A program made the position numbers and the translations under genes. Positions 1 through 64,000 of a stretch of 64,000 nt of DNA are shown here, in pieces. The stretch is from assembly GCF_000301075.1 (NCBI RefSeq), contig NZ_JH932293.1:1860524-1924523 (forward strand). The letters are read 5' to 3'. Numbering within the stretch: the stretch's first letter is position 1; each line of letters begins with the position of its first letter. The notes beneath the pieces are model-generated. The model saw nothing but the letters and a program-made list of their open reading frames with translations. It searched no databases and was not told the origin of the DNA. The stretch is from Bergeyella zoohelcum ATCC 43767. Lineage in GTDB: Bacteria; Bacteroidota; Bacteroidia; Flavobacteriales; Weeksellaceae.

Positions 1-89
1 AATGTACAAAGTACAAAGACTTTTAGCATACAGCTTCCTGCCTACTGCTTATAGCTTTTTGGATGCGTTTGAGGAAGGTAAAGAATCAA
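1..89. other. Non-coding stretch at window edge
   Basis: No credible reading frame. The sequence is low-complexity, with a short duplicated tacaaag motif near position 5 and degenerate 'agctt/tgcttatagc' repeats. Similar degenerate spacer sequence flanks the four-helix-bundle gene near 40.2-40.7 kb. Whatever gene lies to the left is outside the window. Confidence 0.4.
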
Positions 90-124
90 AAAAAGCTACC
101 CGAAAAATATCAAGTAGCTTTTTT
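90..124 (-). terminator. Rho-independent terminator of katG
   Basis: The arms AAAAAGCTAC (90-99) and GTAGCTTTTTT (114-124) are perfectly complementary around a 14-nt loop. On the minus strand the hairpin starts 20 nt beyond the katG stop and ends in a T tract. Confidence 0.8.
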
Positions 125-143
125 AACTGAGAAGATCTGAAAA

Positions 144-2441
<2,298 letters not shown>

Positions 2442-2487
2442 TTATGAGAGATGAGTATGATTTTCAATAGAAATTAAAATAACAACT

Positions 2488-2502
2488 ATAGTTAAAATCT
2501 AT
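2488..2502. promoter_or_regulatory. OxyR-type operator upstream of katG
   Basis: The bases ATAGTTAAAATCTAT match the classical OxyR half-operator ATAGnTnnnAnCTAT at every fixed position. A weaker ATAG-N7-AATA element starts 21 bp away at 2467, close to the two-turn spacing of tandem OxyR sites. The site is about 55 bp upstream of the katG -7 element, a distance suited to an activator. Assignment to OxyR rests on the motif only; no oxyR gene is in the window. Confidence 0.5.
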
Positions 2503-2542
2503 CATATTTTAAAATACATTTAGAAGTAAATTATAAAAACAA

Positions 2543-2566
2543 GAGGTTATCTTTTCAGATAACCTC
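2543..2566 (-). terminator. Terminator of prfC
   Basis: Perfect 9-bp stem GAGGTTATC/GATAACCTC with a 6-nt loop. On the minus strand it begins 10 nt after the prfC stop and is followed by TTGTTTTTAT. Confidence 0.85.
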
Positions 2567-2575
2567 CTTATACTT

Positions 2576-4174
2576 CTATTTTGCTTGCTCAAATTCACTA
2601 ATAAAATGCAGCTTTACATTAGGGAATTTTTCTTGGGTCATAGTGATGGTAAATGCGGAATCTGCAAGAAAAACCAATTGGTTGTATTTATCTCGGGCTA
2701 AAAATCTCTGCTTAAGCCTTGCAAATTCTTTAAACTCTTCGGATTTTTCATCGGCCTCTACCCAACAAGCCTTATGAATACCTATCGGTTCATAAGTACA
2801 TTTGGCACCATACTCGTGCTCCAAACGGTATTGGATGACTTCGTATTGTAATGCTCCTACGGTTCCGATGATTTTTCTTCCATTCATCTCCAATGTGAAA
2901 AGCTGAGCCACGCCCTCATCCATGAGCTGGTCTATGCCTTTTGCTAATTGTTTCGCTTTCAGAGGGTCATCGTTATTGATATACCTAAAATGCTCTGGAG
3001 AGAAACTTGGAATTCCCTTGAACTGCAATTTTTCGCCCGCCGTTAAAGTATCACCTATTCGGAAGTTTCCTGTATCGTGAAGCCCTACGATGTCCCCGGG
3101 GAAAGACTCGTCTACTACTTCTTTTTTATCCGCAAAAAAGGCATTGGGTGATGAGAATTTCATTTTTTTCCCCTCTCTTACCAGCAGGTAATTTTCATTT
3201 CGCTTAAAAGTTCCCGATACTATTTTCACGAATGCCAATCGGTCACGGTGTTTAGGATCCATATTGGCATGGATTTTAAAAACAAAACCAGTGAAATTCT
3301 TTTCTTCAGGTTTTACGACTCTTAAGTCTGATTCCTTCGGTTGAGGCATCGGGGCGATGTCTATAAATGCATCTAACAACTCTCGTACACCAAAATTATT
3401 TAATGCCGACCCGAAAAACACAGGTTGCTGCTCGCCTTTCATGTAGAGTTCGCGGTCAAATTCTGGATATACTGACTCTACTAGTTCCAATTCTTCCCTT
3501 AAAGTAGCAGCCGCTTTCTCGCCGATTGCATCGTCTATGGCAGTATCTTGAATGTCATTAAAAGTAATACTTTCGCCTACTTTTTGTTTTTTCTCTTCAA
3601 GGAAAAGCTGAATATTTTTCTCCCAAATGTTATAAATTCCTTGGAAGTCACTTCCCATTCCGATAGGCAGCGACAAAGGAACTACGCTGAGTCCTAGTTT
3701 TTGCTCTACTTCATCCAAAAGGTCAAAGGCATCTTTACCCTCTCTGTCCAGCTTATTGATGAATACCAGCATAGGGATATTTCTCATCCTACAAACCTGC
3801 ACCAGTTTTTCGGTTTGTTCCTCCACCCCTTTTGCTACATCGATGACCACAATTACAGAATCCACAGCAGTTAAAGTACGATAAGTATCCTCTGCGAAAT
3901 CTTTATGCCCAGGAGTATCTAGGATATTGATTTTATGATTTTTATATTCAAAAGCCAAAACGGAAGTGGCTACGGAAATTCCTCTTTGTCTTTCAATTTC
4001 CATAAAGTCCGAAGTGGCTCCTTTTTTTATTTTGTTGGATTTTACCGCACCCGCCTCTTGGATTGCTCCCCCGAAGAGGAGTAATTTTTCAGTAAGTGTG
4101 GTTTTTCCAGCATCGGGGTGAGAGATGATGCCGAAAGTTTTTCTCTTTTGTATTTCTTTGATTAAATCTGACAT
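2576..4174 (-). CDS. prfC: Peptide chain release factor 3 (RF3)
   Basis: Translational GTPase that recycles class I release factors RF1/RF2 from the ribosome after peptide release. The start chosen at 4174 (MSDLIKEI) gives 532 residues, close to the usual ~529. The frame stays open for seven more codons upstream, but that extension (MHAYFKP) is not family-like. GTPase motifs, numbered from this start: G1 HPDAGKTT at 19-26, G2 QRGISV at 63-68, G3 DTPGH at 86-90, G4 NKLD at 140-143. The C-terminal half carries the RF3-specific beta-barrel and alpha/beta domains. The gene stands alone between two oppositely organised units and has its own terminator. No SD sequence is visible. Confidence 0.96.
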   Translation of the reverse strand: MSDLIKEIQKRKTFGIISHPDAGKTTLTEKLLLFGGAIQEAGAVKSNKIKKGATSDFMEIERQRGISVATSVLAFEYKNHKINILDTPGHKDFAEDTYRTLTAVDSVIVVIDVAKGVEEQTEKLVQVCRMRNIPMLVFINKLDREGKDAFDLLDEVEQKLGLSVVPLSLPIGMGSDFQGIYNIWEKNIQLFLEEKKQKVGESITFNDIQDTAIDDAIGEKAAATLREELELVESVYPEFDRELYMKGEQQPVFFGSALNNFGVRELLDAFIDIAPMPQPKESDLRVVKPEEKNFTGFVFKIHANMDPKHRDRLAFVKIVSGTFKRNENYLLVREGKKMKFSSPNAFFADKKEVVDESFPGDIVGLHDTGNFRIGDTLTAGEKLQFKGIPSFSPEHFRYINNDDPLKAKQLAKGIDQLMDEGVAQLFTLEMNGRKIIGTVGALQYEVIQYRLEHEYGAKCTYEPIGIHKACWVEADEKSEEFKEFARLKQRFLARDKYNQLVFLADSAFTITMTQEKFPNVKLHFISEFEQAK

Positions 4175-4309
4175 AGGTTTGAAATATGCGTGCAAAAATC
4201 GTGAAATTTAATGGAATGTGCAATGAATGTTTATTGGAGAGGTTAGAGATTGGAAATTAGAGATTAGAAAGCTAATCGTTAATAGCCAACTGCATGGAAT
4301 AAAAAATAT

Positions 4310-4317
4310 TATCTTTG
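4310..4317 (+). promoter_or_regulatory. Promoter of the CPBP-rdgB-rnz operon
   Basis: TATCTTTG matches the -7 consensus TAnnTTTG. It lies 16 nt upstream of the TTG start of the CPBP gene, so the leader is very short. Confidence 0.6.
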
Positions 4318-4333
4318 CAATAAATCAACTGTA

Positions 4334-5167
4334 TTGAAAAATTTAAACCATATCCCCAGATATACCTTTGATGGTTGGGGAGCATTGGCACTGGTGGCTG
4401 GATTCATTCCTTCCATATTGATAGCAGGTATTTTATCAGTGATTGCCATGGAACAAGGTATCAAAATAGATGAACTCCCTCTTTTCACTGTGATAACCAC
4501 CGCTATCATGTGGCTAGGAGCAATTATGTCATTCGATTTTTTTATATGCCGAAAACAAACAGGAATGCCCATAAGGTTTCATCTCAAAATGAGCGGATTA
4601 AAAATCACACTCCTTTCCTTGCCATTGATGATAGGGACAATGCTCATTTCAGAATTTTTCATCTCAAGGCTTCCTACCACGGGAAAATTTTGGGGAGATT
4701 GGTACCAAAAGTATGAGCAAATGATGGAATTTGCTACCTCTACCCCTTGGGCAATGGCGTTTTTAGGCATTATCATCGCTCCTATATTTGAGGAAATCGT
4801 TTTTAGGGGGATTATAATGAAAGGACTTACCAATAAAGGAGTACATCCATGGAAAGCCATTATTTTTTCGGCATTACTCTTCGGTATCATTCATGGAAAT
4901 CCTTGGCAGTTTTTAGGAGCATCTATTATTGGACTCGTTTTAGGATATATCTACTGGCAATCAGAGACGCTATTACTCCCTATTTTGCTTCATTCTTTTA
5001 ATAACGCATTGGTCATCTGCCTCTTTTACATTACAGGAAAGGAAAATTTTTCAGATATAATCCAGCTTTCTCCCATCATCTTACTATTTATCGGGATTAT
5101 GCTTACCGTTATAGGGAGCTGGGGAATGAGAAAATTCAACTATCGAAGAAAAGACATTACATCATAA
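4334..5167 (+). CDS. CPBP-family intramembrane metalloprotease
   Basis: Membrane-embedded glutamic protease/metalloprotease of the CPBP (CAAX protease / bacteriocin-processing, ABI) family; the substrate is unknown. It has 277 residues with about eight hydrophobic segments. The family motifs are present: EExxxR as E153-E154-R158 (EEIVFRG), FxxxH as F183-H187 (FGIIH), and H220-SFNNA. The start is a TTG at 4334, chosen because the promoter lies directly upstream and the first hydrophobic segment follows at about residue 14. It is the first gene of a probable three-gene operon: rdgB starts 27 nt downstream. Confidence 0.88.
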   Translation: MKNLNHIPRYTFDGWGALALVAGFIPSILIAGILSVIAMEQGIKIDELPLFTVITTAIMWLGAIMSFDFFICRKQTGMPIRFHLKMSGLKITLLSLPLMIGTMLISEFFISRLPTTGKFWGDWYQKYEQMMEFATSTPWAMAFLGIIIAPIFEEIVFRGIIMKGLTNKGVHPWKAIIFSALLFGIIHGNPWQFLGASIIGLVLGYIYWQSETLLLPILLHSFNNALVICLFYITGKENFSDIIQLSPIILLFIGIMLTVIGSWGMRKFNYRRKDITS

Positions 5168-5194
5168 TTGACTTAAATAACACCTTAAAAAAAC

Positions 5195-5770
5195 ATGAAA
5201 CAACAACTTTTGGTAGCCACCCACAATCTTCATAAGAAAGAGGAAATACAACAAATTTTAGGCGATAGTTTTGAAGTAAAAAGCCTTACCGATTATGATT
5301 TAAACGAAGAAATTATAGAAGATGGAGATTCTTTCCAAGCCAATGCTCAAATCAAAGCACAATATTGCTACGAAAAAACAGGAATTCCTAGTTTAGGTGA
5401 TGATTCAGGGTTAGTAGTTCCTGCATTAGATGGCAGACCGGGTATCTTTTCGGCAAGATATGCAGGCGACCATGACTTTCAAAAAAACATCGCCAAAGTA
5501 TTGGACGAAATGACGGGAATCGAAAATAGAAGTGCTTATTTTATCACTGTACTCTGTTATTATGATGAAAATGGAGCAACTTTTTACGAGGGAACCGTAC
5601 ACGGAAATCTCTTAACAGAAAATAAAGGCCATCAAGGCTTCGGGTACGACCCTATTTTCGTTCCAGAAGGATATGATATTACCTTCGCAGAAATGAACCC
5701 CGAAGATAAAAATGCCATCTCTCATAGAAAAAAGGCATTAGATAAATTCCTAAAAAGTTTTCATAAGTAA
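5195..5770 (+). CDS. rdgB: dITP/XTP pyrophosphatase (Ham1/RdgB family)
   Basis: Hydrolyses non-canonical purine nucleoside triphosphates (ITP, dITP, XTP) to monophosphates and so keeps deaminated bases out of DNA and RNA. It has 191 residues, standard for the family. The N-terminal nucleotide-binding motif is ATHNLHKKEE (family form (A/S)TxNxxKxxE). DDSGL at about residues 67-71 carries the catalytic Asp, followed by GRPGIFSARYAG. GFGYDPIF and the SHRKKAL segment near the C-terminus are also typical. It lies between the CPBP gene and rnz on the same strand with short gaps. Confidence 0.96.
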   Translation: MKQQLLVATHNLHKKEEIQQILGDSFEVKSLTDYDLNEEIIEDGDSFQANAQIKAQYCYEKTGIPSLGDDSGLVVPALDGRPGIFSARYAGDHDFQKNIAKVLDEMTGIENRSAYFITVLCYYDENGATFYEGTVHGNLLTENKGHQGFGYDPIFVPEGYDITFAEMNPEDKNAISHRKKALDKFLKSFHK

Positions 5771-5809
5771 TTTTTTTAGTGCATTTTTGCCTATACTAAT
5801 TGATAAAAA

Positions 5810-6724
5810 GTGAGTGCTAAGATTACTATTTTAGGCTATAATTCTGCCATTCCTACCGTTTCGGGAATTCCTACTTCGCAGTATTTGGAAATGAATGAAA
5901 GACATTTTCTCATAGATTGTGGAGAGGGAACACAGGTACAGCTCCGCCGTGCTAGGGTAAAATTTTCTAAAATCAATCATATTTTCATCTCCCACCTCCA
6001 TGGAGACCACTGTTTTGGACTTCCGGGACTGATTTCCTCCTTCCGATTATTAGGAAGAGAAGCACCACTCCATATTTACGGTCCAAAGGGAATAGCAGAA
6101 ATGCTAGAAACCATTTTCAGAATTACCGACTCTCACCGAGAGTTTAATGTCATCTACCATGAACTCAGCAGTAAACAGTCTGAACTCATTTATGAAGACC
6201 ATAAACTGACCGTGCATACCATTCCTCTCAATCATAGAATCTATGCCAATGGCTATCTTTTCCGTGAAAAGCAAGGACTAAGGCACCTGAATATGGAGGA
6301 AATTAAAAAATATCCTGAAATAGAAGTGTGCGATTATCATAAACTTAAAAAAGGAGAAGACTTTCTGCTTTCTGATGGCTATCTGCTCAAAAATGAAGTC
6401 CTTACTACCCCTGCAGAGAAAGGAAAATCTTACGCATTTTGTAGCGATACGAGATTCAAACCAGACATTGTTCCTATCATCAAAGGCGTAGATGTACTCT
6501 ATCATGAAGCTACTTTTCTACATGATTTAAAGGAAATGGCAGACTATACAGGGCATACCACTGCCATGGAGGCAGCCCTTATCGCTAAAGAAGCCGAGGC
6601 AGGAAAACTTATCTTAGGACATTTCTCTAATCGTTACTCTGATCTCAGCGTTTTCTTAGATGAAACCCGTCCTATTTTCCCCAATACTTTTCTACCAGAG
6701 GCTTTGAAAGAAGTAGAAATATAA
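5810..6724 (+). CDS. rnz: Ribonuclease Z
   Basis: Zinc-dependent endonuclease of the metallo-beta-lactamase fold that trims the 3' ends of tRNA precursors. It has 304 residues, the short bacterial form. The metal motif HLHGDH occupies residues 62-67. Further ligands are likely the His in NHRIYANGYLF, the Asp in FCSDTRF and the His in LGHFSNRY. The start is a GTG at 5810, 39 nt after the rdgB stop; the protein begins in the usual family way (I-T-x-L-G). It is the last gene of the operon. Confidence 0.95.
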   Translation: MSAKITILGYNSAIPTVSGIPTSQYLEMNERHFLIDCGEGTQVQLRRARVKFSKINHIFISHLHGDHCFGLPGLISSFRLLGREAPLHIYGPKGIAEMLETIFRITDSHREFNVIYHELSSKQSELIYEDHKLTVHTIPLNHRIYANGYLFREKQGLRHLNMEEIKKYPEIEVCDYHKLKKGEDFLLSDGYLLKNEVLTTPAEKGKSYAFCSDTRFKPDIVPIIKGVDVLYHEATFLHDLKEMADYTGHTTAMEAALIAKEAEAGKLILGHFSNRYSDLSVFLDETRPIFPNTFLPEALKEVEI

Positions 6725-6861
6725 AAAGATTCTTAGGATGATATAATTATTAAAAAATGTTTCAATAATTTTTCGGTTGGTTTCTATTGATTTCAATTTT
6801 TTAGATTTTCAGTATCTCTTATCTCTACCATAGAACCCATACATATTATTTATTTAGGGCT

Positions 6862-6876
6862 ATAGTTTTAATCAAT
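6862..6876. promoter_or_regulatory. OxyR-like site upstream of the peroxiredoxin gene
   Basis: ATAGTTTTAATCAAT matches ATAGnTnnnAnCTAT with one mismatch in the last tetranucleotide. It shares CTATAGTT-N2-AATC with the katG site. It ends 32 bp before the -7 element at 6909. Another ATAG-N7 element (ACAT end) begins at 6830. The rest of the 220-bp gap after rnz shows nothing else I can name. Confidence 0.4.
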
Positions 6877-6908
6877 GCTTATTACTTTTTTATACTGAAA
6901 AAATCAAT

Positions 6909-6916
6909 TACCTTTG
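6909..6916 (+). promoter_or_regulatory. Promoter of the peroxiredoxin operon
   Basis: TACCTTTG matches the -7 consensus TAnnTTTG and lies 28 nt upstream of the ATG at 6945. Confidence 0.65.
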
Positions 6917-6944
6917 CGATATAAAATTAAAAAACAATCATATT

Positions 6945-7577
6945 ATGTCTATTGTAGGAAAAAAATTCCCAAACATCACCGTAGATGCCATCTGCTCTAT
7001 GGGAGATAACCTCAGAGTAAATGTACTAGAAGAAGCAGTAGCAAACAATAAAAAAGTATTGCTTTTCTGGTATCCGAAAGATTTCACTTTCGTTTGTCCT
7101 ACGGAGCTTCATGCTTTCCAAGAGGCTTTAGCTGAGTTTGAAAAAAGAAATACAGTAGTTATCGGTGCATCTTGTGATACCAATGAAGTACACTTTGCGT
7201 GGCTGAACACCCCCAAAGATCAAGGCGGTATAGAAGGCGTTAGCTACAGACTTTTAGCAGACACACACCGTCAGCTAGCCAATGCTTTGGGCATTGTGGA
7301 CCAAGATTTTGATTATGATGAGGAGGGCAATGAGCATTTCTTGGGTTCTAATGTAACTTATAGAGCTACTTACCTCATTGATGAAACAGGTAAAGTATTC
7401 CACGAAGCAGTAAATGATATGCCTTTGGGAAGAAATGTAAAAGACTTCTTAAGACTCATAGATGCTTATGCACATATCCAAACCCACGGCGAAGTGTGCC
7501 CTGCCAACTGGGAGGAAGGGAAAGATGCCATGAGTGCAGATAGAAAATCTACGGCTGAGTATCTTGCAAAACACTAA
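6945..7577 (+). CDS. 2-Cys peroxiredoxin (AhpC/Prx1 group)
   Basis: Thiol peroxidase that reduces hydrogen peroxide and organic hydroperoxides. It has 210 residues. The peroxidatic Cys51 sits in FTFVCPTELHAF, with P44 and T48 of the PxxxTxxC signature; the resolving Cys185 is in HGEVCPANW near the C-terminus. The GGLG loop of over-oxidation-sensitive enzymes appears as GGIEG (94-98), and no YF motif is visible at the C-terminus, so it may resist over-oxidation (inference). The electron donor is probably the thioredoxin encoded 80 nt downstream. A terminator-like hairpin lies between the two genes. The symbol ahpC is possible but not certain. Confidence 0.95.
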   Translation: MSIVGKKFPNITVDAICSMGDNLRVNVLEEAVANNKKVLLFWYPKDFTFVCPTELHAFQEALAEFEKRNTVVIGASCDTNEVHFAWLNTPKDQGGIEGVSYRLLADTHRQLANALGIVDQDFDYDEEGNEHFLGSNVTYRATYLIDETGKVFHEAVNDMPLGRNVKDFLRLIDAYAHIQTHGEVCPANWEEGKDAMSADRKSTAEYLAKH

Positions 7578-7585
7578 AAACACAT

Positions 7586-7620
7586 AAAAAATAGAAGGAC
7601 TTAAAGTTCTTCTATTTTTT
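7586..7620 (+). terminator. Terminator or attenuator after the peroxiredoxin gene
   Basis: A 15-nt arm at 7586-7600 pairs with 7606-7620 (one G-T wobble) around a 5-nt loop. The right arm ends in TATTTTTT, 8 nt after the stop. The thioredoxin gene has no clear TAnnTTTG of its own, so read-through is likely. Confidence 0.75.
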
Positions 7621-7657
7621 AAATATTCTCCATTTTATTCATCAAAAAAATACCATT

Positions 7658-7972
7658 ATGTATATTGAAATCACGGAAGACAACTTAGCTTCTCTACTAG
7701 AAGCAAATGAAAAAGTTGCTGTACAATACGGTGCTACATGGTGCGGAAACTGCCGTATTATGAAACCTAAGTTTAAAAAATTGGCTACTGAAAATGAGAC
7801 CATCCCATTTTACTATGTAGATGCGGAGAAGTTTCCTGAAAGTAGAAAATTCGCTAAAGTAGATAACCTTCCTACTTTTGCCATCTTCCAAAACGGAACG
7901 CTAGTCAATCAGGTACAAACCAACCAAATGGAAAATCTCCAAACCCTCATTAACGAATTGGTATCACCTTAA
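7658..7972 (+). CDS. Thioredoxin-family protein with WCGNC active site
   Basis: Small cytoplasmic thiol-disulfide oxidoreductase, 104 residues, one thioredoxin fold. The active site is C29-G-N-C32 in the context ATWCGNCRIMKP; classical thioredoxins have WCGPC, so the Pro is replaced by Asn. The cis-proline loop is NLPTFAIF. There is no signal peptide. Its position right after a 2-Cys peroxiredoxin suggests it is the dedicated reductant (inference from context). The next small gene starts 12 nt downstream. Confidence 0.9.
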   Translation: MYIEITEDNLASLLEANEKVAVQYGATWCGNCRIMKPKFKKLATENETIPFYYVDAEKFPESRKFAKVDNLPTFAIFQNGTLVNQVQTNQMENLQTLINELVSP

Positions 7973-7984
7973 AATCATAAGCAC

Positions 7985-8233
7985 ATGAAATTACCTATTA
8001 TCCGCCAATTTTACCAAAACAACAGTGCGGAAAATCTAGAAAAAGCAGTAGAAGTATTAGAATCTTTTACCGAGTTCAGAGGGGTAACTGATGAACAGCT
8101 GAGCGTTATCGGGGATATGATGACGGATATGCTAGGAGCAATAGAAGTTCACGAACAAGTGAAAAATGGCACCAGCGAAAAAGATGCCCTGAATGGCTTC
8201 GCCAAAAAAGTAATGGGAAGCATTGATAGATAA
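7985..8233 (+). CDS. Small conserved flavobacterial protein (probably DUF6952)
   Basis: An 82-residue soluble, mostly helical acidic protein beginning MKLPIIRQFYQNN. Its composition and phrases such as VLESFTEF and AIEVHE resemble the DUF6952 family that accompanies peroxiredoxin/thioredoxin genes in Flavobacteriia; that link is from memory. No Cys and no known catalytic motif are present. It is co-transcribed with the thioredoxin gene (12-nt gap) and followed by a strong terminator. The function is unknown; a role in thiol stress is suggested only by position. Confidence 0.8.
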   Translation: MKLPIIRQFYQNNSAENLEKAVEVLESFTEFRGVTDEQLSVIGDMMTDMLGAIEVHEQVKNGTSEKDALNGFAKKVMGSIDR

Positions 8234-8240
8234 TATATTC

Positions 8241-8267
8241 AACCTCGATTTTTTCGAGGTTTTTTTT
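8241..8267 (+). terminator. Terminator of the peroxiredoxin operon
   Basis: The 8-bp stem AACCTCGA/TCGAGGTT (8241-8248 and 8254-8261) has a T-rich loop and is followed by six T. Confidence 0.9.
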
Positions 8268-8294
8268 ATCGATAAACAATTAGAAAAATCGTCT

Positions 8295-8302
8295 TATCTT
8301 TG
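8295..8302 (+). promoter_or_regulatory. Promoter of the SanA-like gene
   Basis: TATCTTTG matches TAnnTTTG. Because transcription would begin near 8308, an ATG-like start at 8300 is excluded and the start moves to the TTG at 8360. Confidence 0.6.
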
Positions 8303-8359
8303 TGTGTCTCTTATTTCAGAGAAAAAAGCCTACTATTATCTGATAAATCAATATTCAAT

Positions 8360-8977
8360 TTGAAAAAAATTATCCTGATTTTCCGTTTTCTCTTTTATAG
8401 TGCTGAGCTCATAGTATTGCTCATCATTATGGCAAATTTTTGGGTAATTTCGCTCACCAAAGGACATACCTATACCAAGATATCTAAAATTCCCTATAAA
8501 GAAACTGCATTGGTATTGGGAACATCTCCCAAAACGAAAGGGGGCAATGCCAATCCTTACTTCATCTATAGAATGGATGCCACAGCACTCCTCTATCACT
8601 ATGGTAAAATCAATGAAATCATTGTAAGTGGTGAGAAAAGCCCTGGCTATGATGAAACGCTGTATATGAAAAACTATTTAGTCTCCCAAGAAGGCATTCC
8701 CGAAAATGCCATTGTACGGGATACCCTGGGCTTTAATACCCAAAAGAGTATTTCACGATGCAAAGATGTTTATGCTAAAAATGACATCATCATCGTATCT
8801 CAGGGGTATCATAATATGAGAGCCTTATTCTATGCCCGAAATAAAGATATGGACGCCATCGCCTTTGATGCTCGTTCCGTGAATCAGCCCGAGAGTTATT
8901 ACAGAAATCAGTTCAGAGAAGCTATAGCGAGAGTTCAGGCCGTTATCTATTATATTACTGGCTATTCTCTAGATTAA
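8360..8977 (+). CDS. SanA/YdcF-like membrane protein (DUF218)
   Basis: Single-pass membrane protein with a DUF218 domain, the family of E. coli SanA, ElyC and YdcF, linked to envelope barrier function. The start is a TTG at 8360, giving 205 residues: MKKIILIF, one transmembrane helix at about residues 4-30, then the extracytoplasmic domain. ALVLGTSP opens the domain; IIVSGEK, the acidic GYDET and the stretch around SQGYHNMRALFYAR follow the family pattern. The frame stays open 60 nt upstream, but the promoter rules that out. The SGNH hydrolase begins 23 nt downstream and is probably co-transcribed. Confidence 0.85.
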   Translation: MKKIILIFRFLFYSAELIVLLIIMANFWVISLTKGHTYTKISKIPYKETALVLGTSPKTKGGNANPYFIYRMDATALLYHYGKINEIIVSGEKSPGYDETLYMKNYLVSQEGIPENAIVRDTLGFNTQKSISRCKDVYAKNDIIIVSQGYHNMRALFYARNKDMDAIAFDARSVNQPESYYRNQFREAIARVQAVIYYITGYSLD

Positions 8978-9000
8978 ATTTGAAAACAAATATTCTTATT

Positions 9001-10227
9001 ATGAAAAAACATGTTACCATCTTCATCCTCCTCTTCGTAGTGTTTCCATTTTGGGGACAAGAAAAAGTACTTTTCATTGGTAATAGTCTTACTTATTTCC
9101 ATGATATCCCCCTACTTTTTAAACAAATCGCTAATAGTAAAGGAAAACATGTAGATGTTCATAGCTTTACACAAGGCGGTGCAGGGCTGGCTGATCATAT
9201 TGCGAACCCTGCATTATTTACCAAAATCAATTCTGAAATGTGGGACATAGTTATCATTCAGCCAGGTTCGGGAGAGTCTGGAGGGGTTACCGCTCCCGCT
9301 ACCCAAACCGCTCAGCTTGTCCAGACCATCATCAATGCCGTGAAAACACAAAATCCTTGTGCTAGAATTTATCTCTACGAAATTTCTAACGGGGTGCGTG
9401 CCGATAATAATGTTCCTAACTACGCTTCTTACCAAACTACACAAACACTGATTAAAAATACTATCACCGCCATAGCTCATCAGGTACAAATTCCTTTCAT
9501 CCCTGCGGGGGAAGCCTTTAGAGCTCATTATACACAGCATCAGGATTTACTGCTCCATCCTAGATACAATGACATACACCAAAACCTCAATGGTGCTTAT
9601 ATGGTGGCATGTACAGCATTTGGCACTATTTATCAGCAGCCTGTTTTTCCATCTTCATTCATCAGTACCATCCCCAATACGCGAGCTGAGTATCTCCAAA
9701 ATGTAGCCGATGCTACGGTATTCGGAAATCCTGTGGAGTGGCTCATCGGAGTGTATCAGCCGCATGCCCTCTTCAGTGCCAATGTCCAAAATTCCACAGT
9801 TTCTGTAACCAATCATTCTACCCATTACGATTCCCTATCTTGGGACTTCAATGGTGAATTTACCTCCACCGCTGCTGCTCCCAGCTATACTTTCCATAGC
9901 TTGGGACAAAAGACCATCACCCTGACCATTGTAAAAAATAATTGTAGTTACCAATATAGAAAAGTAGTAGATATTACAACACTTTCTACCCAAGAAACAA
10001 AATCTTTGACCGTAGAAATTTACCCTAATCCTTTTTCGGAAAAAATCTATATCCGTACGGAAGAAAAAATTGCACAAATCACTCTCTATGATGCTTCTGG
10101 AAAAAAAGTTTTCATAGAAAACCAACCCTCAAATACCATTTCTGTGAGCCATCTTCCCAAAGGATACTATATTCTTGATATCCTGTTAAAAAACGGCAGT
10201 ACCATTACTAAAAAAATGATCAAGTAA
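9001..10227 (+). CDS. Secreted SGNH hydrolase with PKD domain and T9SS sorting domain
   Basis: Predicted secreted esterase/lipase. The start at ATG 9001 gives 408 residues beginning with a signal peptide (MKKHVTIF..., cleavage near WG-QE); a frame extension of seven codons upstream is less likely. The SGNH blocks are visible: GNSLT with the nucleophile Ser (about residue 29), the Gly in GGAG, a GSGESGG segment, and DxxH in NDIHQN. A PKD-like beta domain (SWDFNGEF ... KTITLTIV) precedes a C-terminal type A sorting domain (VEIYPNPF ... KGYYILDI ... KKMIK) that directs export by the type IX secretion system. The substrate is unknown. It may share the promoter of the SanA-like gene. Confidence 0.9.
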   Translation: MKKHVTIFILLFVVFPFWGQEKVLFIGNSLTYFHDIPLLFKQIANSKGKHVDVHSFTQGGAGLADHIANPALFTKINSEMWDIVIIQPGSGESGGVTAPATQTAQLVQTIINAVKTQNPCARIYLYEISNGVRADNNVPNYASYQTTQTLIKNTITAIAHQVQIPFIPAGEAFRAHYTQHQDLLLHPRYNDIHQNLNGAYMVACTAFGTIYQQPVFPSSFISTIPNTRAEYLQNVADATVFGNPVEWLIGVYQPHALFSANVQNSTVSVTNHSTHYDSLSWDFNGEFTSTAAAPSYTFHSLGQKTITLTIVKNNCSYQYRKVVDITTLSTQETKSLTVEIYPNPFSEKIYIRTEEKIAQITLYDASGKKVFIENQPSNTISVSHLPKGYYILDILLKNGSTITKKMIK

Positions 10228-10252
10228 AGCATTGTGAGTGATGATTTAATGA

Positions 10253-10441
10253 TCCATCTAGGAAATTAAATGTCCCACTTAGGAAATTGAATATCCCATC
10301 TAGGAAATTAAATGTCCCATCTAGGAAATTGAATGTCCCACTTAGGAAACTAAATATCCCATCTAGGAAATTAAATGTCCCACTTAGGAAACTAAATATC
10401 CCATCTAGGAAATTAAATGTCCCACTTAGGAAATTGAATAA
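10253..10441. repeat. Tandem repeat, nine 21-bp units
   Basis: Nine contiguous 21-bp units begin at 10253, 10274, 10295, 10316, 10337, 10358, 10379, 10400 and 10421. Two variants mostly alternate: A (CCCATCTAGGAAATT...) and B (CCCACTTAGGAAA...), so units 5-8 form a 42-bp higher-order repeat. They are near-identical with no spacers, so this is not a CRISPR. As 21 is a multiple of three, one frame on each strand stays open with a 7-residue period, but I see no start signal or signal peptide. It lies between the stop of the SGNH gene and a terminator, so it may sit in the 3' end of that mRNA. Confidence 0.92.
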
Positions 10442-10494
10442 TCCTCAAATAAATGCCTTGAACTATAATAAAACGGACATTTGATGTACAACAA

Positions 10495-10530
10495 AAAAAT
10501 ACCGACGCTCCTATGGAAGTCGGTATTTTC
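10495..10530. terminator. Bidirectional terminator between convergent genes
   Basis: The arms AAAATACCGAC (10496-10506) and GTCGGTATTTT (10519-10529) are perfectly complementary around a 12-nt loop, with A-rich and T-rich flanks. It can end both the plus-strand SGNH transcript and the minus-strand deacetylase transcript. Confidence 0.88.
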
Positions 10531-10563
10531 CGTTAAAAAGATAGATATTACAATTTTTTAGAT

Positions 10564-12060
10564 TTATTCGCCATCAAAATAAATAGCACCATTGGTCATG
10601 GTTTTATGGCGGAACAATTCATCTAAAGTAACTATATGATAACCTTGGTCTTTTAAGTTTTTAATGACTTGCGGTATTGCCTTTACTGTAGTTTTATGAA
10701 TATCATGGGCTAAGATAATAGATTTAGGAGACGCCTTAGACATGGCTTTCGCCACCAAGTCTGCATCTTTATGCTTCCAGTCTAGTGGGTCTATATTCCA
10801 CATCATCACAGGTCTGCCCACCATCTGAAGGTTTTCTTTGGTATAAGCCCCATAGGGAAAACGGAAATACTTCGGTTTTTTACCAGTAATTTCTTGTATG
10901 GTTTCATCGGTCAGCTGGATTTGTCTTTTAGCTTCTTCATGGGATAGCTTTCTGAAATCCTTATGGTCATAAGAATGGTTTCCTATATTATGCCCTTCTT
11001 CTGCAATCCGTTTCATGGTATTTTTTTGGACTGATGCAGATTTCCCCAAAACAAAAAAAGTGGCTTTTACATTTTCCTTTTTCAGAATATCCAATAGTTC
11101 AGGAGTGTACACCGAAGGTCCATCATCAAAAGTGAGTGCTACACAAGGCTGCTGAGAACAGTCCACCGATGATGGTACATGGTCTAAAGGAGCTTCCTCC
11201 ATTTCCTCTATCATAGCGGTTTCATGCTGAGCGGTATCCATCCCCTGAATACGGATGTATTGGTCTATGATTTTTTTAGGAATATCTATAATGAATTCCC
11301 CCATTACTCCGCTGGCAATTTGGTATTTATCAAAAATTAAATGCCAATTTCCTTTTTCATCAAAGTACAGCCCATCATAATTTTCATTTTTAGGAAGCGT
11401 ACCTTCCTCTAAAGTTGCTCTCATGGAGCTTCTGAGTTGCTCTTTCTCCTGCTCATTGGCAATAGATTTATCATTTTCTAGACGAGCTTCTATTTGCTTC
11501 CAAGCGAGGTTCTTCATCTCTTGTGCAAAGTTTTTAAAATCCTCTTGATTATTAAACAAATCCTGAGGTGCTAGTTTCTTCTTATTTTTCAAATCAAAGA
11601 TAGAAACCGTATTTCTGGTATCATAATTATTACCATAAGAAACATTCTGGGTATAGAGGAACACCAAGAAGTTATTATTTTTTACTTTGACTTCGAAATG
11701 CTGATTAAAATCTAGCCCTGAAACGGCTTCTTTATCTTTTCTTTCCTTAAATTCAGCTTTAAACTCTTCTACGAGTTTTTCGGTAAATTGTTTTTCACTT
11801 TGATTTACAAAATCATACGCCGTGATAGGAAAAGAAGCGGTAAGATGACTTTTATCGGGGTCATTACCTATTTTCACGGTATAAATTTGGATATCATCTT
11901 CCCCATTGAGGGCCGAAACTATTTCCGTAAGGTCAGGAATTTGAAAAGATGCCGTCTGTTCTATGGTACTTTCCTGCTGGATGTTTTTATGCTCCACATT
12001 CTGTTTACAGCTCCATACTACTGCCGAGATGATGGAAAGATAAATGATTGATTTTTTCAT
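10564..12060 (-). CDS. Polysaccharide deacetylase lipoprotein (PdaC-like, CE4)
   Basis: Predicted envelope lipoprotein that removes acetyl groups from peptidoglycan or another N-acetylated glycan. It has 498 residues. A type II signal peptide ends at the lipobox VVWSC (Cys18). Residues ~55-270 form a DUF4163/DUF3298 module, as in B. subtilis PdaC. The NodB/CE4 domain follows: motif 1 TFDDGP (310-315, metal Asp313), motif 2 HSYDH (H362, H366), motif 3 RFPYG (R400), motif 4 around DPLDW (425-429), motif 5 ILAHD (H452). All catalytic residues are present. It is monocistronic with its own promoter and terminator. The exact substrate cannot be read from sequence. Confidence 0.92.
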   Translation of the reverse strand: MKKSIIYLSIISAVVWSCKQNVEHKNIQQESTIEQTASFQIPDLTEIVSALNGEDDIQIYTVKIGNDPDKSHLTASFPITAYDFVNQSEKQFTEKLVEEFKAEFKERKDKEAVSGLDFNQHFEVKVKNNNFLVFLYTQNVSYGNNYDTRNTVSIFDLKNKKKLAPQDLFNNQEDFKNFAQEMKNLAWKQIEARLENDKSIANEQEKEQLRSSMRATLEEGTLPKNENYDGLYFDEKGNWHLIFDKYQIASGVMGEFIIDIPKKIIDQYIRIQGMDTAQHETAMIEEMEEAPLDHVPSSVDCSQQPCVALTFDDGPSVYTPELLDILKKENVKATFFVLGKSASVQKNTMKRIAEEGHNIGNHSYDHKDFRKLSHEEAKRQIQLTDETIQEITGKKPKYFRFPYGAYTKENLQMVGRPVMMWNIDPLDWKHKDADLVAKAMSKASPKSIILAHDIHKTTVKAIPQVIKNLKDQGYHIVTLDELFRHKTMTNGAIYFDGE

Positions 12061-12085
12061 TTTTTATAAGATTTCAATAATAAGG

Positions 12086-12093
12086 CAAAGATA
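12086..12093 (-). promoter_or_regulatory. Promoter of the deacetylase gene
   Basis: The minus strand reads TATCTTTG (TAnnTTTG consensus), 25 nt upstream of the start codon and just after the hsdR stop. Confidence 0.6.
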
Positions 12094-12111
12094 TGAAGTA
12101 AAATGGTTTCC

Positions 12112-15100
12112 TCACACTTCCCCCCCTACACCTTTAAATTTTTCTACAAAGGCAACAATCTTTTGGAAAACACTTTGTTTTTTGGTGAGATATAGAGGGT
12201 TAAGCGGACTCATTTTGGGTAAAATGTCACTCAGTTCCGTTCCGTTTTCACTAGCATATTCTCTTTTTAATGCGTTTTTTATGTATCGCTTTGCCGCTTC
12301 TACATTGAGATTTTCTTCTTCGATGAGTACAGTAGCTTCTTCTTTTTGCTTTTGCTGTGCATAGGTAAAGAAGTTTTCCATAATGTCTTCCTTACTCTTC
12401 ATGGTATCCAAATCCGATTGTCTGATAAAATCTACCACAAGACTTTCCTTGGCTCTGTTGCCGATACTTGCTCGTATCATTCGGCTCACTTCTTCAATGA
12501 GTGCTTCTTTATTTTTTATTTTCTTATTATGCTCAAAAATCAGCTGAAAGATATAATCTAAATTAATTTCCTGCGATTTCAGCAAATCCACTTCAAAGAC
12601 CACATCGTCCCAATCGGTCTGCGAAGTTTCTAGCTTTTTCCCCTCTCTTTCCCTCCTGAACCAATCTCGAATATCATTATAAGTAGAACGATAATCCTGT
12701 TCGGTACGATTGTTCAGCACCTCAACGCCTTTCATTGTTGCTATATCTTCATCCGTAAGGAAATAAGTCTCTTTGAATTGCTCCACGGCTTTTTCATCTT
12801 CTCTGTCTATATGCTGAAATGCTTTAAGGTGCGTAAATTCATCATAATTCTGTAGAATATTTTCGATTTTTAAATACTCACCAAAAAGTTTTACAAACTC
12901 TTTTTTATCCGTTTCTCTTTCTATTTCCGAAGCATCTGGAAATTTTTCCCTCAATTCTTTGACTACCTCTACATAGCCTCTTTTGACCTTACCTTCCAAA
13001 ATATCAGTAAAGCCTTCTAAATATTCTTTATAGCTTTTTTCAAGTACCACATTTTTGGTGTTTTTATCTCCAAAAACGGTAATGGCATCAATGGTGGCTT
13101 GTTCCAAATTGCGGAAGCAAACGATATTTCCAAAGGTTTTAGTGGCATCATAAATACGATTGGTACGAGAAAACGCCTGTATCAATCCGTGATAACGGAG
13201 GTTTTTATCCACAAAAAGCGTATTAAGTGTAGGAGCATCAAAACCTGTGAGGAACATCCCTACTACGATGAGCAAGTCTATTTCCTTTTCTTTTACGCGT
13301 TTAGCTAAATCACGATAGTAGTTTTGAAAATCCGAAAGGTCATAGGCAGTTCGGAACATTGCATTGTAGTCCTCAATGGCTTTTACCAAAAATTCTTTTG
13401 CGGTGCTGTCCATTGCGGTAGGCTCGAAGGTTTCATCTTGGATTTCACCTTTTGCACTTTGCTCTTCGTTGGCTGCAAAGGAGTAGATGGTAGCTATTTT
13501 CAGCGGTTTTTCACTACCTTCTTGCTGTTTGTTAAGCTCTTCATAATAGAGTTTCGCTGCATCTACACTACTCACAGCAAACATAGCGTTAAAACCTTTG
13601 TTTCCGAAGTTTCTATGCGTTTTTATTCGGAAATTTTTCAGAATATACTGTGATACTTCACGGATTCGGTTGGGGTGAAGCAATAGTTTTTTGTATTCGG
13701 CAGAAGATAATTTCTCCTCGTCTTGCTCGCTTTCTACTTCTTTGAATAATGGGCGAACATCATTATAATCTACCTTGAATTTCAAAACCTTTTCATCTCG
13801 GATGGCGTCGGTAATTATATAGGAATGCAACTCTCTACCGAAAACGCTTGCTGTGGTTTCTGAACCCAAAGCATTATCAGGAAATATAGGTGTGCCTGTA
13901 AACCCAAATTGATAGTACTTTTTAAATTTCTTTTTCAGATTCTTTTGAGCTTCGCCAAATTGAGAGCGGTGGCATTCATCAAAGATAAAAACCACTTGTT
14001 TATGATAAATCTCCAAATCACTTTCGCTACGCATCAGATTGTTGAGTTTCTGTATGGTGGTTACAATGATTTTGTTATCATCTTTTTCGATATTTCGTTT
14101 GAGTCCTGCGGTACTCTCCGAGCCATTGACGCTATCGGGAGAGAATTTTTGGTACTCTTTCATCGTTTGGTAGTCCAAATCTTTTCTATCTACCACAAAG
14201 AAAACTTTATCAATGAAAGGCAACTCAGTAGCCAATCGTGCCGCCTTGAAACTCGTTAGCGTTTTCCCTGAACCCGTAGTGTGCCAAATATACCCACCGC
14301 TTTTGTCCTCTTCTTGTGTATTTCCCCATTTTTTAGCGTGATAAGAGCTTTGGATTTTCCACAAAATGCGTTCAGTAGCGGCAATCTGATACGGACGCAT
14401 AATGAGCAAAGTATCCGTAGCATCCAGTACCGAATATTTAAACAGCACTTGTAAGAGTGTATTTTTCTGAAAAAATGTAGCTGTGAAATCTTTCAGGTCT
14501 TCTATTGTTTTGTTATTTGCCCTTGCCCAATTCATCGTAAAATCAAAACCATTTTTGTCTCGCTTTGTGGTATTGGCAAAATAACGGGTATCGGTTCCGT
14601 TAGAAATCACGAAAATTTGCAGATATTTGAACAAAGAATGTTCACCATTAAAACTCTCTTTGCTGTACCTGTGGACTTGATTAAACGCCTCACGAATAGC
14701 TACACCGCGTTTTTTTAGCTCAATTTGCACCATCGGAAGTCCATTGACCAAAATGGTTACATCATAACGATTGAGATGTTTACCCTTTTGCTCAAACTGA
14801 TTTATTACCTGAACTTTATTGCGTATAAAATTCTTTTTATCAATCAGGTAAATATTCTGAATACGCCCATCATCAAACACGAAATCATAAATATAATCAT
14901 CGTGAATTTTTCTAGATTTTTCTACAATGCCCTCACTCGGTTTGTCCAAATATTCTTCTACAAAACGCTTCCATTCGGCATCCGTAAAAACGATATTATT
15001 GAGCGTCTGTAATTGCTCCCTCACATTGCCCAAAAGAGCCGTTTGCGAAGTTAAATCCGTGCGGTACTCATACCCTTGATGGGTGAGGTCTTGGATGAAT

Positions 15101-15213
15101 TCTCGTTCTAATGCCGTTTCGGTTTGGTAACTTGTCGGTGGTTCATTAACCTGCGAATATTTGGTATAATTATCTAAAACGATAAAATGATTGGTTTCTG
15201 CGATGGGGTTCAT
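12112..15213 (-). CDS. hsdR: Type I restriction endonuclease subunit R
   Basis: Motor and nuclease subunit of the type I restriction-modification complex; it translocates and cuts unmethylated DNA. It has 1033 residues. The N-terminal PD-(D/E)xK nuclease has D151 and E165-x-K167 (in VQIELKK). The SF2 helicase core follows: Walker A TGSGKT (313-318), DECH (412-415), and motif [11 protein letters not shown]. Motif VI lies in the [10 protein letters not shown] segment. The C-terminal helical domain ends KGVGGEV, encoded beside a run of seven C on the plus strand (12120-12126). It is the last gene of the hsd operon, 9 nt after the DUF1016 gene, and appears intact. Confidence 0.97.
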
Positions 15214-15222
15214 AATTATTGG

Positions 15223-16263
15223 TTATTTCTTGTTTATTGAAATTTCTTTGGCTATTTGTATTGCTCTGTGTAATTTTTCTTGAAGTAATTTTTTATCGGG
15301 CAATTGCGTGTAATATTGGGCTACTTTTATATTAGAATCTTCTAACATAAAATATTCTATATGCTCTGTATTTCCCTCTGAGCAGAGGATAAGCCCAATG
15401 GGAGAATCTTCGTTTTCTCTTCTTTCGTTTTTATCTAAATACCTTAGATACAATAACATTTGACCTTCATATTCGGGTTTAAATTTTCCTAATTTTAATT
15501 CAATAACTACCAATCTTCTCAAACCACGATGATAAAATAACAAATCCATAAAATAATCTGTCTGGTCTATGGTAATGCGTTTTTGTCGGTCTAAAAAGGC
15601 AAAATCAGTCCCTAATTCTTTTATAAAATCTTGAATTTGATTGAGTATTGCTGTTTCTAAATCTTTTTCAGAAAAAATATCAGGAAGCCCAAGCATATTG
15701 AGAAAATAAGTATTTCTAAATACCAAATCGGGGGTCAATTGTTGTGTATTTCTTATTTGTGATAGTTCTGCCTTTATGATGTTTTCAGGTTTTTTGCTTA
15801 TCGCTGTCCGTTCATATAATTGTTCGCCTATTTTTTTGTCTAATGTTCTTGTGTTCCAATGCTCTATGATGCACATTTCTATATAAAAAAGGCGTTTTAG
15901 GGAGTCTTCAATATATGAAAATGTACGAATGTGTGTCCAAGATAATTGTCTACGCATTGCGTAGTGAATTTCCTCTTCCGAAAAAGCCTCGGCACTGCGT
16001 AGACAATGCTGCAAATGCTTTTCACCCCAACCCTTTCCGTATTTTTCGGTCAATTTTAAGGATATATTTTTTATCACTTCCTTGCCATATTCTGCTCGTT
16101 TATTATGAAGAACATTTTCTTTTATGCGTTTACCAATATGCCAATTCATTAAAATAACCTCCGAGTTTACAAATACGGCAACTCGATTTTTGCTCGAATC
16201 AATAAGCGAACACAAATCAGAAAAAAGAGCATCTGTATGTTGTATATTCTTATTTTTGTTCAT
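15223..16263 (-). CDS. DUF1016 / YhcG-like PDDEXK nuclease-domain protein
   Basis: A 346-residue protein with an N-terminal DUF1016 region (NWHIGKRI ... YGKGWGEKHLQHC ... LSWTHIR) and a C-terminal PD-(D/E)xK-like domain: D-x-x-x-D in DFAFLDRQ, then DYFMDLLFYHRGL and VVIELKLGKF (E-x-K). Family members are predicted nucleases often embedded in type I restriction operons; their role there is unsettled (proposed defence accessory or nuclease). It lies between hsdS (6-nt gap) and hsdR (9-nt gap), so it is co-expressed with them. Confidence 0.9.
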   Translation of the reverse strand: MNKNKNIQHTDALFSDLCSLIDSSKNRVAVFVNSEVILMNWHIGKRIKENVLHNKRAEYGKEVIKNISLKLTEKYGKGWGEKHLQHCLRSAEAFSEEEIHYAMRRQLSWTHIRTFSYIEDSLKRLFYIEMCIIEHWNTRTLDKKIGEQLYERTAISKKPENIIKAELSQIRNTQQLTPDLVFRNTYFLNMLGLPDIFSEKDLETAILNQIQDFIKELGTDFAFLDRQKRITIDQTDYFMDLLFYHRGLRRLVVIELKLGKFKPEYEGQMLLYLRYLDKNERRENEDSPIGLILCSEGNTEHIEYFMLEDSNIKVAQYYTQLPDKKLLQEKLHRAIQIAKEISINKK

Positions 16264-16269
16264 TTACAT

Positions 16270-17427
16270 CTAATCTTTGTTAAAAGACAACAATTTTTCT
16301 CTATAATATTCATATTGTTTTCTTCTTAATTCTATTTCTTTGGGAAGCCCCTCCGTAATAGAATTGGTAAGCGTATCAAACTTGTCTAATATATTTACAA
16401 TTCTTCTTTGCTCTTCTAATGACGGGAGGGGGATTTTGATTTTTTCCATTATCATAGTTGAACTTAAATTTGGTTGAGCACCCCCGCCCGCAAGAATATA
16501 CAAATCATTTGTTTTCGAAAGTAAATAATGATATAAATAACGACTATGTAATACCCCCTCAAAAGGTTCAAACTTACCAACTCGCTGATTTAAGTAAAAA
16601 GTTTTTTCAGATTTCAAAATACCAACTTTTCCTGTTGTAGCCCCAGACATTGCAATTAAAATATCACCATTTTTGATTTCAAAAGGTTTCAAATTTTGTT
16701 TGTAGTCTTTTTTGTTGAAATATTTTAAGTCATCAAGTTGTATGCTTTGATTTTGAATATTTCCAATTCTTAAAATGGGTTCTCCTTCATCTTGAAATTT
16801 TTTACTTTGGAATGCAAATCCATTTCTAAAACCACACACCTCCCCCAGTGTTTTCCATTCTACTTCATTTCCAAAAGTAAGCAAAGTATCCCGATAATGA
16901 TGATACTGCCGCTTGCGGCAGTCCAGCTCCGCTTCCAGCTCCGCTTCCAGCTTGGTAAAGGTATCCAAAATGTTGGCTATCTCTTTTTGGACGGCTAAAG
17001 GTGGGAGGGGGATGGGGATTTTGGCAATTTGATTGCTCATTAGTTTAGGGTTTCCCATTCCAGAATAAACATATTTTTTTGTAGTGATGCTTAACCAATG
17101 AAATAAAAAATCAAGATTTAAAACATCCTTATTCACATCGATTAAACCACAAACATTGGTAATGCTAAATTTTCCTTTTCTTTTGAAGATTGTTCCTGCA
17201 TAAGCTCCGTCAGTTGTCCAAGTCAGATAATCTCCCTCAAAATCAAAGGTATCAATTTTACCAATTTCTCCGTTGTTCATTGTTTGCGAACTATATACAG
17301 GAAAATCTCCGATATTTTCAGTTAAATATGTTTTGGAAATAACTCTCCCTCTTTTCAATTCCGCCACCTCCCCCAGCGTTCTCCATTCTACTTTTTGCCC
17401 TTGTAGTAAATTTTCTATGCGGTTCAT
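16270..17427 (-). CDS. hsdS: Type I restriction-modification specificity subunit S
   Basis: DNA-recognition subunit that sets the bipartite target of the HsdMRS complex. It has 385 residues with two target recognition domains in tandem: the first begins VEWRTLGEVAEL (~residue 14), the second VEWKTLGEVCGF (~residue 190). Each ends in a conserved helical spacer (PLPPLAVQKEIANILD and PLPSLEEQRRIVNILDKF), followed by RKRQYHHYR/RRKQYEYYR. The first spacer contains a repeated LEAE motif. Both domains are intact. It sits 6 nt upstream of the DUF1016 gene. The target sequence cannot be predicted from what I can see. Confidence 0.95.
   Translation of the reverse strand: MNRIENLLQGQKVEWRTLGEVAELKRGRVISKTYLTENIGDFPVYSSQTMNNGEIGKIDTFDFEGDYLTWTTDGAYAGTIFKRKGKFSITNVCGLIDVNKDVLNLDFLFHWLSITTKKYVYSGMGNPKLMSNQIAKIPIPLPPLAVQKEIANILDTFTKLEAELEAELDCRKRQYHHYRDTLLTFGNEVEWKTLGEVCGFRNGFAFQSKKFQDEGEPILRIGNIQNQSIQLDDLKYFNKKDYKQNLKPFEIKNGDILIAMSGATTGKVGILKSEKTFYLNQRVGKFEPFEGVLHSRYLYHYLLSKTNDLYILAGGGAQPNLSSTMIMEKIKIPLPSLEEQRRIVNILDKFDTLTNSITEGLPKEIELRRKQYEYYREKLLSFNKD
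16924..16953 (-). repeat. 12-bp repeat in the HsdS spacer helix
   Basis: CAGCTCCGCTTC occurs twice in tandem (16924-16935, 16936-16947), followed by a partial third copy. In HsdS it encodes two LEAE tetrapeptides in the central spacer helix. In the EcoR124 family, changing the number of such 4-residue repeats changes the spacing in the DNA target. Confidence 0.75.
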
Positions 17428-17437
17428 TGATTAATTA

Positions 17438-17689
17438 TTAATTGTTAATTGAACATTTAAAATTTTTACTATCAGTGGCAGTTGTTAAGTAATTCTTAAT
17501 AACTGAATTTACTTCTAATTCATTATCATTCAATATATTAGATATATGCATACTGATGTTTGGCACAGAGGTATCAAAAAGTTCGGCAATTTGATTTTGA
17601 TTCATCCATACCGACCCATCACGTGCATAAAGCGAAAGCCTCACCTTGCCGTCTTGGGTTTTATAAATGATGATGTTTTGCTCTTCCAT
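17438..17689 (-). pseudogene. Truncated RhuM-like gene (N-terminal fragment)
   Basis: It encodes 83 residues. The first ~75 match the N-terminus of RhuM-family proteins (DGSVWMNQNQIAELFDTS, then NISMHISNIL and SVIKNYLTTATDSK), a winged-helix-like region. Full-length members such as the one at 18489-19481 have about 330 residues; here the protein stops right after the DSK segment with an unrelated AT-rich tail (FKCSINN). It is therefore probably a deletion remnant. It retains operon spacing: 6 nt after fic and 10 nt before hsdS. A short functional protein cannot be excluded. Confidence 0.75.
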
Positions 17690-17695
17690 AATTTT

Positions 17696-18409
17696 TTAAT
17701 AACTCACTCTAAAATAATCTAACAATCGTTTGTATTCATCTTGTGCCGTTAGGCAAGTGTCTAACAAATAGCCCTCTACTTGTAGCCAATTTTGCAATCC
17801 TCTGTAATAAAAGAATTTGAGTTCTTCGGTGATGATAAACGGCACCATCTCATTGGCTAAACATTCTTTAAAAAGAATAAGCCTACCTACGCGTCCGTTT
17901 CCATCTTGAAAAGGGTGAATGGCTTCAAAACGATAATGAAAATCCACCAAATCACGCAAAGTTTTTTCCTCTTTTTGGTGGTATTGAGCCAATAAATCAG
18001 CCATTTCACGAGCCACATTTTCGGGTGCCGTGGTAGGGTTGCCACCTACTTCATTGGGTAGTTTTTTGTAATCACCCACCGCAAACCAATCCTTTCTACT
18101 ATCGGAAGTACTTGCTTTCAAAATAGCGTGAAATTCCTTTATCATTTCTGGGGAAAGTGGTTCAAGAGCGTTTTCCAACATAAAATCAAACGCACGGAAA
18201 TGGTTGGCGGTTTCTATAATATCATCAACGCGAATGCCTTGCTCTGTCCCTCCAATGGTATTGGTTTCAAAGATATGGCGTGTTTGCTCTTGAGAAAGTT
18301 TGCTTCCCTCAATATGATTGGTGTTATAGCAAAAATCAATCTGGGTTCGGTGATAAATACCGCCTTTTATTTTGCTTTGCTTCTCTTGTGATAATCGTTC
18401 TAATAACAT
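17696..18409 (-). CDS. Fic-family protein with N-terminal inhibitory motif
   Basis: Predicted AMP-transferase (or other NMP/phosphate transferase) that modifies target proteins using ATP. It has 237 residues. The Fic motif HPFQDGNGRVGR (165-176) is complete, including the catalytic His165. The autoinhibitory motif (S/T)xxxE(G/N) is present at T30-x3-E34-G35 in NTNHIEGS, so the protein carries its own brake (class II) and needs no separate antitoxin gene. It lies inside the hsd operon. The target is unknown; Fic genes recur in type I restriction loci, possibly as a linked toxin or phage-response device (inference). Confidence 0.93.
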   Translation of the reverse strand: MLLERLSQEKQSKIKGGIYHRTQIDFCYNTNHIEGSKLSQEQTRHIFETNTIGGTEQGIRVDDIIETANHFRAFDFMLENALEPLSPEMIKEFHAILKASTSDSRKDWFAVGDYKKLPNEVGGNPTTAPENVAREMADLLAQYHQKEEKTLRDLVDFHYRFEAIHPFQDGNGRVGRLILFKECLANEMVPFIITEELKFFYYRGLQNWLQVEGYLLDTCLTAQDEYKRLLDYFRVSY

Positions 18410-18410
18410 T

Positions 18411-18470
18411 TTACACGGTTTCTAATTGTGCTATAATCTCATCAATTTGGTTACACAATTTTGTTTTCAT
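18411..18470 (-). pseudogene. Duplicated 3' tail of hsdM (19-codon remnant)
   Basis: A short frame just upstream of fic ends [13 protein letters not shown], almost the same as the end of HsdM ([12 protein letters not shown]). The DNA is identical over 32 bp with the true hsdM end. It reads from an ATG at 18470 to a TAA at 18411, one base before the fic ATG. It is best read as the original (or a duplicate) hsdM terminus, separated from hsdM by the rhuM gene. Confidence 0.75.
18423..18454. repeat. 32-bp direct repeat, copy 1 (hsdM tail)
   Basis: Identical over 32 bp to 19487-19518 in the same orientation; the match continues for CAA after one mismatch. The two copies, 1064 bp apart, bracket the rhuM gene exactly. 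Confidence 0.9.
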
Positions 18471-18488
18471 TTTTTTGTTAGACAATTT

Positions 18489-19481
18489 CTAATGGTGTGA
18501 TGATTTTAAACTTTTTTCAAAATCAGAAATTATTTTTTGGGTTTTATTAAACTCATCATACTCCGCTTTGGCTTTAGTTTCGGCTTGTTTTTTTGAAATT
18601 CGCCCTTTCCCTTCCAAAATTTGGTACTTTCTAAATGCCAAAAATTCGTTGATACTTGTAGCAAATTGTTCCATCGTAAAGGTATTTTCTCGCTCAATCA
18701 AATCTTCAATATAATCAAAGTATCCTGTTACGGAGCGTTCTAATTGTTTTATTTCTTTTTCATTGAGATAGTTTTTGGCAATGGTAACATCACTTTTTAA
18801 TATTCTGCCATCAGGGGCATTTTTCCAAGTAGTCAGCCCCATATTTTCTTTGGTTCTGTCAGCAGATGTATGAATAATTTCCGCAGCAGTTTTCCCTGTA
18901 ATGGCATAATGAAATTTATTTTGAACCATTGCATAAAAATCTTGCGTGATTTCAGAGTCCTTATCATAATCCAAACTACATTCCTGAAAAATATCGGTAA
19001 TTTGTAGCCATATTCTTCGCTCACTTGCACGAATGGAACGAACTCGCTCTAATAATTCTTTAAAATAATCTTTACCAAAGGCTGCTTTTCCTTGTTTGAG
19101 TCGTTCATCATCCATTGTGAAGCCTTTGGTCATATATTCTTTGAGGATGCTTGTTGCCCAAATCCTAAAATTGGTTGCCTTGCGTGAATTGACACGATAG
19201 CCCACCGAAATAATAGCGTCAAGATTATAGAAATCAATGAGGCGTTTAATATTACGACTACCTTCCAATTGAACTATTTCCATTTTGGAAATAGTTGCAT
19301 CTTGTTGTAATTCTCCTTCCGAAAAAATATTAGAAAGATGTTTTGAAATCGCTGGTGTTTCTACTCCAAAGAGTTGAGCCATAGCCTTTTGAGTCAGCCA
19401 AATAGTTTCATCTTTTATGATGACGCTTACCGAAATGGCTTCTTCTGGCGTATTATATAGTAAATAACTTAATTCTTTCAT
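18489..19481 (-). CDS. RhuM-family protein (full length)
   Basis: A 330-residue protein of the RhuM (virulence RhuM / DUF4062-unrelated) family, seen in genomic islands and restriction loci. The N-terminal ~75 residues form a winged-helix-like region ([23 protein letters not shown]). The core segment has [16 protein letters not shown], then the C-terminal half with [16 protein letters not shown]. The biochemical function is unknown. Its start overlaps the hsdM stop by 4 nt (ATGA), showing translational coupling. It sits between the two copies of the hsdM-tail repeat and so looks like an inserted cassette. Confidence 0.9.
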
Positions 19482-21031
19482 AGGCTTAATTGTGCTATAA
19501 TCTCATCAATTTGGTTACGCAACTCGGTTTGTTTGGCTACTATTTGGGTAATTTCGGCGTTGAGTTTTACGATGTCAATCACTTCGCGGGTGTCTTCGGC
19601 TTCTACATAAGCACTTACCGAGAGGTTATAATCGTTTTCAGCGATGGTACTATTTTCCACCGATGCAGCAATGTGGTTTACATTTTCTTTTTTATCAAAA
19701 AGGTCAATAATTTTAGTGATATGCTCATCGGTGAGGATATTGTTATTGGTTTCTTTCTTGAAGAAATGTTCGCCATTAGCATTGATAAATTGGGTTTGGG
19801 TATCCGTTTTTGATTTGGACAGTACCAAAATATTCACGGCAATGCTGGTTCCATAGAAAAGATTCGGAGCCAAAGCAATAACCGTCTCCACAAAATTATT
19901 ATCTACCAAATATTTACGGATTTTCTGCTCGGCACCCCCTCGGTAAAAAATCCCAGGGAAACACACAATCGCGGCTCTTCCTTTGGCAGAAAGATAGTGC
20001 AACGCGTGAAGCACAAAGGCAAAATCTGCTTTTGATTTAGGGGCGAGTACTCCTGCGGGAGCAAAGCGGTCATCATTGATAAGTGTAGGGTCATCGCTTC
20101 CTATCCAATTCACAGAATACGGCGGATTAGATACGATGGCATCAAAAGGTTTTTGGTCTCCATACATCGGATTAAGCAGTGTATCGCCCAAAGAAATATC
20201 AAATTTATCGTAATTGATATTATGCAAAAACATATTCATACGAGCTAGGTTGTAGGTGGTATGGTTGATTTCCTGCCCGAAGAATCCGTCTTCAATGAGA
20301 TGGGCATCAAAATGTTTTTTGGCTTGAAGCAAGAGCGAACCCGAACCACAGGCAGGGTCATAAATTTTATTGACTGAAGTTTGCTTGTGCATCGCCAATT
20401 GAGAAATCAGCTTTGAAACACTCTGTGGTGTGAAAAACTCCCCTCCTGATTTTCCTGCATTGGCAGCATAGTTGGAAATCAAAAACTCATAAGCATCACC
20501 AAAGAGGTCTATTTGGTTTTCTTCAAAATTACCAAAGTCTAAGGCTTCTACGCCTTTTATCACGGCAGCCAATCGTTTGTTTTTGTCGGCTACGGTATTC
20601 CCGAGGCGATTGCTAGTGGTGTCAAAATCGGCAAACAAACCTTTAATATCGTGTTCTGACGCATAGCCACTGGCGGAATTTTCTATCTCTCTGAATATGT
20701 TTGCCAAATCGGTATTAAGGGTTTCGTTAGTATTGGCATTTTTAGCAATATTGACAAATAACTGACTGGGATAAATGAAATATCCCTTGCTTTTCACTGC
20801 ATCATCTTTAATTTCAGGCGTGATAACATCATCCGAAAGAGAGGCGTAATTCACGCTTTCATCACCATTTTCTATGAAATTGGTAAAATTCTCACTGATA
20901 AAACGATAGAAAAGCGTTCCTAATACGAATTGTTTAAAATCCCAGCCATCTACGGCTCCACGAACTTCGTTGGCTATTTTCCAAATTTGATTTTGTAAGG
21001 CTGCTCTTTGCTGTTGTTCTTTATTGGTCAT
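19478..21031 (-). CDS. hsdM: Type I restriction-modification methyltransferase subunit M
   Basis: N6-adenine DNA methyltransferase of the type I complex. It has 517 residues. The N-terminal helical HsdM domain (residues ~8-160) precedes the catalytic domain: [11 protein letters not shown] at 199-209, SAM-binding motif [12 protein letters not shown] at 225-235, catalytic motif IV NPPY at 302-305. The C-terminal helix, used to contact HsdS, ends [12 protein letters not shown]. It is the first gene of the operon, with a putative promoter 19 nt upstream of the ATG. Confidence 0.97.
19487..19518. repeat. 32-bp direct repeat, copy 2 (inside hsdM 3' end)
   Basis: It forms the last codons of hsdM and is identical to 18423-18454. 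Recombination between the copies would remove rhuM and join hsdM directly to fic with the reading frame kept. Confidence 0.9.
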
Positions 21032-21049
21032 TTTTTATTAATCAGTTCC

Positions 21050-21057
21050 CAAAATTA
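21050..21057 (-). promoter_or_regulatory. Putative hsd operon promoter
   Basis: The minus strand reads TAATTTTG, a TAnnTTTG match 18 nt before the hsdM ATG. In AT-rich DNA the match alone is weak evidence. Confidence 0.4.
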
Positions 21058-21121
21058 ATAAAATGCCTCCTCTTATCCAAACAACTCTTTGATATCATTG
21101 GCACCTCAAGAATTTCTGATT

Positions 21122-21607
21122 TTAAACGAGCAATAGCGAAAAATTATTTACTGATTTTAGATTTTTCACTTTCGGAATTTCCACCAATCCTTTCGTTGTC
21201 AATTCAAAATCAATAATTTGCTTATCATCATCATCCAAAGAAAGTCCGTACTGAGCAAGTCTTTTTTCGGTGTGTCTCTTCACGAAATCATCTATGAAAA
21301 AGTCGTCCCCGAATCGGTGTATTATTTCTTCTAAAACAGCATAGCGATGCTCACAAAAAACATTTTTCTTTCCACAGGTACAAGTAGTTATTAAGTTATT
21401 AATCTGAGAATCAAACACAAATTCTTGTTTATAAGTTCTCCATTCTCTTGTTTGAGTTTTCAGATGGGTAAAATCCAATTTTTCTATCACCACCTCACCA
21501 TACATCAAACGATGATATAATTTAAACTCTTGTACTTCTTTTAAATCAATTTTTTGATCTTTTAGCAGAATAGGATCATCTCCTTTTGATTGCTTTTTGT
21601 TTTGCAT
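21122..21607 (-). pseudogene. N-terminal fragment of a SWIM zinc-finger protein (probable SNF2-type helicase remnant)
   Basis: It encodes 161 residues with a SWIM-type zinc finger (C-x-C-x6-C-x-H: CTCGKKNVFCEH, residues ~97-108) preceded by the usual WRTYKQEFVF-like strand. In Flavobacteriia this arrangement begins long SNF2/DEAD-box helicases of 1000 residues or more. Here the protein stops early after KNLKSVNNF. Just downstream (21073-21102) the sequence could encode a plausible helicase C-terminus, NDIKELFG then TAA, suggesting an internal deletion (inference). It borders both the restriction operon and the polysaccharide locus. Confidence 0.65.
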
Positions 21608-21664
21608 CCTTAAAGAATTTCTAATTAAATAAAAAGTTAAATAAATCTTTTTATTATATGGTAC

Positions 21665-22798
21665 TTACCTTTTCATTTCCATAATTACCTTGGCTATCCT
21701 TTCTCTTTCTTCATCGGTCATATTGGAGCCTGATGGTAAGCAAAGTCCGTTGTCAAAAAGGGTTTCGGATACTTTTCCACCGTAGTAAGGGGCATCGGCA
21801 AAGATGGGTTGTAAGTGCATCGGCTTCCATAACGGACGCGACTCGATATTTTCCTCTAAAAACTTCAAACGCAAGTCTTCACGATGGAACCCTGCTTTGT
21901 CCTCATCAATGACAATCGCCGAAAGCCAATGGTTGGAATAAAAATCCGAAGACGGCTCCGTAAACAAAGTTACGCCTTCTATATCTTTGAAAAGTGCTTT
22001 GTAAAAATCGTGATTGGCTCTTCTTTGAGCAATCCTTTCCTCCAAAACTTCCATTTGCCCTCGACCGATTCCCGCCGAAATATTACTCATTCTATAGTTG
22101 TACCCAATATGCGAATGCTGATAGTGCGGAGCATTATCCCTTGCCTGAGTGGAAAGAAATACAGCTTGGTCTTTCTGTTCCTGCGTTTTGCACACCAAAG
22201 CACCTCCTCCCGAAGTGGTTATGATTTTATTTCCATTGAAACTCAAAATAGACATTTCTCCAAACGAACCGCATTTTTGCCCTTTATAAGTACTTCCAAG
22301 TGCCTCTGCTACATCTTCCACTACTGGAATTTCGTATTTTTGGGCAATGCTTAAAATCTCGTCCAATTTTGCTGGCATTCCATAGAGATGCACCACGATA
22401 ATCGCTTTGGGCTTTTTCCCTTTGACGATGCGGTCTTGGATAGCCTCTTCCAAAGCCTGCGGACACATATTCCAAGTCTCGGGTTCGCTATCGATGAATA
22501 CGGGTGTTGCCCCTTGATAGGCAATAGGATTTGCCGATGCGGAGAAAGTCATACTTTGGCAAATCACCTCATCTCCTGCCTTTACTCCGAGAATAATCAA
22601 TGCCAAATGCAAAGCAGCCGTACCTGCCGAGAGGGCAGCAATCTTAGTATTTTCTCCAATAAATTTCTCTAAATCTAGCTCAAAATTATTAACATTCGGC
22701 CCTAGAGGTGCTACCCAATTTTCATCAAAAGCCTCGTGTATGTATTTGAGTTCATTACCTCCCATATGCGGAGAGGAAAGCCATATTTTTGTGTTCAT
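21665..22798 (-). CDS. DegT/DnrJ/EryC1/StrS PLP-dependent sugar aminotransferase (PglE-like)
   Basis: Transfers an amino group to a keto-sugar nucleotide, probably at C4 of a UDP-4-keto-6-deoxy-HexNAc as PglE does. The start at 22798 (MNTKIWLSSPHMGGNE) is the family-like N-terminus and gives 377 residues; the 31-codon upstream extension is AT-rich and rejected. The PLP site has the Schiff-base Lys191 in SFNGNKIITTSGGG and Asp162 in VEDVAEALGS. It ends the polysaccharide operon, 103 nt after the HAD gene, and probably works with the PglC-like transferase of the same cluster. The 4,6-dehydratase that would supply its substrate is not obvious nearby. Confidence 0.92.
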   Translation of the reverse strand: MNTKIWLSSPHMGGNELKYIHEAFDENWVAPLGPNVNNFELDLEKFIGENTKIAALSAGTAALHLALIILGVKAGDEVICQSMTFSASANPIAYQGATPVFIDSEPETWNMCPQALEEAIQDRIVKGKKPKAIIVVHLYGMPAKLDEILSIAQKYEIPVVEDVAEALGSTYKGQKCGSFGEMSILSFNGNKIITTSGGGALVCKTQEQKDQAVFLSTQARDNAPHYQHSHIGYNYRMSNISAGIGRGQMEVLEERIAQRRANHDFYKALFKDIEGVTLFTEPSSDFYSNHWLSAIVIDEDKAGFHREDLRLKFLEENIESRPLWKPMHLQPIFADAPYYGGKVSETLFDNGLCLPSGSNMTDEERERIAKVIMEMKR

Positions 22799-22901
22799 CT
22801 TATTTTGTTTTTCGCAATTTTGCACTATTGCAGTGTGTTTTAATATAGAAATGTGAAAATATTTTAGAAAAAAATTTATTTTGTTTGTCAAATTTTTACA
22901 T

Positions 22902-23534
22902 CTATAAAATAATAGACAATACTTTTTTTATGTTTTTTATTTTATAGTGAGGCTGATACTCTTCTGTAAATTTTTCAAAATCCTGCGAATGAATATTATA
23001 ACCTTGATTAAGCAAACAAATTGTCTTCCATCCTAAACAATTAGGTGTTATAAAATCTTTCTTTATGTTATCTCCTATATAAAAATAATCCTTTACACTA
23101 TACTGGTGAAAAATTTCATAATTTTTTCTATTGGGCTTTTCTGTTCCAAACTCTTCAGAAATGACAATTTCACTAAAAAAATTTTCTATACCAAGAGCTT
23201 TGATTTTATTTCTTTGTGTTACAGAACGCCCATCAGTAATTAACCCTAATATATATCCTTTGTTATGGAGAGAATTCAACACTTCCAAAGTATCATTTGT
23301 TAAAACTATATTGGGAAAATGTTCTCTATACATATTAAGAAGAATTTGTTTTTCTATTCCAAATTTTTGTTCCAAATACAAAAATACATCTTTTCCCTGC
23401 CGATATAAAGAAATCATTGCATCATACTCATCAATAGATATTTTTTTTGCAATCTCTTGATAGGCTGATTTTAAATAATCTATTTCATACATTAAGGTGT
23501 CATCCAAGTCAAAAATCACACATTTATCTCTCAT
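22902..23534 (-). CDS. HAD-family hydrolase
   Basis: A 210-residue haloacid-dehalogenase-like phosphatase. Motif I is FDLDDTL (nucleophile D9, acid D11), motif II LITDGRS, motif III Lys in EKPNRKNYEIF, motif IV YIGDNIKKDF. The cap is a small helical insert between motifs I and II (C1 type). It overlaps the ATP-grasp gene by 11 nt, so the two are translationally coupled and probably act in one pathway. The substrate is unknown; a phosphorylated sugar or acyl precursor is the likely type. Confidence 0.9.
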   Translation of the reverse strand: MRDKCVIFDLDDTLMYEIDYLKSAYQEIAKKISIDEYDAMISLYRQGKDVFLYLEQKFGIEKQILLNMYREHFPNIVLTNDTLEVLNSLHNKGYILGLITDGRSVTQRNKIKALGIENFFSEIVISEEFGTEKPNRKNYEIFHQYSVKDYFYIGDNIKKDFITPNCLGWKTICLLNQGYNIHSQDFEKFTEEYQPHYKIKNIKKVLSIIL

Positions 23535-24498
23535 AATTTCTTACTAAAACTTCATCATCATAACGGAGCATCAATAAATTATCTTCCCAATCTTCAAAAT
23601 ACTCAATATCTGAATTTTGAAAATATTCTTTTATTAAAAATAAAGGATAATTTGCACCTGAAAGATAACTCAAAGGATACCCTCCTCCAAAGCGAGGATT
23701 GATCTCTATACCTATCATTTTTTTAGTATCTTGATTAAAGAAAAATTGCATCGTAATACATCCATAAGCACCATCTATTTTTAACAACTTATCCTTAATA
23801 TAGCTAATAATTTCATTCTTCTTTGTAACCCCTTTGTTAATTTCCCCTGCACGAACAAAAATTCTCTTTCGTGGAACAGCACATTTCAACTTACTATTTT
23901 TATCATAATAAGTATCCACTGTATATTCATCATAAACATTATGATCTATATATTCCATAAACATAAACTTATTATTACTCAAATGATAATCAGTGAGTTC
24001 GGACCTATTTTTTACTAGAAAAACATCTTTACTCAAAGAACCATCATAAGGTTTTATGAATAGCGGAAACGAAAGATTTTCTTTATCAATATTTTTAGGT
24101 ATTTCAATGGAATTTTCCACAAAAAACTCATTAATTAATCTTTTATCTCTACATTTTTTAACAAAATCTAAATCAGAAACAACGGGAACGATTCCATTTT
24201 CAACAAATTTCTCTTTATTCTTTGAAAGAATCAAAAGTTCTGTATCAATTGTAGGAATAATTAATTTTATTTGCCATTCTTTACATATCTCTATCAATTC
24301 AGAAATATAATTCTCATCTGTTACACTCACTATTTTCTTATAACCATCAGAAATATGACAAGCAGGAGCCAAAATAGGATTTAAATCTACTGTATAAACA
24401 TTGGATTCAGGATATATAGCTTTAAGTTCTTTTTTAAAAGCTTTTACCAAAGAGACCCTCTGACCTGCCGAAGTTATTAATATATTGTTTTTGTCCAT
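23524..24498 (-). CDS. ATP-grasp enzyme (carbamoyl-phosphate-synthase-like)
   Basis: Predicted carboxylate-amine ligase using ATP. It has 324 residues from the ATG at 24498 (MDKNNILITSAGQRVSL), which lies 4 nt after the preceding stop; the open frame extends 17 codons further into the sugar transferase gene. An N-terminal Rossmann-like pre-ATP-grasp domain is followed by the ATP-grasp fold: FPLFIKPYDGSLSKDVF (ATP-binding Lys), FMFMEYIDH, and the metal site GIEINPRFGGGYP (E and N). Such enzymes in glycan loci may join an amino acid or another acid to an amino sugar. That role is inference. Confidence 0.88.
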   Translation of the reverse strand: MDKNNILITSAGQRVSLVKAFKKELKAIYPESNVYTVDLNPILAPACHISDGYKKIVSVTDENYISELIEICKEWQIKLIIPTIDTELLILSKNKEKFVENGIVPVVSDLDFVKKCRDKRLINEFFVENSIEIPKNIDKENLSFPLFIKPYDGSLSKDVFLVKNRSELTDYHLSNNKFMFMEYIDHNVYDEYTVDTYYDKNSKLKCAVPRKRIFVRAGEINKGVTKKNEIISYIKDKLLKIDGAYGCITMQFFFNQDTKKMIGIEINPRFGGGYPLSYLSGANYPLFLIKEYFQNSDIEYFEDWEDNLLMLRYDDEVLVRNYER

Positions 24499-24502
24499 TT
24501 TT

Positions 24503-25108
24503 TCAATCATTTCCTTTAAATTCTTCTGATGTGGCTTGTCCCTGTTCATTGATGCCCTCAGATTTGAGAACTTTAAGAACTGTAAGCCATAATATTTTAA
24601 AATCTAATGCGAAACTGATATGATCCACATACCAAACATCGTATTCAAATTTTTTCTCCCAACTGATACTATTTCTTCCATTGACCTGTGCCCAACCCGT
24701 AATTCCTGGTTTTACCTCATTTCTTCTGCGCTGAAAATCATTGTACAATGCCAAATAAGACGGTAGGAGTGGTCTTGGCCCTATCAAACTCATATCGCCT
24801 TTGATGACATTCAGTAGTTGCGGAATTTCATCTAAAGAGGTCTTGCGTACAAAACTACCAACTTTTGTTAACCGATCCGCATCAGGAAGTAAATTTCCGT
24901 GTTCATCTTTTTTATCGTTCATCGTTTTGAACTTGATGATTTTGAAAATCTTCCCATCTTTCCCGGGTCTCAGCTGAAAGAAAAACGGCTTTCCTTGATT
25001 GGCAAAAAACAAGCCTATCGTAACTATAATAAACACAGGACTCAACAGTAAAAATCCAATGAGTGCCAAAATGAAATCCAAAAAGGGTTTTATGAAAGTT
25101 TTATACAT
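24503..25108 (-). CDS. Undecaprenyl-phosphate sugar-1-phosphate transferase (PglC-like)
   Basis: Monotopic phosphoglycosyl transferase that starts the repeat unit by moving a sugar-1-phosphate from a UDP-sugar to undecaprenyl phosphate at the inner membrane. It has 201 residues: a re-entrant hydrophobic helix at about 10-33, then the catalytic core with KFKTM, SLDEIPQL (the catalytic Asp-Glu), SLIGPRPLL, and PGITGWAQVNGRN. The size and lack of further membrane helices match the short PglC type rather than WbaP. It overlaps the upstream glycosyltransferase gene by 8 nt. Confidence 0.94.
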   Translation of the reverse strand: MYKTFIKPFLDFILALIGFLLLSPVFIIVTIGLFFANQGKPFFFQLRPGKDGKIFKIIKFKTMNDKKDEHGNLLPDADRLTKVGSFVRKTSLDEIPQLLNVIKGDMSLIGPRPLLPSYLALYNDFQRRRNEVKPGITGWAQVNGRNSISWEKKFEYDVWYVDHISFALDFKILWLTVLKVLKSEGINEQGQATSEEFKGND

Positions 25109-26261
25109 TTCTCCCTGCTATTAAAAAGTTATACTCCTCTAAAAGAGCCTTCCAAACTGCTTCTTGTTGGTACCTTTCCACAATCATTCTACGACTGTTT
25201 TGTTGCAACGAATAATACAACGATTTATCCTCTCTCATTTTCTTCATTGCTAGTTTCAGTTCTTCTACAGATTTGGAAGGGATAATGCATCCATTTTCTC
25301 CTTCCGCTATAATTTCATTACAACCATTGATATCGGAAACAATACTTGGCAATCCCATCGCCCCTGCTTGCATCACCACATTAGGAAAGCCTTCGCGGTA
25401 ACTTGGGAAAGCTAAGCAGTCCGAAATAGCAAAATACGGACGCACATCCTTTTGAAAACCAACCGCTATGATATTTTTATTCCTCTCTATTTCCTGAATA
25501 GTCTTAGTTTGAAGGGGATCTAAATCCTTTTCCTCTCCTCCTACCAAGAGAAGCTTGGTATCAGGTAATCTGAGTTCTGAAAAAGCGGTTATGAGTTCAT
25601 TAATTCCCTTGTCACATACCAATCTACCCACAAAAATAAAAACAAAATCATCAGGTTGTATATTCAATGTCTTTTTTAACTCTTGTTTTTCTTGGTCAGA
25701 AATGCTCTCAGGAGAGAAGTGCTCAGTATTTATTCCGTTCACATTACCATTGGCTATTACCTTTAAAGGTTTTGATGTAATTCTATACTTAATCAAATCT
25801 TTTTTAACTCCTTCTCCCTCAGGATAAACATGAGTTGCTGCCCAACACAACAATCTATCCATTTGGATAAGTAGTTTTTGCATCATTCCTTTTTTTGACG
25901 GAAAAATAAGCCCCGTAAATGTGTGTAATCTTATAGGTACACCTGCCATCTTTGCTGCTAACATTGAGAGCAATCCTGCTTTAGGAGTAATGGAATGTAC
26001 AATTTGTGGTTTTTCTTTTCTTAAAAAATTCCATATTTTCCAAAGCGACTTCAAATCTTGTAAAGGAGTGATTTGCCTTGACATTTCAATAGCCATGGTA
26101 CGAATGCCCTCATCTTCTGAAACCTCACCTAATTCTTTTCCAAAAGAAGACACTCCCACCACTTCAAATCCGTTATCAGACATGAAACGATGCTGTCCTT
26201 TCAGTAAGGTCTTCAAAGAAATAGGGACGGTGGTTATACGGAAGAGTTTAATTCGATTCAT
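25101..26261 (-). CDS. Glycosyltransferase, GT4 family (PglA-like)
   Basis: A 386-residue GT-B enzyme that probably adds the second sugar of the repeat unit. The N-terminal domain has the HSITPKAGLLSMLAAKMA helix. The C-terminal nucleotide-sugar domain has FVFIFVGRLVCDKG and FPSYREGFPNVVMQAGAMG, an E-x7-E-like signature (the second Glu is replaced by Gln in this copy). It overlaps the PglC-like gene by 8 nt, and such pairs are common in Bacteroidota glycan loci. The donor sugar is unknown. Confidence 0.9.
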   Translation of the reverse strand: MNRIKLFRITTVPISLKTLLKGQHRFMSDNGFEVVGVSSFGKELGEVSEDEGIRTMAIEMSRQITPLQDLKSLWKIWNFLRKEKPQIVHSITPKAGLLSMLAAKMAGVPIRLHTFTGLIFPSKKGMMQKLLIQMDRLLCWAATHVYPEGEGVKKDLIKYRITSKPLKVIANGNVNGINTEHFSPESISDQEKQELKKTLNIQPDDFVFIFVGRLVCDKGINELITAFSELRLPDTKLLLVGGEEKDLDPLQTKTIQEIERNKNIIAVGFQKDVRPYFAISDCLAFPSYREGFPNVVMQAGAMGLPSIVSDINGCNEIIAEGENGCIIPSKSVEELKLAMKKMREDKSLYYSLQQNSRRMIVERYQQEAVWKALLEEYNFLIAGRNV

Positions 26262-26270
26262 CGGCTATAT

Positions 26271-26402
26271 TTATTGTATATAATATATATTAATTTTTTT
26301 TCCATAATGTTTTGGATGAATAATTTTCAAATTCATTTCTTCCGAATGCTGTTTAGACAACAAATCTGCTTTTTTATATATTAATCCCTTGATTCCGCTC
26401 AT
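26271..26402 (-). CDS. Short hypothetical ORF (43 residues)
   Basis: In the 175-bp gap between two glycosyltransferase genes one minus-strand frame runs from ATG at 26402 to TAA at 26271. It encodes a basic, Lys/Tyr/Ile-rich peptide starting MSGIKGLIYKK. It has no motif I recognise. It could be a remnant of a larger gene (for example an acyltransferase N-terminus) or chance in AT-rich DNA. It starts 34 nt after the upstream stop and ends 9 nt before the next start. Confidence 0.3.
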   Translation of the reverse strand: MSGIKGLIYKKADLLSKQHSEEMNLKIIHPKHYGKKINIYYIQ

Positions 26403-26436
26403 AATAAAAAAATTAAATTTCGTTATTAATGAATAT

Positions 26437-27231
26437 TTAATTTATATTACCATTCATATTATAACCATATCGTTTTTTCAGTAAATATTCATACCCTCCA
26501 AAAAAATGTAATAAAGCACCGATAAATGCCTGTATATATCTTAAAAAAGCACGAAAATATTTACCTTCTTTGAATAATCTTAAGCTATCATACTTATATT
26601 TTTTAAAAGTAGTAGACACCTTTATGTTATCATTTCCCTGATGATAGATATAACTATTCGTATTAAGCAACATTATTTTACCTTCATAGTTTTTGGCTAT
26701 ATAGTTTAGAAAATATCTATCTTCAGAATGTTTTAAAAAAGAGGGAAATTTATAACCTCTACATATATCTGCTTTAATTATAGTTGAAGCAAATGCCATT
26801 TTCTGATAATATGGAGACTTGATGTCAATAACTTTTTCTTGTTCATATTTAGTCAGATATATCATTTCTTTATATACAATCTTCAAATTTTGAGAGACAC
26901 CTAACAAATCTCCTTTTGACAGGTATTCAATTGCATTTTCCAAAAAATCAGGCTCATAGCAATCTCCTGCATCTAAGAAAGCACAAAAATCTCCTCGTAT
27001 CATCTCAAATGTTTTCTGCCTTGCTACTGCTCTTCCTCCATTTTTTTGCAATCTATAAAAGTGAATTCTATTATCATTAAATTTATCAATAACTTGCCCG
27101 TGATTCTCTTTAGAACCATCATCTACCACAGTCACTTCCCAATTAGTATATGTTTGATTTATAATACTCTGGAGTGAGATTTCAAGACCTTCTATATTAT
27201 TATAAACAGGTATTGTTATTGATATTAACAT
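26437..27231 (-). CDS. Glycosyltransferase, GT2 family
   Basis: A 264-residue inverting GT-A glycosyltransferase. The N-terminus is TIPVYNNIEGLEISLQSI, then VTVVDDGS; the metal-binding region is FLDAGDCYEPDF. A hydrophobic C-terminal stretch (FRAFLRYIQAFIGALLHFFG) suggests membrane association. It adds one sugar of the repeat unit in the cytoplasm. Acceptor and donor are unknown. Confidence 0.9.
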   Translation of the reverse strand: MLISITIPVYNNIEGLEISLQSIINQTYTNWEVTVVDDGSKENHGQVIDKFNDNRIHFYRLQKNGGRAVARQKTFEMIRGDFCAFLDAGDCYEPDFLENAIEYLSKGDLLGVSQNLKIVYKEMIYLTKYEQEKVIDIKSPYYQKMAFASTIIKADICRGYKFPSFLKHSEDRYFLNYIAKNYEGKIMLLNTNSYIYHQGNDNIKVSTTFKKYKYDSLRLFKEGKYFRAFLRYIQAFIGALLHFFGGYEYLLKKRYGYNMNGNIN

Positions 27232-27255
27232 AAGTAATTATTTTAAGTTAGATTT

Positions 27256-28353
27256 TTATTTGAAAAACATCAGCAAGGTAAAAGATAAACTTCCGAGTAT
27301 AATAAAAAATATCCATTTCATTTGCTTTTTTACTATAGTATTCGTCAATAATGGAAAAACTAAAATTAGAGGCATGATAAACCAAGACAGATAAGCTATC
27401 CTATTCGTATAAGCAGCATAAATCATTATTATCCACACCATATTAGAAATCAGATAAGTATGATATAACGCAATATAGAATTTTTGAAAAAATTTCCTTT
27501 TGAAAATATAATACCCTCCTAAAACTATTGCCACAGCACTGTATAAAATAAAATCCAAACGAAAAGCACGAGACATCTCAGCACCATCTATTTCATCTAC
27601 ATATAAGTTACTAGTCCTTGAATCCTCTATATTTAACAACTGAAAAAAAGAGGTAATAGCACTATCTAATTTATTCCCAAACATAAAAGCAATAGGAATA
27701 CTAAGCCCCCAAAGCACAATCAATAACTTGGTATTTTTAATGTACTTTGCTAAAAAGAACGCTACTATTGGTAATGCCATAGATTTATGAAATAAAAATG
27801 AACATAAAAACCAAAAAAATAACTTGAGTGGTACTTTAATATATGATATTCCATAAATAAAAAATGCAGCTGCTAATCCATTTCTTAATCCATTAATTCC
27901 AAATGCCCAAAAAGACATTGCCGTAACATAAACTAAAAGTGCTAACCACGCTCTATTGCCAAACCATTTTTTAAACGCTAAATAAGGTAGAAATACATAC
28001 AATACTGCACAAAACAAATAAAAAAATTGAACCGATAAAAACTGTGAACAAAGATATAGAAACCAATCAAAAAATATATCTTTAGAATTTTCTGATGTTG
28101 GCATTTCACCCTTCATATACATGGCTGTATATGCAGAGGTATCTCCTAGATACTTCCAACTTCCCATAGGATCTCTCAGACCTATGAAAAGTATGGTAAA
28201 TAACAATAATACCGCACTATAAAAGTTATTAGTAAGAGAATCATAATTTTTCATCTCTAAGCTACGATAGTTTATTAAAGGTAATACCATCATAAGAACG
28301 ATAACAGACAAAACTATATAATACACTGTGGAATAATACTCTACTGGAATCAT
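27256..28353 (-). CDS. Polysaccharide polymerase, EpsG/Wzy-like (first of two)
   Basis: A 365-residue integral membrane protein with about ten hydrophobic segments and a large polar loop (residues ~65-90 with GDTSAYTAMYMKGE). The segment GINGLRNGLAAAFFIYGISY followed by FLFHKSMALP is typical of EpsG-type polymerases. It probably joins repeat units on the periplasmic face. It overlaps the next GT4 gene by 4 nt (ATGA). Sequence alone cannot identify the polymer. Confidence 0.82.
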   Translation of the reverse strand: MIPVEYYSTVYYIVLSVIVLMMVLPLINYRSLEMKNYDSLTNNFYSAVLLLFTILFIGLRDPMGSWKYLGDTSAYTAMYMKGEMPTSENSKDIFFDWFLYLCSQFLSVQFFYLFCAVLYVFLPYLAFKKWFGNRAWLALLVYVTAMSFWAFGINGLRNGLAAAFFIYGISYIKVPLKLFFWFLCSFLFHKSMALPIVAFFLAKYIKNTKLLIVLWGLSIPIAFMFGNKLDSAITSFFQLLNIEDSRTSNLYVDEIDGAEMSRAFRLDFILYSAVAIVLGGYYIFKRKFFQKFYIALYHTYLISNMVWIIMIYAAYTNRIAYLSWFIMPLILVFPLLTNTIVKKQMKWIFFIILGSLSFTLLMFFK

Positions 28354-29462
28354 TTCAGATATTCATTAAGTCTTTCACAGTACAATTGCCAAGTAGCTTC
28401 TGTCTCTACTCTTTTCCTTGCCTTTATTCCCATTTCTGAAGCAAGCGAAGGTTCTTTAAGTAATCGTATTATTAAATCTCTCAACTGTTGTTGGTTATCT
28501 TGCTCTATCAGCCAACCTCCTTTTTCATTTTTTACAGCATCTGGTATTCCGCCTGTACGGGTTCCTATAGCGGGGATACCACAGGCCTGTGCTTCTAAAA
28601 AAACCAAGCCAAAACCTTCTACTTGACTACTATCTTCGGAAGCTCTGGTACAAAGTACAAATACATCATTCTCATTATAAAACTGAGGCAATTTTTCATC
28701 GGAAACAAACCCTTCAAAAGTAACTATATCCTCTATTTTTAGTTGTTTTACCAATGCTTTGATATCATTCAAATATTCTCCCGTTCCTGCTATATTCCAA
28801 TGCAATTTTTCTCTAAAAGAATCGGGAAGAGATGCTATTGTACGAGCTATGAAATCATGCCCTTTAAATTGTAACACTCTGGAAACAGTGCATAATTTCA
28901 AATTTGAGTCTATTTTATTTTTTAACAAAGGTTTAAAATAATGATGATTCACCGCCAAAGGCAGTGCAACAGCATTTGCTCTTGGATGAATCTTCTTCAC
29001 CAACTCTAAAGTATAAAAACTATTGGCAATTACTCTCTTCACCGAACCTAAAACCCATTTTGCATAGTATGGCAACCATACTTTTTTTCTGAATGTAGAA
29101 GCTCCTGCTAATAACTCTGTACCGTGAGCCAATACATATATATTTTTTATTCCTGCCATAAGACATAAACAAGCCTCAGGATGCCATAATCCACATAAAA
29201 CATCTATCTTATCTTTATTAGGTAAAGCCTTTAAATATTTCCAAGCACTCCATTCTCTTTTTCCTCTTTTTTGAGGCAATTTTACTATTTCTACTTGATC
29301 ATAATTATATGGATGACTAATTCCTTGTTTATTTACAGTTAGTACTTTTACTGTATCATAGTACTGATTCATTCTTGCCGCTATCTCTTGACATAAGCGA
29401 GCAATACCTCCATTAGATGGAGGATAGTCATAAGAAAATATAATGAGTTGTCTTTTATTCAT
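28350..29462 (-). CDS. Glycosyltransferase, GT4 family
   Basis: A 370-residue GT-B protein. The N-terminal DYPPSNGGIARLCQEIAARM loop binds the acceptor side. The C-terminal domain has LCTVSRVLQFKGHD and EGFGLVFLEAQACG, with both glutamates of the E-x7-E signature. It is coupled to its neighbours by overlaps of 4 nt (polymerase) and 8 nt (GT2). Confidence 0.92.
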   Translation of the reverse strand: MNKRQLIIFSYDYPPSNGGIARLCQEIAARMNQYYDTVKVLTVNKQGISHPYNYDQVEIVKLPQKRGKREWSAWKYLKALPNKDKIDVLCGLWHPEACLCLMAGIKNIYVLAHGTELLAGASTFRKKVWLPYYAKWVLGSVKRVIANSFYTLELVKKIHPRANAVALPLAVNHHYFKPLLKNKIDSNLKLCTVSRVLQFKGHDFIARTIASLPDSFREKLHWNIAGTGEYLNDIKALVKQLKIEDIVTFEGFVSDEKLPQFYNENDVFVLCTRASEDSSQVEGFGLVFLEAQACGIPAIGTRTGGIPDAVKNEKGGWLIEQDNQQQLRDLIIRLLKEPSLASEMGIKARKRVETEATWQLYCERLNEYLK

Positions 29463-30348
29463 CTCTATATGTAGTACATTTTACTGAGGTTTTCCCTGCT
29501 ATTTTCCCTTCTTTTCTTGCTGCGTGGTAAATATTCAAAAGAGACTTCTTCTTATATGCCCACACATAAGCTAAGACTAATTTAAGTAAATACAATTCAG
29601 AAGACATTTTATTAAATCCTTTAATATGTCTTTCTATGATTAATGACCTATTTCTTACCAAAGAGTATAAATACTTTTCTATTTCTTCCACTCTACACCC
29701 ACCTGTAGCGGCTGCTAAATGATACAAATGTGCCTGACTATTAAACAAAATTTTATATCCCATTTTTTTTACTCTCAAGCAAAAATCAGTTTCTTCATAC
29801 AGAGCTGCTCCTTTGGTTAAATTCTCATCTACACCTCCTACTTGTTTCAAAATTTCTTTTTTTGTACTAAAGTTTGCTCCTTTCGCATGATCCACTTCAA
29901 AACAACCTTTTTTATGAAACCCCGCTAATGGACTAGCTGTCTTACTTACAAATTTACCTACTTTCACATCGGTATTTTCTTTGTGTACCTCTGTAATCCC
30001 TCCTGCAACTACTCCTATATCTTCTTTTTGTAGATATTTGAAATGTTCTGAGAGAAGCGTTTGATCACATTGTATATCATCATCTATATACAGTATATAT
30101 TCATAAGTAGCACATTGCCACCCAAAATTACGAGCCTCTGGTAACCCTCTAAAATCTGTAATGTGATAGTACTTGATATTATCATATTGACGAGCATAGT
30201 CATCAATGATGCTATCAAAGTTAGTAGATTGATCCACAATGATAATCTCATAAGGATGAACAAAATCCTGAATCAACAAATCTTTAATCGTATTTTGTAA
30301 GAACTCACTACGATGAAGCGTAGGAATTACCACAGATATTCCTTTCAT
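29455..30348 (-). CDS. Glycosyltransferase, GT2 family
   Basis: A 297-residue GT-A enzyme. SVVIPTLHRSEFL begins the nucleotide-binding fold, IIVDQS follows, and the metal motif is YIDDDIQCD. ALYEETDFCLRVKKMGY is the usual catalytic-region segment. It resembles rhamnosyl-/mannosyl-type transferases, but the donor cannot be fixed. Confidence 0.9.
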   Translation of the reverse strand: MKGISVVIPTLHRSEFLQNTIKDLLIQDFVHPYEIIIVDQSTNFDSIIDDYARQYDNIKYYHITDFRGLPEARNFGWQCATYEYILYIDDDIQCDQTLLSEHFKYLQKEDIGVVAGGITEVHKENTDVKVGKFVSKTASPLAGFHKKGCFEVDHAKGANFSTKKEILKQVGGVDENLTKGAALYEETDFCLRVKKMGYKILFNSQAHLYHLAAATGGCRVEEIEKYLYSLVRNRSLIIERHIKGFNKMSSELYLLKLVLAYVWAYKKKSLLNIYHAARKEGKIAGKTSVKCTTYRDE

Positions 30349-30354
30349 AATTTT

Positions 30355-31344
30355 TTAGATTAATTTATAGATATAAAAATGCACCATTCTCCAAATTCCC
30401 CCTCTAATCACAGGTAATCTTGTGATATTTAATATTTTGTTTCTAAAAAATATATTCCATCCTTTATGTTTAATTAATTGCTGTTTTCGTCCACAATCGA
30501 TAAAAGACATAATATCATCTCTATCAAACTGTTTGGAAACTAAAAGCATTGAAAAAACAGATAAAAAAAACAAAAACATATATTTTTTCACTTCTTTTTG
30601 CTTTTCTGGAGCATATCTCTTTGTAAATAATAATATCTCTTCAATATATGTAAAAGAAGCGTTAAAGAATCTATTTCTTTTATTTCTTACTAATACATTA
30701 GAGGAAGTTATCCTATAAAAATGATCTGACTCACCATATACTATCTTATATTTTAGACCATAAATTAACGCTCGAGTACTCAATTCTACATCGACCAATC
30801 TAATATATTTCTCATCAAAACAACCAATTTTTAATAATGCTTCTTTTTTCCATATAGGCCCCATTATATTCCAAGAAGTTGGAAGTTTATGTGTTATAAA
30901 GTTCTTTAATACTTTTGATTCATCTATAATATGAGGTTTAACTTTTATATCCCCAACTTTCTTAAAAAACCTTTCATTGCTAGGGAAAACCATAAAATCT
31001 AGATTTTCATCAAAACTCATTATCCTCCTTTCTAAACAAGTATCCTTCAAAAGATCATCACTATCCAAAAAAATTATATACTTTCCCTTTGATGAATAAA
31101 CTCCTTGATTCAAAACCTTTGGACGTCCTAAGTTTTTAGAGTTTTTAATTAGTTTAAACTTAGTTCCTTTATTAGGATCTTTACGAATAAAATCTTCAAC
31201 TATACTCAAGGTTCTATCTGTAGAAAAATCATCCACAATAATGCACTCCCAATTATCATAAGTTTGATTACTAACAGAATACAATGTTTCTAATATTGTA
31301 CCCTCAGAATTAAAACAAGTTATAATTACAGATATATCTATCAT
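30355..31344 (-). CDS. Glycosyltransferase, GT2 family
   Basis: A 329-residue GT-A enzyme: SVIITCFNSEGTILETLYSV, IIVDDFSTD, and the metal motif IIFLDSDDLL. The C-terminal ~100 residues are basic and aromatic (LINITRLP-like end), perhaps membrane-associated. The stop overlaps nothing, but the start overlaps the flippase stop by 4 nt. Confidence 0.9.
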   Translation of the reverse strand: MIDISVIITCFNSEGTILETLYSVSNQTYDNWECIIVDDFSTDRTLSIVEDFIRKDPNKGTKFKLIKNSKNLGRPKVLNQGVYSSKGKYIIFLDSDDLLKDTCLERRIMSFDENLDFMVFPSNERFFKKVGDIKVKPHIIDESKVLKNFITHKLPTSWNIMGPIWKKEALLKIGCFDEKYIRLVDVELSTRALIYGLKYKIVYGESDHFYRITSSNVLVRNKRNRFFNASFTYIEEILLFTKRYAPEKQKEVKKYMFLFFLSVFSMLLVSKQFDRDDIMSFIDCGRKQQLIKHKGWNIFFRNKILNITRLPVIRGGIWRMVHFYIYKLI

Positions 31345-32828
31345 ACTCCTCTCATTATTAGTTTTTTTTCTTCTTTATTCATATAAAAAATGTATATAAC
31401 TATCAAAAAAACAACACTATACATAATATTCATCAATATAAAGTTAAACCAACTCACTGAGAACAATCTATTTAAATAATAAAAAACAAACAATACAAAA
31501 CCATATGGCAAAAGTATTGGTAGATATACTTTTTTAAAAAACAGAAACATATCTAGATTAACCACTTTATGATAATACACATTCATGACATTTTGTAAAA
31601 TGAATAAGCCTATGACAACACCTGCTATCATACCTGTAGCTCCATAATCATATGACAACCAAATCCCCAACACAGTACCTAAAAAGCAAGACACAAAAAG
31701 AGATAGCGTTTTAAACTTAACCAATTTTTTAGCTTCTAAAACAGAATGACCAAATCCTTGACTAATAGGAAGTACATAAACCATCATAATGAGCAAAGCT
31801 ATTATCCATGATAGACTATAAGTATCGCCCACCCACAAATGTACAAAATCTTTTCCCGTAATAATAAAAGCACCCAAAACATACAATAAAAGAATCAAAA
31901 TTAATCTTCCTACTTTTATCATTTGAATGGTAAGTTCTTGATTGGACAAACCTTGATTTATCAAACGAACAGCCCTAGGTAAAAGTAAACCATTAATCAC
32001 ATTACCAAATGTTGTGTAATAAATTCCTAATGTTACTCCTACTCCATAAATAGCCACCACAACAGTATCCGTATTTATCCCTAAAGCCACTTGTCCTGTA
32101 CGCCACTGAAACTGATAAACAAGCCCAAAAAGAAAAATCCAAAAGGAATACTGCAATATTTCTTGTATATAGGAAAATTTATATTGATGAATCTTTATTT
32201 TTATTTTCAATACTTTAAATACATACACAACTGTTCCAAGTATAAACAAAACATTCATTACGGTATCCAATATAACAATCCCTAATGAATCTGAACCCTT
32301 TTTGAGTATCATAACCACTAGCACAGTCCTTATAATGTGTTTTATTAAAGTAAGTAGCCTTGGAAAAATAAACTTTTCATAGCCCGAACATATTGCTACA
32401 AAGGCTCCTCCGGGTATGGTAATTGCTATATTTAAGATTAATATCAAGATCATTACCTTCGCTTTTTCTAGTTCAGCATTTGTCAATGTAGTTTCAAACA
32501 ATTTTTCTACATTAACATAGAATACAAGACCTAAAAGAACAATCACCAAAGAAATAATCCCATAAATAAAAAAACTAATTGCTAAAAAATTCTCTTGTTC
32601 TTTTATCTTTCCTTCTGTACGATACAATGCTACAAAGCGAACAATAGCATTATTCAATCCCAAATCTAAAACAGATAGATATCCCACAAAAGCACCTATC
32701 AATGTATAAAGTCCAAAATCACTATCTCCTAAACTTTTTATAATAAAAGGAGTAATTAGTATACCTGTAATATTGGTTACAAGAAGGTTAACATAAGATA
32801 ATAGGGCACCTATTCTTATTTGACTCAT
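31341..32828 (-). CDS. wzx: Oligosaccharide flippase Wzx (first of two)
   Basis: A 495-residue polytopic membrane protein with about 12-14 predicted helices, from the MOP/MATE-like polysaccharide transporter family. The N-terminus has NITGILITPFIIKSLGDSDFGLYTLIGAF and the LGLNNAIVRFVALYR segment typical of these flippases. It moves lipid-linked repeat units to the periplasmic face. It lies 84 nt after the UDP-sugar dehydrogenase gene and is followed by a coupled GT2. Confidence 0.92.
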   Translation of the reverse strand: MSQIRIGALLSYVNLLVTNITGILITPFIIKSLGDSDFGLYTLIGAFVGYLSVLDLGLNNAIVRFVALYRTEGKIKEQENFLAISFFIYGIISLVIVLLGLVFYVNVEKLFETTLTNAELEKAKVMILILILNIAITIPGGAFVAICSGYEKFIFPRLLTLIKHIIRTVLVVMILKKGSDSLGIVILDTVMNVLFILGTVVYVFKVLKIKIKIHQYKFSYIQEILQYSFWIFLFGLVYQFQWRTGQVALGINTDTVVVAIYGVGVTLGIYYTTFGNVINGLLLPRAVRLINQGLSNQELTIQMIKVGRLILILLLYVLGAFIITGKDFVHLWVGDTYSLSWIIALLIMMVYVLPISQGFGHSVLEAKKLVKFKTLSLFVSCFLGTVLGIWLSYDYGATGMIAGVVIGLFILQNVMNVYYHKVVNLDMFLFFKKVYLPILLPYGFVLFVFYYLNRLFSVSWFNFILMNIMYSVVFLIVIYIFYMNKEEKKLIMRGV

Positions 32829-32912
32829 TAGTTAAAAATTTTGGTTCCTGATTCGTCTATTAATAATCTTGTACTAAATACTACCATTTTCTGTAATAGA
32901 AAAATCATTATA

Positions 32913-34196
32913 TTACAACCTTCTATCTACCGCCTCTAAAATCCCCTTTACATCATACACCACGGCATTTTCTTTGGTCAAAGAATGAATATCCAACTCT
33001 TTAAATTCTTTATGAGCCACACCTAATACAATAGCATCAAACTTTGTAGAAGATAGTTTCTGGGTGCTTTCCACACCATATTCGTGTTGTACTTCTTCTG
33101 GATTTGCCCAAGGGTCAAAAATAGTTACTTTTACGCCAAAATCTTCCAAAGCAGCAATCACATCCACAATTTTCGTATTGCGAACATCAGGACAGTTTTC
33201 TTTAAAGGTAATTCCTAACATCAATACTTCTGCTCCATTCACATTGATGTTCTTTTTAATCATTGCCTTTACCACTTGCTCTGCTACATATTTGCCCATC
33301 GAATCGTTCAGTCTTCTTCCTGCCAAAATAATCTCAGGATGATAACCGTATTCTTGCGCTTTTTGAGCCAAGTAGAATGGGTCAACACCGATGCAATGTC
33401 CGCCCACTAAACCTGGTTTGAATGGTAAGAAATTCCACTTCGTACCTGCAGCTGCCAACACGGCATGGGTATCGATATCCATCAAATTGAAAATCTTTGC
33501 CAACTCATTAACGAAAGCAATGTTAATGTCTCGTTGTGAATTTTCAATTACTTTTGCCGCCTCAGCCACTTTTATAGTCGGAGCCAAATGCGTACCTGCT
33601 GTAATTACCGATTGGTAAATATCATCTACGATTTTTCCTATTTCTGGCGTAGAACCCGAGGTTACTTTTAAAATTTTCTCTACCGTGTGCTCCTTGTCTC
33701 CTGGATTGATACGCTCTGGGGAATAACCTGCAAAGAAGTCCACATTGTACTTCATTCCTGAAGTTTTCTCTACCACAGGAATACAATCTTCCTCCGTAGC
33801 CCCTGGATATACCGTAGATTCATAGACTACAATATCTCCTTTTTTCAGTACTTTCCCCACCGTTTCACTGGCTTTTATTAAAGGCGTAAGCACAGGACGG
33901 TTGTTTTTATCCACTGGCGTAGGAACGGTAACGATGTAAATATTCGCGTCCTCAATATCTTTTAAATCTGCCGAACATAAGAGTCCATTATTTCCTGTTT
34001 TTAAAGGATTCTCTTTCACTAAAGCGGATTGTAATAACTCATCAGAAACCTCCAAAGTATCGTCGTGTCCTCCGTTAAGTTTTTCTACTCTTTCTCTGTT
34101 AATATCAAATCCTACTACGGGATATTTCGTAGCAAAAAGTCTTGCTAATGGCAGACCTACATATCCCAATCCGATAACGGCGATTTTATGTTTCAT
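32913..34196 (-). CDS. Nucleotide-sugar dehydrogenase (UDP-HexNAc 6-dehydrogenase, TviB/WbpA-like)
   Basis: Oxidises C6 of a UDP-sugar to a uronic acid with two NAD+. It has 427 residues. The NAD-binding GLGYVGLP is at 9-16, the central helix has KVAEAAKVIENSQRDINIAF, and the catalytic Cys268 is in GGHCIGVDPFY. The central motif and overall length favour UDP-GlcNAc/GalNAc dehydrogenases (TviB/WbpO group) over UDP-glucose dehydrogenase. The product would be UDP-GalNAcA or UDP-GlcNAcA, an acidic sugar for the capsule or O-antigen. It lies 51 nt after wzc. Confidence 0.93.
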   Translation of the reverse strand: MKHKIAVIGLGYVGLPLARLFATKYPVVGFDINRERVEKLNGGHDDTLEVSDELLQSALVKENPLKTGNNGLLCSADLKDIEDANIYIVTVPTPVDKNNRPVLTPLIKASETVGKVLKKGDIVVYESTVYPGATEEDCIPVVEKTSGMKYNVDFFAGYSPERINPGDKEHTVEKILKVTSGSTPEIGKIVDDIYQSVITAGTHLAPTIKVAEAAKVIENSQRDINIAFVNELAKIFNLMDIDTHAVLAAAGTKWNFLPFKPGLVGGHCIGVDPFYLAQKAQEYGYHPEIILAGRRLNDSMGKYVAEQVVKAMIKKNINVNGAEVLMLGITFKENCPDVRNTKIVDVIAALEDFGVKVTIFDPWANPEEVQHEYGVESTQKLSSTKFDAIVLGVAHKEFKELDIHSLTKENAVVYDVKGILEAVDRRL

Positions 34197-34247
34197 TATT
34201 TAGTTTTTAGTTGTTTAAAAGTTTTTTACCTATCCCTATATTAAGAA

Positions 34248-36632
34248 CTAATTTTGTAAATAAAACTGCCACCATCTCTTTTTCTTTTGATCAGTAGCAT
34301 GTCCATAGCCATAACCATATCCTCTCTTCGTATAATTTACATCATTATGTATCACAGCGATATTCCTTAATTTGTGATTTTCTGATACCTCCTTGAGTAT
34401 ATCCAAAAGTCTTTTATCTAAGTAATTATTTCTCACTATATACAAAGTAGTATCCACCAAGTGAGCCAGTTGTAATGAGTCAGTTACTTGTGCAACGGGA
34501 GCCGAATCTATAATAATATAATCATAATCTTCTTTTGCTTCTTCTATCAATTGCTCTACTCTCTTATCTAATAAGATTTCAGAAGGATTAGGTGGGATAG
34601 TTCCTGAATGAAGAATATCAAAAGTAAGAGAGTTTTCTTTATGAATAACAAGATTTTTCCAATCCAATTGCCTCTCTACAATATAATCTGTAAGCCCTTT
34701 TCTTGTACTCATAGTTTTTTCCAATCCTAAAGTAATCAATATCTTAGGAGAGCGAATATCTCCCCCAACTAATAATACCTTCTTTCCTGAAACTCCCAAG
34801 ACTTGAGCGATATTGACAGAAGTAAAAGTCTTACCTTCTCCAGCAATGGTAGAAGTAACCATCATAACCTGAGCTTTAGTATCATCTTTAGGATATACAA
34901 AATTAAGATTGGAGCGAATAATACGAAATGCTTCTGCCACTTCCCCCCTATCATTCAAACCAATAAGCTTCTTTTTTTCAGCATTACATGGAATATCTCC
35001 TAAAAAAGCACCTTTAAATACTCTTAAAATATCACTTTTACTCTCCACTTTATTATTCAGTAGAAACTTAAAAAACAAAAATAATATTGGTAACACCAAA
35101 CCTATGACAAATGCTCCTACTAATACCATACTTACTTTAGGCTTAACAACCCCTTTCTGTGTATAGGCTGAATCTACTATTTTGAAAGCATCCGAAGTGG
35201 CAGAAGCTCTGAGTTCTGACTCTTCTCTCTTTTGTAATAGATGTAAATATACAGCTTCCACGATCTGCTGTTCTCTAGCTATTGATTTAAAACCTTTTTC
35301 TTGCATAGGAAATCGGTTCAATTTAGCCATTGCATCATTCTTTTTATTCTGTACTGTATTCAGAGAAGTTTGAACAGTATTCTGGTATAGATTTAAACTA
35401 TTTCTAATGTTATGTCTTAGCTCAGCAATGCTCTTATCTAATGTCTCCATCACTGGATGCCCCTCCTTCATGGATTTAGAGTATTCTTGTTTTTCCAAAA
35501 TGAGTTCATTGAACTGATTAATCGTAGTATTCAATGCAGGATCTTGTATTCCTATATTAGATGGAAGTAGCACAAAATTTCTATTATTCAAGACATCGTT
35601 CAGGTGCTTTACAATTTGCAATTGAGCTCTATACTCCACCACTTGTTTATCCACAGACAAAGCATCATTCAAGTAAACATCTGCCTCCGTCTCTACGCTA
35701 TTAATATTATTTTTTGATTTATATTGAGCCATATTTTGATCTATCCTCCTCAGATCCCCTGATATGACCTCTAAACGATTATTGATAAAATCTGAAGTTG
35801 CTCTTGCTAATTTATTATTGTCTGTCTTATTATCAATATTATACACTTCTATCAAAGAATTGATGATACGCTCCCCTCTTTCCTTGACATTATCAGTAAT
35901 GTTTAAATTAATGATCCTTGATTTTTTATCACCAGTTTCAGGTGCTATATCTAATTTGCTTATAACAGACTGTGTAACTACAGGAATAGGCTGGTAATAA
36001 ATCTTGTATTGTGAATTTTGTAAAACTTTTTTATTGTGCACCACAAATTTCCCAAAACTTGAATTTATTTTTTGTCCAAAATAATATTCCCCAGATGGAA
36101 AAACTCCAGAATCATCTTTAACCTTAAATTTCTTACCGTCTAAAAATTCTATCTCAAAATTTCCATTAAATTTATCTTTGTATAAAACTGAAGAATCTTC
36201 AAAAAGAATACTAAAAGGTAATTTATCTTTCCATATTTCAGATTCATTTACTCTACCTTTTAAAAAGTATCTAATATTTAAAGAATTATCTTCTACCACT
36301 TTGCTTACTAGTCTCCTTGATTTCAAGATTTTTATTTGATCGGTTACCAAAGCACTTCCACCCTCTCCTGAAAAAGTGGTAGCTATGTCTGAAAGTGCTG
36401 CCAACTCTGGGGATTGAGAGCCGTTATCATGAAGCAATATCTGAGCACTTGTAAAATATTCTTTAGTGGCATATCTAAGATACCCATAAGACAAAGCAAG
36501 GGCTAAAAGAACACTGGTTAAAATCCATTTCCAATAATACAGATATGGCTCTATAATTTCTCTAATATTCAGATTCTCTTCTTCAAAAAAAGTTATTTCG
36601 TTATAATCATTCGCTTTACTATTCATCTTCAC
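34248..36632 (-). CDS. wzc: Wzc-like polysaccharide co-polymerase and tyrosine autokinase
   Basis: Inner-membrane protein that controls chain length and export with Wza. It has 794 residues. TM1 at ~36-52 and TM2 at ~502-524 flank a periplasmic Wzz domain with coiled coil (~275-470). The cytoplasmic BY-kinase has Walker A AGEGKT (597-602), Walker A' LVGGDIRSP (621-629) and Walker B YIIIDSAPV (705-713). A Tyr cluster near the C-terminus (YTKRGYGYGYG) is the likely autophosphorylation site. It lies 7 nt after wza. Confidence 0.95.
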   Translation of the reverse strand: MKMNSKANDYNEITFFEEENLNIREIIEPYLYYWKWILTSVLLALALSYGYLRYATKEYFTSAQILLHDNGSQSPELAALSDIATTFSGEGGSALVTDQIKILKSRRLVSKVVEDNSLNIRYFLKGRVNESEIWKDKLPFSILFEDSSVLYKDKFNGNFEIEFLDGKKFKVKDDSGVFPSGEYYFGQKINSSFGKFVVHNKKVLQNSQYKIYYQPIPVVTQSVISKLDIAPETGDKKSRIINLNITDNVKERGERIINSLIEVYNIDNKTDNNKLARATSDFINNRLEVISGDLRRIDQNMAQYKSKNNINSVETEADVYLNDALSVDKQVVEYRAQLQIVKHLNDVLNNRNFVLLPSNIGIQDPALNTTINQFNELILEKQEYSKSMKEGHPVMETLDKSIAELRHNIRNSLNLYQNTVQTSLNTVQNKKNDAMAKLNRFPMQEKGFKSIAREQQIVEAVYLHLLQKREESELRASATSDAFKIVDSAYTQKGVVKPKVSMVLVGAFVIGLVLPILFLFFKFLLNNKVESKSDILRVFKGAFLGDIPCNAEKKKLIGLNDRGEVAEAFRIIRSNLNFVYPKDDTKAQVMMVTSTIAGEGKTFTSVNIAQVLGVSGKKVLLVGGDIRSPKILITLGLEKTMSTRKGLTDYIVERQLDWKNLVIHKENSLTFDILHSGTIPPNPSEILLDKRVEQLIEEAKEDYDYIIIDSAPVAQVTDSLQLAHLVDTTLYIVRNNYLDKRLLDILKEVSENHKLRNIAVIHNDVNYTKRGYGYGYGHATDQKKKRWWQFYLQN

Positions 36633-36639
36633 ACTAATT

Positions 36640-37392
36640 TTATTTCACCAATAGAGCAACAACAGAAATGAGAATACCTGCCACAGATATAAACACAGGA
36701 TAATTGATTACAGAAGACTGTATTTTAGACTGATTAGGCATCACATAAACCACATCATTTTGGGCCAAATAATAAACTGGAGAATCTAATATTTCTTTCG
36801 CTGTAAGGTCCACAACATATACATTCCTTACCCCATTTACCTCTCTAATCACATATACTTCCTTTCTCACTCCATTGATGGTAAGATCTCCAGCAAGTGC
36901 CAATGCTTCGAATATTGTGATTCTTTCATTCTGAATAACGAAACTCCCAGGTTGTTTAACCTCTCCTATTACACTTACTTTAAAATTAGTATATTGGATA
37001 TTAACCCCTGGGTCTACAATATATTCACTAAGTAATTCCTTCATATACTGAATTGCTTCATTTCTAGTTTTCCCTAGTAAATATACTTTTCCCAATATAG
37101 GAAAATCTATATTACCATCTGCCCCTACAATATACACACTTTTATAAGGAGAATTAGGATTCACATTTGAGGCATAAATACTCTGTTGATTAAATGGCTC
37201 TGTAGCCTTTATATTAGACGAGGAAACAGAAATAGCTAATATATCATTACTCTGAATTTTGGGAATATTAAGTTCATAGAGGGAACTAATTTCCGAAACA
37301 TCCTGAAGATACACTACACTTTTCTTAGATGCACAAGAAACAATCAATAGGAAAAACAAGAATAAACCTAGTACATTAATTTTTTTTTTCAT
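36640..37392 (-). CDS. wza: Wza-like polysaccharide export lipoprotein
   Basis: Outer-membrane export channel component. It has 250 residues. A type II signal peptide ends at LIVSC (Cys20). A poly-export domain (NDILAISVSS ... NIDFPILGKVYLLGKTR) is followed by a SLBB-like domain (VSVIGEVKQPGSFV ... NERITIFEALALAG). A C-terminal hydrophobic helix (residues ~228-248) is the expected membrane span of short Bacteroidota Wza proteins. It has its own promoter and begins the second half of the locus. Confidence 0.95.
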   Translation of the reverse strand: MKKKINVLGLFLFFLLIVSCASKKSVVYLQDVSEISSLYELNIPKIQSNDILAISVSSSNIKATEPFNQQSIYASNVNPNSPYKSVYIVGADGNIDFPILGKVYLLGKTRNEAIQYMKELLSEYIVDPGVNIQYTNFKVSVIGEVKQPGSFVIQNERITIFEALALAGDLTINGVRKEVYVIREVNGVRNVYVVDLTAKEILDSPVYYLAQNDVVYVMPNQSKIQSSVINYPVFISVAGILISVVALLVK

Positions 37393-37422
37393 TCGACCAA
37401 TATCTCTTTAGGAAATGAAATG

Positions 37423-37430
37423 CAAATATA
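37423..37430 (-). promoter_or_regulatory. Promoter of wza operon
   Basis: The minus strand reads TATATTTG (TAnnTTTG), 30 nt before the wza ATG. It lies in a 299-bp AT-rich gap (37393-37691) in which I see no other gene and no clear terminator for the upstream wbuB unit. Confidence 0.6.
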
Positions 37431-37691
37431 CTATTTTTAATGTTATAAAATTACAGTTTAAGACACATGAATCTAGAAAGCAATGCAAAATCATTAACAG
37501 CAAGGGAAACAATAATGATAAATGATTGGTAGAATTAAAAATAACATTAGAAAAAAAATCAAGAAAAAACTAGTATAACAAATTTATAGCAACGAAAGTT
37601 ATTGTAATTATAACGATTACACAAAAATACATTAGCTCATAAACAGAAAACATTACAACTGAAAAGACTAAATGATAAAGCTAAATATTCA

Positions 37692-38900
37692 CTATAAAGA
37701 ATTTGCACGAACAAACTTATTAATTATTTCATAGCTTCTATCTACGGTATATTCATTAAGTAGAAGCTGGTAAGCATTTTCTCCCAAAATTTCCATATCC
37801 ATTTCTAAAAGCCTTTCAATGTTTTCCTGCATCTCCTTATGATTTCCTGCCATTACTTTAAAACCACAGCCTGCATCTTCTATAATATCACCAATATCCG
37901 TACTACTATCCGTTGCAGCAAGCACAGGCATCTTCATTTCGAGGTAAGACAATAACCTAGATGGAAAATTAGGAATAGTAAATCGTTTATCTAAAAAGAT
38001 AAGTCCCACATCACAGGAAGCAAGCAATTTGTCAAAATCGTTTTTAGGCAATTGTTGAATCAATTTCGCATTTACTGACCGATGCTCTTTAAACCAATCA
38101 TTAATTCTATCATACTCTGTTCCATCTCCTACTATTAAATAAAAAACATCTTCTCTAGAAGTACATAATATGGCTTCCAAAAGAAAATCTATTCCTTGCG
38201 GTTTACCTAAATTTCCTCCGTATACAAAAATCTTTTTATCCAAAGGTATTCCATATTTCCTTCGAATATTTTCTTTTTCCGCATCAGAATACTCAAAAGA
38301 AATAGGTGCAATGGTATTGGGATTCACTTCTACTTTATCTTCTTGTATTTCAGGATTATGTTTTAAAATATACGCTTGATTTGCGGAAGACATACAGCCT
38401 ATAGCATCAGAAACGGCATATAAGGTTTTCTCTTTTTTTCTAAACATTTTATAGAGTAAACTTCCTTCTTTCATCATCCCTATATCCACTGCATTTTGTG
38501 GAAAAATGTCTTTTAATAAAAGATAAGTTAGTGCTTTATCCCTATTTTTAACATACTGTACCACTTTAGCAAGAGTAATAGGAGGAGTAGAATACAAAAC
38601 CAAATCAAATTTTTTATCTGAAAGATGTTTCTTGACAGCATGCAGAAATTGATACTCTAGAGCCAAGGTTGCCAATCCTTTTTCTAAAACATTGGCTTTT
38701 TGAATATTGAGCGTTTGCACCTGAAGAATAGAAATTCCTTGGACACATTTTAAATTTGTTTTTATTTTCCTTCGTCTTTCAGCAGGACAAACCACTGTTA
38801 CAGAATGTCCTTCATCACGGAATTTACGGAGTAAATCCTGATAAATTCCGCGCTCTTCTATTGAGTTTATTTCTATTAATGTCAGAAATAATACATTCAT
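37692..38900 (-). CDS. wbuB: Glycosyltransferase WbuB-like (N-acetyl-L-fucosamine transferase)
   Basis: A 402-residue GT4-type enzyme. The start at 38900 (MNVLFLTL) lies 5 nt after the fnlC stop; an in-frame ATG eight codons upstream is less likely. The N-terminal half has DLVLYSTPPITLAKVV and LLLKDIFPQNAVDIGM, features of WbuB proteins. The C-terminal domain has FVYGGNLGKPQGIDFL and SCDVGLIFLDKRF. In other organisms WbuB follows fnlABC and transfers L-FucNAc, which fits here. The symbol rests on similarity from memory and context. Confidence 0.85.
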   Translation of the reverse strand: MNVLFLTLIEINSIEERGIYQDLLRKFRDEGHSVTVVCPAERRRKIKTNLKCVQGISILQVQTLNIQKANVLEKGLATLALEYQFLHAVKKHLSDKKFDLVLYSTPPITLAKVVQYVKNRDKALTYLLLKDIFPQNAVDIGMMKEGSLLYKMFRKKEKTLYAVSDAIGCMSSANQAYILKHNPEIQEDKVEVNPNTIAPISFEYSDAEKENIRRKYGIPLDKKIFVYGGNLGKPQGIDFLLEAILCTSREDVFYLIVGDGTEYDRINDWFKEHRSVNAKLIQQLPKNDFDKLLASCDVGLIFLDKRFTIPNFPSRLLSYLEMKMPVLAATDSSTDIGDIIEDAGCGFKVMAGNHKEMQENIERLLEMDMEILGENAYQLLLNEYTVDRSYEIINKFVRANSL

Positions 38901-38905
38901 ACTTT

Positions 38906-40051
38906 TTATATTTCTTCGCTCCAAACCACTCGTTTTACATAATCGGTGTAGGAAATGATAATTCGCACCATTTTCTCCGACACATTAGGCATAGAATAGT
39001 CCGCAACGGAGCGGAAATTGCGTTGTTCGCCTATTTTTTGAGTTTGCAGCTGAACCAATCCCTGCAAAATTCGTTCCTTTGATAACCCTACCATCATCAC
39101 ACTTGCCTCTTCCATTGCCTCTGGACGCTCGTGTGCCTGACGAATATTCAACGCTCTGAAATTCAATATAGAAGATTCTTCCGAAATGGTTCCAGAATCC
39201 GACAATACAGCAAAGGCGTGCATCTGCAAAGCGTTGTAATCGTGAAAACCTAAAGGCTTCAAAAACCGAATATTAGAATGCATCTCCACTTTCATTTTAT
39301 CGATCATATTTTGGGTACGAGGATGCGTAGAGACAATCACTGGGTAATTATATTTCTCTGCGATAGCATTAAGGGAGTCCATCAGCCCTCGGAAATTCTT
39401 CTCCGAATTGATATTTTCCTCTCTATGAGACGAAACTACAAAGAATTTTCCTTTTTCTAAATTCAATTTCTCCAAAACATTAGACGACTTGATTTGAGGT
39501 AAATAATAATTTAACACCTCAAACATTGGCGAACCTGTTTTAATAATTCTATCTGCCGGCAGCCCTTCTCTCAATAAATATTCCCTTGCAATATCAGAAT
39601 ATGTGAGATTGATATCTGCCGTATGATCTACAATCTTCCGATTGGTTTCTTCGGGTACTCTTTGATCAAAACAGCGATTCCCTGCTTCCATATGAAAAAT
39701 AGGAATATGTCTTTTCTTTGCTGGAATAGCACACAAGCAAGAGTTAGTATCCCCAAGCACCAAAAAAGCGTCGGGCTTTAATGCTTCCAAAAGTGGGTCT
39801 ATTTTTATCAAAATATTTCCTACCGTTTCGGTGGCAGTTTTCCCTGCTGCTTCTAGAAAATAATCCGGTTTACGAAGCCCTAAATCTTCAAAAAATATTT
39901 GATTCAGCTCGTAATCATAATTTTGTCCTGTATGTACAATGATATGTTCCACCGCTTCAGAGGCATCTAAAGCAGATAACACTCTTGATAGTCTAATAAT
40001 CTCGGGACGGGTACCCACCACCGTCATTACTTTTAATTTTTTCATATTCAT
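38906..40051 (-). CDS. fnlC: UDP-N-acetyl-L-talosamine 2-epimerase FnlC/WbjD (UDP-GlcNAc 2-epimerase family)
   Basis: Last step of UDP-N-acetyl-L-fucosamine synthesis, C2 epimerisation. It has 381 residues. GTRPEIIRLSRVL, HTGQNYDYELNQIFF, LGDTNSCL, HMEAGNRCFD, VVSSHREENIN and SDSGTISEESSIL follow the 2-epimerase fold; the HMEAGNR and SGTISEE contexts match the WbjD/CapG subgroup. An alternative ATG two codons in is equally good. It lies 5 nt before wbuB. The four-helix-bundle gene separates it from fnlB. Confidence 0.93.
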   Translation of the reverse strand: MNMKKLKVMTVVGTRPEIIRLSRVLSALDASEAVEHIIVHTGQNYDYELNQIFFEDLGLRKPDYFLEAAGKTATETVGNILIKIDPLLEALKPDAFLVLGDTNSCLCAIPAKKRHIPIFHMEAGNRCFDQRVPEETNRKIVDHTADINLTYSDIAREYLLREGLPADRIIKTGSPMFEVLNYYLPQIKSSNVLEKLNLEKGKFFVVSSHREENINSEKNFRGLMDSLNAIAEKYNYPVIVSTHPRTQNMIDKMKVEMHSNIRFLKPLGFHDYNALQMHAFAVLSDSGTISEESSILNFRALNIRQAHERPEAMEEASVMMVGLSKERILQGLVQLQTQKIGEQRNFRSVADYSMPNVSEKMVRIIISYTDYVKRVVWSEEI

Positions 40052-40210
40052 TTTTTTAAAGGAAAAAGGAAAAAGTTTAAAGGAAAAAGGAATTGTTGAT
40101 TTAATATATTTATCAGAAGTATTTAAATTTACGACTCAATGATAATCAATTAAATAAAATAATTTATTTTTATCGATAACTACAAATACTTAACAATACC
40201 AGGAAAAAAA

Positions 40211-40228
40211 TCACATACTTTTTACTTC
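40211..40228. repeat. Direct repeat flanking the four-helix-bundle gene, left copy
   Basis: Identical 18-bp motif to 40636-40653. A second, imperfect pair (AAGGAAAAAG...GTTTAAAGG) lies at about 40067-40091 and 40604-40629 in the same relative order. Confidence 0.75.
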
Positions 40229-40242
40229 TCTCTTTTTACTTT

Positions 40243-40587
40243 TCATCCTCTCGCCTTTTTTACTATCGCTCCTAAAATATTTTTAATTTCTTTTAATTCC
40301 TGAATAATTTCTTCAATTTCTAAATTAGTGTTTTCCACTTCTTTTATAAGCCTTAACCAATAATTAGTTTCTCGTGCCTCTTTGAGTGAGATGTTCACTT
40401 TATTAACAAAATCAGATTTAGAAGAACCTGCTTGTGCTTCTTCATAATTTGCACCAATTGAAGTAACTGCTCTTATCAATTGATTTTTAACCACCTTCAT
40501 CTCTGTGGTATTAGAAAGATCTCTTGATAGTTTAATAACCCTCACAGCAAAATCAAAAAATCGTTGTAATAAATCATTATCTTTCAT
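40243..40587 (-). CDS. Four-helix-bundle protein (23S rRNA intervening-sequence family)
   Basis: A 114-residue all-helical protein starting MKDNDLLQRFFDFAVR (ATG 40587; ten more open codons upstream are rejected). The pattern VVKNQLIRAVTSIGANYEEAQAG ... ISLKEARETNYWLRLI is the S23/IVP family signature. Family members occur in rRNA intervening sequences and as orphan inserts. The function is unknown. It interrupts the fnl operon and is bracketed by direct repeats, so it looks like an inserted unit. No transposase is visible. Confidence 0.93.
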   Translation of the reverse strand: MKDNDLLQRFFDFAVRVIKLSRDLSNTTEMKVVKNQLIRAVTSIGANYEEAQAGSSKSDFVNKVNISLKEARETNYWLRLIKEVENTNLEIEEIIQELKEIKNILGAIVKKARG

Positions 40588-40635
40588 TACTAATCTTTTA
40601 CTGAAGGAAAAAGACAAAAGTTTAAAGGGAAAAAT

Positions 40636-40653
40636 TCACATACTTTTTACTTC
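40636..40653. repeat. Direct repeat flanking the four-helix-bundle gene, right copy
   Basis: Same 18 bp as 40211-40228, 425 bp away in the same orientation. It is followed by a pyrimidine-rich tract of ACTTTTT repeats running to about 40691. Confidence 0.75.
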
Positions 40654-40688
40654 CCACTTTTTACTTTTTACTTTTTACTTTTCACTTT

Positions 40689-41819
40689 TTACTTTATAAC
40701 CTCTACTTCCTCAAAATAAGTATCTGCATCTTCTGGATTATACGGTTCGTTGATCCAAAAAATGGTATAAAGCTCTTCTTCTCCTATGTTTTTAATGTTA
40801 TGCGTGTACCATATCGGCATATCTACATAAGCAGGTTCATTACCATCCAAATAGAAATCCAATACTTCTTCGGTGCCTATTTTTCGTAGCTGAATTAGAG
40901 CTTTTCCTTTGATTACCGCAAACCTTTCTATTTTTCTAGTGTGGTAATGGTTACCTCTTGTAATCCCTGGTACTGTGGTGGAAAACGAACATTGCCCACC
41001 AATTCCCAAACGAATGACTTCTACAAAAGCCCCTCTAGGGTCTGTATGTTGGGTAAATTTTACTGGAAAATGCGTTGCATAATCCATATAGGAACGATAG
41101 GTATTGAATAAATTAAGCTCGAAAGGAGTGTTTAAAGCAGGTATTTCACCTTTTTCAAAATATTTTGCCTTGTATTCTTCTAACAATGCCAAAACCTCCG
41201 ATACTTTTTTCACCGCAGTAGGCTCCACAAAATATTGTGCCTTGCTCTCCCCTTTTCGGATTTCTTTTAAAATCACAGCAACCAATTCCTGTACATATAT
41301 CAATTTTACTTCGCCATCATTTGCAACAGTAGGCGTTTGATTATGTGCGAGTTGATAACAAAAAGTCGCAATAAATGAATTATAAAACGGCTTACCAAAC
41401 GCACCAAAAACATTCGGAATGATAAGTCCTGTAACTTTTCCACCGTTCGTATTTGCCCAATTTACCAATGCCTCTCTGCCCTCTTTTTTAGACTTCCCAT
41501 AAAGATTATCCCGCTCCTCCTGCGTAGAAGAAGAAATTAGGATATGTGCTTTCGAGCCTGTTCTTTCCAAAGCTGCTATCAACTTATTAACCAAACCTAC
41601 ATTGGTTTCGTAAATGACTTGCTCGCTTTCGTGACGATTCATCGCTGCCAGATGCACAATCACATCACACTGAGAGACAAAGGCGTCTAATTCATTTTCA
41701 TTCTCGAAAATAGATTTATTATAAGGCACTCTTTCAAACTCTTCTGTAAAAAGCCCTAATGTATGATATAGATGCTTTCCCACAAACCCCTCTTGCCCTG
41801 TAATTCCTATTTTTTTCAA
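40689..41819 (-). CDS. fnlB: FnlB/WbjC/CapF bifunctional epimerase-reductase
   Basis: Middle enzyme of the UDP-L-FucNAc pathway (C3 epimerisation and C4 reduction). It has 376 residues. The N-terminal SDR domain begins GITGQEGFVGKHL and has VHLAAMNRHES and the catalytic Y-G-K-S-K segment (LYGKSKKEG). The C-terminal zinc cupin, residues ~255-370, has GNHYHTRKIERFAVIKG and TIFWINEPYNPED. This two-domain layout is specific to the CapF group. It lies between the WxcM-like cupin gene (68-nt gap) and the four-helix-bundle insert. Confidence 0.95.
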   Translation of the reverse strand: MKKIGITGQEGFVGKHLYHTLGLFTEEFERVPYNKSIFENENELDAFVSQCDVIVHLAAMNRHESEQVIYETNVGLVNKLIAALERTGSKAHILISSSTQEERDNLYGKSKKEGREALVNWANTNGGKVTGLIIPNVFGAFGKPFYNSFIATFCYQLAHNQTPTVANDGEVKLIYVQELVAVILKEIRKGESKAQYFVEPTAVKKVSEVLALLEEYKAKYFEKGEIPALNTPFELNLFNTYRSYMDYATHFPVKFTQHTDPRGAFVEVIRLGIGGQCSFSTTVPGITRGNHYHTRKIERFAVIKGKALIQLRKIGTEEVLDFYLDGNEPAYVDMPIWYTHNIKNIGEEELYTIFWINEPYNPEDADTYFEEVEVIK

Positions 41820-41887
41820 AACAATACTATTTAAAATTTTTCGAAATCAAATATACCCTTATTAACATAAAAATGCAAGATATTATT

Positions 41888-42400
41888 CTATAAATTTTTC
41901 TTTTCTCTTGCTTCAAAATATTCCAACGGAAAACGATATTCATCTTGCACTTCGCCCAACAGATAATCCGCTAAAACCAATAACTTAGCACCTGCCTCCA
42001 AAGCCTGAATGGCTGTAATACATCCTGCTGGAATGTGCAAATAGGTCAAATGCTCATCAGTAAGATGAAAGACTTTTTTTTCTAAATTTTTGGATGGATG
42101 CTGAAAATCATCCACTTTTATTACCGAAATTTGAAAACTTCCTTTCACGCAGGCAAACCACCTTTGTTCGATTTGATGTCCTTGCCACCCACGAATAAAA
42201 TCCGTAGAATGATTTTCTATGGTATAAATCCTCTTGATTTGCGAGGCATCAAAATCATTATTAAAAGTGATGGTTCCTCTTTCGTCTGTATGCTTTTTAC
42301 CTACATAGAGCATAGAAATTTGAGAGTAGATATTAGATTTTTGAAAATCCGAAATAGAAGTTTCACTTTGTAATTTCAGATTTTTATTGTATTTATTCAT
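41888..42400 (-). CDS. WxcM-like cupin (sugar-nucleotide epimerase/isomerase-like)
   Basis: A 170-residue single cupin of the WxcM/FdtA-like group: KHTDERGTITFNNDF, GWQGHQIEQRWFACVKGSFQI, HIPAGCITAIQALEAGAKLLVLAD. RmlC-like cupins act as 3,4-ketoisomerases or 3,5-epimerases on keto-sugars. Here the catalytic His-Asp pair is not clear, so the role is open; it may act on a FucNAc-pathway intermediate. The first ~30 residues are not conserved-looking, so the true start may be further in. Its ATG overlaps the restored end of the four-helix-bundle frame. Confidence 0.85.
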   Translation of the reverse strand: MNKYNKNLKLQSETSISDFQKSNIYSQISMLYVGKKHTDERGTITFNNDFDASQIKRIYTIENHSTDFIRGWQGHQIEQRWFACVKGSFQISVIKVDDFQHPSKNLEKKVFHLTDEHLTYLHIPAGCITAIQALEAGAKLLVLADYLLGEVQDEYRFPLEYFEAREKKNL

Positions 42401-42741
42401 TGCTCAACAACTTTTTCCTGTATTTAATTAATCCATTCAACAATTTAGCTATTTCTTCTACTTCTTTTTGAACACTTTCTAATTCGCTCTCATTTATATA
42501 ACCGATATTTTTTGGCAATAATCAATTGTGTATCTAACTCCATCAAACTTCCCAACGCAATATACAAGAAACGAATATATTCTTTATCAGAATCCTTAGC
42601 TGCACCCTCTGGAATATTTGAAGGGATAGAAACAAACGCTGTACGCAATTGATTTGTAAGACCATAAATCTCATTTGAAAGGAATTTATTGGTCAATTGA
42701 TAGATTTTTGTTACTAAATCCATCGATTTTTTCCCATACAT
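42393..42741 (-). pseudogene. Four-helix-bundle protein gene with a frameshift
   Basis: The main frame (start 42741) encodes 83 residues: MDLVTKIYQLTNKF ... LRTAFVSIPSNIPEGAA ... ALGSLMELDTQLIIAK, an S23/IVP-family protein, then stops early at 42490. Family members have about 115 residues. Removing one base from the run of six T at 42508-42513 (plus strand) restores a frame with NIGYINESELESVQKEVEEI and a stop at 42393. The break is a 1-bp homopolymer insertion: mutation, sequencing error or slippage switch. Confidence 0.85.
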
Positions 42742-42801
42742 TCAACCTCTTGTATATCATAAATTCACTTCTTGTTTTCTATTCTCCATTCTCCCCACTC
42801 T

Positions 42802-43836
42802 CTAATACGGATACTGCATCACATCTTCGCCAAAAATTTCTTTTCTAATAAGTGGAAGTTTAGAAATAAGTTGTTTGAGCCCTTCTACGCCTTGCTGCTC
42901 TGTATTATGGGAATGATAATCCTCTATTTTAGAAATATCTTCTTTGCCTTCGGAGAAATATTTAGCGTAATTCAAATCTCTATTATCGGCAGGAATGCGA
43001 TAAAAATCCCCCATATCTTCTGCCTTCATCATTTCTTCTCGGGTACAAAGGGTTTCATAGAGTTTTTCCCCGTGTCGGGTTCCAATGATTTTTACGGGCA
43101 CTTCTTTCCCTGTGAGTGCTATCAAGGCTTTAGCCAAATCACCGATGCTTCCTGCGGGGGCTTTATTGACGAACAAATCTCCAGAATTTCCGTTTTCAAA
43201 AGCAAACAAGACCAAGTCCACCGCATCTTCCAATGACATAAAAAATCTGGACATATTAGGATCTGTAATAGTGATAGGCTCTCCCTTTTGAATCTGATTT
43301 AGAAACAATGGAATCACAGAACCTCGAGAAGCCATTACATTCCCATATCTCGTCAAGCAAACCACTGTCTCTGTTAGATTTCTAGCCTCTGCTACAGCTA
43401 CTTTTTCCATCATTGCCTTAGAAATTCCCATAGCATTGATAGGGTAAGCAGCTTTGTCGGTAGAAAGACAAATTACTTTTTTCACTCCATTAGCGGCCGC
43501 TGCCCGAATCACATTTTGGGTACCTATCACATTGGTTTTCACAGCTTCCATAGGAAAAAACTCACAAGAAGGCACCTGCTTGAGTGCAGCAGCATGAAAA
43601 ACATAGTCCACCCCTCTGGTAGCAGGTTCTACAGAATTATAATCCCGAACATCTCCTATATAATATTTTATTTTATCGTTTTTGTAGAGGTTTCTCATAT
43701 CGTCTTGCTTTTTCTCGTCTCGAGAAAAAACGCGAATTTCCTTGAAATGGTCGGTTTGTAAAAAACGGTTGAGCACCGCAGTTCCAAACGAACCCGTACC
43801 TCCTGTAATGAGAAGTGTTTTATTTTTTATTTTCAT
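42802..43836 (-). CDS. fnlA: UDP-GlcNAc 4,6-dehydratase/5-epimerase FnlA (WbjB/CapE)
   Basis: First enzyme of UDP-L-FucNAc synthesis: inverting 4,6-dehydration of UDP-GlcNAc. It has 344 residues. The NAD(P) motif TGGTGSFG is at 11-18, followed by HAAALKQVP and STDKAAYPINAMGISKAMMEK. In the latter, the usual Tyr of Y-x3-K is replaced by Met136 with Lys140, the hallmark of inverting dehydratases (PseB/CapE/WbjB). RHGEKLYETL is the substrate-binding segment. It overlaps the next upstream GT4 gene by 17 nt. Confidence 0.96.
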   Translation of the reverse strand: MKIKNKTLLITGGTGSFGTAVLNRFLQTDHFKEIRVFSRDEKKQDDMRNLYKNDKIKYYIGDVRDYNSVEPATRGVDYVFHAAALKQVPSCEFFPMEAVKTNVIGTQNVIRAAAANGVKKVICLSTDKAAYPINAMGISKAMMEKVAVAEARNLTETVVCLTRYGNVMASRGSVIPLFLNQIQKGEPITITDPNMSRFFMSLEDAVDLVLFAFENGNSGDLFVNKAPAGSIGDLAKALIALTGKEVPVKIIGTRHGEKLYETLCTREEMMKAEDMGDFYRIPADNRDLNYAKYFSEGKEDISKIEDYHSHNTEQQGVEGLKQLISKLPLIRKEIFGEDVMQYPY

Positions 43837-44992
43837 TTATTAGTAATTTTAAAATCTCATTGATATATTTCTGAGGAGTGAAGTGTTCATTATAATAAGC
43901 TATTGCATTTTTCGATTTTTGACTGTATTCCTTATCATTATCCAAACAATGCAACACAACATTGGCTATCTGATGAGGGGATTTAGGCTCTACAAAATAA
44001 CCATGATTAGGATTAACCATCATAGGTATAAGCCTATAAGGTGTAACAATAGGAACACAGCCATACGCTAATGCTTCTAATACAGCTACAGGCTGACCTT
44101 CATTAATATAATAACTAGGTAAAATAAAAAAATGAGCTTTCTGAAAGTATTCAGCTTTTTTCATGTCATACAATCCTTCAAAATACTCTATATCATTCTC
44201 CAGACCAAATTCTTTTAGCTTTCTTGTAAATCTATCCTTAGCTTCTTGTGAACTTTGACAAATCGTATCTTCTACATCTTCCAAAAATTTTCCAGAAAAA
44301 ACAAGTTTTATTGGTATTTTGTATTGATTCTTTAATAGATTTCCAGCTTCTAATACATCCCAAAAGCCCTTTCCCTCAATCATATTACTCAGATAAAAAA
44401 GCATAACAGGTTTTTTCAGCTGTTTCGATTTTACTTCATGTACTATCTTCTGAGGCAAACCATTAGGAATTACTTTTACTTTTTTTTCAAAGTCTTTCAC
44501 AAATTTCAACTGCTGTTTGGTATAATCTCCTTCTACTATAAAAACATCTGTCTTCTCTATCGTTTTTTTTATCCTTCTTTTCATATTATCAGATTGGGCT
44601 TTATAAAAATTTTCGTAATTAGCTCCAAACTGGTGAGCAATGACTTTTCTTTTAAAAAATTTTGATAAATTAACAAAAATATAATCCCTCAAAAATCCAA
44701 CTTTAGACTGAGAAGTATTAATATATACAGGAGCTTTTGGATTCATAATGAGTGCAAACAGTAACTTAACCATTGCAATAACATTATCTATAAGTTTTAT
44801 ATAACTAAATTTTCCTGATACTCTTATATCTGAAAAATTCTTGTGCACAGACAACCCAAAATCAACCAAAACAGGCTTCATTTCTTTTTGCTGTTTCAAA
44901 TAATCATACAAAAGCTGAAACATCATGGTTTGACCATTAACCACTTTATTATTTTGAGTACTTGCCCCTATGGTAATTATTTTGTTTGCCAT
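43820..44992 (-). CDS. Glycosyltransferase, GT4 family
   Basis: A 390-residue GT-B protein. The N-terminal ASTQNNKVVNGQTMMFQLL loop and the C-terminal VMLFYLSNMIEGKGFWDVLEAG and LPSYYINEGQPVAVLEALAYG carry the GT4 signature (E in NEGQP, second E in VLEAL). It adds a sugar of the FucNAc-containing unit. It overlaps fnlA by 17 nt and follows the beta-helix gene by 14 nt. Confidence 0.92.
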   Translation of the reverse strand: MANKIITIGASTQNNKVVNGQTMMFQLLYDYLKQQKEMKPVLVDFGLSVHKNFSDIRVSGKFSYIKLIDNVIAMVKLLFALIMNPKAPVYINTSQSKVGFLRDYIFVNLSKFFKRKVIAHQFGANYENFYKAQSDNMKRRIKKTIEKTDVFIVEGDYTKQQLKFVKDFEKKVKVIPNGLPQKIVHEVKSKQLKKPVMLFYLSNMIEGKGFWDVLEAGNLLKNQYKIPIKLVFSGKFLEDVEDTICQSSQEAKDRFTRKLKEFGLENDIEYFEGLYDMKKAEYFQKAHFFILPSYYINEGQPVAVLEALAYGCVPIVTPYRLIPMMVNPNHGYFVEPKSPHQIANVVLHCLDNDKEYSQKSKNAIAYYNEHFTPQKYINEILKLLINENKK

Positions 44993-45006
44993 ATTAGATA
45001 ATAATG

Positions 45007-46197
45007 TTATTTCTGCTGGTAAAAAATATTATTAATTGAAGACAAATTATCTACAGGCATCCCATCTTCTTTCAAAAAGATTTTAGAATTTTTGTCTGTA
45101 TTAGATTGTATGGTAATTCCTCCTTTATCTGTCCAATTATTTTCAAAAAAAATCTTAGCTCTTCCTGATATGAGTATGGTGTTTTTCCTATTTTGTTCAA
45201 AATGAGAATCTCTGACACTAAAGTTTTCTACATTCCCTTTAAATTCCAGCCCGATATCATTATATTCAAAAATAGAATTGTAAATTTTAGAAGAAAATAT
45301 GCCATGACTTCCTCCAGTTTTTCCATCCACCAGCATCCCCGTTTTACAATGAGCTACCCATATCCTATCCAATGTAGTAGTGGTAGAAGGGCCTGTTCCA
45401 GCAGCATCTTCGTAATGTATCCCTACTCCAGAAGAGCCAAAAATCTTCACATTTTCTATCTTTAAGTTAACGGAAAGTCTAATGATTATCCCAGTATCTG
45501 TCCCTTTACCCGAGAGGTTCATTATCCTTACATCTTTTATTAAGGAGCCTGTGGCTTGCTGTAATTCTATTCCGCCTTGTGTTAAAGTAATATGCTCCAC
45601 AATCACATTTTCTGAAGCTATCTGCTCTATTCCATTTTTACCAAAACCCTGAATATTAGTGAATAGTATTTTGGGAGTTTTCGCATGAATAATAGTACTC
45701 ACTACAGATTCTCCTCTCAGGGTGATTCCATTCGGTAGTTTAATCGTTTCACTCACAATATATTTTCCAGCTGGAAAATACAAAGTAAACCCTGCATACA
45801 CATTCCCTCCGCTAAGTGGATAGCCCTTGTATATTCTGGATAATACTTCTATAGCTTTTTTTACAGCTTGAGTATCATCTGTACCTTTATCATTTTTATC
45901 TCCATTTCCTTTTGCTCCGAACCATTTTACATTCACCATTCCTTGTATAGGAAGAATTCTTTTGTAAAAATTCTCTCCTTCACTGATGTATATTACCCCA
46001 TCACATTTTTCTTTCGTCATAGGAGACGCATCTGCAAAAAAATCAACTTTTTCGTACTGACTCTTTTCAAAAGTATAAATATCTTGCTTCTCTATCACCT
46101 GCTGAGCTCTCACGGAAGAAAATAATGAAGCGTAAGCAATAATGAAAAGAAAATTTACTTTAAACGCATGAGTCCAAATCTTGTATAGTCTGCTCAT
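45007..46197 (-). CDS. Secreted right-handed beta-helix protein (pectate-lyase-3 type)
   Basis: Predicted exported polysaccharide-binding or -cleaving protein of about 396 residues. The start at 46197 (MSRLYKIW) precedes a hydrophobic signal segment ending SSVRAQQ; an ATG four codons upstream is possible. VKWFGAKGNGDKNDKGTDDTQAV (mid-residues ~85-110) opens a pectate-lyase-3/GH28-like beta-helix, with repeated rungs to the C-terminus. It overlaps the upstream GT2 gene by about 38 nt. Such proteins in capsule loci may be glycan lyases or tailspike-like modifiers; the catalytic residues are not certain. Confidence 0.85.
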   Translation of the reverse strand: MSRLYKIWTHAFKVNFLFIIAYASLFSSVRAQQVIEKQDIYTFEKSQYEKVDFFADASPMTKEKCDGVIYISEGENFYKRILPIQGMVNVKWFGAKGNGDKNDKGTDDTQAVKKAIEVLSRIYKGYPLSGGNVYAGFTLYFPAGKYIVSETIKLPNGITLRGESVVSTIIHAKTPKILFTNIQGFGKNGIEQIASENVIVEHITLTQGGIELQQATGSLIKDVRIMNLSGKGTDTGIIIRLSVNLKIENVKIFGSSGVGIHYEDAAGTGPSTTTTLDRIWVAHCKTGMLVDGKTGGSHGIFSSKIYNSIFEYNDIGLEFKGNVENFSVRDSHFEQNRKNTILISGRAKIFFENNWTDKGGITIQSNTDKNSKIFLKEDGMPVDNLSSINNIFYQQK

Positions 46198-47047
46198 ATC
46201 TTTTTGCATTTTTTAAATAAATATCTACTTTTCTATTATTTTTCATCAGTTTTGATATTTTAGCCAGCACTTGATAAGTCTTAATTTTTTGATATACCTT
46301 TTGCTTAAAATTAATATTATATTTTGAACAATAATATTTAAAAGATTTTATAGTCTCTTGAAATGAAAAATCTGAAACCTCCTCCCTATCATCAATTAAA
46401 TGCCTATAAATCATATCTTTATTAAAAGAAATACGATATTTTTTCTTTAATATCCTTTTAGTAATATCGGGTTCTTCATAATACATGAAAATACGCTCAT
46501 CAAAAGCTCCCGCTTCAAAAAATTTTTTCTTATCAAAAAACAAAAAAGCTCCCGATAAATAATATTGGCTAGGGTTATAAATATTCAATTTATTGAGCAA
46601 TAACATCCACAAAGTGGAAAAAAAATAATATTCTGATTCTGGGTAAGTATAAAAAGAAATATTCCTTCCGCCTAATTGCTTTCCTCCCAACATTGCTAAG
46701 GTATTATCTTTATTGAAAGCATCCATTGCCATTCTAAAAATAGGCTTTTGCAATACTATATCTGGATTCATCACTGCCACAATACTTCCTTTTGCTGCCT
46801 TAATTCCCACATTATTACCTTGGCCGTAACCTAAGTTCTCATTTTTAATATACTTTACAGAAAAACTACTCTTATAAGTACGAACAAAAGTTTCTATTTC
46901 TTGTGCTTCCTGTGGAGGACTGTTATCCACGATAATCACTTCTAACTGACCATTATCTAAATCATTATACTCTGAGATAGACGCAAGACATCCCTTTAAA
47001 AGAGATATGGATTTATATGCAACAATAATAATGGATAACATATTCAA
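46160..47047 (-). CDS. Glycosyltransferase, GT2 family (rhamnosyltransferase-like)
   Basis: A 295-residue GT-A enzyme: SIIIVAYKSISLLKGCL, VIIVDNSPPQ, metal motif AVMNPDIVL (DxD replaced by N-P-D, as in many rhamnosyltransferase-like GT2 proteins), and FMYYEEPDITKRILKKKY. It adds one sugar of the first polymer. It lies 4 nt after the polymerase gene. Confidence 0.9.
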   Translation of the reverse strand: MNMLSIIIVAYKSISLLKGCLASISEYNDLDNGQLEVIIVDNSPPQEAQEIETFVRTYKSSFSVKYIKNENLGYGQGNNVGIKAAKGSIVAVMNPDIVLQKPIFRMAMDAFNKDNTLAMLGGKQLGGRNISFYTYPESEYYFFSTLWMLLLNKLNIYNPSQYYLSGAFLFFDKKKFFEAGAFDERIFMYYEEPDITKRILKKKYRISFNKDMIYRHLIDDREEVSDFSFQETIKSFKYYCSKYNINFKQKVYQKIKTYQVLAKISKLMKNNRKVDIYLKNAKRYEQTIQDLDSCV

Positions 47048-47051
47048 TAAA

Positions 47052-48218
47052 TTAATTAGTTCTTTTCCATAGTTCTATCATAAATCTCTCTCTTTCGGGA
47101 TTCTCCTCTTTATCAAAAACACTACTATATGGAAAAAAGACTTCTTGATACTTCGCCCTATCAGTCACTCCCCAATCCATGGGTATCTTATACAAAAGTA
47201 CGAAAAAGAAACTCACATAAACCATAGCCACAGCAAATTTATTTCTAAAGCTAAACTCCCCCGATAATTTTAAATCCTTTACAATTTTTATAATCAAAAT
47301 AATATAAGGAATGTACATATAGTTTAAAAGCCTCTCCATGCCCACAAAAATTTGCGAAAAAATAGAAAACACCAATATGTACATAAACAACCAATGCCAT
47401 TGTTTGTATTTTTCAATAATAGAAGAAAACATAAAAGGCAATATTACAATCACTTTCGTAAAATAGAATGAAAGTACACCTACAATACTAAAACCATACT
47501 CACCATAAGTCTCTGCTTTATTTTTCATAGCATCCGTAAAAAAGAGAAAGCTCAACAAATTCGCTACGATTTGCTTGGTAAAAACCAAAGGCAAGGTTAC
47601 TAAAATAATGATAAGTGCAATTCTCGAATTAAATTTGACCAACTTAAATAGAGGTAATAATAATAAAATAGTCGCTGAGATGTGAAATAAAAATGCCAGT
47701 ATAGCAAATAAATAATACGCCCACCACTTCCCTTTTATAAAAAAATTAAATCCTAGTAAAAAACAGCATATTGCCAATATTTCACGCTGTATATCAAATG
47801 TAAAATAAAAATAAAACAAAAATACATATAAGACCAGCAAAACGGAATATTTACCTTTACGAGAATGCGTATAAATAAACCAAAATAAAACGGAATTAAC
47901 CAAAACAGAATGCACCAGTTGATAAAAATAATAGTCTGGACTAAATTCTTTACATATCGCCACAAAAAGTATATACAGAGGCTGATACCCCAAAAAAGTT
48001 TCCTTTAGTCCAAACTGAAACCATTGTAAACTCGGCATGTGATCATAATATTCTTCATACATTAAAGCATCTCCTCCTACTTTATAACGCAACCCCGTCA
48101 TTAATGTAAATAATACAAATAATAAGATATAATATGCCTTATCAAAGAAAATATTTTGCCTTTTTTCAAAATGAAAAATACCGAATAAAAGCAGTAATAA
48201 AAGTATAGTATAAACCAT
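47052..48218 (-). CDS. Polysaccharide polymerase, EpsG/Wzy-like (second of two)
   Basis: A 388-residue membrane protein with about ten hydrophobic segments. TGLRYKVGGDALMYEEYY is the first conserved loop; FDIQREILAICCFLLGFNFF followed by FLFHISATILLL matches the EpsG pattern (D-x-Q-R-E and F-H). It probably polymerises the FucNAc-containing units. It lies between the second flippase (9-nt gap) and the GT2 gene (4-nt gap). It is only distantly similar to the polymerase at 27256-28353. Confidence 0.83.
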   Translation of the reverse strand: MVYTILLLLLLFGIFHFEKRQNIFFDKAYYILLFVLFTLMTGLRYKVGGDALMYEEYYDHMPSLQWFQFGLKETFLGYQPLYILFVAICKEFSPDYYFYQLVHSVLVNSVLFWFIYTHSRKGKYSVLLVLYVFLFYFYFTFDIQREILAICCFLLGFNFFIKGKWWAYYLFAILAFLFHISATILLLLPLFKLVKFNSRIALIIILVTLPLVFTKQIVANLLSFLFFTDAMKNKAETYGEYGFSIVGVLSFYFTKVIVILPFMFSSIIEKYKQWHWLFMYILVFSIFSQIFVGMERLLNYMYIPYIILIIKIVKDLKLSGEFSFRNKFAVAMVYVSFFFVLLYKIPMDWGVTDRAKYQEVFFPYSSVFDKEENPERERFMIELWKRTN

Positions 48219-48227
48219 AGTAAATAC

Positions 48228-49496
48228 TTATTTATATTTTAGTTTCATATTCATTATCACTAGTGCAAACAATATAAAAATCACACTTTCTACTCCCATC
48301 ATTATTCCCATTGCACCATATAGTTCAAAATATTTAATACAAAAGACCGATAAGGGTAAACTAAGTCCACCTACCCACATATAAATTCTTGAAAACTTTT
48401 TTTTCTCCTCTTCATCCCCAAGCCCTAATACTCCTAACTGTCCCATTATTCCTCCCAAAGCTATGGGAAAAATCATTAACATAAAAACTATTAAAGCAAA
48501 TTCTATCCCCTGATACCCTTCAAAAAACTTCTCCAAAATAATACTTTTCCCCATTAAAAATGCTAAATACGCTATGAGCATTAAGAAAAATACACCTATC
48601 AGCACTCGTATAAATAACTGTTTTGCTTTAGTAAAATTTTGTTTTCTCATTCGTACAATAATTGGAAAACACGCTTGATTAATAGGTAGTAAAATACTAA
48701 AACATACCGCTCTCACCATTCTATCCATGGCTCCAAAAAGCCCCACATTATAATTGGTAGAAAATAAACCTAACAAAATAGTTAAACTATTGGTATATAA
48801 ACTAATGGAAGAATTGGACAAAAATATACCAAACGAACTCCGAATCTCCTGAATATAAACCTCTTTATGCTTCACAAGCCGAATATTATTAAAATACCAG
48901 CTTTGATTTTTAATCAAATATAAAATTGAAAAAAGTGCTGCCAGCAAAAAAGATAAAGACTGAATAATAATGGCCCAACGATAGTCATCAGCCGTTTTTA
49001 CCAATAAAAACACTAAAGGGTAAGTTAATAATTTTGATACGGCATTAATAATACTCATCTCTTTCATCTTGTTCATCCCTTGAAACCACCATAATGGAAA
49101 AAAAACCGCTCCTATTATCATGATAAAGGACCAAATAATTCCCTCCGAATAAAAACGGATTTTAGCACTTACTAAAATAAGAATGATGGTAACTAGAAAA
49201 GCCAAAAGACTCAAAACAAACTTTATGGTAATAATATTCCAAAAAGTTTCTTTAACCAATAAAGAATTTTCTGAATTTTCTGCAATTTTCTTTGTTGCTG
49301 TCAGATTAAATCCAAAATCTACAAATAAAAGCAAAAACTGAGCAAAAGCAAAAGCAAAACTATACACCCCGAAGGACTCTGTAGAAAGTGTTTTGATTAG
49401 GTAAGGTAAAACCAATAAAGGTAACAGTACATTAAGTCCCTGAACAAAATATAAATACATTGCATTAGTTACCATTTTTTTTACATCCGTGTCCAT
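48228..49496 (-). CDS. wzx: Oligosaccharide flippase Wzx (second of two)
   Basis: A 422-residue membrane protein with about 12 helices of the polysaccharide transporter (RfbX) type: LYFVQGLNVLLPLLVLPYLIKTL, then FGVYSFAFAFAQFLLLFVDFGFNLTATKK. It differs in length and N-terminus from the other flippase, so the two are not a recent duplication. It is the first gene of the whole minus-strand locus and has its own promoter. Confidence 0.93.
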   Translation of the reverse strand: MDTDVKKMVTNAMYLYFVQGLNVLLPLLVLPYLIKTLSTESFGVYSFAFAFAQFLLLFVDFGFNLTATKKIAENSENSLLVKETFWNIITIKFVLSLLAFLVTIILILVSAKIRFYSEGIIWSFIMIIGAVFFPLWWFQGMNKMKEMSIINAVSKLLTYPLVFLLVKTADDYRWAIIIQSLSFLLAALFSILYLIKNQSWYFNNIRLVKHKEVYIQEIRSSFGIFLSNSSISLYTNSLTILLGLFSTNYNVGLFGAMDRMVRAVCFSILLPINQACFPIIVRMRKQNFTKAKQLFIRVLIGVFFLMLIAYLAFLMGKSIILEKFFEGYQGIEFALIVFMLMIFPIALGGIMGQLGVLGLGDEEEKKKFSRIYMWVGGLSLPLSVFCIKYFELYGAMGIMMGVESVIFILFALVIMNMKLKYK

Positions 49497-49593
49497 TGGC
49501 TTATATCATTAATCTAATCTTTTGCTAAACAAAAATTGTAAAACATCATACTAAAAACTAAACTAAAATGCTAGTACACTCTAACAAATCTGT

Positions 49594-49601
49594 CAAAGAT
49601 A
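49594..49601 (-). promoter_or_regulatory. Promoter of the upstream polysaccharide operon
   Basis: The minus strand reads TATCTTTG (TAnnTTTG), 98 nt before the wzx start codon. It is the best candidate for driving the whole 49.5-37.7 kb unit. The gap to udk (49497-49726) holds only this and the divergent udk promoter. Confidence 0.55.
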
Positions 49602-49700
49602 CAATAAAAATACAGATTATTAAAAGGCAATCACCATAACAAACGAATATTCCTGAACAAATTGTCGTATCAAAAAAAAACAACAAAACCGATTTTTCCT

Positions 49701-49708
49701 TACCTTTG
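49701..49708 (+). promoter_or_regulatory. Promoter of the udk operon
   Basis: TACCTTTG matches TAnnTTTG and lies 18 nt before the ATG at 49727. It excludes an in-frame start at 49706. Confidence 0.65.
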
Positions 49709-49726
49709 TATTCATATAGAAAAAGT

Positions 49727-50347
49727 ATGACTATAGGTATTGCAGGTGGTACAGGAAGCGGTAAAACCACCGTAGTGAATAATATTTTACAACTTCTCAA
49801 TACAGATGAAGTAAATGTGTTATCTCAAGATAATTACTATCATGATAACTCTCACCTTTCCCTCCAAGAAAGGGAAAAGCTAAACTATGACCACCCGAAA
49901 TCCATTGATTTTCCTTTGCTCATAGAGCATGTAAAAAGTTTAAAATCAGGGAAAAGCATTCAGCAGCCTATTTATTCTTTCGTAACGCACTCTAGGACAG
50001 GAGACCACATCCTCATAGAACCGAAAAAAATTCTCATCGTAGAAGGAATATTAGTACTTACCAATATAGAATTAGTAAAAGAGTTTGACCTCAAAGTATT
50101 CGTTCATGCAGATTCTGATGAAAGACTCATCCGAAGAATCCGCAGAGATATCCAAGAACGAGGCAGAGATTTAGAAGAAGTACTTCATCGTTACCAAACC
50201 ACTCTAAAACCCATGCATCAGGAATTCATAGAGCCTTCCAAAAACCATGCAGACCTCATTATTCCCAATATGAGAAAAAACACCGTAGCAATAGACTTTC
50301 TTACTTCTGTGATTTATAATAAATTAAAAGATGGGAAAAATGAATAA
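49727..50347 (+). CDS. udk: Uridine kinase
   Basis: Phosphorylates uridine and cytidine in pyrimidine salvage. It has 206 residues from the ATG at 49727. The P-loop GGTGSGKTT is at the N-terminus, SQDNYYHD holds the catalytic Asp, and DHPKSIDF and RRIRRDIQERGRD are typical of the family. The length matches bacterial Udk (~210). Its end overlaps the DivIC-like gene by 8 nt. Confidence 0.96.
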   Translation: MTIGIAGGTGSGKTTVVNNILQLLNTDEVNVLSQDNYYHDNSHLSLQEREKLNYDHPKSIDFPLLIEHVKSLKSGKSIQQPIYSFVTHSRTGDHILIEPKKILIVEGILVLTNIELVKEFDLKVFVHADSDERLIRRIRRDIQERGRDLEEVLHRYQTTLKPMHQEFIEPSKNHADLIIPNMRKNTVAIDFLTSVIYNKLKDGKNE

Positions 50348-50711
50348 AAATGAAATGATCAAGGAAATAAAACCTAAGTCTAAAACCTATCGTTTCATAA
50401 GGAAATACATCATCAATAGATACACCATGGTATTCATTTTATTTTTAGGATGGATGATATTTTTTGATGACAATTCTTTCCTCGTTATCCGTGAACTGAA
50501 CCAAGAGATAGACAAATACGAAAAACAGGTAGAATACTACAAATCTGAATACGAAAAAAATGATGCCTACTATAAGAGGCTTATGAATGACAAATCTGAA
50601 AAAGAAAAATACGCGAGAGAAAACTATTTCATGAAAAAACCGAATGAAGAAATTTTCATACTCGTAGTGGATAGTTCTGCAGTAACAAAGGAAATACCCA
50701 CAAAAAAATAA
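50340..50711 (+). CDS. Septum formation initiator (FtsB/DivIC-like)
   Basis: A small bitopic division protein of 123 residues. The start at ATG 50340 overlaps the udk stop by 8 nt; an ATG three codons upstream is possible. The basic cytoplasmic tail is followed by one membrane helix (YTMVFILFLGWMIFF, ~residues 28-45), a coiled coil (ELNQEIDKYEKQVEYYKSEY) and the conserved end KEKYARENYFMKKPNEEIFIL. It is expected to bridge early and late divisome proteins in the periplasm. Confidence 0.88.
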   Translation: MNKNEMIKEIKPKSKTYRFIRKYIINRYTMVFILFLGWMIFFDDNSFLVIRELNQEIDKYEKQVEYYKSEYEKNDAYYKRLMNDKSEKEKYARENYFMKKPNEEIFILVVDSSAVTKEIPTKK

Positions 50712-50740
50712 ACTGATTCTTCACAAATTACGGCAATATT

Positions 50741-51913
50741 ATGGCACACCAAGACTGGATACAATTGGTACAAAAACAACTAAAAACGGAGGATATCACA
50801 TCTATTCTGAACAAAGAAAATTTAGAAGACATCCATATCCACCCTTATTATTCTGATAATCAAAAACCTGTACTGCCACTACCTAAAATAGAAGAAAGCA
50901 CACAGCTGGTCAGTAGATTTTCCACCGAATTTGATGAGAATATTTATGCCTATTTCATAGATGATGCCCCACTCCCTACCGTGAAAGAAAAAAGTATTTA
51001 TGTAAAAAATTTGAATACACTTAAAAATGCGTCATTCACTGATGGTAACAGGTATTTTTCTTTAATTGATGTATTTCAAAATGAACAAGGTACAGAAAAT
51101 AAAGAAACTACAATAAACCATGAGCAGTTCCACACGCTTCAGCATCTGCCATTAGAAAGAAAAGTATGTATAGATATTGCTTTATACCAAAATGCAGGTG
51201 CCTCCATTATACAGCAGTTGGCCATCGCACTATTAAAAACACAAGAACTCATCTCCCAATTCGGGAAAGAAATTTTACCTACCCTCATCTATAAAGTAGG
51301 AATAGGTGGACAATATTTCTTAGAAATAGCAAAAATAAGAGCATTAAAAATATTAATCAACACCTACAGCAAAGAGTTGGGACTCAATGAGGTGCCTTAT
51401 ATTTTTGCCGAAACATCCCTCAGAAATAAATCCATAGTAGATTCTGAGAATAATCTTATTCGTTCTACCATAGAACTCGCTGCGGGGATGATAGCGGGAG
51501 CAGATGCTGTCTTTACCAATAACTTTAATCTCCAAGAAAACACTTTATTAACACAGGAAATTTCCTTTAAACAGCAAGTGGTTTTGGCGTACGAAAGCAT
51601 TATCAATGTATTCGAAGATGCAGCAGCAGGAAGCTACTTTGTAGAAGAAGCTACGCAACAATTCGCCGAAAAAGCATGGGATTTATTTGTTCAAATAGAA
51701 GATGAAGGCGGATTTTTAGCCCAGATGAAAACAGGGAAATTAATCCAAATGGTATATACACAAGCTTTAACGGAGCAAAAGCACATTGCAGAAGGCAAAA
51801 TCAAGCTCATCGGAGTCAATATTTATCCGAAATTAGAAGCTACCCAAACCGCAGAATCTCTCTATAATGATACGATGATTCAGCCGATTAGATGGGCAGA
51901 AATGTTTGAATAA
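50741..51913 (+). CDS. mutA: Methylmalonyl-CoA mutase small (beta) subunit
   Basis: Non-catalytic partner of the B12-dependent mutase that interconverts methylmalonyl-CoA and succinyl-CoA. It has 390 residues and resembles the small subunit rather than the large one: no C-terminal B12-binding domain (no DxHxxG), and degenerate barrel motifs (VGIGGQYFLEIAKIRALK ... AGMIAGADAVFTNNF ... EDAAAGSYFVEEATQQFAEKAW). The large subunit gene mutB usually follows directly; here a GLPGLI gene starts 18 nt downstream instead. Confidence 0.92.
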   Translation: MAHQDWIQLVQKQLKTEDITSILNKENLEDIHIHPYYSDNQKPVLPLPKIEESTQLVSRFSTEFDENIYAYFIDDAPLPTVKEKSIYVKNLNTLKNASFTDGNRYFSLIDVFQNEQGTENKETTINHEQFHTLQHLPLERKVCIDIALYQNAGASIIQQLAIALLKTQELISQFGKEILPTLIYKVGIGGQYFLEIAKIRALKILINTYSKELGLNEVPYIFAETSLRNKSIVDSENNLIRSTIELAAGMIAGADAVFTNNFNLQENTLLTQEISFKQQVVLAYESIINVFEDAAAGSYFVEEATQQFAEKAWDLFVQIEDEGGFLAQMKTGKLIQMVYTQALTEQKHIAEGKIKLIGVNIYPKLEATQTAESLYNDTMIQPIRWAEMFE

Positions 51914-51931
51914 TTCATAAAAAACATTAGA

Positions 51932-52783
51932 ATGAAAAAAATAGTATTTATTTTGTCTATACTCTCTATTATGGCATACTCCACAATGCTTCATGCACAG
52001 ACTTACCGATACATTTATGAATACCAATTTCCAGCTAACATTACATTAGATCAGTTTGAGAAAGAAAACATGGTATTAGATATTAATCCTGATGAAACTA
52101 AGTTCTATGGATATTATAAAGTAGAAACAGACTCTCTCAATAAAGTAAGAAATTACCACAGTAGCAGCTGGAATGAATCATTACCCGCCTTAAAATGGAA
52201 AAAAGGAAGTTATGTCAATATCAATTTTGAACTCGTTAATGATGACTTATTTTCTTATGAAACTAAAGATGAAATACAATGGAGTCTTACTAAAGAAAGC
52301 AAGAAAATAGGAGAATACACCCTGAAAAAAGCCACCACGCATTTCGGTGGAAGAACATGGGAAGCATGGTATAATCCTGATATACCTTTCTTTGAAGGAC
52401 CTTATAAATTCCGAGGATTAAATGGATTAATTTTTGAAATATCCGATACCGAAAACCTTTTCAAATTTTCATTGGTTAAAAGCTATCATCTCCCCAATAC
52501 CTATGATACTACTGCTTTTTTAGAAGAATTTTCAGGGAATAAAGCACTAAAAATAAGTGAAAAAGTATTTAGACAAAAGAAAGCAGAATTTTTTAATGAT
52601 CCACTGAGAAAGTTGATTCAAAAATATAAAGATACCCCAAAAGATGGTAAAAGTACTTTTAAGGTATTGGGTACCGAAATAAAAGACATTTCTCAATTCA
52701 AACCACTCACTGAACAAACCAAAGACTTTCTGAAAAAAACATACATTCCCATTGAAAAAGACAAAGCAATAATTTGGAAATAA
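51932..52783 (+). CDS. GLPGLI-family secreted protein
   Basis: A 283-residue protein with a signal peptide (MKKIVFILSILSIMAYS, cleavage near LHA-Q). The family-defining segment appears as FEGPYKFRGLNGLIFEISD at ~residues 153-171, with GLNGLI in place of GLPGLI. The WEAWYNPDIPF segment before it is also typical. The family is restricted largely to Bacteroidota and its function is unknown; it is expected in the envelope or periplasm. It is co-directional with mutA (18-nt gap). Confidence 0.9.
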   Translation: MKKIVFILSILSIMAYSTMLHAQTYRYIYEYQFPANITLDQFEKENMVLDINPDETKFYGYYKVETDSLNKVRNYHSSSWNESLPALKWKKGSYVNINFELVNDDLFSYETKDEIQWSLTKESKKIGEYTLKKATTHFGGRTWEAWYNPDIPFFEGPYKFRGLNGLIFEISDTENLFKFSLVKSYHLPNTYDTTAFLEEFSGNKALKISEKVFRQKKAEFFNDPLRKLIQKYKDTPKDGKSTFKVLGTEIKDISQFKPLTEQTKDFLKKTYIPIEKDKAIIWK

Positions 52784-52800
52784 AACACCACCTTAACACA

Positions 52801-53964
52801 TTGAATAAACACATTTTACTTCCAGAAATTCAGCAATTTATTAAAGCGAATCTATCATCTGACCTCCATGGTTTATTATTAAAAAAATCTCCTTTTGCAG
52901 AGGTAACCATGCAGGAAATTGTGCAGCAAATCAAAGGACTGCGAGTGGCAGAAAAAAAATTCCCTTCATTAATCAAAGAAAATATCCTCTTCCCTCCTTC
53001 GCTCAATCTGGAGCAAACTTCATCTGAAATTACAGCCCAATACAAAGCCCAATGGCTGAAAGGGAAAAGTATGATAGATTTAACCAGCGGTTTCGGAATA
53101 GATGCCTATTTTATTTCCCAAAACTTTGAAGAAGTTACATTGGTAGAACAAAATATTGAGCTGATGGAACTGGTGGCTCACAACTGGAAAATTTTGAAAA
53201 AAAAAGCCACTTTTGTAAATGAAAATCTCACCAATTTCTTAGCTAAAAAACAACATACTTTTGACCTCATCTATTTAGACCCCGCCAGAAGAAACCTACA
53301 AAAAAGAAAAGTATTTTTACTGGAAGACCTATCCCCCAATCTAATTGAAATTCAGCAATTGCTACTGAACATCGGAAAAAAGATAGTGGTAAAACTATCC
53401 CCACTCATTGACCTCTACTACCTTATAAATACTTTACCTTACCTTTCAGAAGTTCACATCGTGGCATGGAAAAACGAGGTAAAAGAAATCATTGTCGTCT
53501 TAGAAAAATCAAAAAAGGAAGAATTAGCATCCCCAAACCCTAAAATCATCAGTGTAAACTTGGAGAGCGGAGAGCCTATATTAAATGCTTTGTGGTCAGA
53601 AATTCAAAACGCTGAAGGAGAATACAGCAGTGTAAAAAAATATCTGTATCTCCCCAATACCGCCCTGCTTAAAGCACAAGCACTCTCTTTTCTAGGTAAA
53701 AAATTGGGACTCAAAAAACTCCACCCTAATACTCAGCTATTAACTTCAGATGAAAAAATAAACGATTTCCCAGGGAGAATACTCAGAGTCAATACCATAA
53801 AAAGCCAAGAACTGAAAAAAAACGATAAATACAATATTATTTCTAAAAACCACCCCCTCACGCCCGAACAAATTAAAAAGAAATACAAATTACAAGATGG
53901 TGGCGAAAAATACCTTATTTTCACTCAGTGTATCGAAGGAAAATTAATATTGGTATCAGAATAA
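52801..53964 (+). CDS. Class I SAM-dependent methyltransferase (THUMP-like)
   Basis: A 387-residue predicted methyltransferase. The start is the TTG at 52801 (MNKHILLPEIQQFI), 17 nt after the preceding stop; an upstream TTG at 52774 overlaps the GLPGLI gene and is less likely. SAM motif I is MIDLTSGFGIDAYFIS, then VTLVEQN and the catalytic-type motif IYLDPARR (D-P-A-R-R, as in THUMP-like RNA methyltransferases). The C-terminal ~150 residues form a separate domain. The substrate is unknown, probably RNA. Confidence 0.88.
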   Translation: MNKHILLPEIQQFIKANLSSDLHGLLLKKSPFAEVTMQEIVQQIKGLRVAEKKFPSLIKENILFPPSLNLEQTSSEITAQYKAQWLKGKSMIDLTSGFGIDAYFISQNFEEVTLVEQNIELMELVAHNWKILKKKATFVNENLTNFLAKKQHTFDLIYLDPARRNLQKRKVFLLEDLSPNLIEIQQLLLNIGKKIVVKLSPLIDLYYLINTLPYLSEVHIVAWKNEVKEIIVVLEKSKKEELASPNPKIISVNLESGEPILNALWSEIQNAEGEYSSVKKYLYLPNTALLKAQALSFLGKKLGLKKLHPNTQLLTSDEKINDFPGRILRVNTIKSQELKKNDKYNIISKNHPLTPEQIKKKYKLQDGGEKYLIFTQCIEGKLILVSE

Positions 53965-53988
53965 TTTTGTAGAAGTCAAGGATTTTCT

Positions 53989-53996
53989 TAATTTTG
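53989..53996 (+). promoter_or_regulatory. Promoter of the OmpA-like lipoprotein gene
   Basis: TAATTTTG matches TAnnTTTG, 18 nt before the ATG at 54015. A second match overlaps the preceding stop codon at 53962-53969. Confidence 0.55.
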
Positions 53997-54014
53997 GAAA
54001 AATAATCAGAAGAC

Positions 54015-54680
54015 ATGAAAAAGGTAATATTTTCCGTAGCAATAGTTGCCCTAGTAACAAGTTGTAAGAAGGTAACTGAGGGAGGTAATCAAGGGGTTTT
54101 AAGAATGGAAGAAGGTGTAGAAAGATATGATGACCATGACACAAGATATGGCAATCATGCAGGAATGCACCAAGAAGGAGAAGGGGTAGCACACGCAGTA
54201 GCCCTGAATCCTGTAGAGGTAGATGTGAAAGGTACCAAAATTAATGCTTTCCAAGGGGGATTAGAAGAAAAAATAACGCAATTCCTTAATGCTGGGAACT
54301 ACGAGAAAGCCACGGATGATGCAGCGTTAAAATCTACATGGTTTGATTTTGACATGGTAAATTTCAAAATGGGCTCTACGAACCAGCTTTTGGAGGGTTC
54401 TGATGCTCAGCTAAAAAATCTAGCCGCTATTCTAAAGGCATATCCTGAAACCAAAATTAAAATTGGAGGATATACAGATAAAACAGGAGATGAAGCAACC
54501 AATAAAAAAATCTCCAAAGGAAGAGCAGAACATATCCGTGCTGAACTTACCAAACTAGGCGTAGGTGCTCAGATAGTGGAAGCAGAAGGATACGGAAGTG
54601 AATTTGCTAAAGTACCTGCAGAAGCCAGTGATGCGGAGAGAGCAAAAGACCGCAGAATGGCTGTAAGATTTACAAAGTAA
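54015..54680 (+). CDS. OmpA-family lipoprotein
   Basis: An outer-membrane-anchored peptidoglycan-binding protein of 221 residues. A type II signal peptide ends at VTSC (Cys17). A ~100-residue polar region follows, then an OmpA/MotB domain: WFDFDMVNFKMGSTNQLL, IKIGGYTDKTGDEATNKKIS (the G-x-T-D core that binds diaminopimelate peptides), then RAEHIRAEL and DRRMAVRF. It has its own promoter and terminator. Confidence 0.93.
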   Translation: MKKVIFSVAIVALVTSCKKVTEGGNQGVLRMEEGVERYDDHDTRYGNHAGMHQEGEGVAHAVALNPVEVDVKGTKINAFQGGLEEKITQFLNAGNYEKATDDAALKSTWFDFDMVNFKMGSTNQLLEGSDAQLKNLAAILKAYPETKIKIGGYTDKTGDEATNKKISKGRAEHIRAELTKLGVGAQIVEAEGYGSEFAKVPAEASDAERAKDRRMAVRFTK

Positions 54681-54700
54681 GAAATTATTTACTCTAAAAT

Positions 54701-54732
54701 AAAAAATCATCCAAAGTTTTGGGTGATTTTTT
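54701..54732 (+). terminator. Terminator of the OmpA-like gene
   Basis: The arms AAAAAATCATCC (54701-54712) and GGGTGATTTTTT (54721-54732) pair with one G-T wobble around an 8-nt loop, and more T follow. Confidence 0.88.
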
Positions 54733-54767
54733 TTATGATGTATTGGGCTAAAGACCTTTTCAAGACA

Positions 54768-54798
54768 AAAAAAACCGCCTCATTTACTGAAACGGTTT
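54768..54798 (-). terminator. Terminator of the DUF3467 / rpo unit
   Basis: On the minus strand AAACCG pairs with CGGTTT around a ~15-nt loop, followed by eight T. It starts about 22 nt after the DUF3467 stop. Confidence 0.75.
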
Positions 54799-54820
54799 CT
54801 ATTATTATAGCATATCGTTA

Positions 54821-55126
54821 TTATGCTTGAACATTATTTCCACCTAATACGAAAGGCTCTACTTCTTTGATTTCTCCGAATTGTTGTTCGTAGTTAGCAA
54901 TGTTTTGCTGAAGTGCATTCAATACTCTTTTAGCGTGAAGTGGAGCAAGGATTACTCTACTTCTTACTTGTGCTTGGTTTACACCTGGCATCAATTGGAT
55001 GAAGTCTAACACGAACTCTGATGGAGAGTGGTTTACCAATGCTAAGTTACAGTATGCACCAGCAGCTACCATTTCGTTCAACTGGATGTTGATGTTTCCG
55101 TCTTGTGGATTTTGATTGTTGTCCAT
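54821..55126 (-). CDS. DUF3467 protein next to rpoC
   Basis: A 101-residue acidic cytoplasmic protein of the DUF3467 family: INIQLNEMVAAGAYCNLALVNHSPSEFVLDFIQLMPG, then ILAPLHAKRVLNALQQNI. The family is widespread in Bacteroidota and is commonly found just downstream of rpoC, so a link to transcription is often suspected. The function is not established. It lies 78 nt after rpoC; a hairpin and a possible promoter occupy the gap. Confidence 0.9.
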   Translation of the reverse strand: MDNNQNPQDGNINIQLNEMVAAGAYCNLALVNHSPSEFVLDFIQLMPGVNQAQVRSRVILAPLHAKRVLNALQQNIANYEQQFGEIKEVEPFVLGGNNVQA

Positions 55127-55154
55127 TATTTTTGTTTTTTAAATATTAAAGTAT

Positions 55155-55188
55155 CAAAGCCCAAAGATAATAAAATCTCTGGACTTTG
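55155..55188 (-). other. Long hairpin between rpoC and DUF3467
   Basis: Two 14-nt arms (55155-55168 and 55175-55188) around a 6-nt loop. In minus-strand RNA all 14 positions pair, two of them as G-U. It follows the rpoC stop by 16 nt. A run of U does not follow directly, so it may be a weak terminator, a processing site or an mRNA 3' stabiliser. Confidence 0.6.
55162..55169 (-). promoter_or_regulatory. Putative promoter of DUF3467
   Basis: The minus strand reads TATCTTTG (TAnnTTTG), 35 nt before the DUF3467 start. It lies inside the second arm of the hairpin at 55155-55188, so the match may be incidental. Confidence 0.4.
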
Positions 55189-55204
55189 AATAGGGATTAT
55201 TCAA

Positions 55205-58200
55205 TTAATTTAGGTCTTCAAACTCTTTTTTAGAGCCTACAATAAAGTTTTGGTAATCTTTAAGACCTGTACCTGCAGGAATCTTATGCCCTACAATTAC
55301 ATTTTCTTTCAGACCATTAAGATCATCTATTTTACCTGCTACAGCTGCTTCATTGAGTACTTTAGTAGTCTCTTGGAAAGATGCCGCAGACATGAAAGAT
55401 CTGGTCTGAAGTGCTGCTCTAGTAATTCCCTGAAGCACTGGTGTAGCCGTTGCAGGCAATGCTTCACGCACTTCTACCAACTGCAAGTCCTCTCTTTTCA
55501 ATTTAGAGTTTTCATCTCTCAGCTCACGAGCAGTAATCATTTGCCCAGGCTGGAAAACTTGAGAGTCTCCTGCATCTGTAACCACTTTCATTCCGAAGAT
55601 ACGATTGTTCTCCTCAAGGAAATCATACTTATGCTCCATAGCACCTTCTAAGAACTGCGTATCACCACCATCTACGATGGATACCTTGGTCATCATCTGT
55701 CTTACGATGATTTCAAAGTGTTTATCATCAATTTTCACCCCTTGCAGACGATATACCTCCTGAATTTCATTCACCAGATACTCCTGAACGGCAGTTGGTC
55801 CTTTAATTCTAAGAATATCCTCTGGAGTTACAGAGCCATCAGAAAGTGGCGTACCTGCTCTCACGAAGTCATTTTCCTGAACCAAAATTTGGTTAGAAAG
55901 TTTCACAAGATAGATTTTTCTCTCCCCTGTTTTCGCTTCCACGATGAGTTCTCTATTTCCTCTCTTGATTTTTCCGTAAGACACTACTCCGTCTATTTCT
56001 GTTACTACAGCTGGGTTAGAAGGATTTCTTGCTTCAAAAAGTTCGGTAACTCTCGGAAGACCTCCGGTGATATCCCCTGCTTTCGCAGATTTTCTTGGTA
56101 TTTTTACTAAGACTTTACCCGTCTTAATTTTTTCACCATCGTTTACCATCAAGTGAGCTCCTACTGGTAATGAATACGCTTTTAACTCTTCGCCTTTAGT
56201 ATCTACTACTTTCAGCGTAGGAACGAGCTTCTGACGAGATTCAGAAATTACTTTTTCCTCGAAACCAGTTTGCTCGTCAATTTCCAATTGGAAAGTGTGT
56301 CCTTGTTTAATGTCTTCGTACTCTATTTTACCTGCCGTCTCAGCAATAATTACCGCGTTATAAGGATCCCATTTACAGATGACATCACCTTTTTTCACCT
56401 TATCTCCAGGTTTCACTAAAAGGTCTGAACCATAAGGAATATTGGCTACCATCAGTGGCGTTCTGTTTTCATTATCTGCTACCAAACGGAATTCAGTAGA
56501 ACGAGATACTACTTTCTCTACTTTCTCTCCATTTTCATCTTCAGAAGTTACCGTTCTGATTTCATCCATCTCCACGATACCATCTCTTCTTGCTACAATG
56601 GTAGGATTTTCCGAAACATTCCCTGCGGTACCCCCTTGGTGGAAGGTTCTCAATGTAAGCTGAGTACCTGGCTCCCCGATGGATTGAGCAGCGATGACCC
56701 CTACAGCTTCTCCCATGTGAATAGGTTTTCCTGTAGCGAGGTTTCTACCATAACATTTTGCACAGATACCTCTCTTTGCCTCACAAGTAAGTGGCGAACG
56801 AACTTCTACCGAATCCATTCCCGTAGCTTCTATTCTCTTAGCAATGGCTTCACTGATGATTTCATCAGCACCGATGATGAGTTCGTCTGTATCTGGGTCA
56901 TATACATCATGTAAAGAAACTCTACCGAGTATTCTTTCTGAAAGTGGCTCTACGATTTCATCATTTTTCTTCAATGCCGAAACTTCTACTCCTCTAAGTG
57001 TACCACAATCATCTTCTGTAATGATTACATCTTGAGCTACATCTACAAGACGACGCGTGAGGTAACCCGCATCGGCCGTTTTAAGTGCCGTATCTGCAAG
57101 CCCTTTTCTTGCCCCGTGGGTAGAGATAAAGTATTCCAAAATAGAAAGCCCCTCTTTAAAGTTGGCTACAATTGGGTTTTCAATAATTTCTGCTCCCACA
57201 GAACCTGCTTTTTGAGGTTTTGCCATCAAACCACGCATACCAGAGAGCTGACGAATCTGCTCTTTAGATCCCCTTGCTCCAGAATCCAGCATCATATACA
57301 CTGAGTTGAACCCACCTTGGTCGGTTTTCATTCTGCTCATAATCATGTCTGTAAGACTGGCGTTAGTATTCGTCCAAACATCAATTACTTGGTTATAACG
57401 CTCGGTATCTGTGATAAGACCCATGTTATAGTTTCCAGTAATTTCGTTTACATTTTCTACCGCTTGAGCGATCATGGCTTTCTTCTCTTCAGGAACCACA
57501 ATATCTCCTAATGAGAAAGAAAGTCCTCCTTTAAAAGCGTTAGCATATCCTAAATCCTTCATATCGTCCAAGAATTTCACCGTAGTAGGGAAATCAGTAT
57601 CGGCAAGAATTCTACCGATGACATTACGAAGTGATTTTTTGGTCAAGAGTTCATTCACAAAACCTACTTGTTCTGGTACGATTTGGTTAAACAAAATTCT
57701 ACCTACCGTAGTATCAATAAGTTTTGTAACGATTTCTCCATTTTCTTGTTTTACTGGTAATTTACATTTTACCTTAGCATTAAGAGAAACTTTTCCTTCT
57801 GCGTAAGCAATCTCCGCTTCCTCTGGTGAGTAGAATGCGAGTCCTTCTCCTAGCACTTTATTATCTTCTGTAGAATGTGCTTCTTTGGTCATGAAGTAAA
57901 GCCCTAGTACCATGTCTTGAGACGGTACGGTAATCGGAGAGCCATTAGCAGGGTTCAAAATATTTTGAGAACCGAGCATCAAAAGCTGAGCTTCTAGGAT
58001 AGCCTCTGGACCTAATGGCAAGTGTACCGCCATCTGGTCACCGTCAAAGTCGGCGTTAAATGCCGTAGTTACTAGTGGGTGAAGCTGAATCGCTTTTCCT
58101 TCAATCATCTTAGGCTGGAAAGCTTGGATACCTAAACGGTGAAGCGTAGGTGCCCTGTTCAGAAGCACAGGATGACCTTTCATCACATTTTCTAAGATGT

Positions 58201-59470
58201 CATACACTACAGGTTCTTTTTTATCGATAATTCTCTTGGCAGATTTTACCGTTTTCACAATGCCTCTTTCAATTAATTTTCTGATGATAAAAGGCTTATA
58301 AAGCTCTGCAGCCATATTCTTAGGAATACCACATTCGTGAAGTTGTAGGTTTGGACCTACTACAATTACCGAACGAGCAGAGTAATCCACACGCTTACCT
58401 AATAGATTCTGACGGAAACGCCCTTGCTTACCTTTGAGTGAATCTGAAAGAGATTTAAGTGGTCTATTGGATTCTGATTTTACTGCAGATGATTTTCTAG
58501 TATTATCAAATAAAGAATCTACTGCTTCCTGAAGCATACGCTTCTCGTTTCTCAAAATCACTTCTGGAGCTTTGATTTCCAAAAGTCTTTTCAGACGATT
58601 GTTTCTAATGATTACCCTTCTATAAAGGTCATTCAAATCTGATGTAGCAAAACGCCCTCCGTCCAATGGAACAAGTGGTCTAAGCTCTGGCGGGATTACA
58701 GGAAGTACACGCATCACCATCCATTCTGGGCGGTTAATCATTCGGGTGTTAGCTCCTCTTAATGCTTCTACCACATTGAGACGCTTAAGTGCTTCCGTTC
58801 TTCTTTGTTTAGAGCTTTCATTATGTGCCTTATGTCTGAGGTCAAAAGATAAGGCATCAAGGTCTATTCTTTTCAATAAATCTTCAATAGCTTCTGCCCC
58901 CATTTTTGCAATGAATTTATTAGGGTCAGAGTCATCAAGATATTGATTTTCTACTGGAAGTGTATCTAATACATCTAGATATTCTTCTTCCGTAAGAAAC
59001 TCCATTTCTTCAAAATCAGAGCCGTCCGCTTTTTTAGCGATTCCTTGCTGAATGACCACATATCTTTCATAATAAATGATCATATCTAATTTTTTAGAAG
59101 GAATTCCTAAAAGGTATCCTATTTTGTTAGGCAAAGAACGGAAATACCAAATATGGGCGATAGGTACTACTAAATTAATATGTCCTATTCTTTCTCTTCT
59201 TACCTTTTTTTCAGTAACTTCCACTCCACAGCGGTCGCACACGATACCTTTGTAGCGGATTCTCTTATACTTACCACAAGCACATTCATAATCCTTTACA
59301 GGGCCGAATATTTTTTCGCAAAATAACCCGTCTCTTTCAGGCTTATGCGTACGGTAGTTAATCGTTTCTGGCTTTAGTACTTCCCCTCTAGATTCTTGAA
59401 GAATAGATTCTGGTGAAGCGAGCCCTATTGAGATTTTACTAAATCTACTTGTTTTATTTTTATTTGACAT
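55205..59470 (-). CDS. rpoC: DNA-directed RNA polymerase subunit beta'
   Basis: Largest subunit of RNA polymerase; with RpoB it forms the active centre. It has 1421 residues, the usual Bacteroidota length. Zn1 ligands are C63, C65, C78 and C81 (YECACG ... VCDRCG). The catalytic NADFDGD is at 472-478, with three Mg-binding Asp. The second zinc site is near [13 protein letters not shown], followed by the trigger loop [13 protein letters not shown]. It lies 92 nt after rpoB; that spacer holds short aattaggta repeats but no terminator. Confidence 0.99.
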
Positions 59471-59562
59471 TTTAATTTTGATTAAAAGATTAATTAAAGA
59501 ATTAGGTAATTAGGTAATTTGATAATTATCTCATTCCCAAATTATCCCATTCTCACATTAAA

Positions 59563-62500
59563 TTACTCTTCAAGTCTCACATCAAGTCCAAGACCTTGTA
59601 ACTCATGGAGCAATACATTAAAAGATTCTGGAATACCTGGCTCAGGCATCGCTTCACCTTTCGCAATCGCTTCATAAGTTTTGGCTCTACCAATGACATC
59701 ATCAGACTTCACGGTCAAGATTTCTCTCAAGATATTAGACGCACCGAAGGCTTCCAATGCCCAAACCTCCATCTCTCCGAAACGCTGACCACCAAACTGT
59801 GCTTTACCACCGAGTGGCTGTTGCGTAATGAGCGAGTAAGGACCAATAGAACGAGCGTGCATCTTATCATCTACCATGTGTCCGAGTTTCAGCATATAGA
59901 TTACCCCCACAGTAGCTGGCTGAGTAAATCTTTCCCCAGTACCTCCGTCATACAGATAAGTATTTCCGTATCTTGGTAATCCTGCTTCATCAGTATATTT
60001 GGTAATCTCATCTAAGGAAGCACCATCAAAGATAGGTGTAGCAAACTTCAATCCGAGTTTTTTACCTGCCCATCCAAGAACGGTTTCATAAATCTGTCCA
60101 ATGTTCATACGAGAAGGTACCCCCAGTGGGTTCAGTACAATATCTACTGGTGTTCCATCTTCTAGGAATGGCATATCTTCTTCACGAACAATTCTAGAAA
60201 CGATACCTTTGTTACCGTGACGCCCTGCCATTTTATCTCCTACATTCAGTTTACGCTTCTTAGCGATGTACACCTTAGCAAGTTTCATGATACCTGCTGG
60301 TAACTCATCACCGATAGAAAGTGCATATTTTTCACGGTTTCTAATTCCCGCAATATCGTTGTACTTGATTTTATAATTGTGAATCAATTGTCTAATCAAA
60401 TCATTTTTCTCTGCATCTACCGTCCAGTCTGACCCACTTACATGCACATAATCTTCTACAGACTGTAATAGTCTCAAGCTGAATTTTTGTCCTTTACCGA
60501 TGATTTCTTCGTCTAGGTCATTTTTCACCCCTTGAGAGGTTTTACCATTTACTAAGACATTCAATTTATCTATGAGGATAGAGCGAAGTTCATTAAATTT
60601 CTTTTGGAATTTATTTTCTATTTCTTCGAGCTTAAGTTTTTCTTCCGCTCTCTTCTTTTTATCTTTGATATTTCTAGAGAATAATTTCTTATCAATTACT
60701 ACACCGTAGAGTGACGAATCTGCCTTAAGTGAAGCATCTTTCACATCTCCCGCCTTGTCTCCAAAGATGGCTCTTAGGAGTTTTTCCTCTGGCGTAGGGT
60801 CAGACTCTCCTTTTGGTGTAATTTTACCAATCATGATATCTCCAGGCTTCACCTCGGCTCCGATACGAATCATTCCATTCTCATCCAAATCTTTGGTAGC
60901 CTCTTCAGAAACATTCGGAATATCAGAAGTCAATTCTTCCATACCTAGTTTGGTATCACGAACTTCCAATGAATACTCATCTATATGGATAGAAGTAAAC
61001 CAGTCTTCACGCACCACTTTTTCATTGATTACAATCGCATCCTCGAAGTTGTACCCTTTCCAAGGCATGAATGCCACTACAAGGTTTCTACCGATGGCCA
61101 ATTCTCCATTTTCAGTAGCGTATCCATCACAAAGTACTTGTCCTTTCTCTACTTTATCTCCTACTCTTACATTTGGACGAAGGGTAATGGTAGTAGATTG
61201 ATTGGTCTTACGGAATTTGGTTAAGTTATAAGTTTTCTCCGCTGACTCAAAGGATACGATATCCTCATCCTCCGTACGGTCATACTTAATAACAATTTTA
61301 TTCGCATCTACATACTGTACTACTCCCGTTCCTTCTGCATTGATGAGGACTCTAGAATCTTTCGCCACTTGTTTCTCCAATCCTGTACCTACAATTGGAG
61401 CTTCAGGTCTTAATAGAGGTACTGCCTGACGCATCATGTTCGATCCCATGAGTGCACGGTTCGCATCATCATGTTCCAAGAAAGGAATAAGTGATGCTGA
61501 AATTCCAGAAATTTGGTTCGGAGCTACATCTATTAAATCTACTTGATTAGGTTCTACCACAGGATAATCACCATCTAGACGAGCGATGATACGGTCTGTT
61601 TCAAACTCTCCTTTATCACTCAGTTCTACATTCGCCTGAGCAATTACCTTAGATTCTTCATCTTCGGCATTAAGGTAAATAGGCTCACCATTCAGGTTTA
61701 CTTTACCATTCTTTACCTCTCTATATGGCGTTTCAATGAATCCTAAATTATTGATTTTAGCATAAATACCTAGGGAAGAAATCAAACCAATGTTCGGACC
61801 TTCTGGCGTTTCAATCGGACAAATTCTTCCGTAGTGGGTATGGTGAACATCTCTCACCTCGAAACCTGCTCTTTCTCTAGAAAGCCCACCAGGCCCTAGT
61901 GCTGATAATCTTCTCTTGTGCGTAATCTCAGAAAGTGGATTGGTTTGATCCATGAACTGAGAAAGCTGATTGGTACCGAAGAATGAATTGATCACAGAAG
62001 TCAATGTTTTTGCATTCACCAAATCAATAGGTGTAAATATCTCATTATCACGAACATTCATTCTTTCACGAATAGTTCTAGCAATTCTAGAAAGCCCTAC
62101 TCCAAACTGACCTGCCAGCTGCTCTCCAACGGTCTTAATTCTTCTGTTCGAAAGGTGGTCAATGTCATCTACTTCTGCTTTAGAGTTAGCCAATTCTATC
62201 AAATGACGAACAATAGCGATGAAATCTTCCTTAGTAAGCACTTCAGTATCTTCTGGAATAGAGAGACCTAGCTTTTTGTTTAGCCTATATCTACCTACCT
62301 CCCCTAATGAATACCTTTGCTCTGAGAAGAATAATTTTTCAATGATTCCTCTTGCGGTTTCCTCATCTGGTGGATCAGCATTTCTCAACTGACGATAGAT
62401 GTACTCTACCGCCTCTTTTTCTGAGTTGGTAGGGTCTTTTTGAAGTGTATTTTGGATGATAGAAAATTCTGATGAGTTTTCATTGTGAATCAAAATAGAT

Positions 62501-63390
62501 TTCACACCTGCTTCCAAAATAATATCAATATGTTCTTTTTCGAGGATAGTTTCACGCTCAAGAATGATTTCATTTCTTTCGATAGAAACCACTTCTCCCG
62601 TATCTTCATCCACAAAATCTTCAAACCAAGTATTCAGCACTCTGGCTGCCAAGGTTCTTCCTTCTACCTTTTTCAGTGCAGCTTTAGATACTTTTACCTC
62701 TTCCGCAAGGTCAAAAATCTGAAGAATATCTTTATCTGATTCATAACCAATGGCTCTGAGTAGCGTAGTGAGTGGTAATTTCTTCTTACGGTCAATGTAA
62801 GCATACATCACATTATTGATGTCGGTAGTAAATTCCATCCAAGACCCTTTAAATGGGATAATTCTGGAGTAATAGAGCTTAGTACCATTAGCATGATAAG
62901 TTTGCCCAAAGAACACCCCTGGAGAACGGTGTAGCTGAGTTACGATAACACGCTCCGCCCCATTGATAATAAAAGAGCCTGACGGCGTCATATAAGGTAC
63001 TGGGCCTAGATATACATCTTGAATTACAGTTTGGAAATCTTCGTGTTCAGGATCTGTACAGTATAATTTAAGCCTTGCTTTTAAAGGTACAGAATAAGTA
63101 AGTCCTCTCTCCACACATTCATCTATAGAATAACGAGGAGAATCTACCAAATAATCTAAAAACTCCAAAACGAATTGGTTTCTGGAGTCAGAAATTGGGA
63201 AATTTTCTTGAAAAGTTTTGTAAAGACCTTCATTTACACGGTCTTCCGGAAGGGTATCCAGCTGAAAGAAGTCTTTAAAAGACTCAATTTGGATATCCAA
63301 AAAATCCGGTGCTGCTATTCTTCCTTTAGCAGAAGCGAAATTAATTCGTTCTGTAGCAGCAGGGCTTTTTGAAGCTTTAGTTTTACTCAT
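59563..63390 (-). CDS. rpoB: DNA-directed RNA polymerase subunit beta
   Basis: Second-largest RNA polymerase subunit and the target of rifampicin. It has 1275 residues. The rifampicin region [34 protein letters not shown] is intact with the usual Ser, Asp and His residues. [10 protein letters not shown] and the C-terminal [15 protein letters not shown] are typical. The gene starts with ATG at 63390. It has its own leader and is not directly preceded by rplL, unlike the usual order. Confidence 0.99.
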
Positions 63391-63718
63391 AAAGTAATAA
63401 ATAAAGTGTTGGGTTAAAAAATATTTTGATTTTGCTTAAAAATATCTGGAAGAAAGATAGAAAACACTTTATTCTTAGAAAGACCTTGATTTTGGCACAT
63501 CCATTCAGCAGTCTTTCAGATAAGAGCATATTTCTAAAAATCTATCCAAACTGCAACTCCGGTATATCTTTTCACGGCGTAGTGCAAAATATTTTTAGTA
63601 AATTAATTTTGAACAAAGAAAACGCTCTACCACATACAAACAAGAAACACCCCTTTGAAAAAAGGAGTTATCTCATCTGTTCATCGTAAAAAAATATTCT
63701 CTGTGCCAAAATATTTTG
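63391..63718 (-). promoter_or_regulatory. rpoB leader region
   Basis: About 320 nt between the -7 element at 63719 and the rpoB ATG. No open frame here looks real. It includes a hairpin at 63649-63668 (8-bp stem, arms ACTCCTTT/AAAGGGGT in minus-strand RNA). The length and structure are compatible with an autoregulatory or attenuating leader, but I recognise no known RNA family. Confidence 0.45.
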
Positions 63719-63726
63719 CAAAGATA
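63719..63726 (-). promoter_or_regulatory. Putative rpoB promoter
   Basis: The minus strand reads TATCTTTG (TAnnTTTG). It is the only good match in the 404-bp gap between rpoB and the phosphatase gene. Confidence 0.55.
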
Positions 63727-63794
63727 AGAAAAAAAATAAAAAATAAAAAGAAGAGAAAAGACTATCCTAGGCTAATTACAAATAAAATTCAAAT

Positions 63795-64000
63795 CTACTC
63801 TTCTTCTCCTTTAGTGATTTTCTGATACATTTTTTTGATGAGTCCATCGGCAACAGATATCTTAGGGACATAGATTTTATTAATACCCGACCAACTCATC
63901 ACCTTAGTATAAATTTCTAATGCAGGCACCAAAACATCCGCCCTATCTTCTCTAATATGATAAGTTTTCATCCTTTCCTCCACGGTAAGTTGGCTGAGTT
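63795..64000 (-). CDS. Ppx/GppA phosphatase, C-terminal end (partial)
   Basis: The last ~67 codons of a gene that continues beyond the right edge. The frame is open to position 64000 (…TVEERMKTYHIREDRADV…). The segment HIREDRADVLVPALEIY with the later KISVADGLI is the C-terminal signature of the Ppx/GppA exopolyphosphatase/pppGpp phosphatase family (R-A-D-x-x-x-P-A, then D-G-x-I). A GTG at 63983 is an internal codon, not the start. Ppx degrades polyphosphate or pppGpp; which one cannot be told from this part. Confidence 0.8.
   Translation of the reverse strand, partial: LSQLTVEERMKTYHIREDRADVLVPALEIYTKVMSWSGINKIYVPKISVADGLIKKMYQKITKGEEE

Follow-up and report, generated by a model that had tools for sequence, protein, structure and literature searches.

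An S23-family gene lies within heptad arrays in the fnl operon

The window analysed here, a stretch of 64,000 nucleotides from Bergeyella zoohelcum ATCC 43767, contains an fnl operon in which, in agreement with a preliminary description of this DNA, an S23-family gene splits fnlB from fnlC (Table 1). Profile search assigned the encoded protein to TIGR02436 (E 9.5e-28; 96.6 bits against a cut-off of 24) and to PF05635 (E 7e-21; 75.4 bits against a cut-off of 33.8), the neighbours also being identified by profile, and the protein matched PDB 2rld, a solved S23-fold structure, over 111 residues (E 1.5e-20). Its open frame reaches back to a TTG at 40617. The unit is located between the two fnl genes and not inside an rRNA gene; Rfam gave no meaningful match in this region, and no relative was found among viral contigs with this S23 as the query.

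The preliminary description had reported two types of repeat flanking the gene. Both are real, and their order was confirmed as AAGGAAAAAG block, 18-bp block, gene, AAGGAAAAAG block and 18-bp block. The 18-bp repeat, TCACATACTTTTTACTTC, has exactly two copies in the window (40211 and 40636), and copies of AAGGAAAAAG lie at 40059, 40066, 40080 and 40604; the longer repeat blocks share 91% identity over 43 nt (40201/40626) and 84% identity over 38 nt (40051/40596). However, both sequences belong to an (AAAAAGT)n array and its complement, and they are therefore not two independent repeats but arrays of 7-nt units (heptads) placed in inverted arms. The first heptad opens with the fnlB TAA, and the sense run from this stop codon reads TAAAAAG TGAAAAG TAAAAAG TAAAAAG TAAAAAG TGGGAAG TAAAAAG; the complement, of the CTTTTTCC type, ends the unit ahead of fnlC. 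The insert is real but wider than first described: it begins at the stop codon of fnlB and reaches the start of fnlC (approximately 40052–40688), and no other spacer in the window has a period-7 signal as strong as that of its flanks. A basic layout of direct repeats was discarded, since the inverted relation dominates across loci; the direct copies in this unit are present because each side carries both array orientations. A 17/18 match at 39982/40521, considered as a flank repeat, was judged coincidental, with each copy inside a coding sequence.

Table 1. Positions (in the window) of the S23 units, their arms and the neighbouring genes
Feature	Position	Strand	Basis or remark
fnlC-type (WecB/FnlC-type) UDP-GlcNAc 2-epimerase gene, downstream neighbour	38906..40051	(-)	TIGR00236, E 5.8e-71
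Outer right arm, complementary heptads, adjoins fnlC start	40052..40091	(-)	sense CCTTTTTCCTTTAAACTTTTTCC
AT-rich spacer within the unit	40092..40201	(-)	from sequence
Second sense-type heptad block	40202..40242	(-)	direct repeat of outer left arm, 91%/43 nt
S23-family four-helix-bundle gene	40243..40587	(-)	114 aa from ATG
Inner complementary block	40603..40635	(-)	sense CCCTTTAAACTTTTGTCTTTTTCC
Outer left arm (sense strand), directly from fnlB stop codon	40636..40688	(-)	~seven AAAAAGT-type heptads
fnlB-type reductase gene	40689..41819	(-)	NF047837, E 6.7e-75, below curated cut-off
Second S23 unit of the fnl operon, between fnlA and fdtA	42402..42801	(-)	broken gene 42402-42741
ORF-less arm pair	59471..59562	(-)	GGTAATT-type heptads + complement

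The same genome carries further S23 copies

Seven matches to PF05635 were found in the 2.33 Mb genome. The fnl operon and a suf-type operon each contain two of them; one separates groES from groEL, another lies between a pair of fad-type genes, and the last, a fragment, precedes an rmlB-type gene. Gene names without a profile match or annotation, including those of the neighbours of these copies, were assigned by eye. Three of the seven copies are broken or truncated, and nearly all have short repeats on both sides, each copy with a type of its own. One internal TGA breaks the copy that lies between fnlA and fdtA; this copy matched TIGR02436 over its 83-residue open part (E 9e-28) and has only a weak left arm (42742–42801). 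The ORF-less pair at 59471–59562 shows the heptad theme of a suf-operon S23 unit (L005). As proposed previously, the insert is repeat-flanked and has no transposase of its own. Neither a transposase nor a reverse transcriptase accompanies the S23 unit, and the RVT_1 profile had no match in this genome, so that no reverse transcriptase was found. No recent second-site copy was seen within one genome, the best pair having 72% nucleotide identity, and thus jumping can be deduced from site shifts between species only.

Other arrays were also observed. Between divergent genes at 4196–4333 of the window, a TTAGAGA-type heptad array adjoins a different array without an S23 gene, and between convergent genes at 10228–10563 lies a 21/42/63-bp tandem repeat with approximately nine copies of ATTAAATGACCCATCTAGGAA, unrelated to the heptads. 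Solo (AAAAAGT)-type arrays without S23 are present in the genome at 206971–207018 (L237), 750822–750862 (L234) and 1927557–1927583 (L244), two of the three directly behind a terminator-like hairpin.

S23 genes of related genomes are framed by inverted heptad arms

The S23 family was present in 134 of the 150 family-level relatives, with up to 17 copies each, and approximately 100 S23 loci were taken from these relatives. Of the 106 S23 genes for which both neighbours were seen, 103 share their direction with the two neighbours; the median spacer in these loci is 39 nt upstream of S23 and 45 nt downstream. For 50 non-redundant loci, comparison of the left spacer with the reverse complement of the right one gave a mean local score of 16.06, against a mean of 9.5 and a maximum of 10.96 in 5000 permutations of the arm pairs, indicating that the repeats exceed general low-complexity spacer sequence, the concern raised in the preliminary description. 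Autocorrelation z values at lags 7, 14 and 21 were 16, 15.6 and 9.2 for the left spacer and 16.7, 13.7 and 6.0 for the right; no lag-7 or lag-14 peak was present in the S23 ORF or the neighbouring genes. The period-7 signal switches on at the upstream stop codon (0.29, 0.50 and 0.57 in neighbouring bins) and fades shortly ahead of the downstream start codon. Stop trinucleotides recur in phase in the relatives, at +7 and +21, so that the native stop codon often lies within the first heptad. Arm sequence varies by locus yet follows the S23 lineage, and because of this link the S23 gene is taken to be an integral part of the unit rather than the cargo of another element. In three congeneric species (L053, L081 and L083), very long AAGTTCAC/AAGTGAAG arrays of unequal length surround an S23 gene that is identical or nearly so.

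Inverted arms around an ORF could also act as RNA. The arms would pair in the operon mRNA, RNase III would cut the stem and the S23 RNA would be released as in the 23S rRNA intervening sequence (IVS), with the stem under selection. The IVS of Coxiella burnetii speaks for this explanation, with an ORF of the same family placed in a stem of inverted ends, heptameric direct repeats at the ORF and excision by RNase III (PMC4990558), as does the finding that RNA duplexes of own arms are stronger than those of swapped arms (-20.6 compared with -10.9 kcal/mol). However, such a model predicts cis covariation of the arms and a bias towards the mRNA strand, and neither was found: when own and crossed arms were compared within a site, own arms were better in 14 and worse in 12 of the 33 pairs, and the mRNA strand was not favoured (22/50). 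With no cis base-pair covariation detected between the arms, the RNA stem is unsupported as a selected feature, and we consider this explanation unlikely.

Operon junctions are found empty, ORF-less or filled

Empty sites, which the preliminary description had proposed to look for, were found. Among the fnlB–fnlC junctions of 30 genomes, nine carry S23 units and nine others have the two genes joined directly (14–55 bp); at least three separate S23 lineages are represented among the fillers, with different heptads. At an argC–argD-type junction in 14 species of one genus, nine sites carry a filler of ~420–432 bp, three are empty, with 17, 21 and 30 bp between the genes, and one has an arm pair of 56 bp without an ORF. 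The groES–groEL junction of 90 genomes contains S23 units in at least 20 and inverted heptad pairs without an S23 gene in approximately 20, most of them ~100 bp long; some genomes have chimeric pairs, and in several the junction is short and has no array. The ORF-less derivatives, arm pairs of ~100 bp, form a class of their own, and the few longer S23-less pairs at groES–groEL (~260 bp) may be something else. The sampled genomes of two genera (g14 and g25) had no S23 match, and their groES–groEL junction is short and array-free. In another genus (g20), ORF-less pairs at this junction (L256–L259) have different heptad themes on the left and the right, as if recombined from two units.

Comparison of close relatives revealed the exchange of whole units. 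Loci L057 (genome G104) and L014 (genome G108) have flanks that are more than 99% identical (1445/1452 and 1421/1431), and this identity runs to the stop and start codons, with unrelated S23 units in between. L014 and L019 share a unit identical at 429 of 432 positions, all three differences being in the ORF, and the upstream flank falls immediately to 72–86 identities per 100 nt; the downstream flank has 80–98. Comparable unit swaps were seen at a fadB–fadA-type junction. The suggestion of a non-autonomous mobile unit is thus borne out as far as whole-unit exchange between close relatives is concerned, whereas dependence on a known transposase is unsupported.

These observations bear on two further explanations. 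In the first, the spacers are low-complexity sequence only and S23 is an ordinary resident gene, which would fit the arrays without S23 in the window (4196–4333 and 59471–59562) and elsewhere in the genome. It fails to account for the empty, filled and exchanged states, for an inversion beyond all permutations and for lineage-specific arms; the sampled S23-free genomes of g14 and g25 have a short junction devoid of arrays, and the exchange of units within 99%-identical flanks contradicts it. We regard it as extremely improbable. In the second, the unit is MITE-like and owes its mobility to a transposase or reverse transcriptase that acts in trans from elsewhere in the genome, which would agree with a unit lacking a recombinase and with arm pairs that are MITE-like in having no ORF. 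However, the genome is free of RVT_1 matches, the ends vary by lineage and follow the S23 protein with no common terminal sequence, and no target duplication was evident in the empty and filled sites compared at the fnlB–fnlC and argC–argD-type junctions. Mobilisation of this kind therefore seems very doubtful.

Arm sequence follows the S23 protein across phyla

Within the family, S23 pairs from different sites with at least 60% protein identity had a mean arm k-mer cosine of 0.37, against ~0.17. The link between arm and protein was visible within the family only at this level of identity, and a simple Mantel test on all different-site pairs was not significant (r 0.03). Heptad themes are shared between sites: several genera have TTAGAAG arms at two sites, and arms of the AGAGCCA/AGAATCA type occur at three.

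One scan of 84,980 species yielded 80 S23 loci from more than 20 phyla. Both neighbours are co-directional in 50 of 69 loci, and only two S23 genes are antisense to both. For 71 loci the inverted arm score was 18.55 (permuted maximum 11.24), with lag-7 z values of 18.3 and 16.9. Protein identity correlated with arm similarity (r 0.158, permuted maximum 0.103 in 3000 permutations, p ~0.0003), and for pairs of at least 50% identity the arms were more alike than in any permutation. Rfam applied to 20 distant loci gave only one unrelated match (pan motif, L188) and no rRNA. Cyanobacterial plasmids provide textbook cases of S23 with heptads. Nostoc edaphicum has the arrangement (GGAGTAG)n–S23–(CTCCCTA)n between nrdB and nrdA (L128), (AAAAGCT)n arrays accompany S23 between cas6 and cas4, a junction with S23 in L134 and L136, and a further unit lies between cas10 and cmr3 (L135). 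The S23 gene between nrdB and nrdA opposes both neighbours, a rare orientation. On a plasmid of Gemmatirosa (Gemmatimonadota; L137) the arm period is 8 nt and not 7 nt (GGGCAGGA), and one S23 homologue (L205) lies on a contig labelled Methanophagales archaeon, which may reflect an archaeal carrier or a binning error.

The S23 protein is under purifying selection, with a median dN/dS of 0.20 over 121 pairs. Such a value would be expected of a regulatory module that benefits the host, in which S23 binds heptads in the mRNA, sets the ratio of upstream to downstream products and spreads because it helps. The clustering of S23 genes by site across genera is in line with this possibility, and MacGregor (2015) made the case that intergenic heptamers are regulatory (PMC4679880). 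On the other hand, the sites are functionally unrelated and patchily occupied, the junctions work without an S23 unit, and three of the seven copies in the genome studied here are damaged. A regulatory module thus appears improbable.

S23 units as probable exchangeable cassettes of operon junctions

The feature noted in the preliminary description exists and is far more general than stated there: the unit in the fnl operon is one copy of a very widespread cassette between genes of the same operon in many bacterial phyla. We favour, with a probability of roughly 70%, the reading that this unit represents a mobile and exchangeable cassette, composed of an S23 gene and inverted, lineage-specific heptad arms and inserted at an operon junction in the sense orientation. 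This reading builds on what was directly observed, namely the architecture and its generality, purifying selection, the three junction states, whole-unit exchange and the tie between arm and lineage. Any model must account for ends that match the protein lineage and for the precise replacement of one unit by another, from stop to start codon.

In the cassette reading, the unit would insert between two operon genes, immediately after the stop codon of the first and oriented with transcription, so that the host operon transcript would supply S23 expression. An S23 oligomer may recognise its own heptads and join the two arms. Homologous junctions would be the main route of spread, through horizontal exchange, and new junctions would be reached by rare jumps via host recombination or repair, in which microhomology of the stop codon with stop-containing heptads would probably assist. 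The unit would survive as a selfish element tolerated by operons. Against this reading, no recent second-site copy was seen in one genome; at many sites S23 genes are clustered by site across genera, and vertical descent with recombination could give the same pattern; units at one site could be exchanged by ordinary homologous recombination between flanks; heptad arrays also exist without S23; and S23 has no known catalytic domain.

A more far-reaching proposal, which we hold tentatively and at somewhat less than even odds, is that S23 units form a separate class of mobile element, in which a small structural protein with cognate heptad ends enters junctions of transcribed operons by an undescribed mechanism that uses no nuclease, transposase or reverse transcriptase. 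Heptanucleotide repeats would then be full, ORF-less or solo ends of such units, and the 23S IVS would be an rRNA-borne branch. There is a serious chance that S23 units deserve a class of their own, beyond S23/IVS elements.

Comparison with known systems

Small S23 genes are common across many bacterial phyla but unexplained, as is the cause of the intergenic 7-nt repeats, which were noted long ago. The cassette reading ties together the S23 family, the 7-base repeats of bacteria and the intervening sequences of 23S rRNA. The hallmark of the last is a stem that is cut by RNase III without ligation. The link of S23 units to these sequences, made in the preliminary description, is reasonable: in both, an S23 ORF lies within inverted sequences in a transcribed unit, with a patchy, horizontally acquired distribution. 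Unlike the 23S IVS, the units described here lie between protein genes of operons and have arms with no detectable cis covariation.

Heptameric repeats have been described in Xanthomonas (GGGAATC) and Nostoc (PMC4692102), as cyanobacterial STRRs (PMC2670836) and in Beggiatoaceae (TAACTGA; PMC4679880). The arrays reported here resemble STRR-type repeats in being degenerate tandem 7-nt units that are intergenic, lie between aligned ORFs and near stops, and occur as inverted pairs, but they differ in forming the ends of S23 units or of ORF-less derivatives. A word search of these three papers (PMC4692102, PMC2670836 and PMC4679880) gave no mention of S23, and no link between S23 and heptameric repeats was found in the literature searched, which covered few subscription papers, so that an earlier description is possible. 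MacGregor (2015) asked which protein accompanies heptamer repeats and raised the idea of a repeat-binding protein as a mobile element (PMC4679880). S23 is a candidate for this partner, and each S23 protein with its own heptads makes a testable pair.

Like MITEs and REPIN/REP sequences, the ORF-less derivatives are short, intergenic inverted repeats; unlike them, they have period-7 arrays, share no terminal sequence and show no target duplication in the sites compared. Avd, the accessory protein of diversity-generating retroelements, is a structural homologue with a PF05635-like four-helix bundle (PMC10053308), but unlike in Avd systems, the genome here has no reverse transcriptase by the RVT_1 search. 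Finally, 23S_rRNA_IVP genes in cas operons, for example between cmr2 and cmr3, have been read as having a CRISPR-associated function (PMC3936711). They belong to the same family and are explained here as operon-junction cassettes. This explanation provides an ordinary cause for the presence of S23 genes within cas operons as well as within rRNA genes, and it cautions that the membership of S23 in an operon should not be taken as function.
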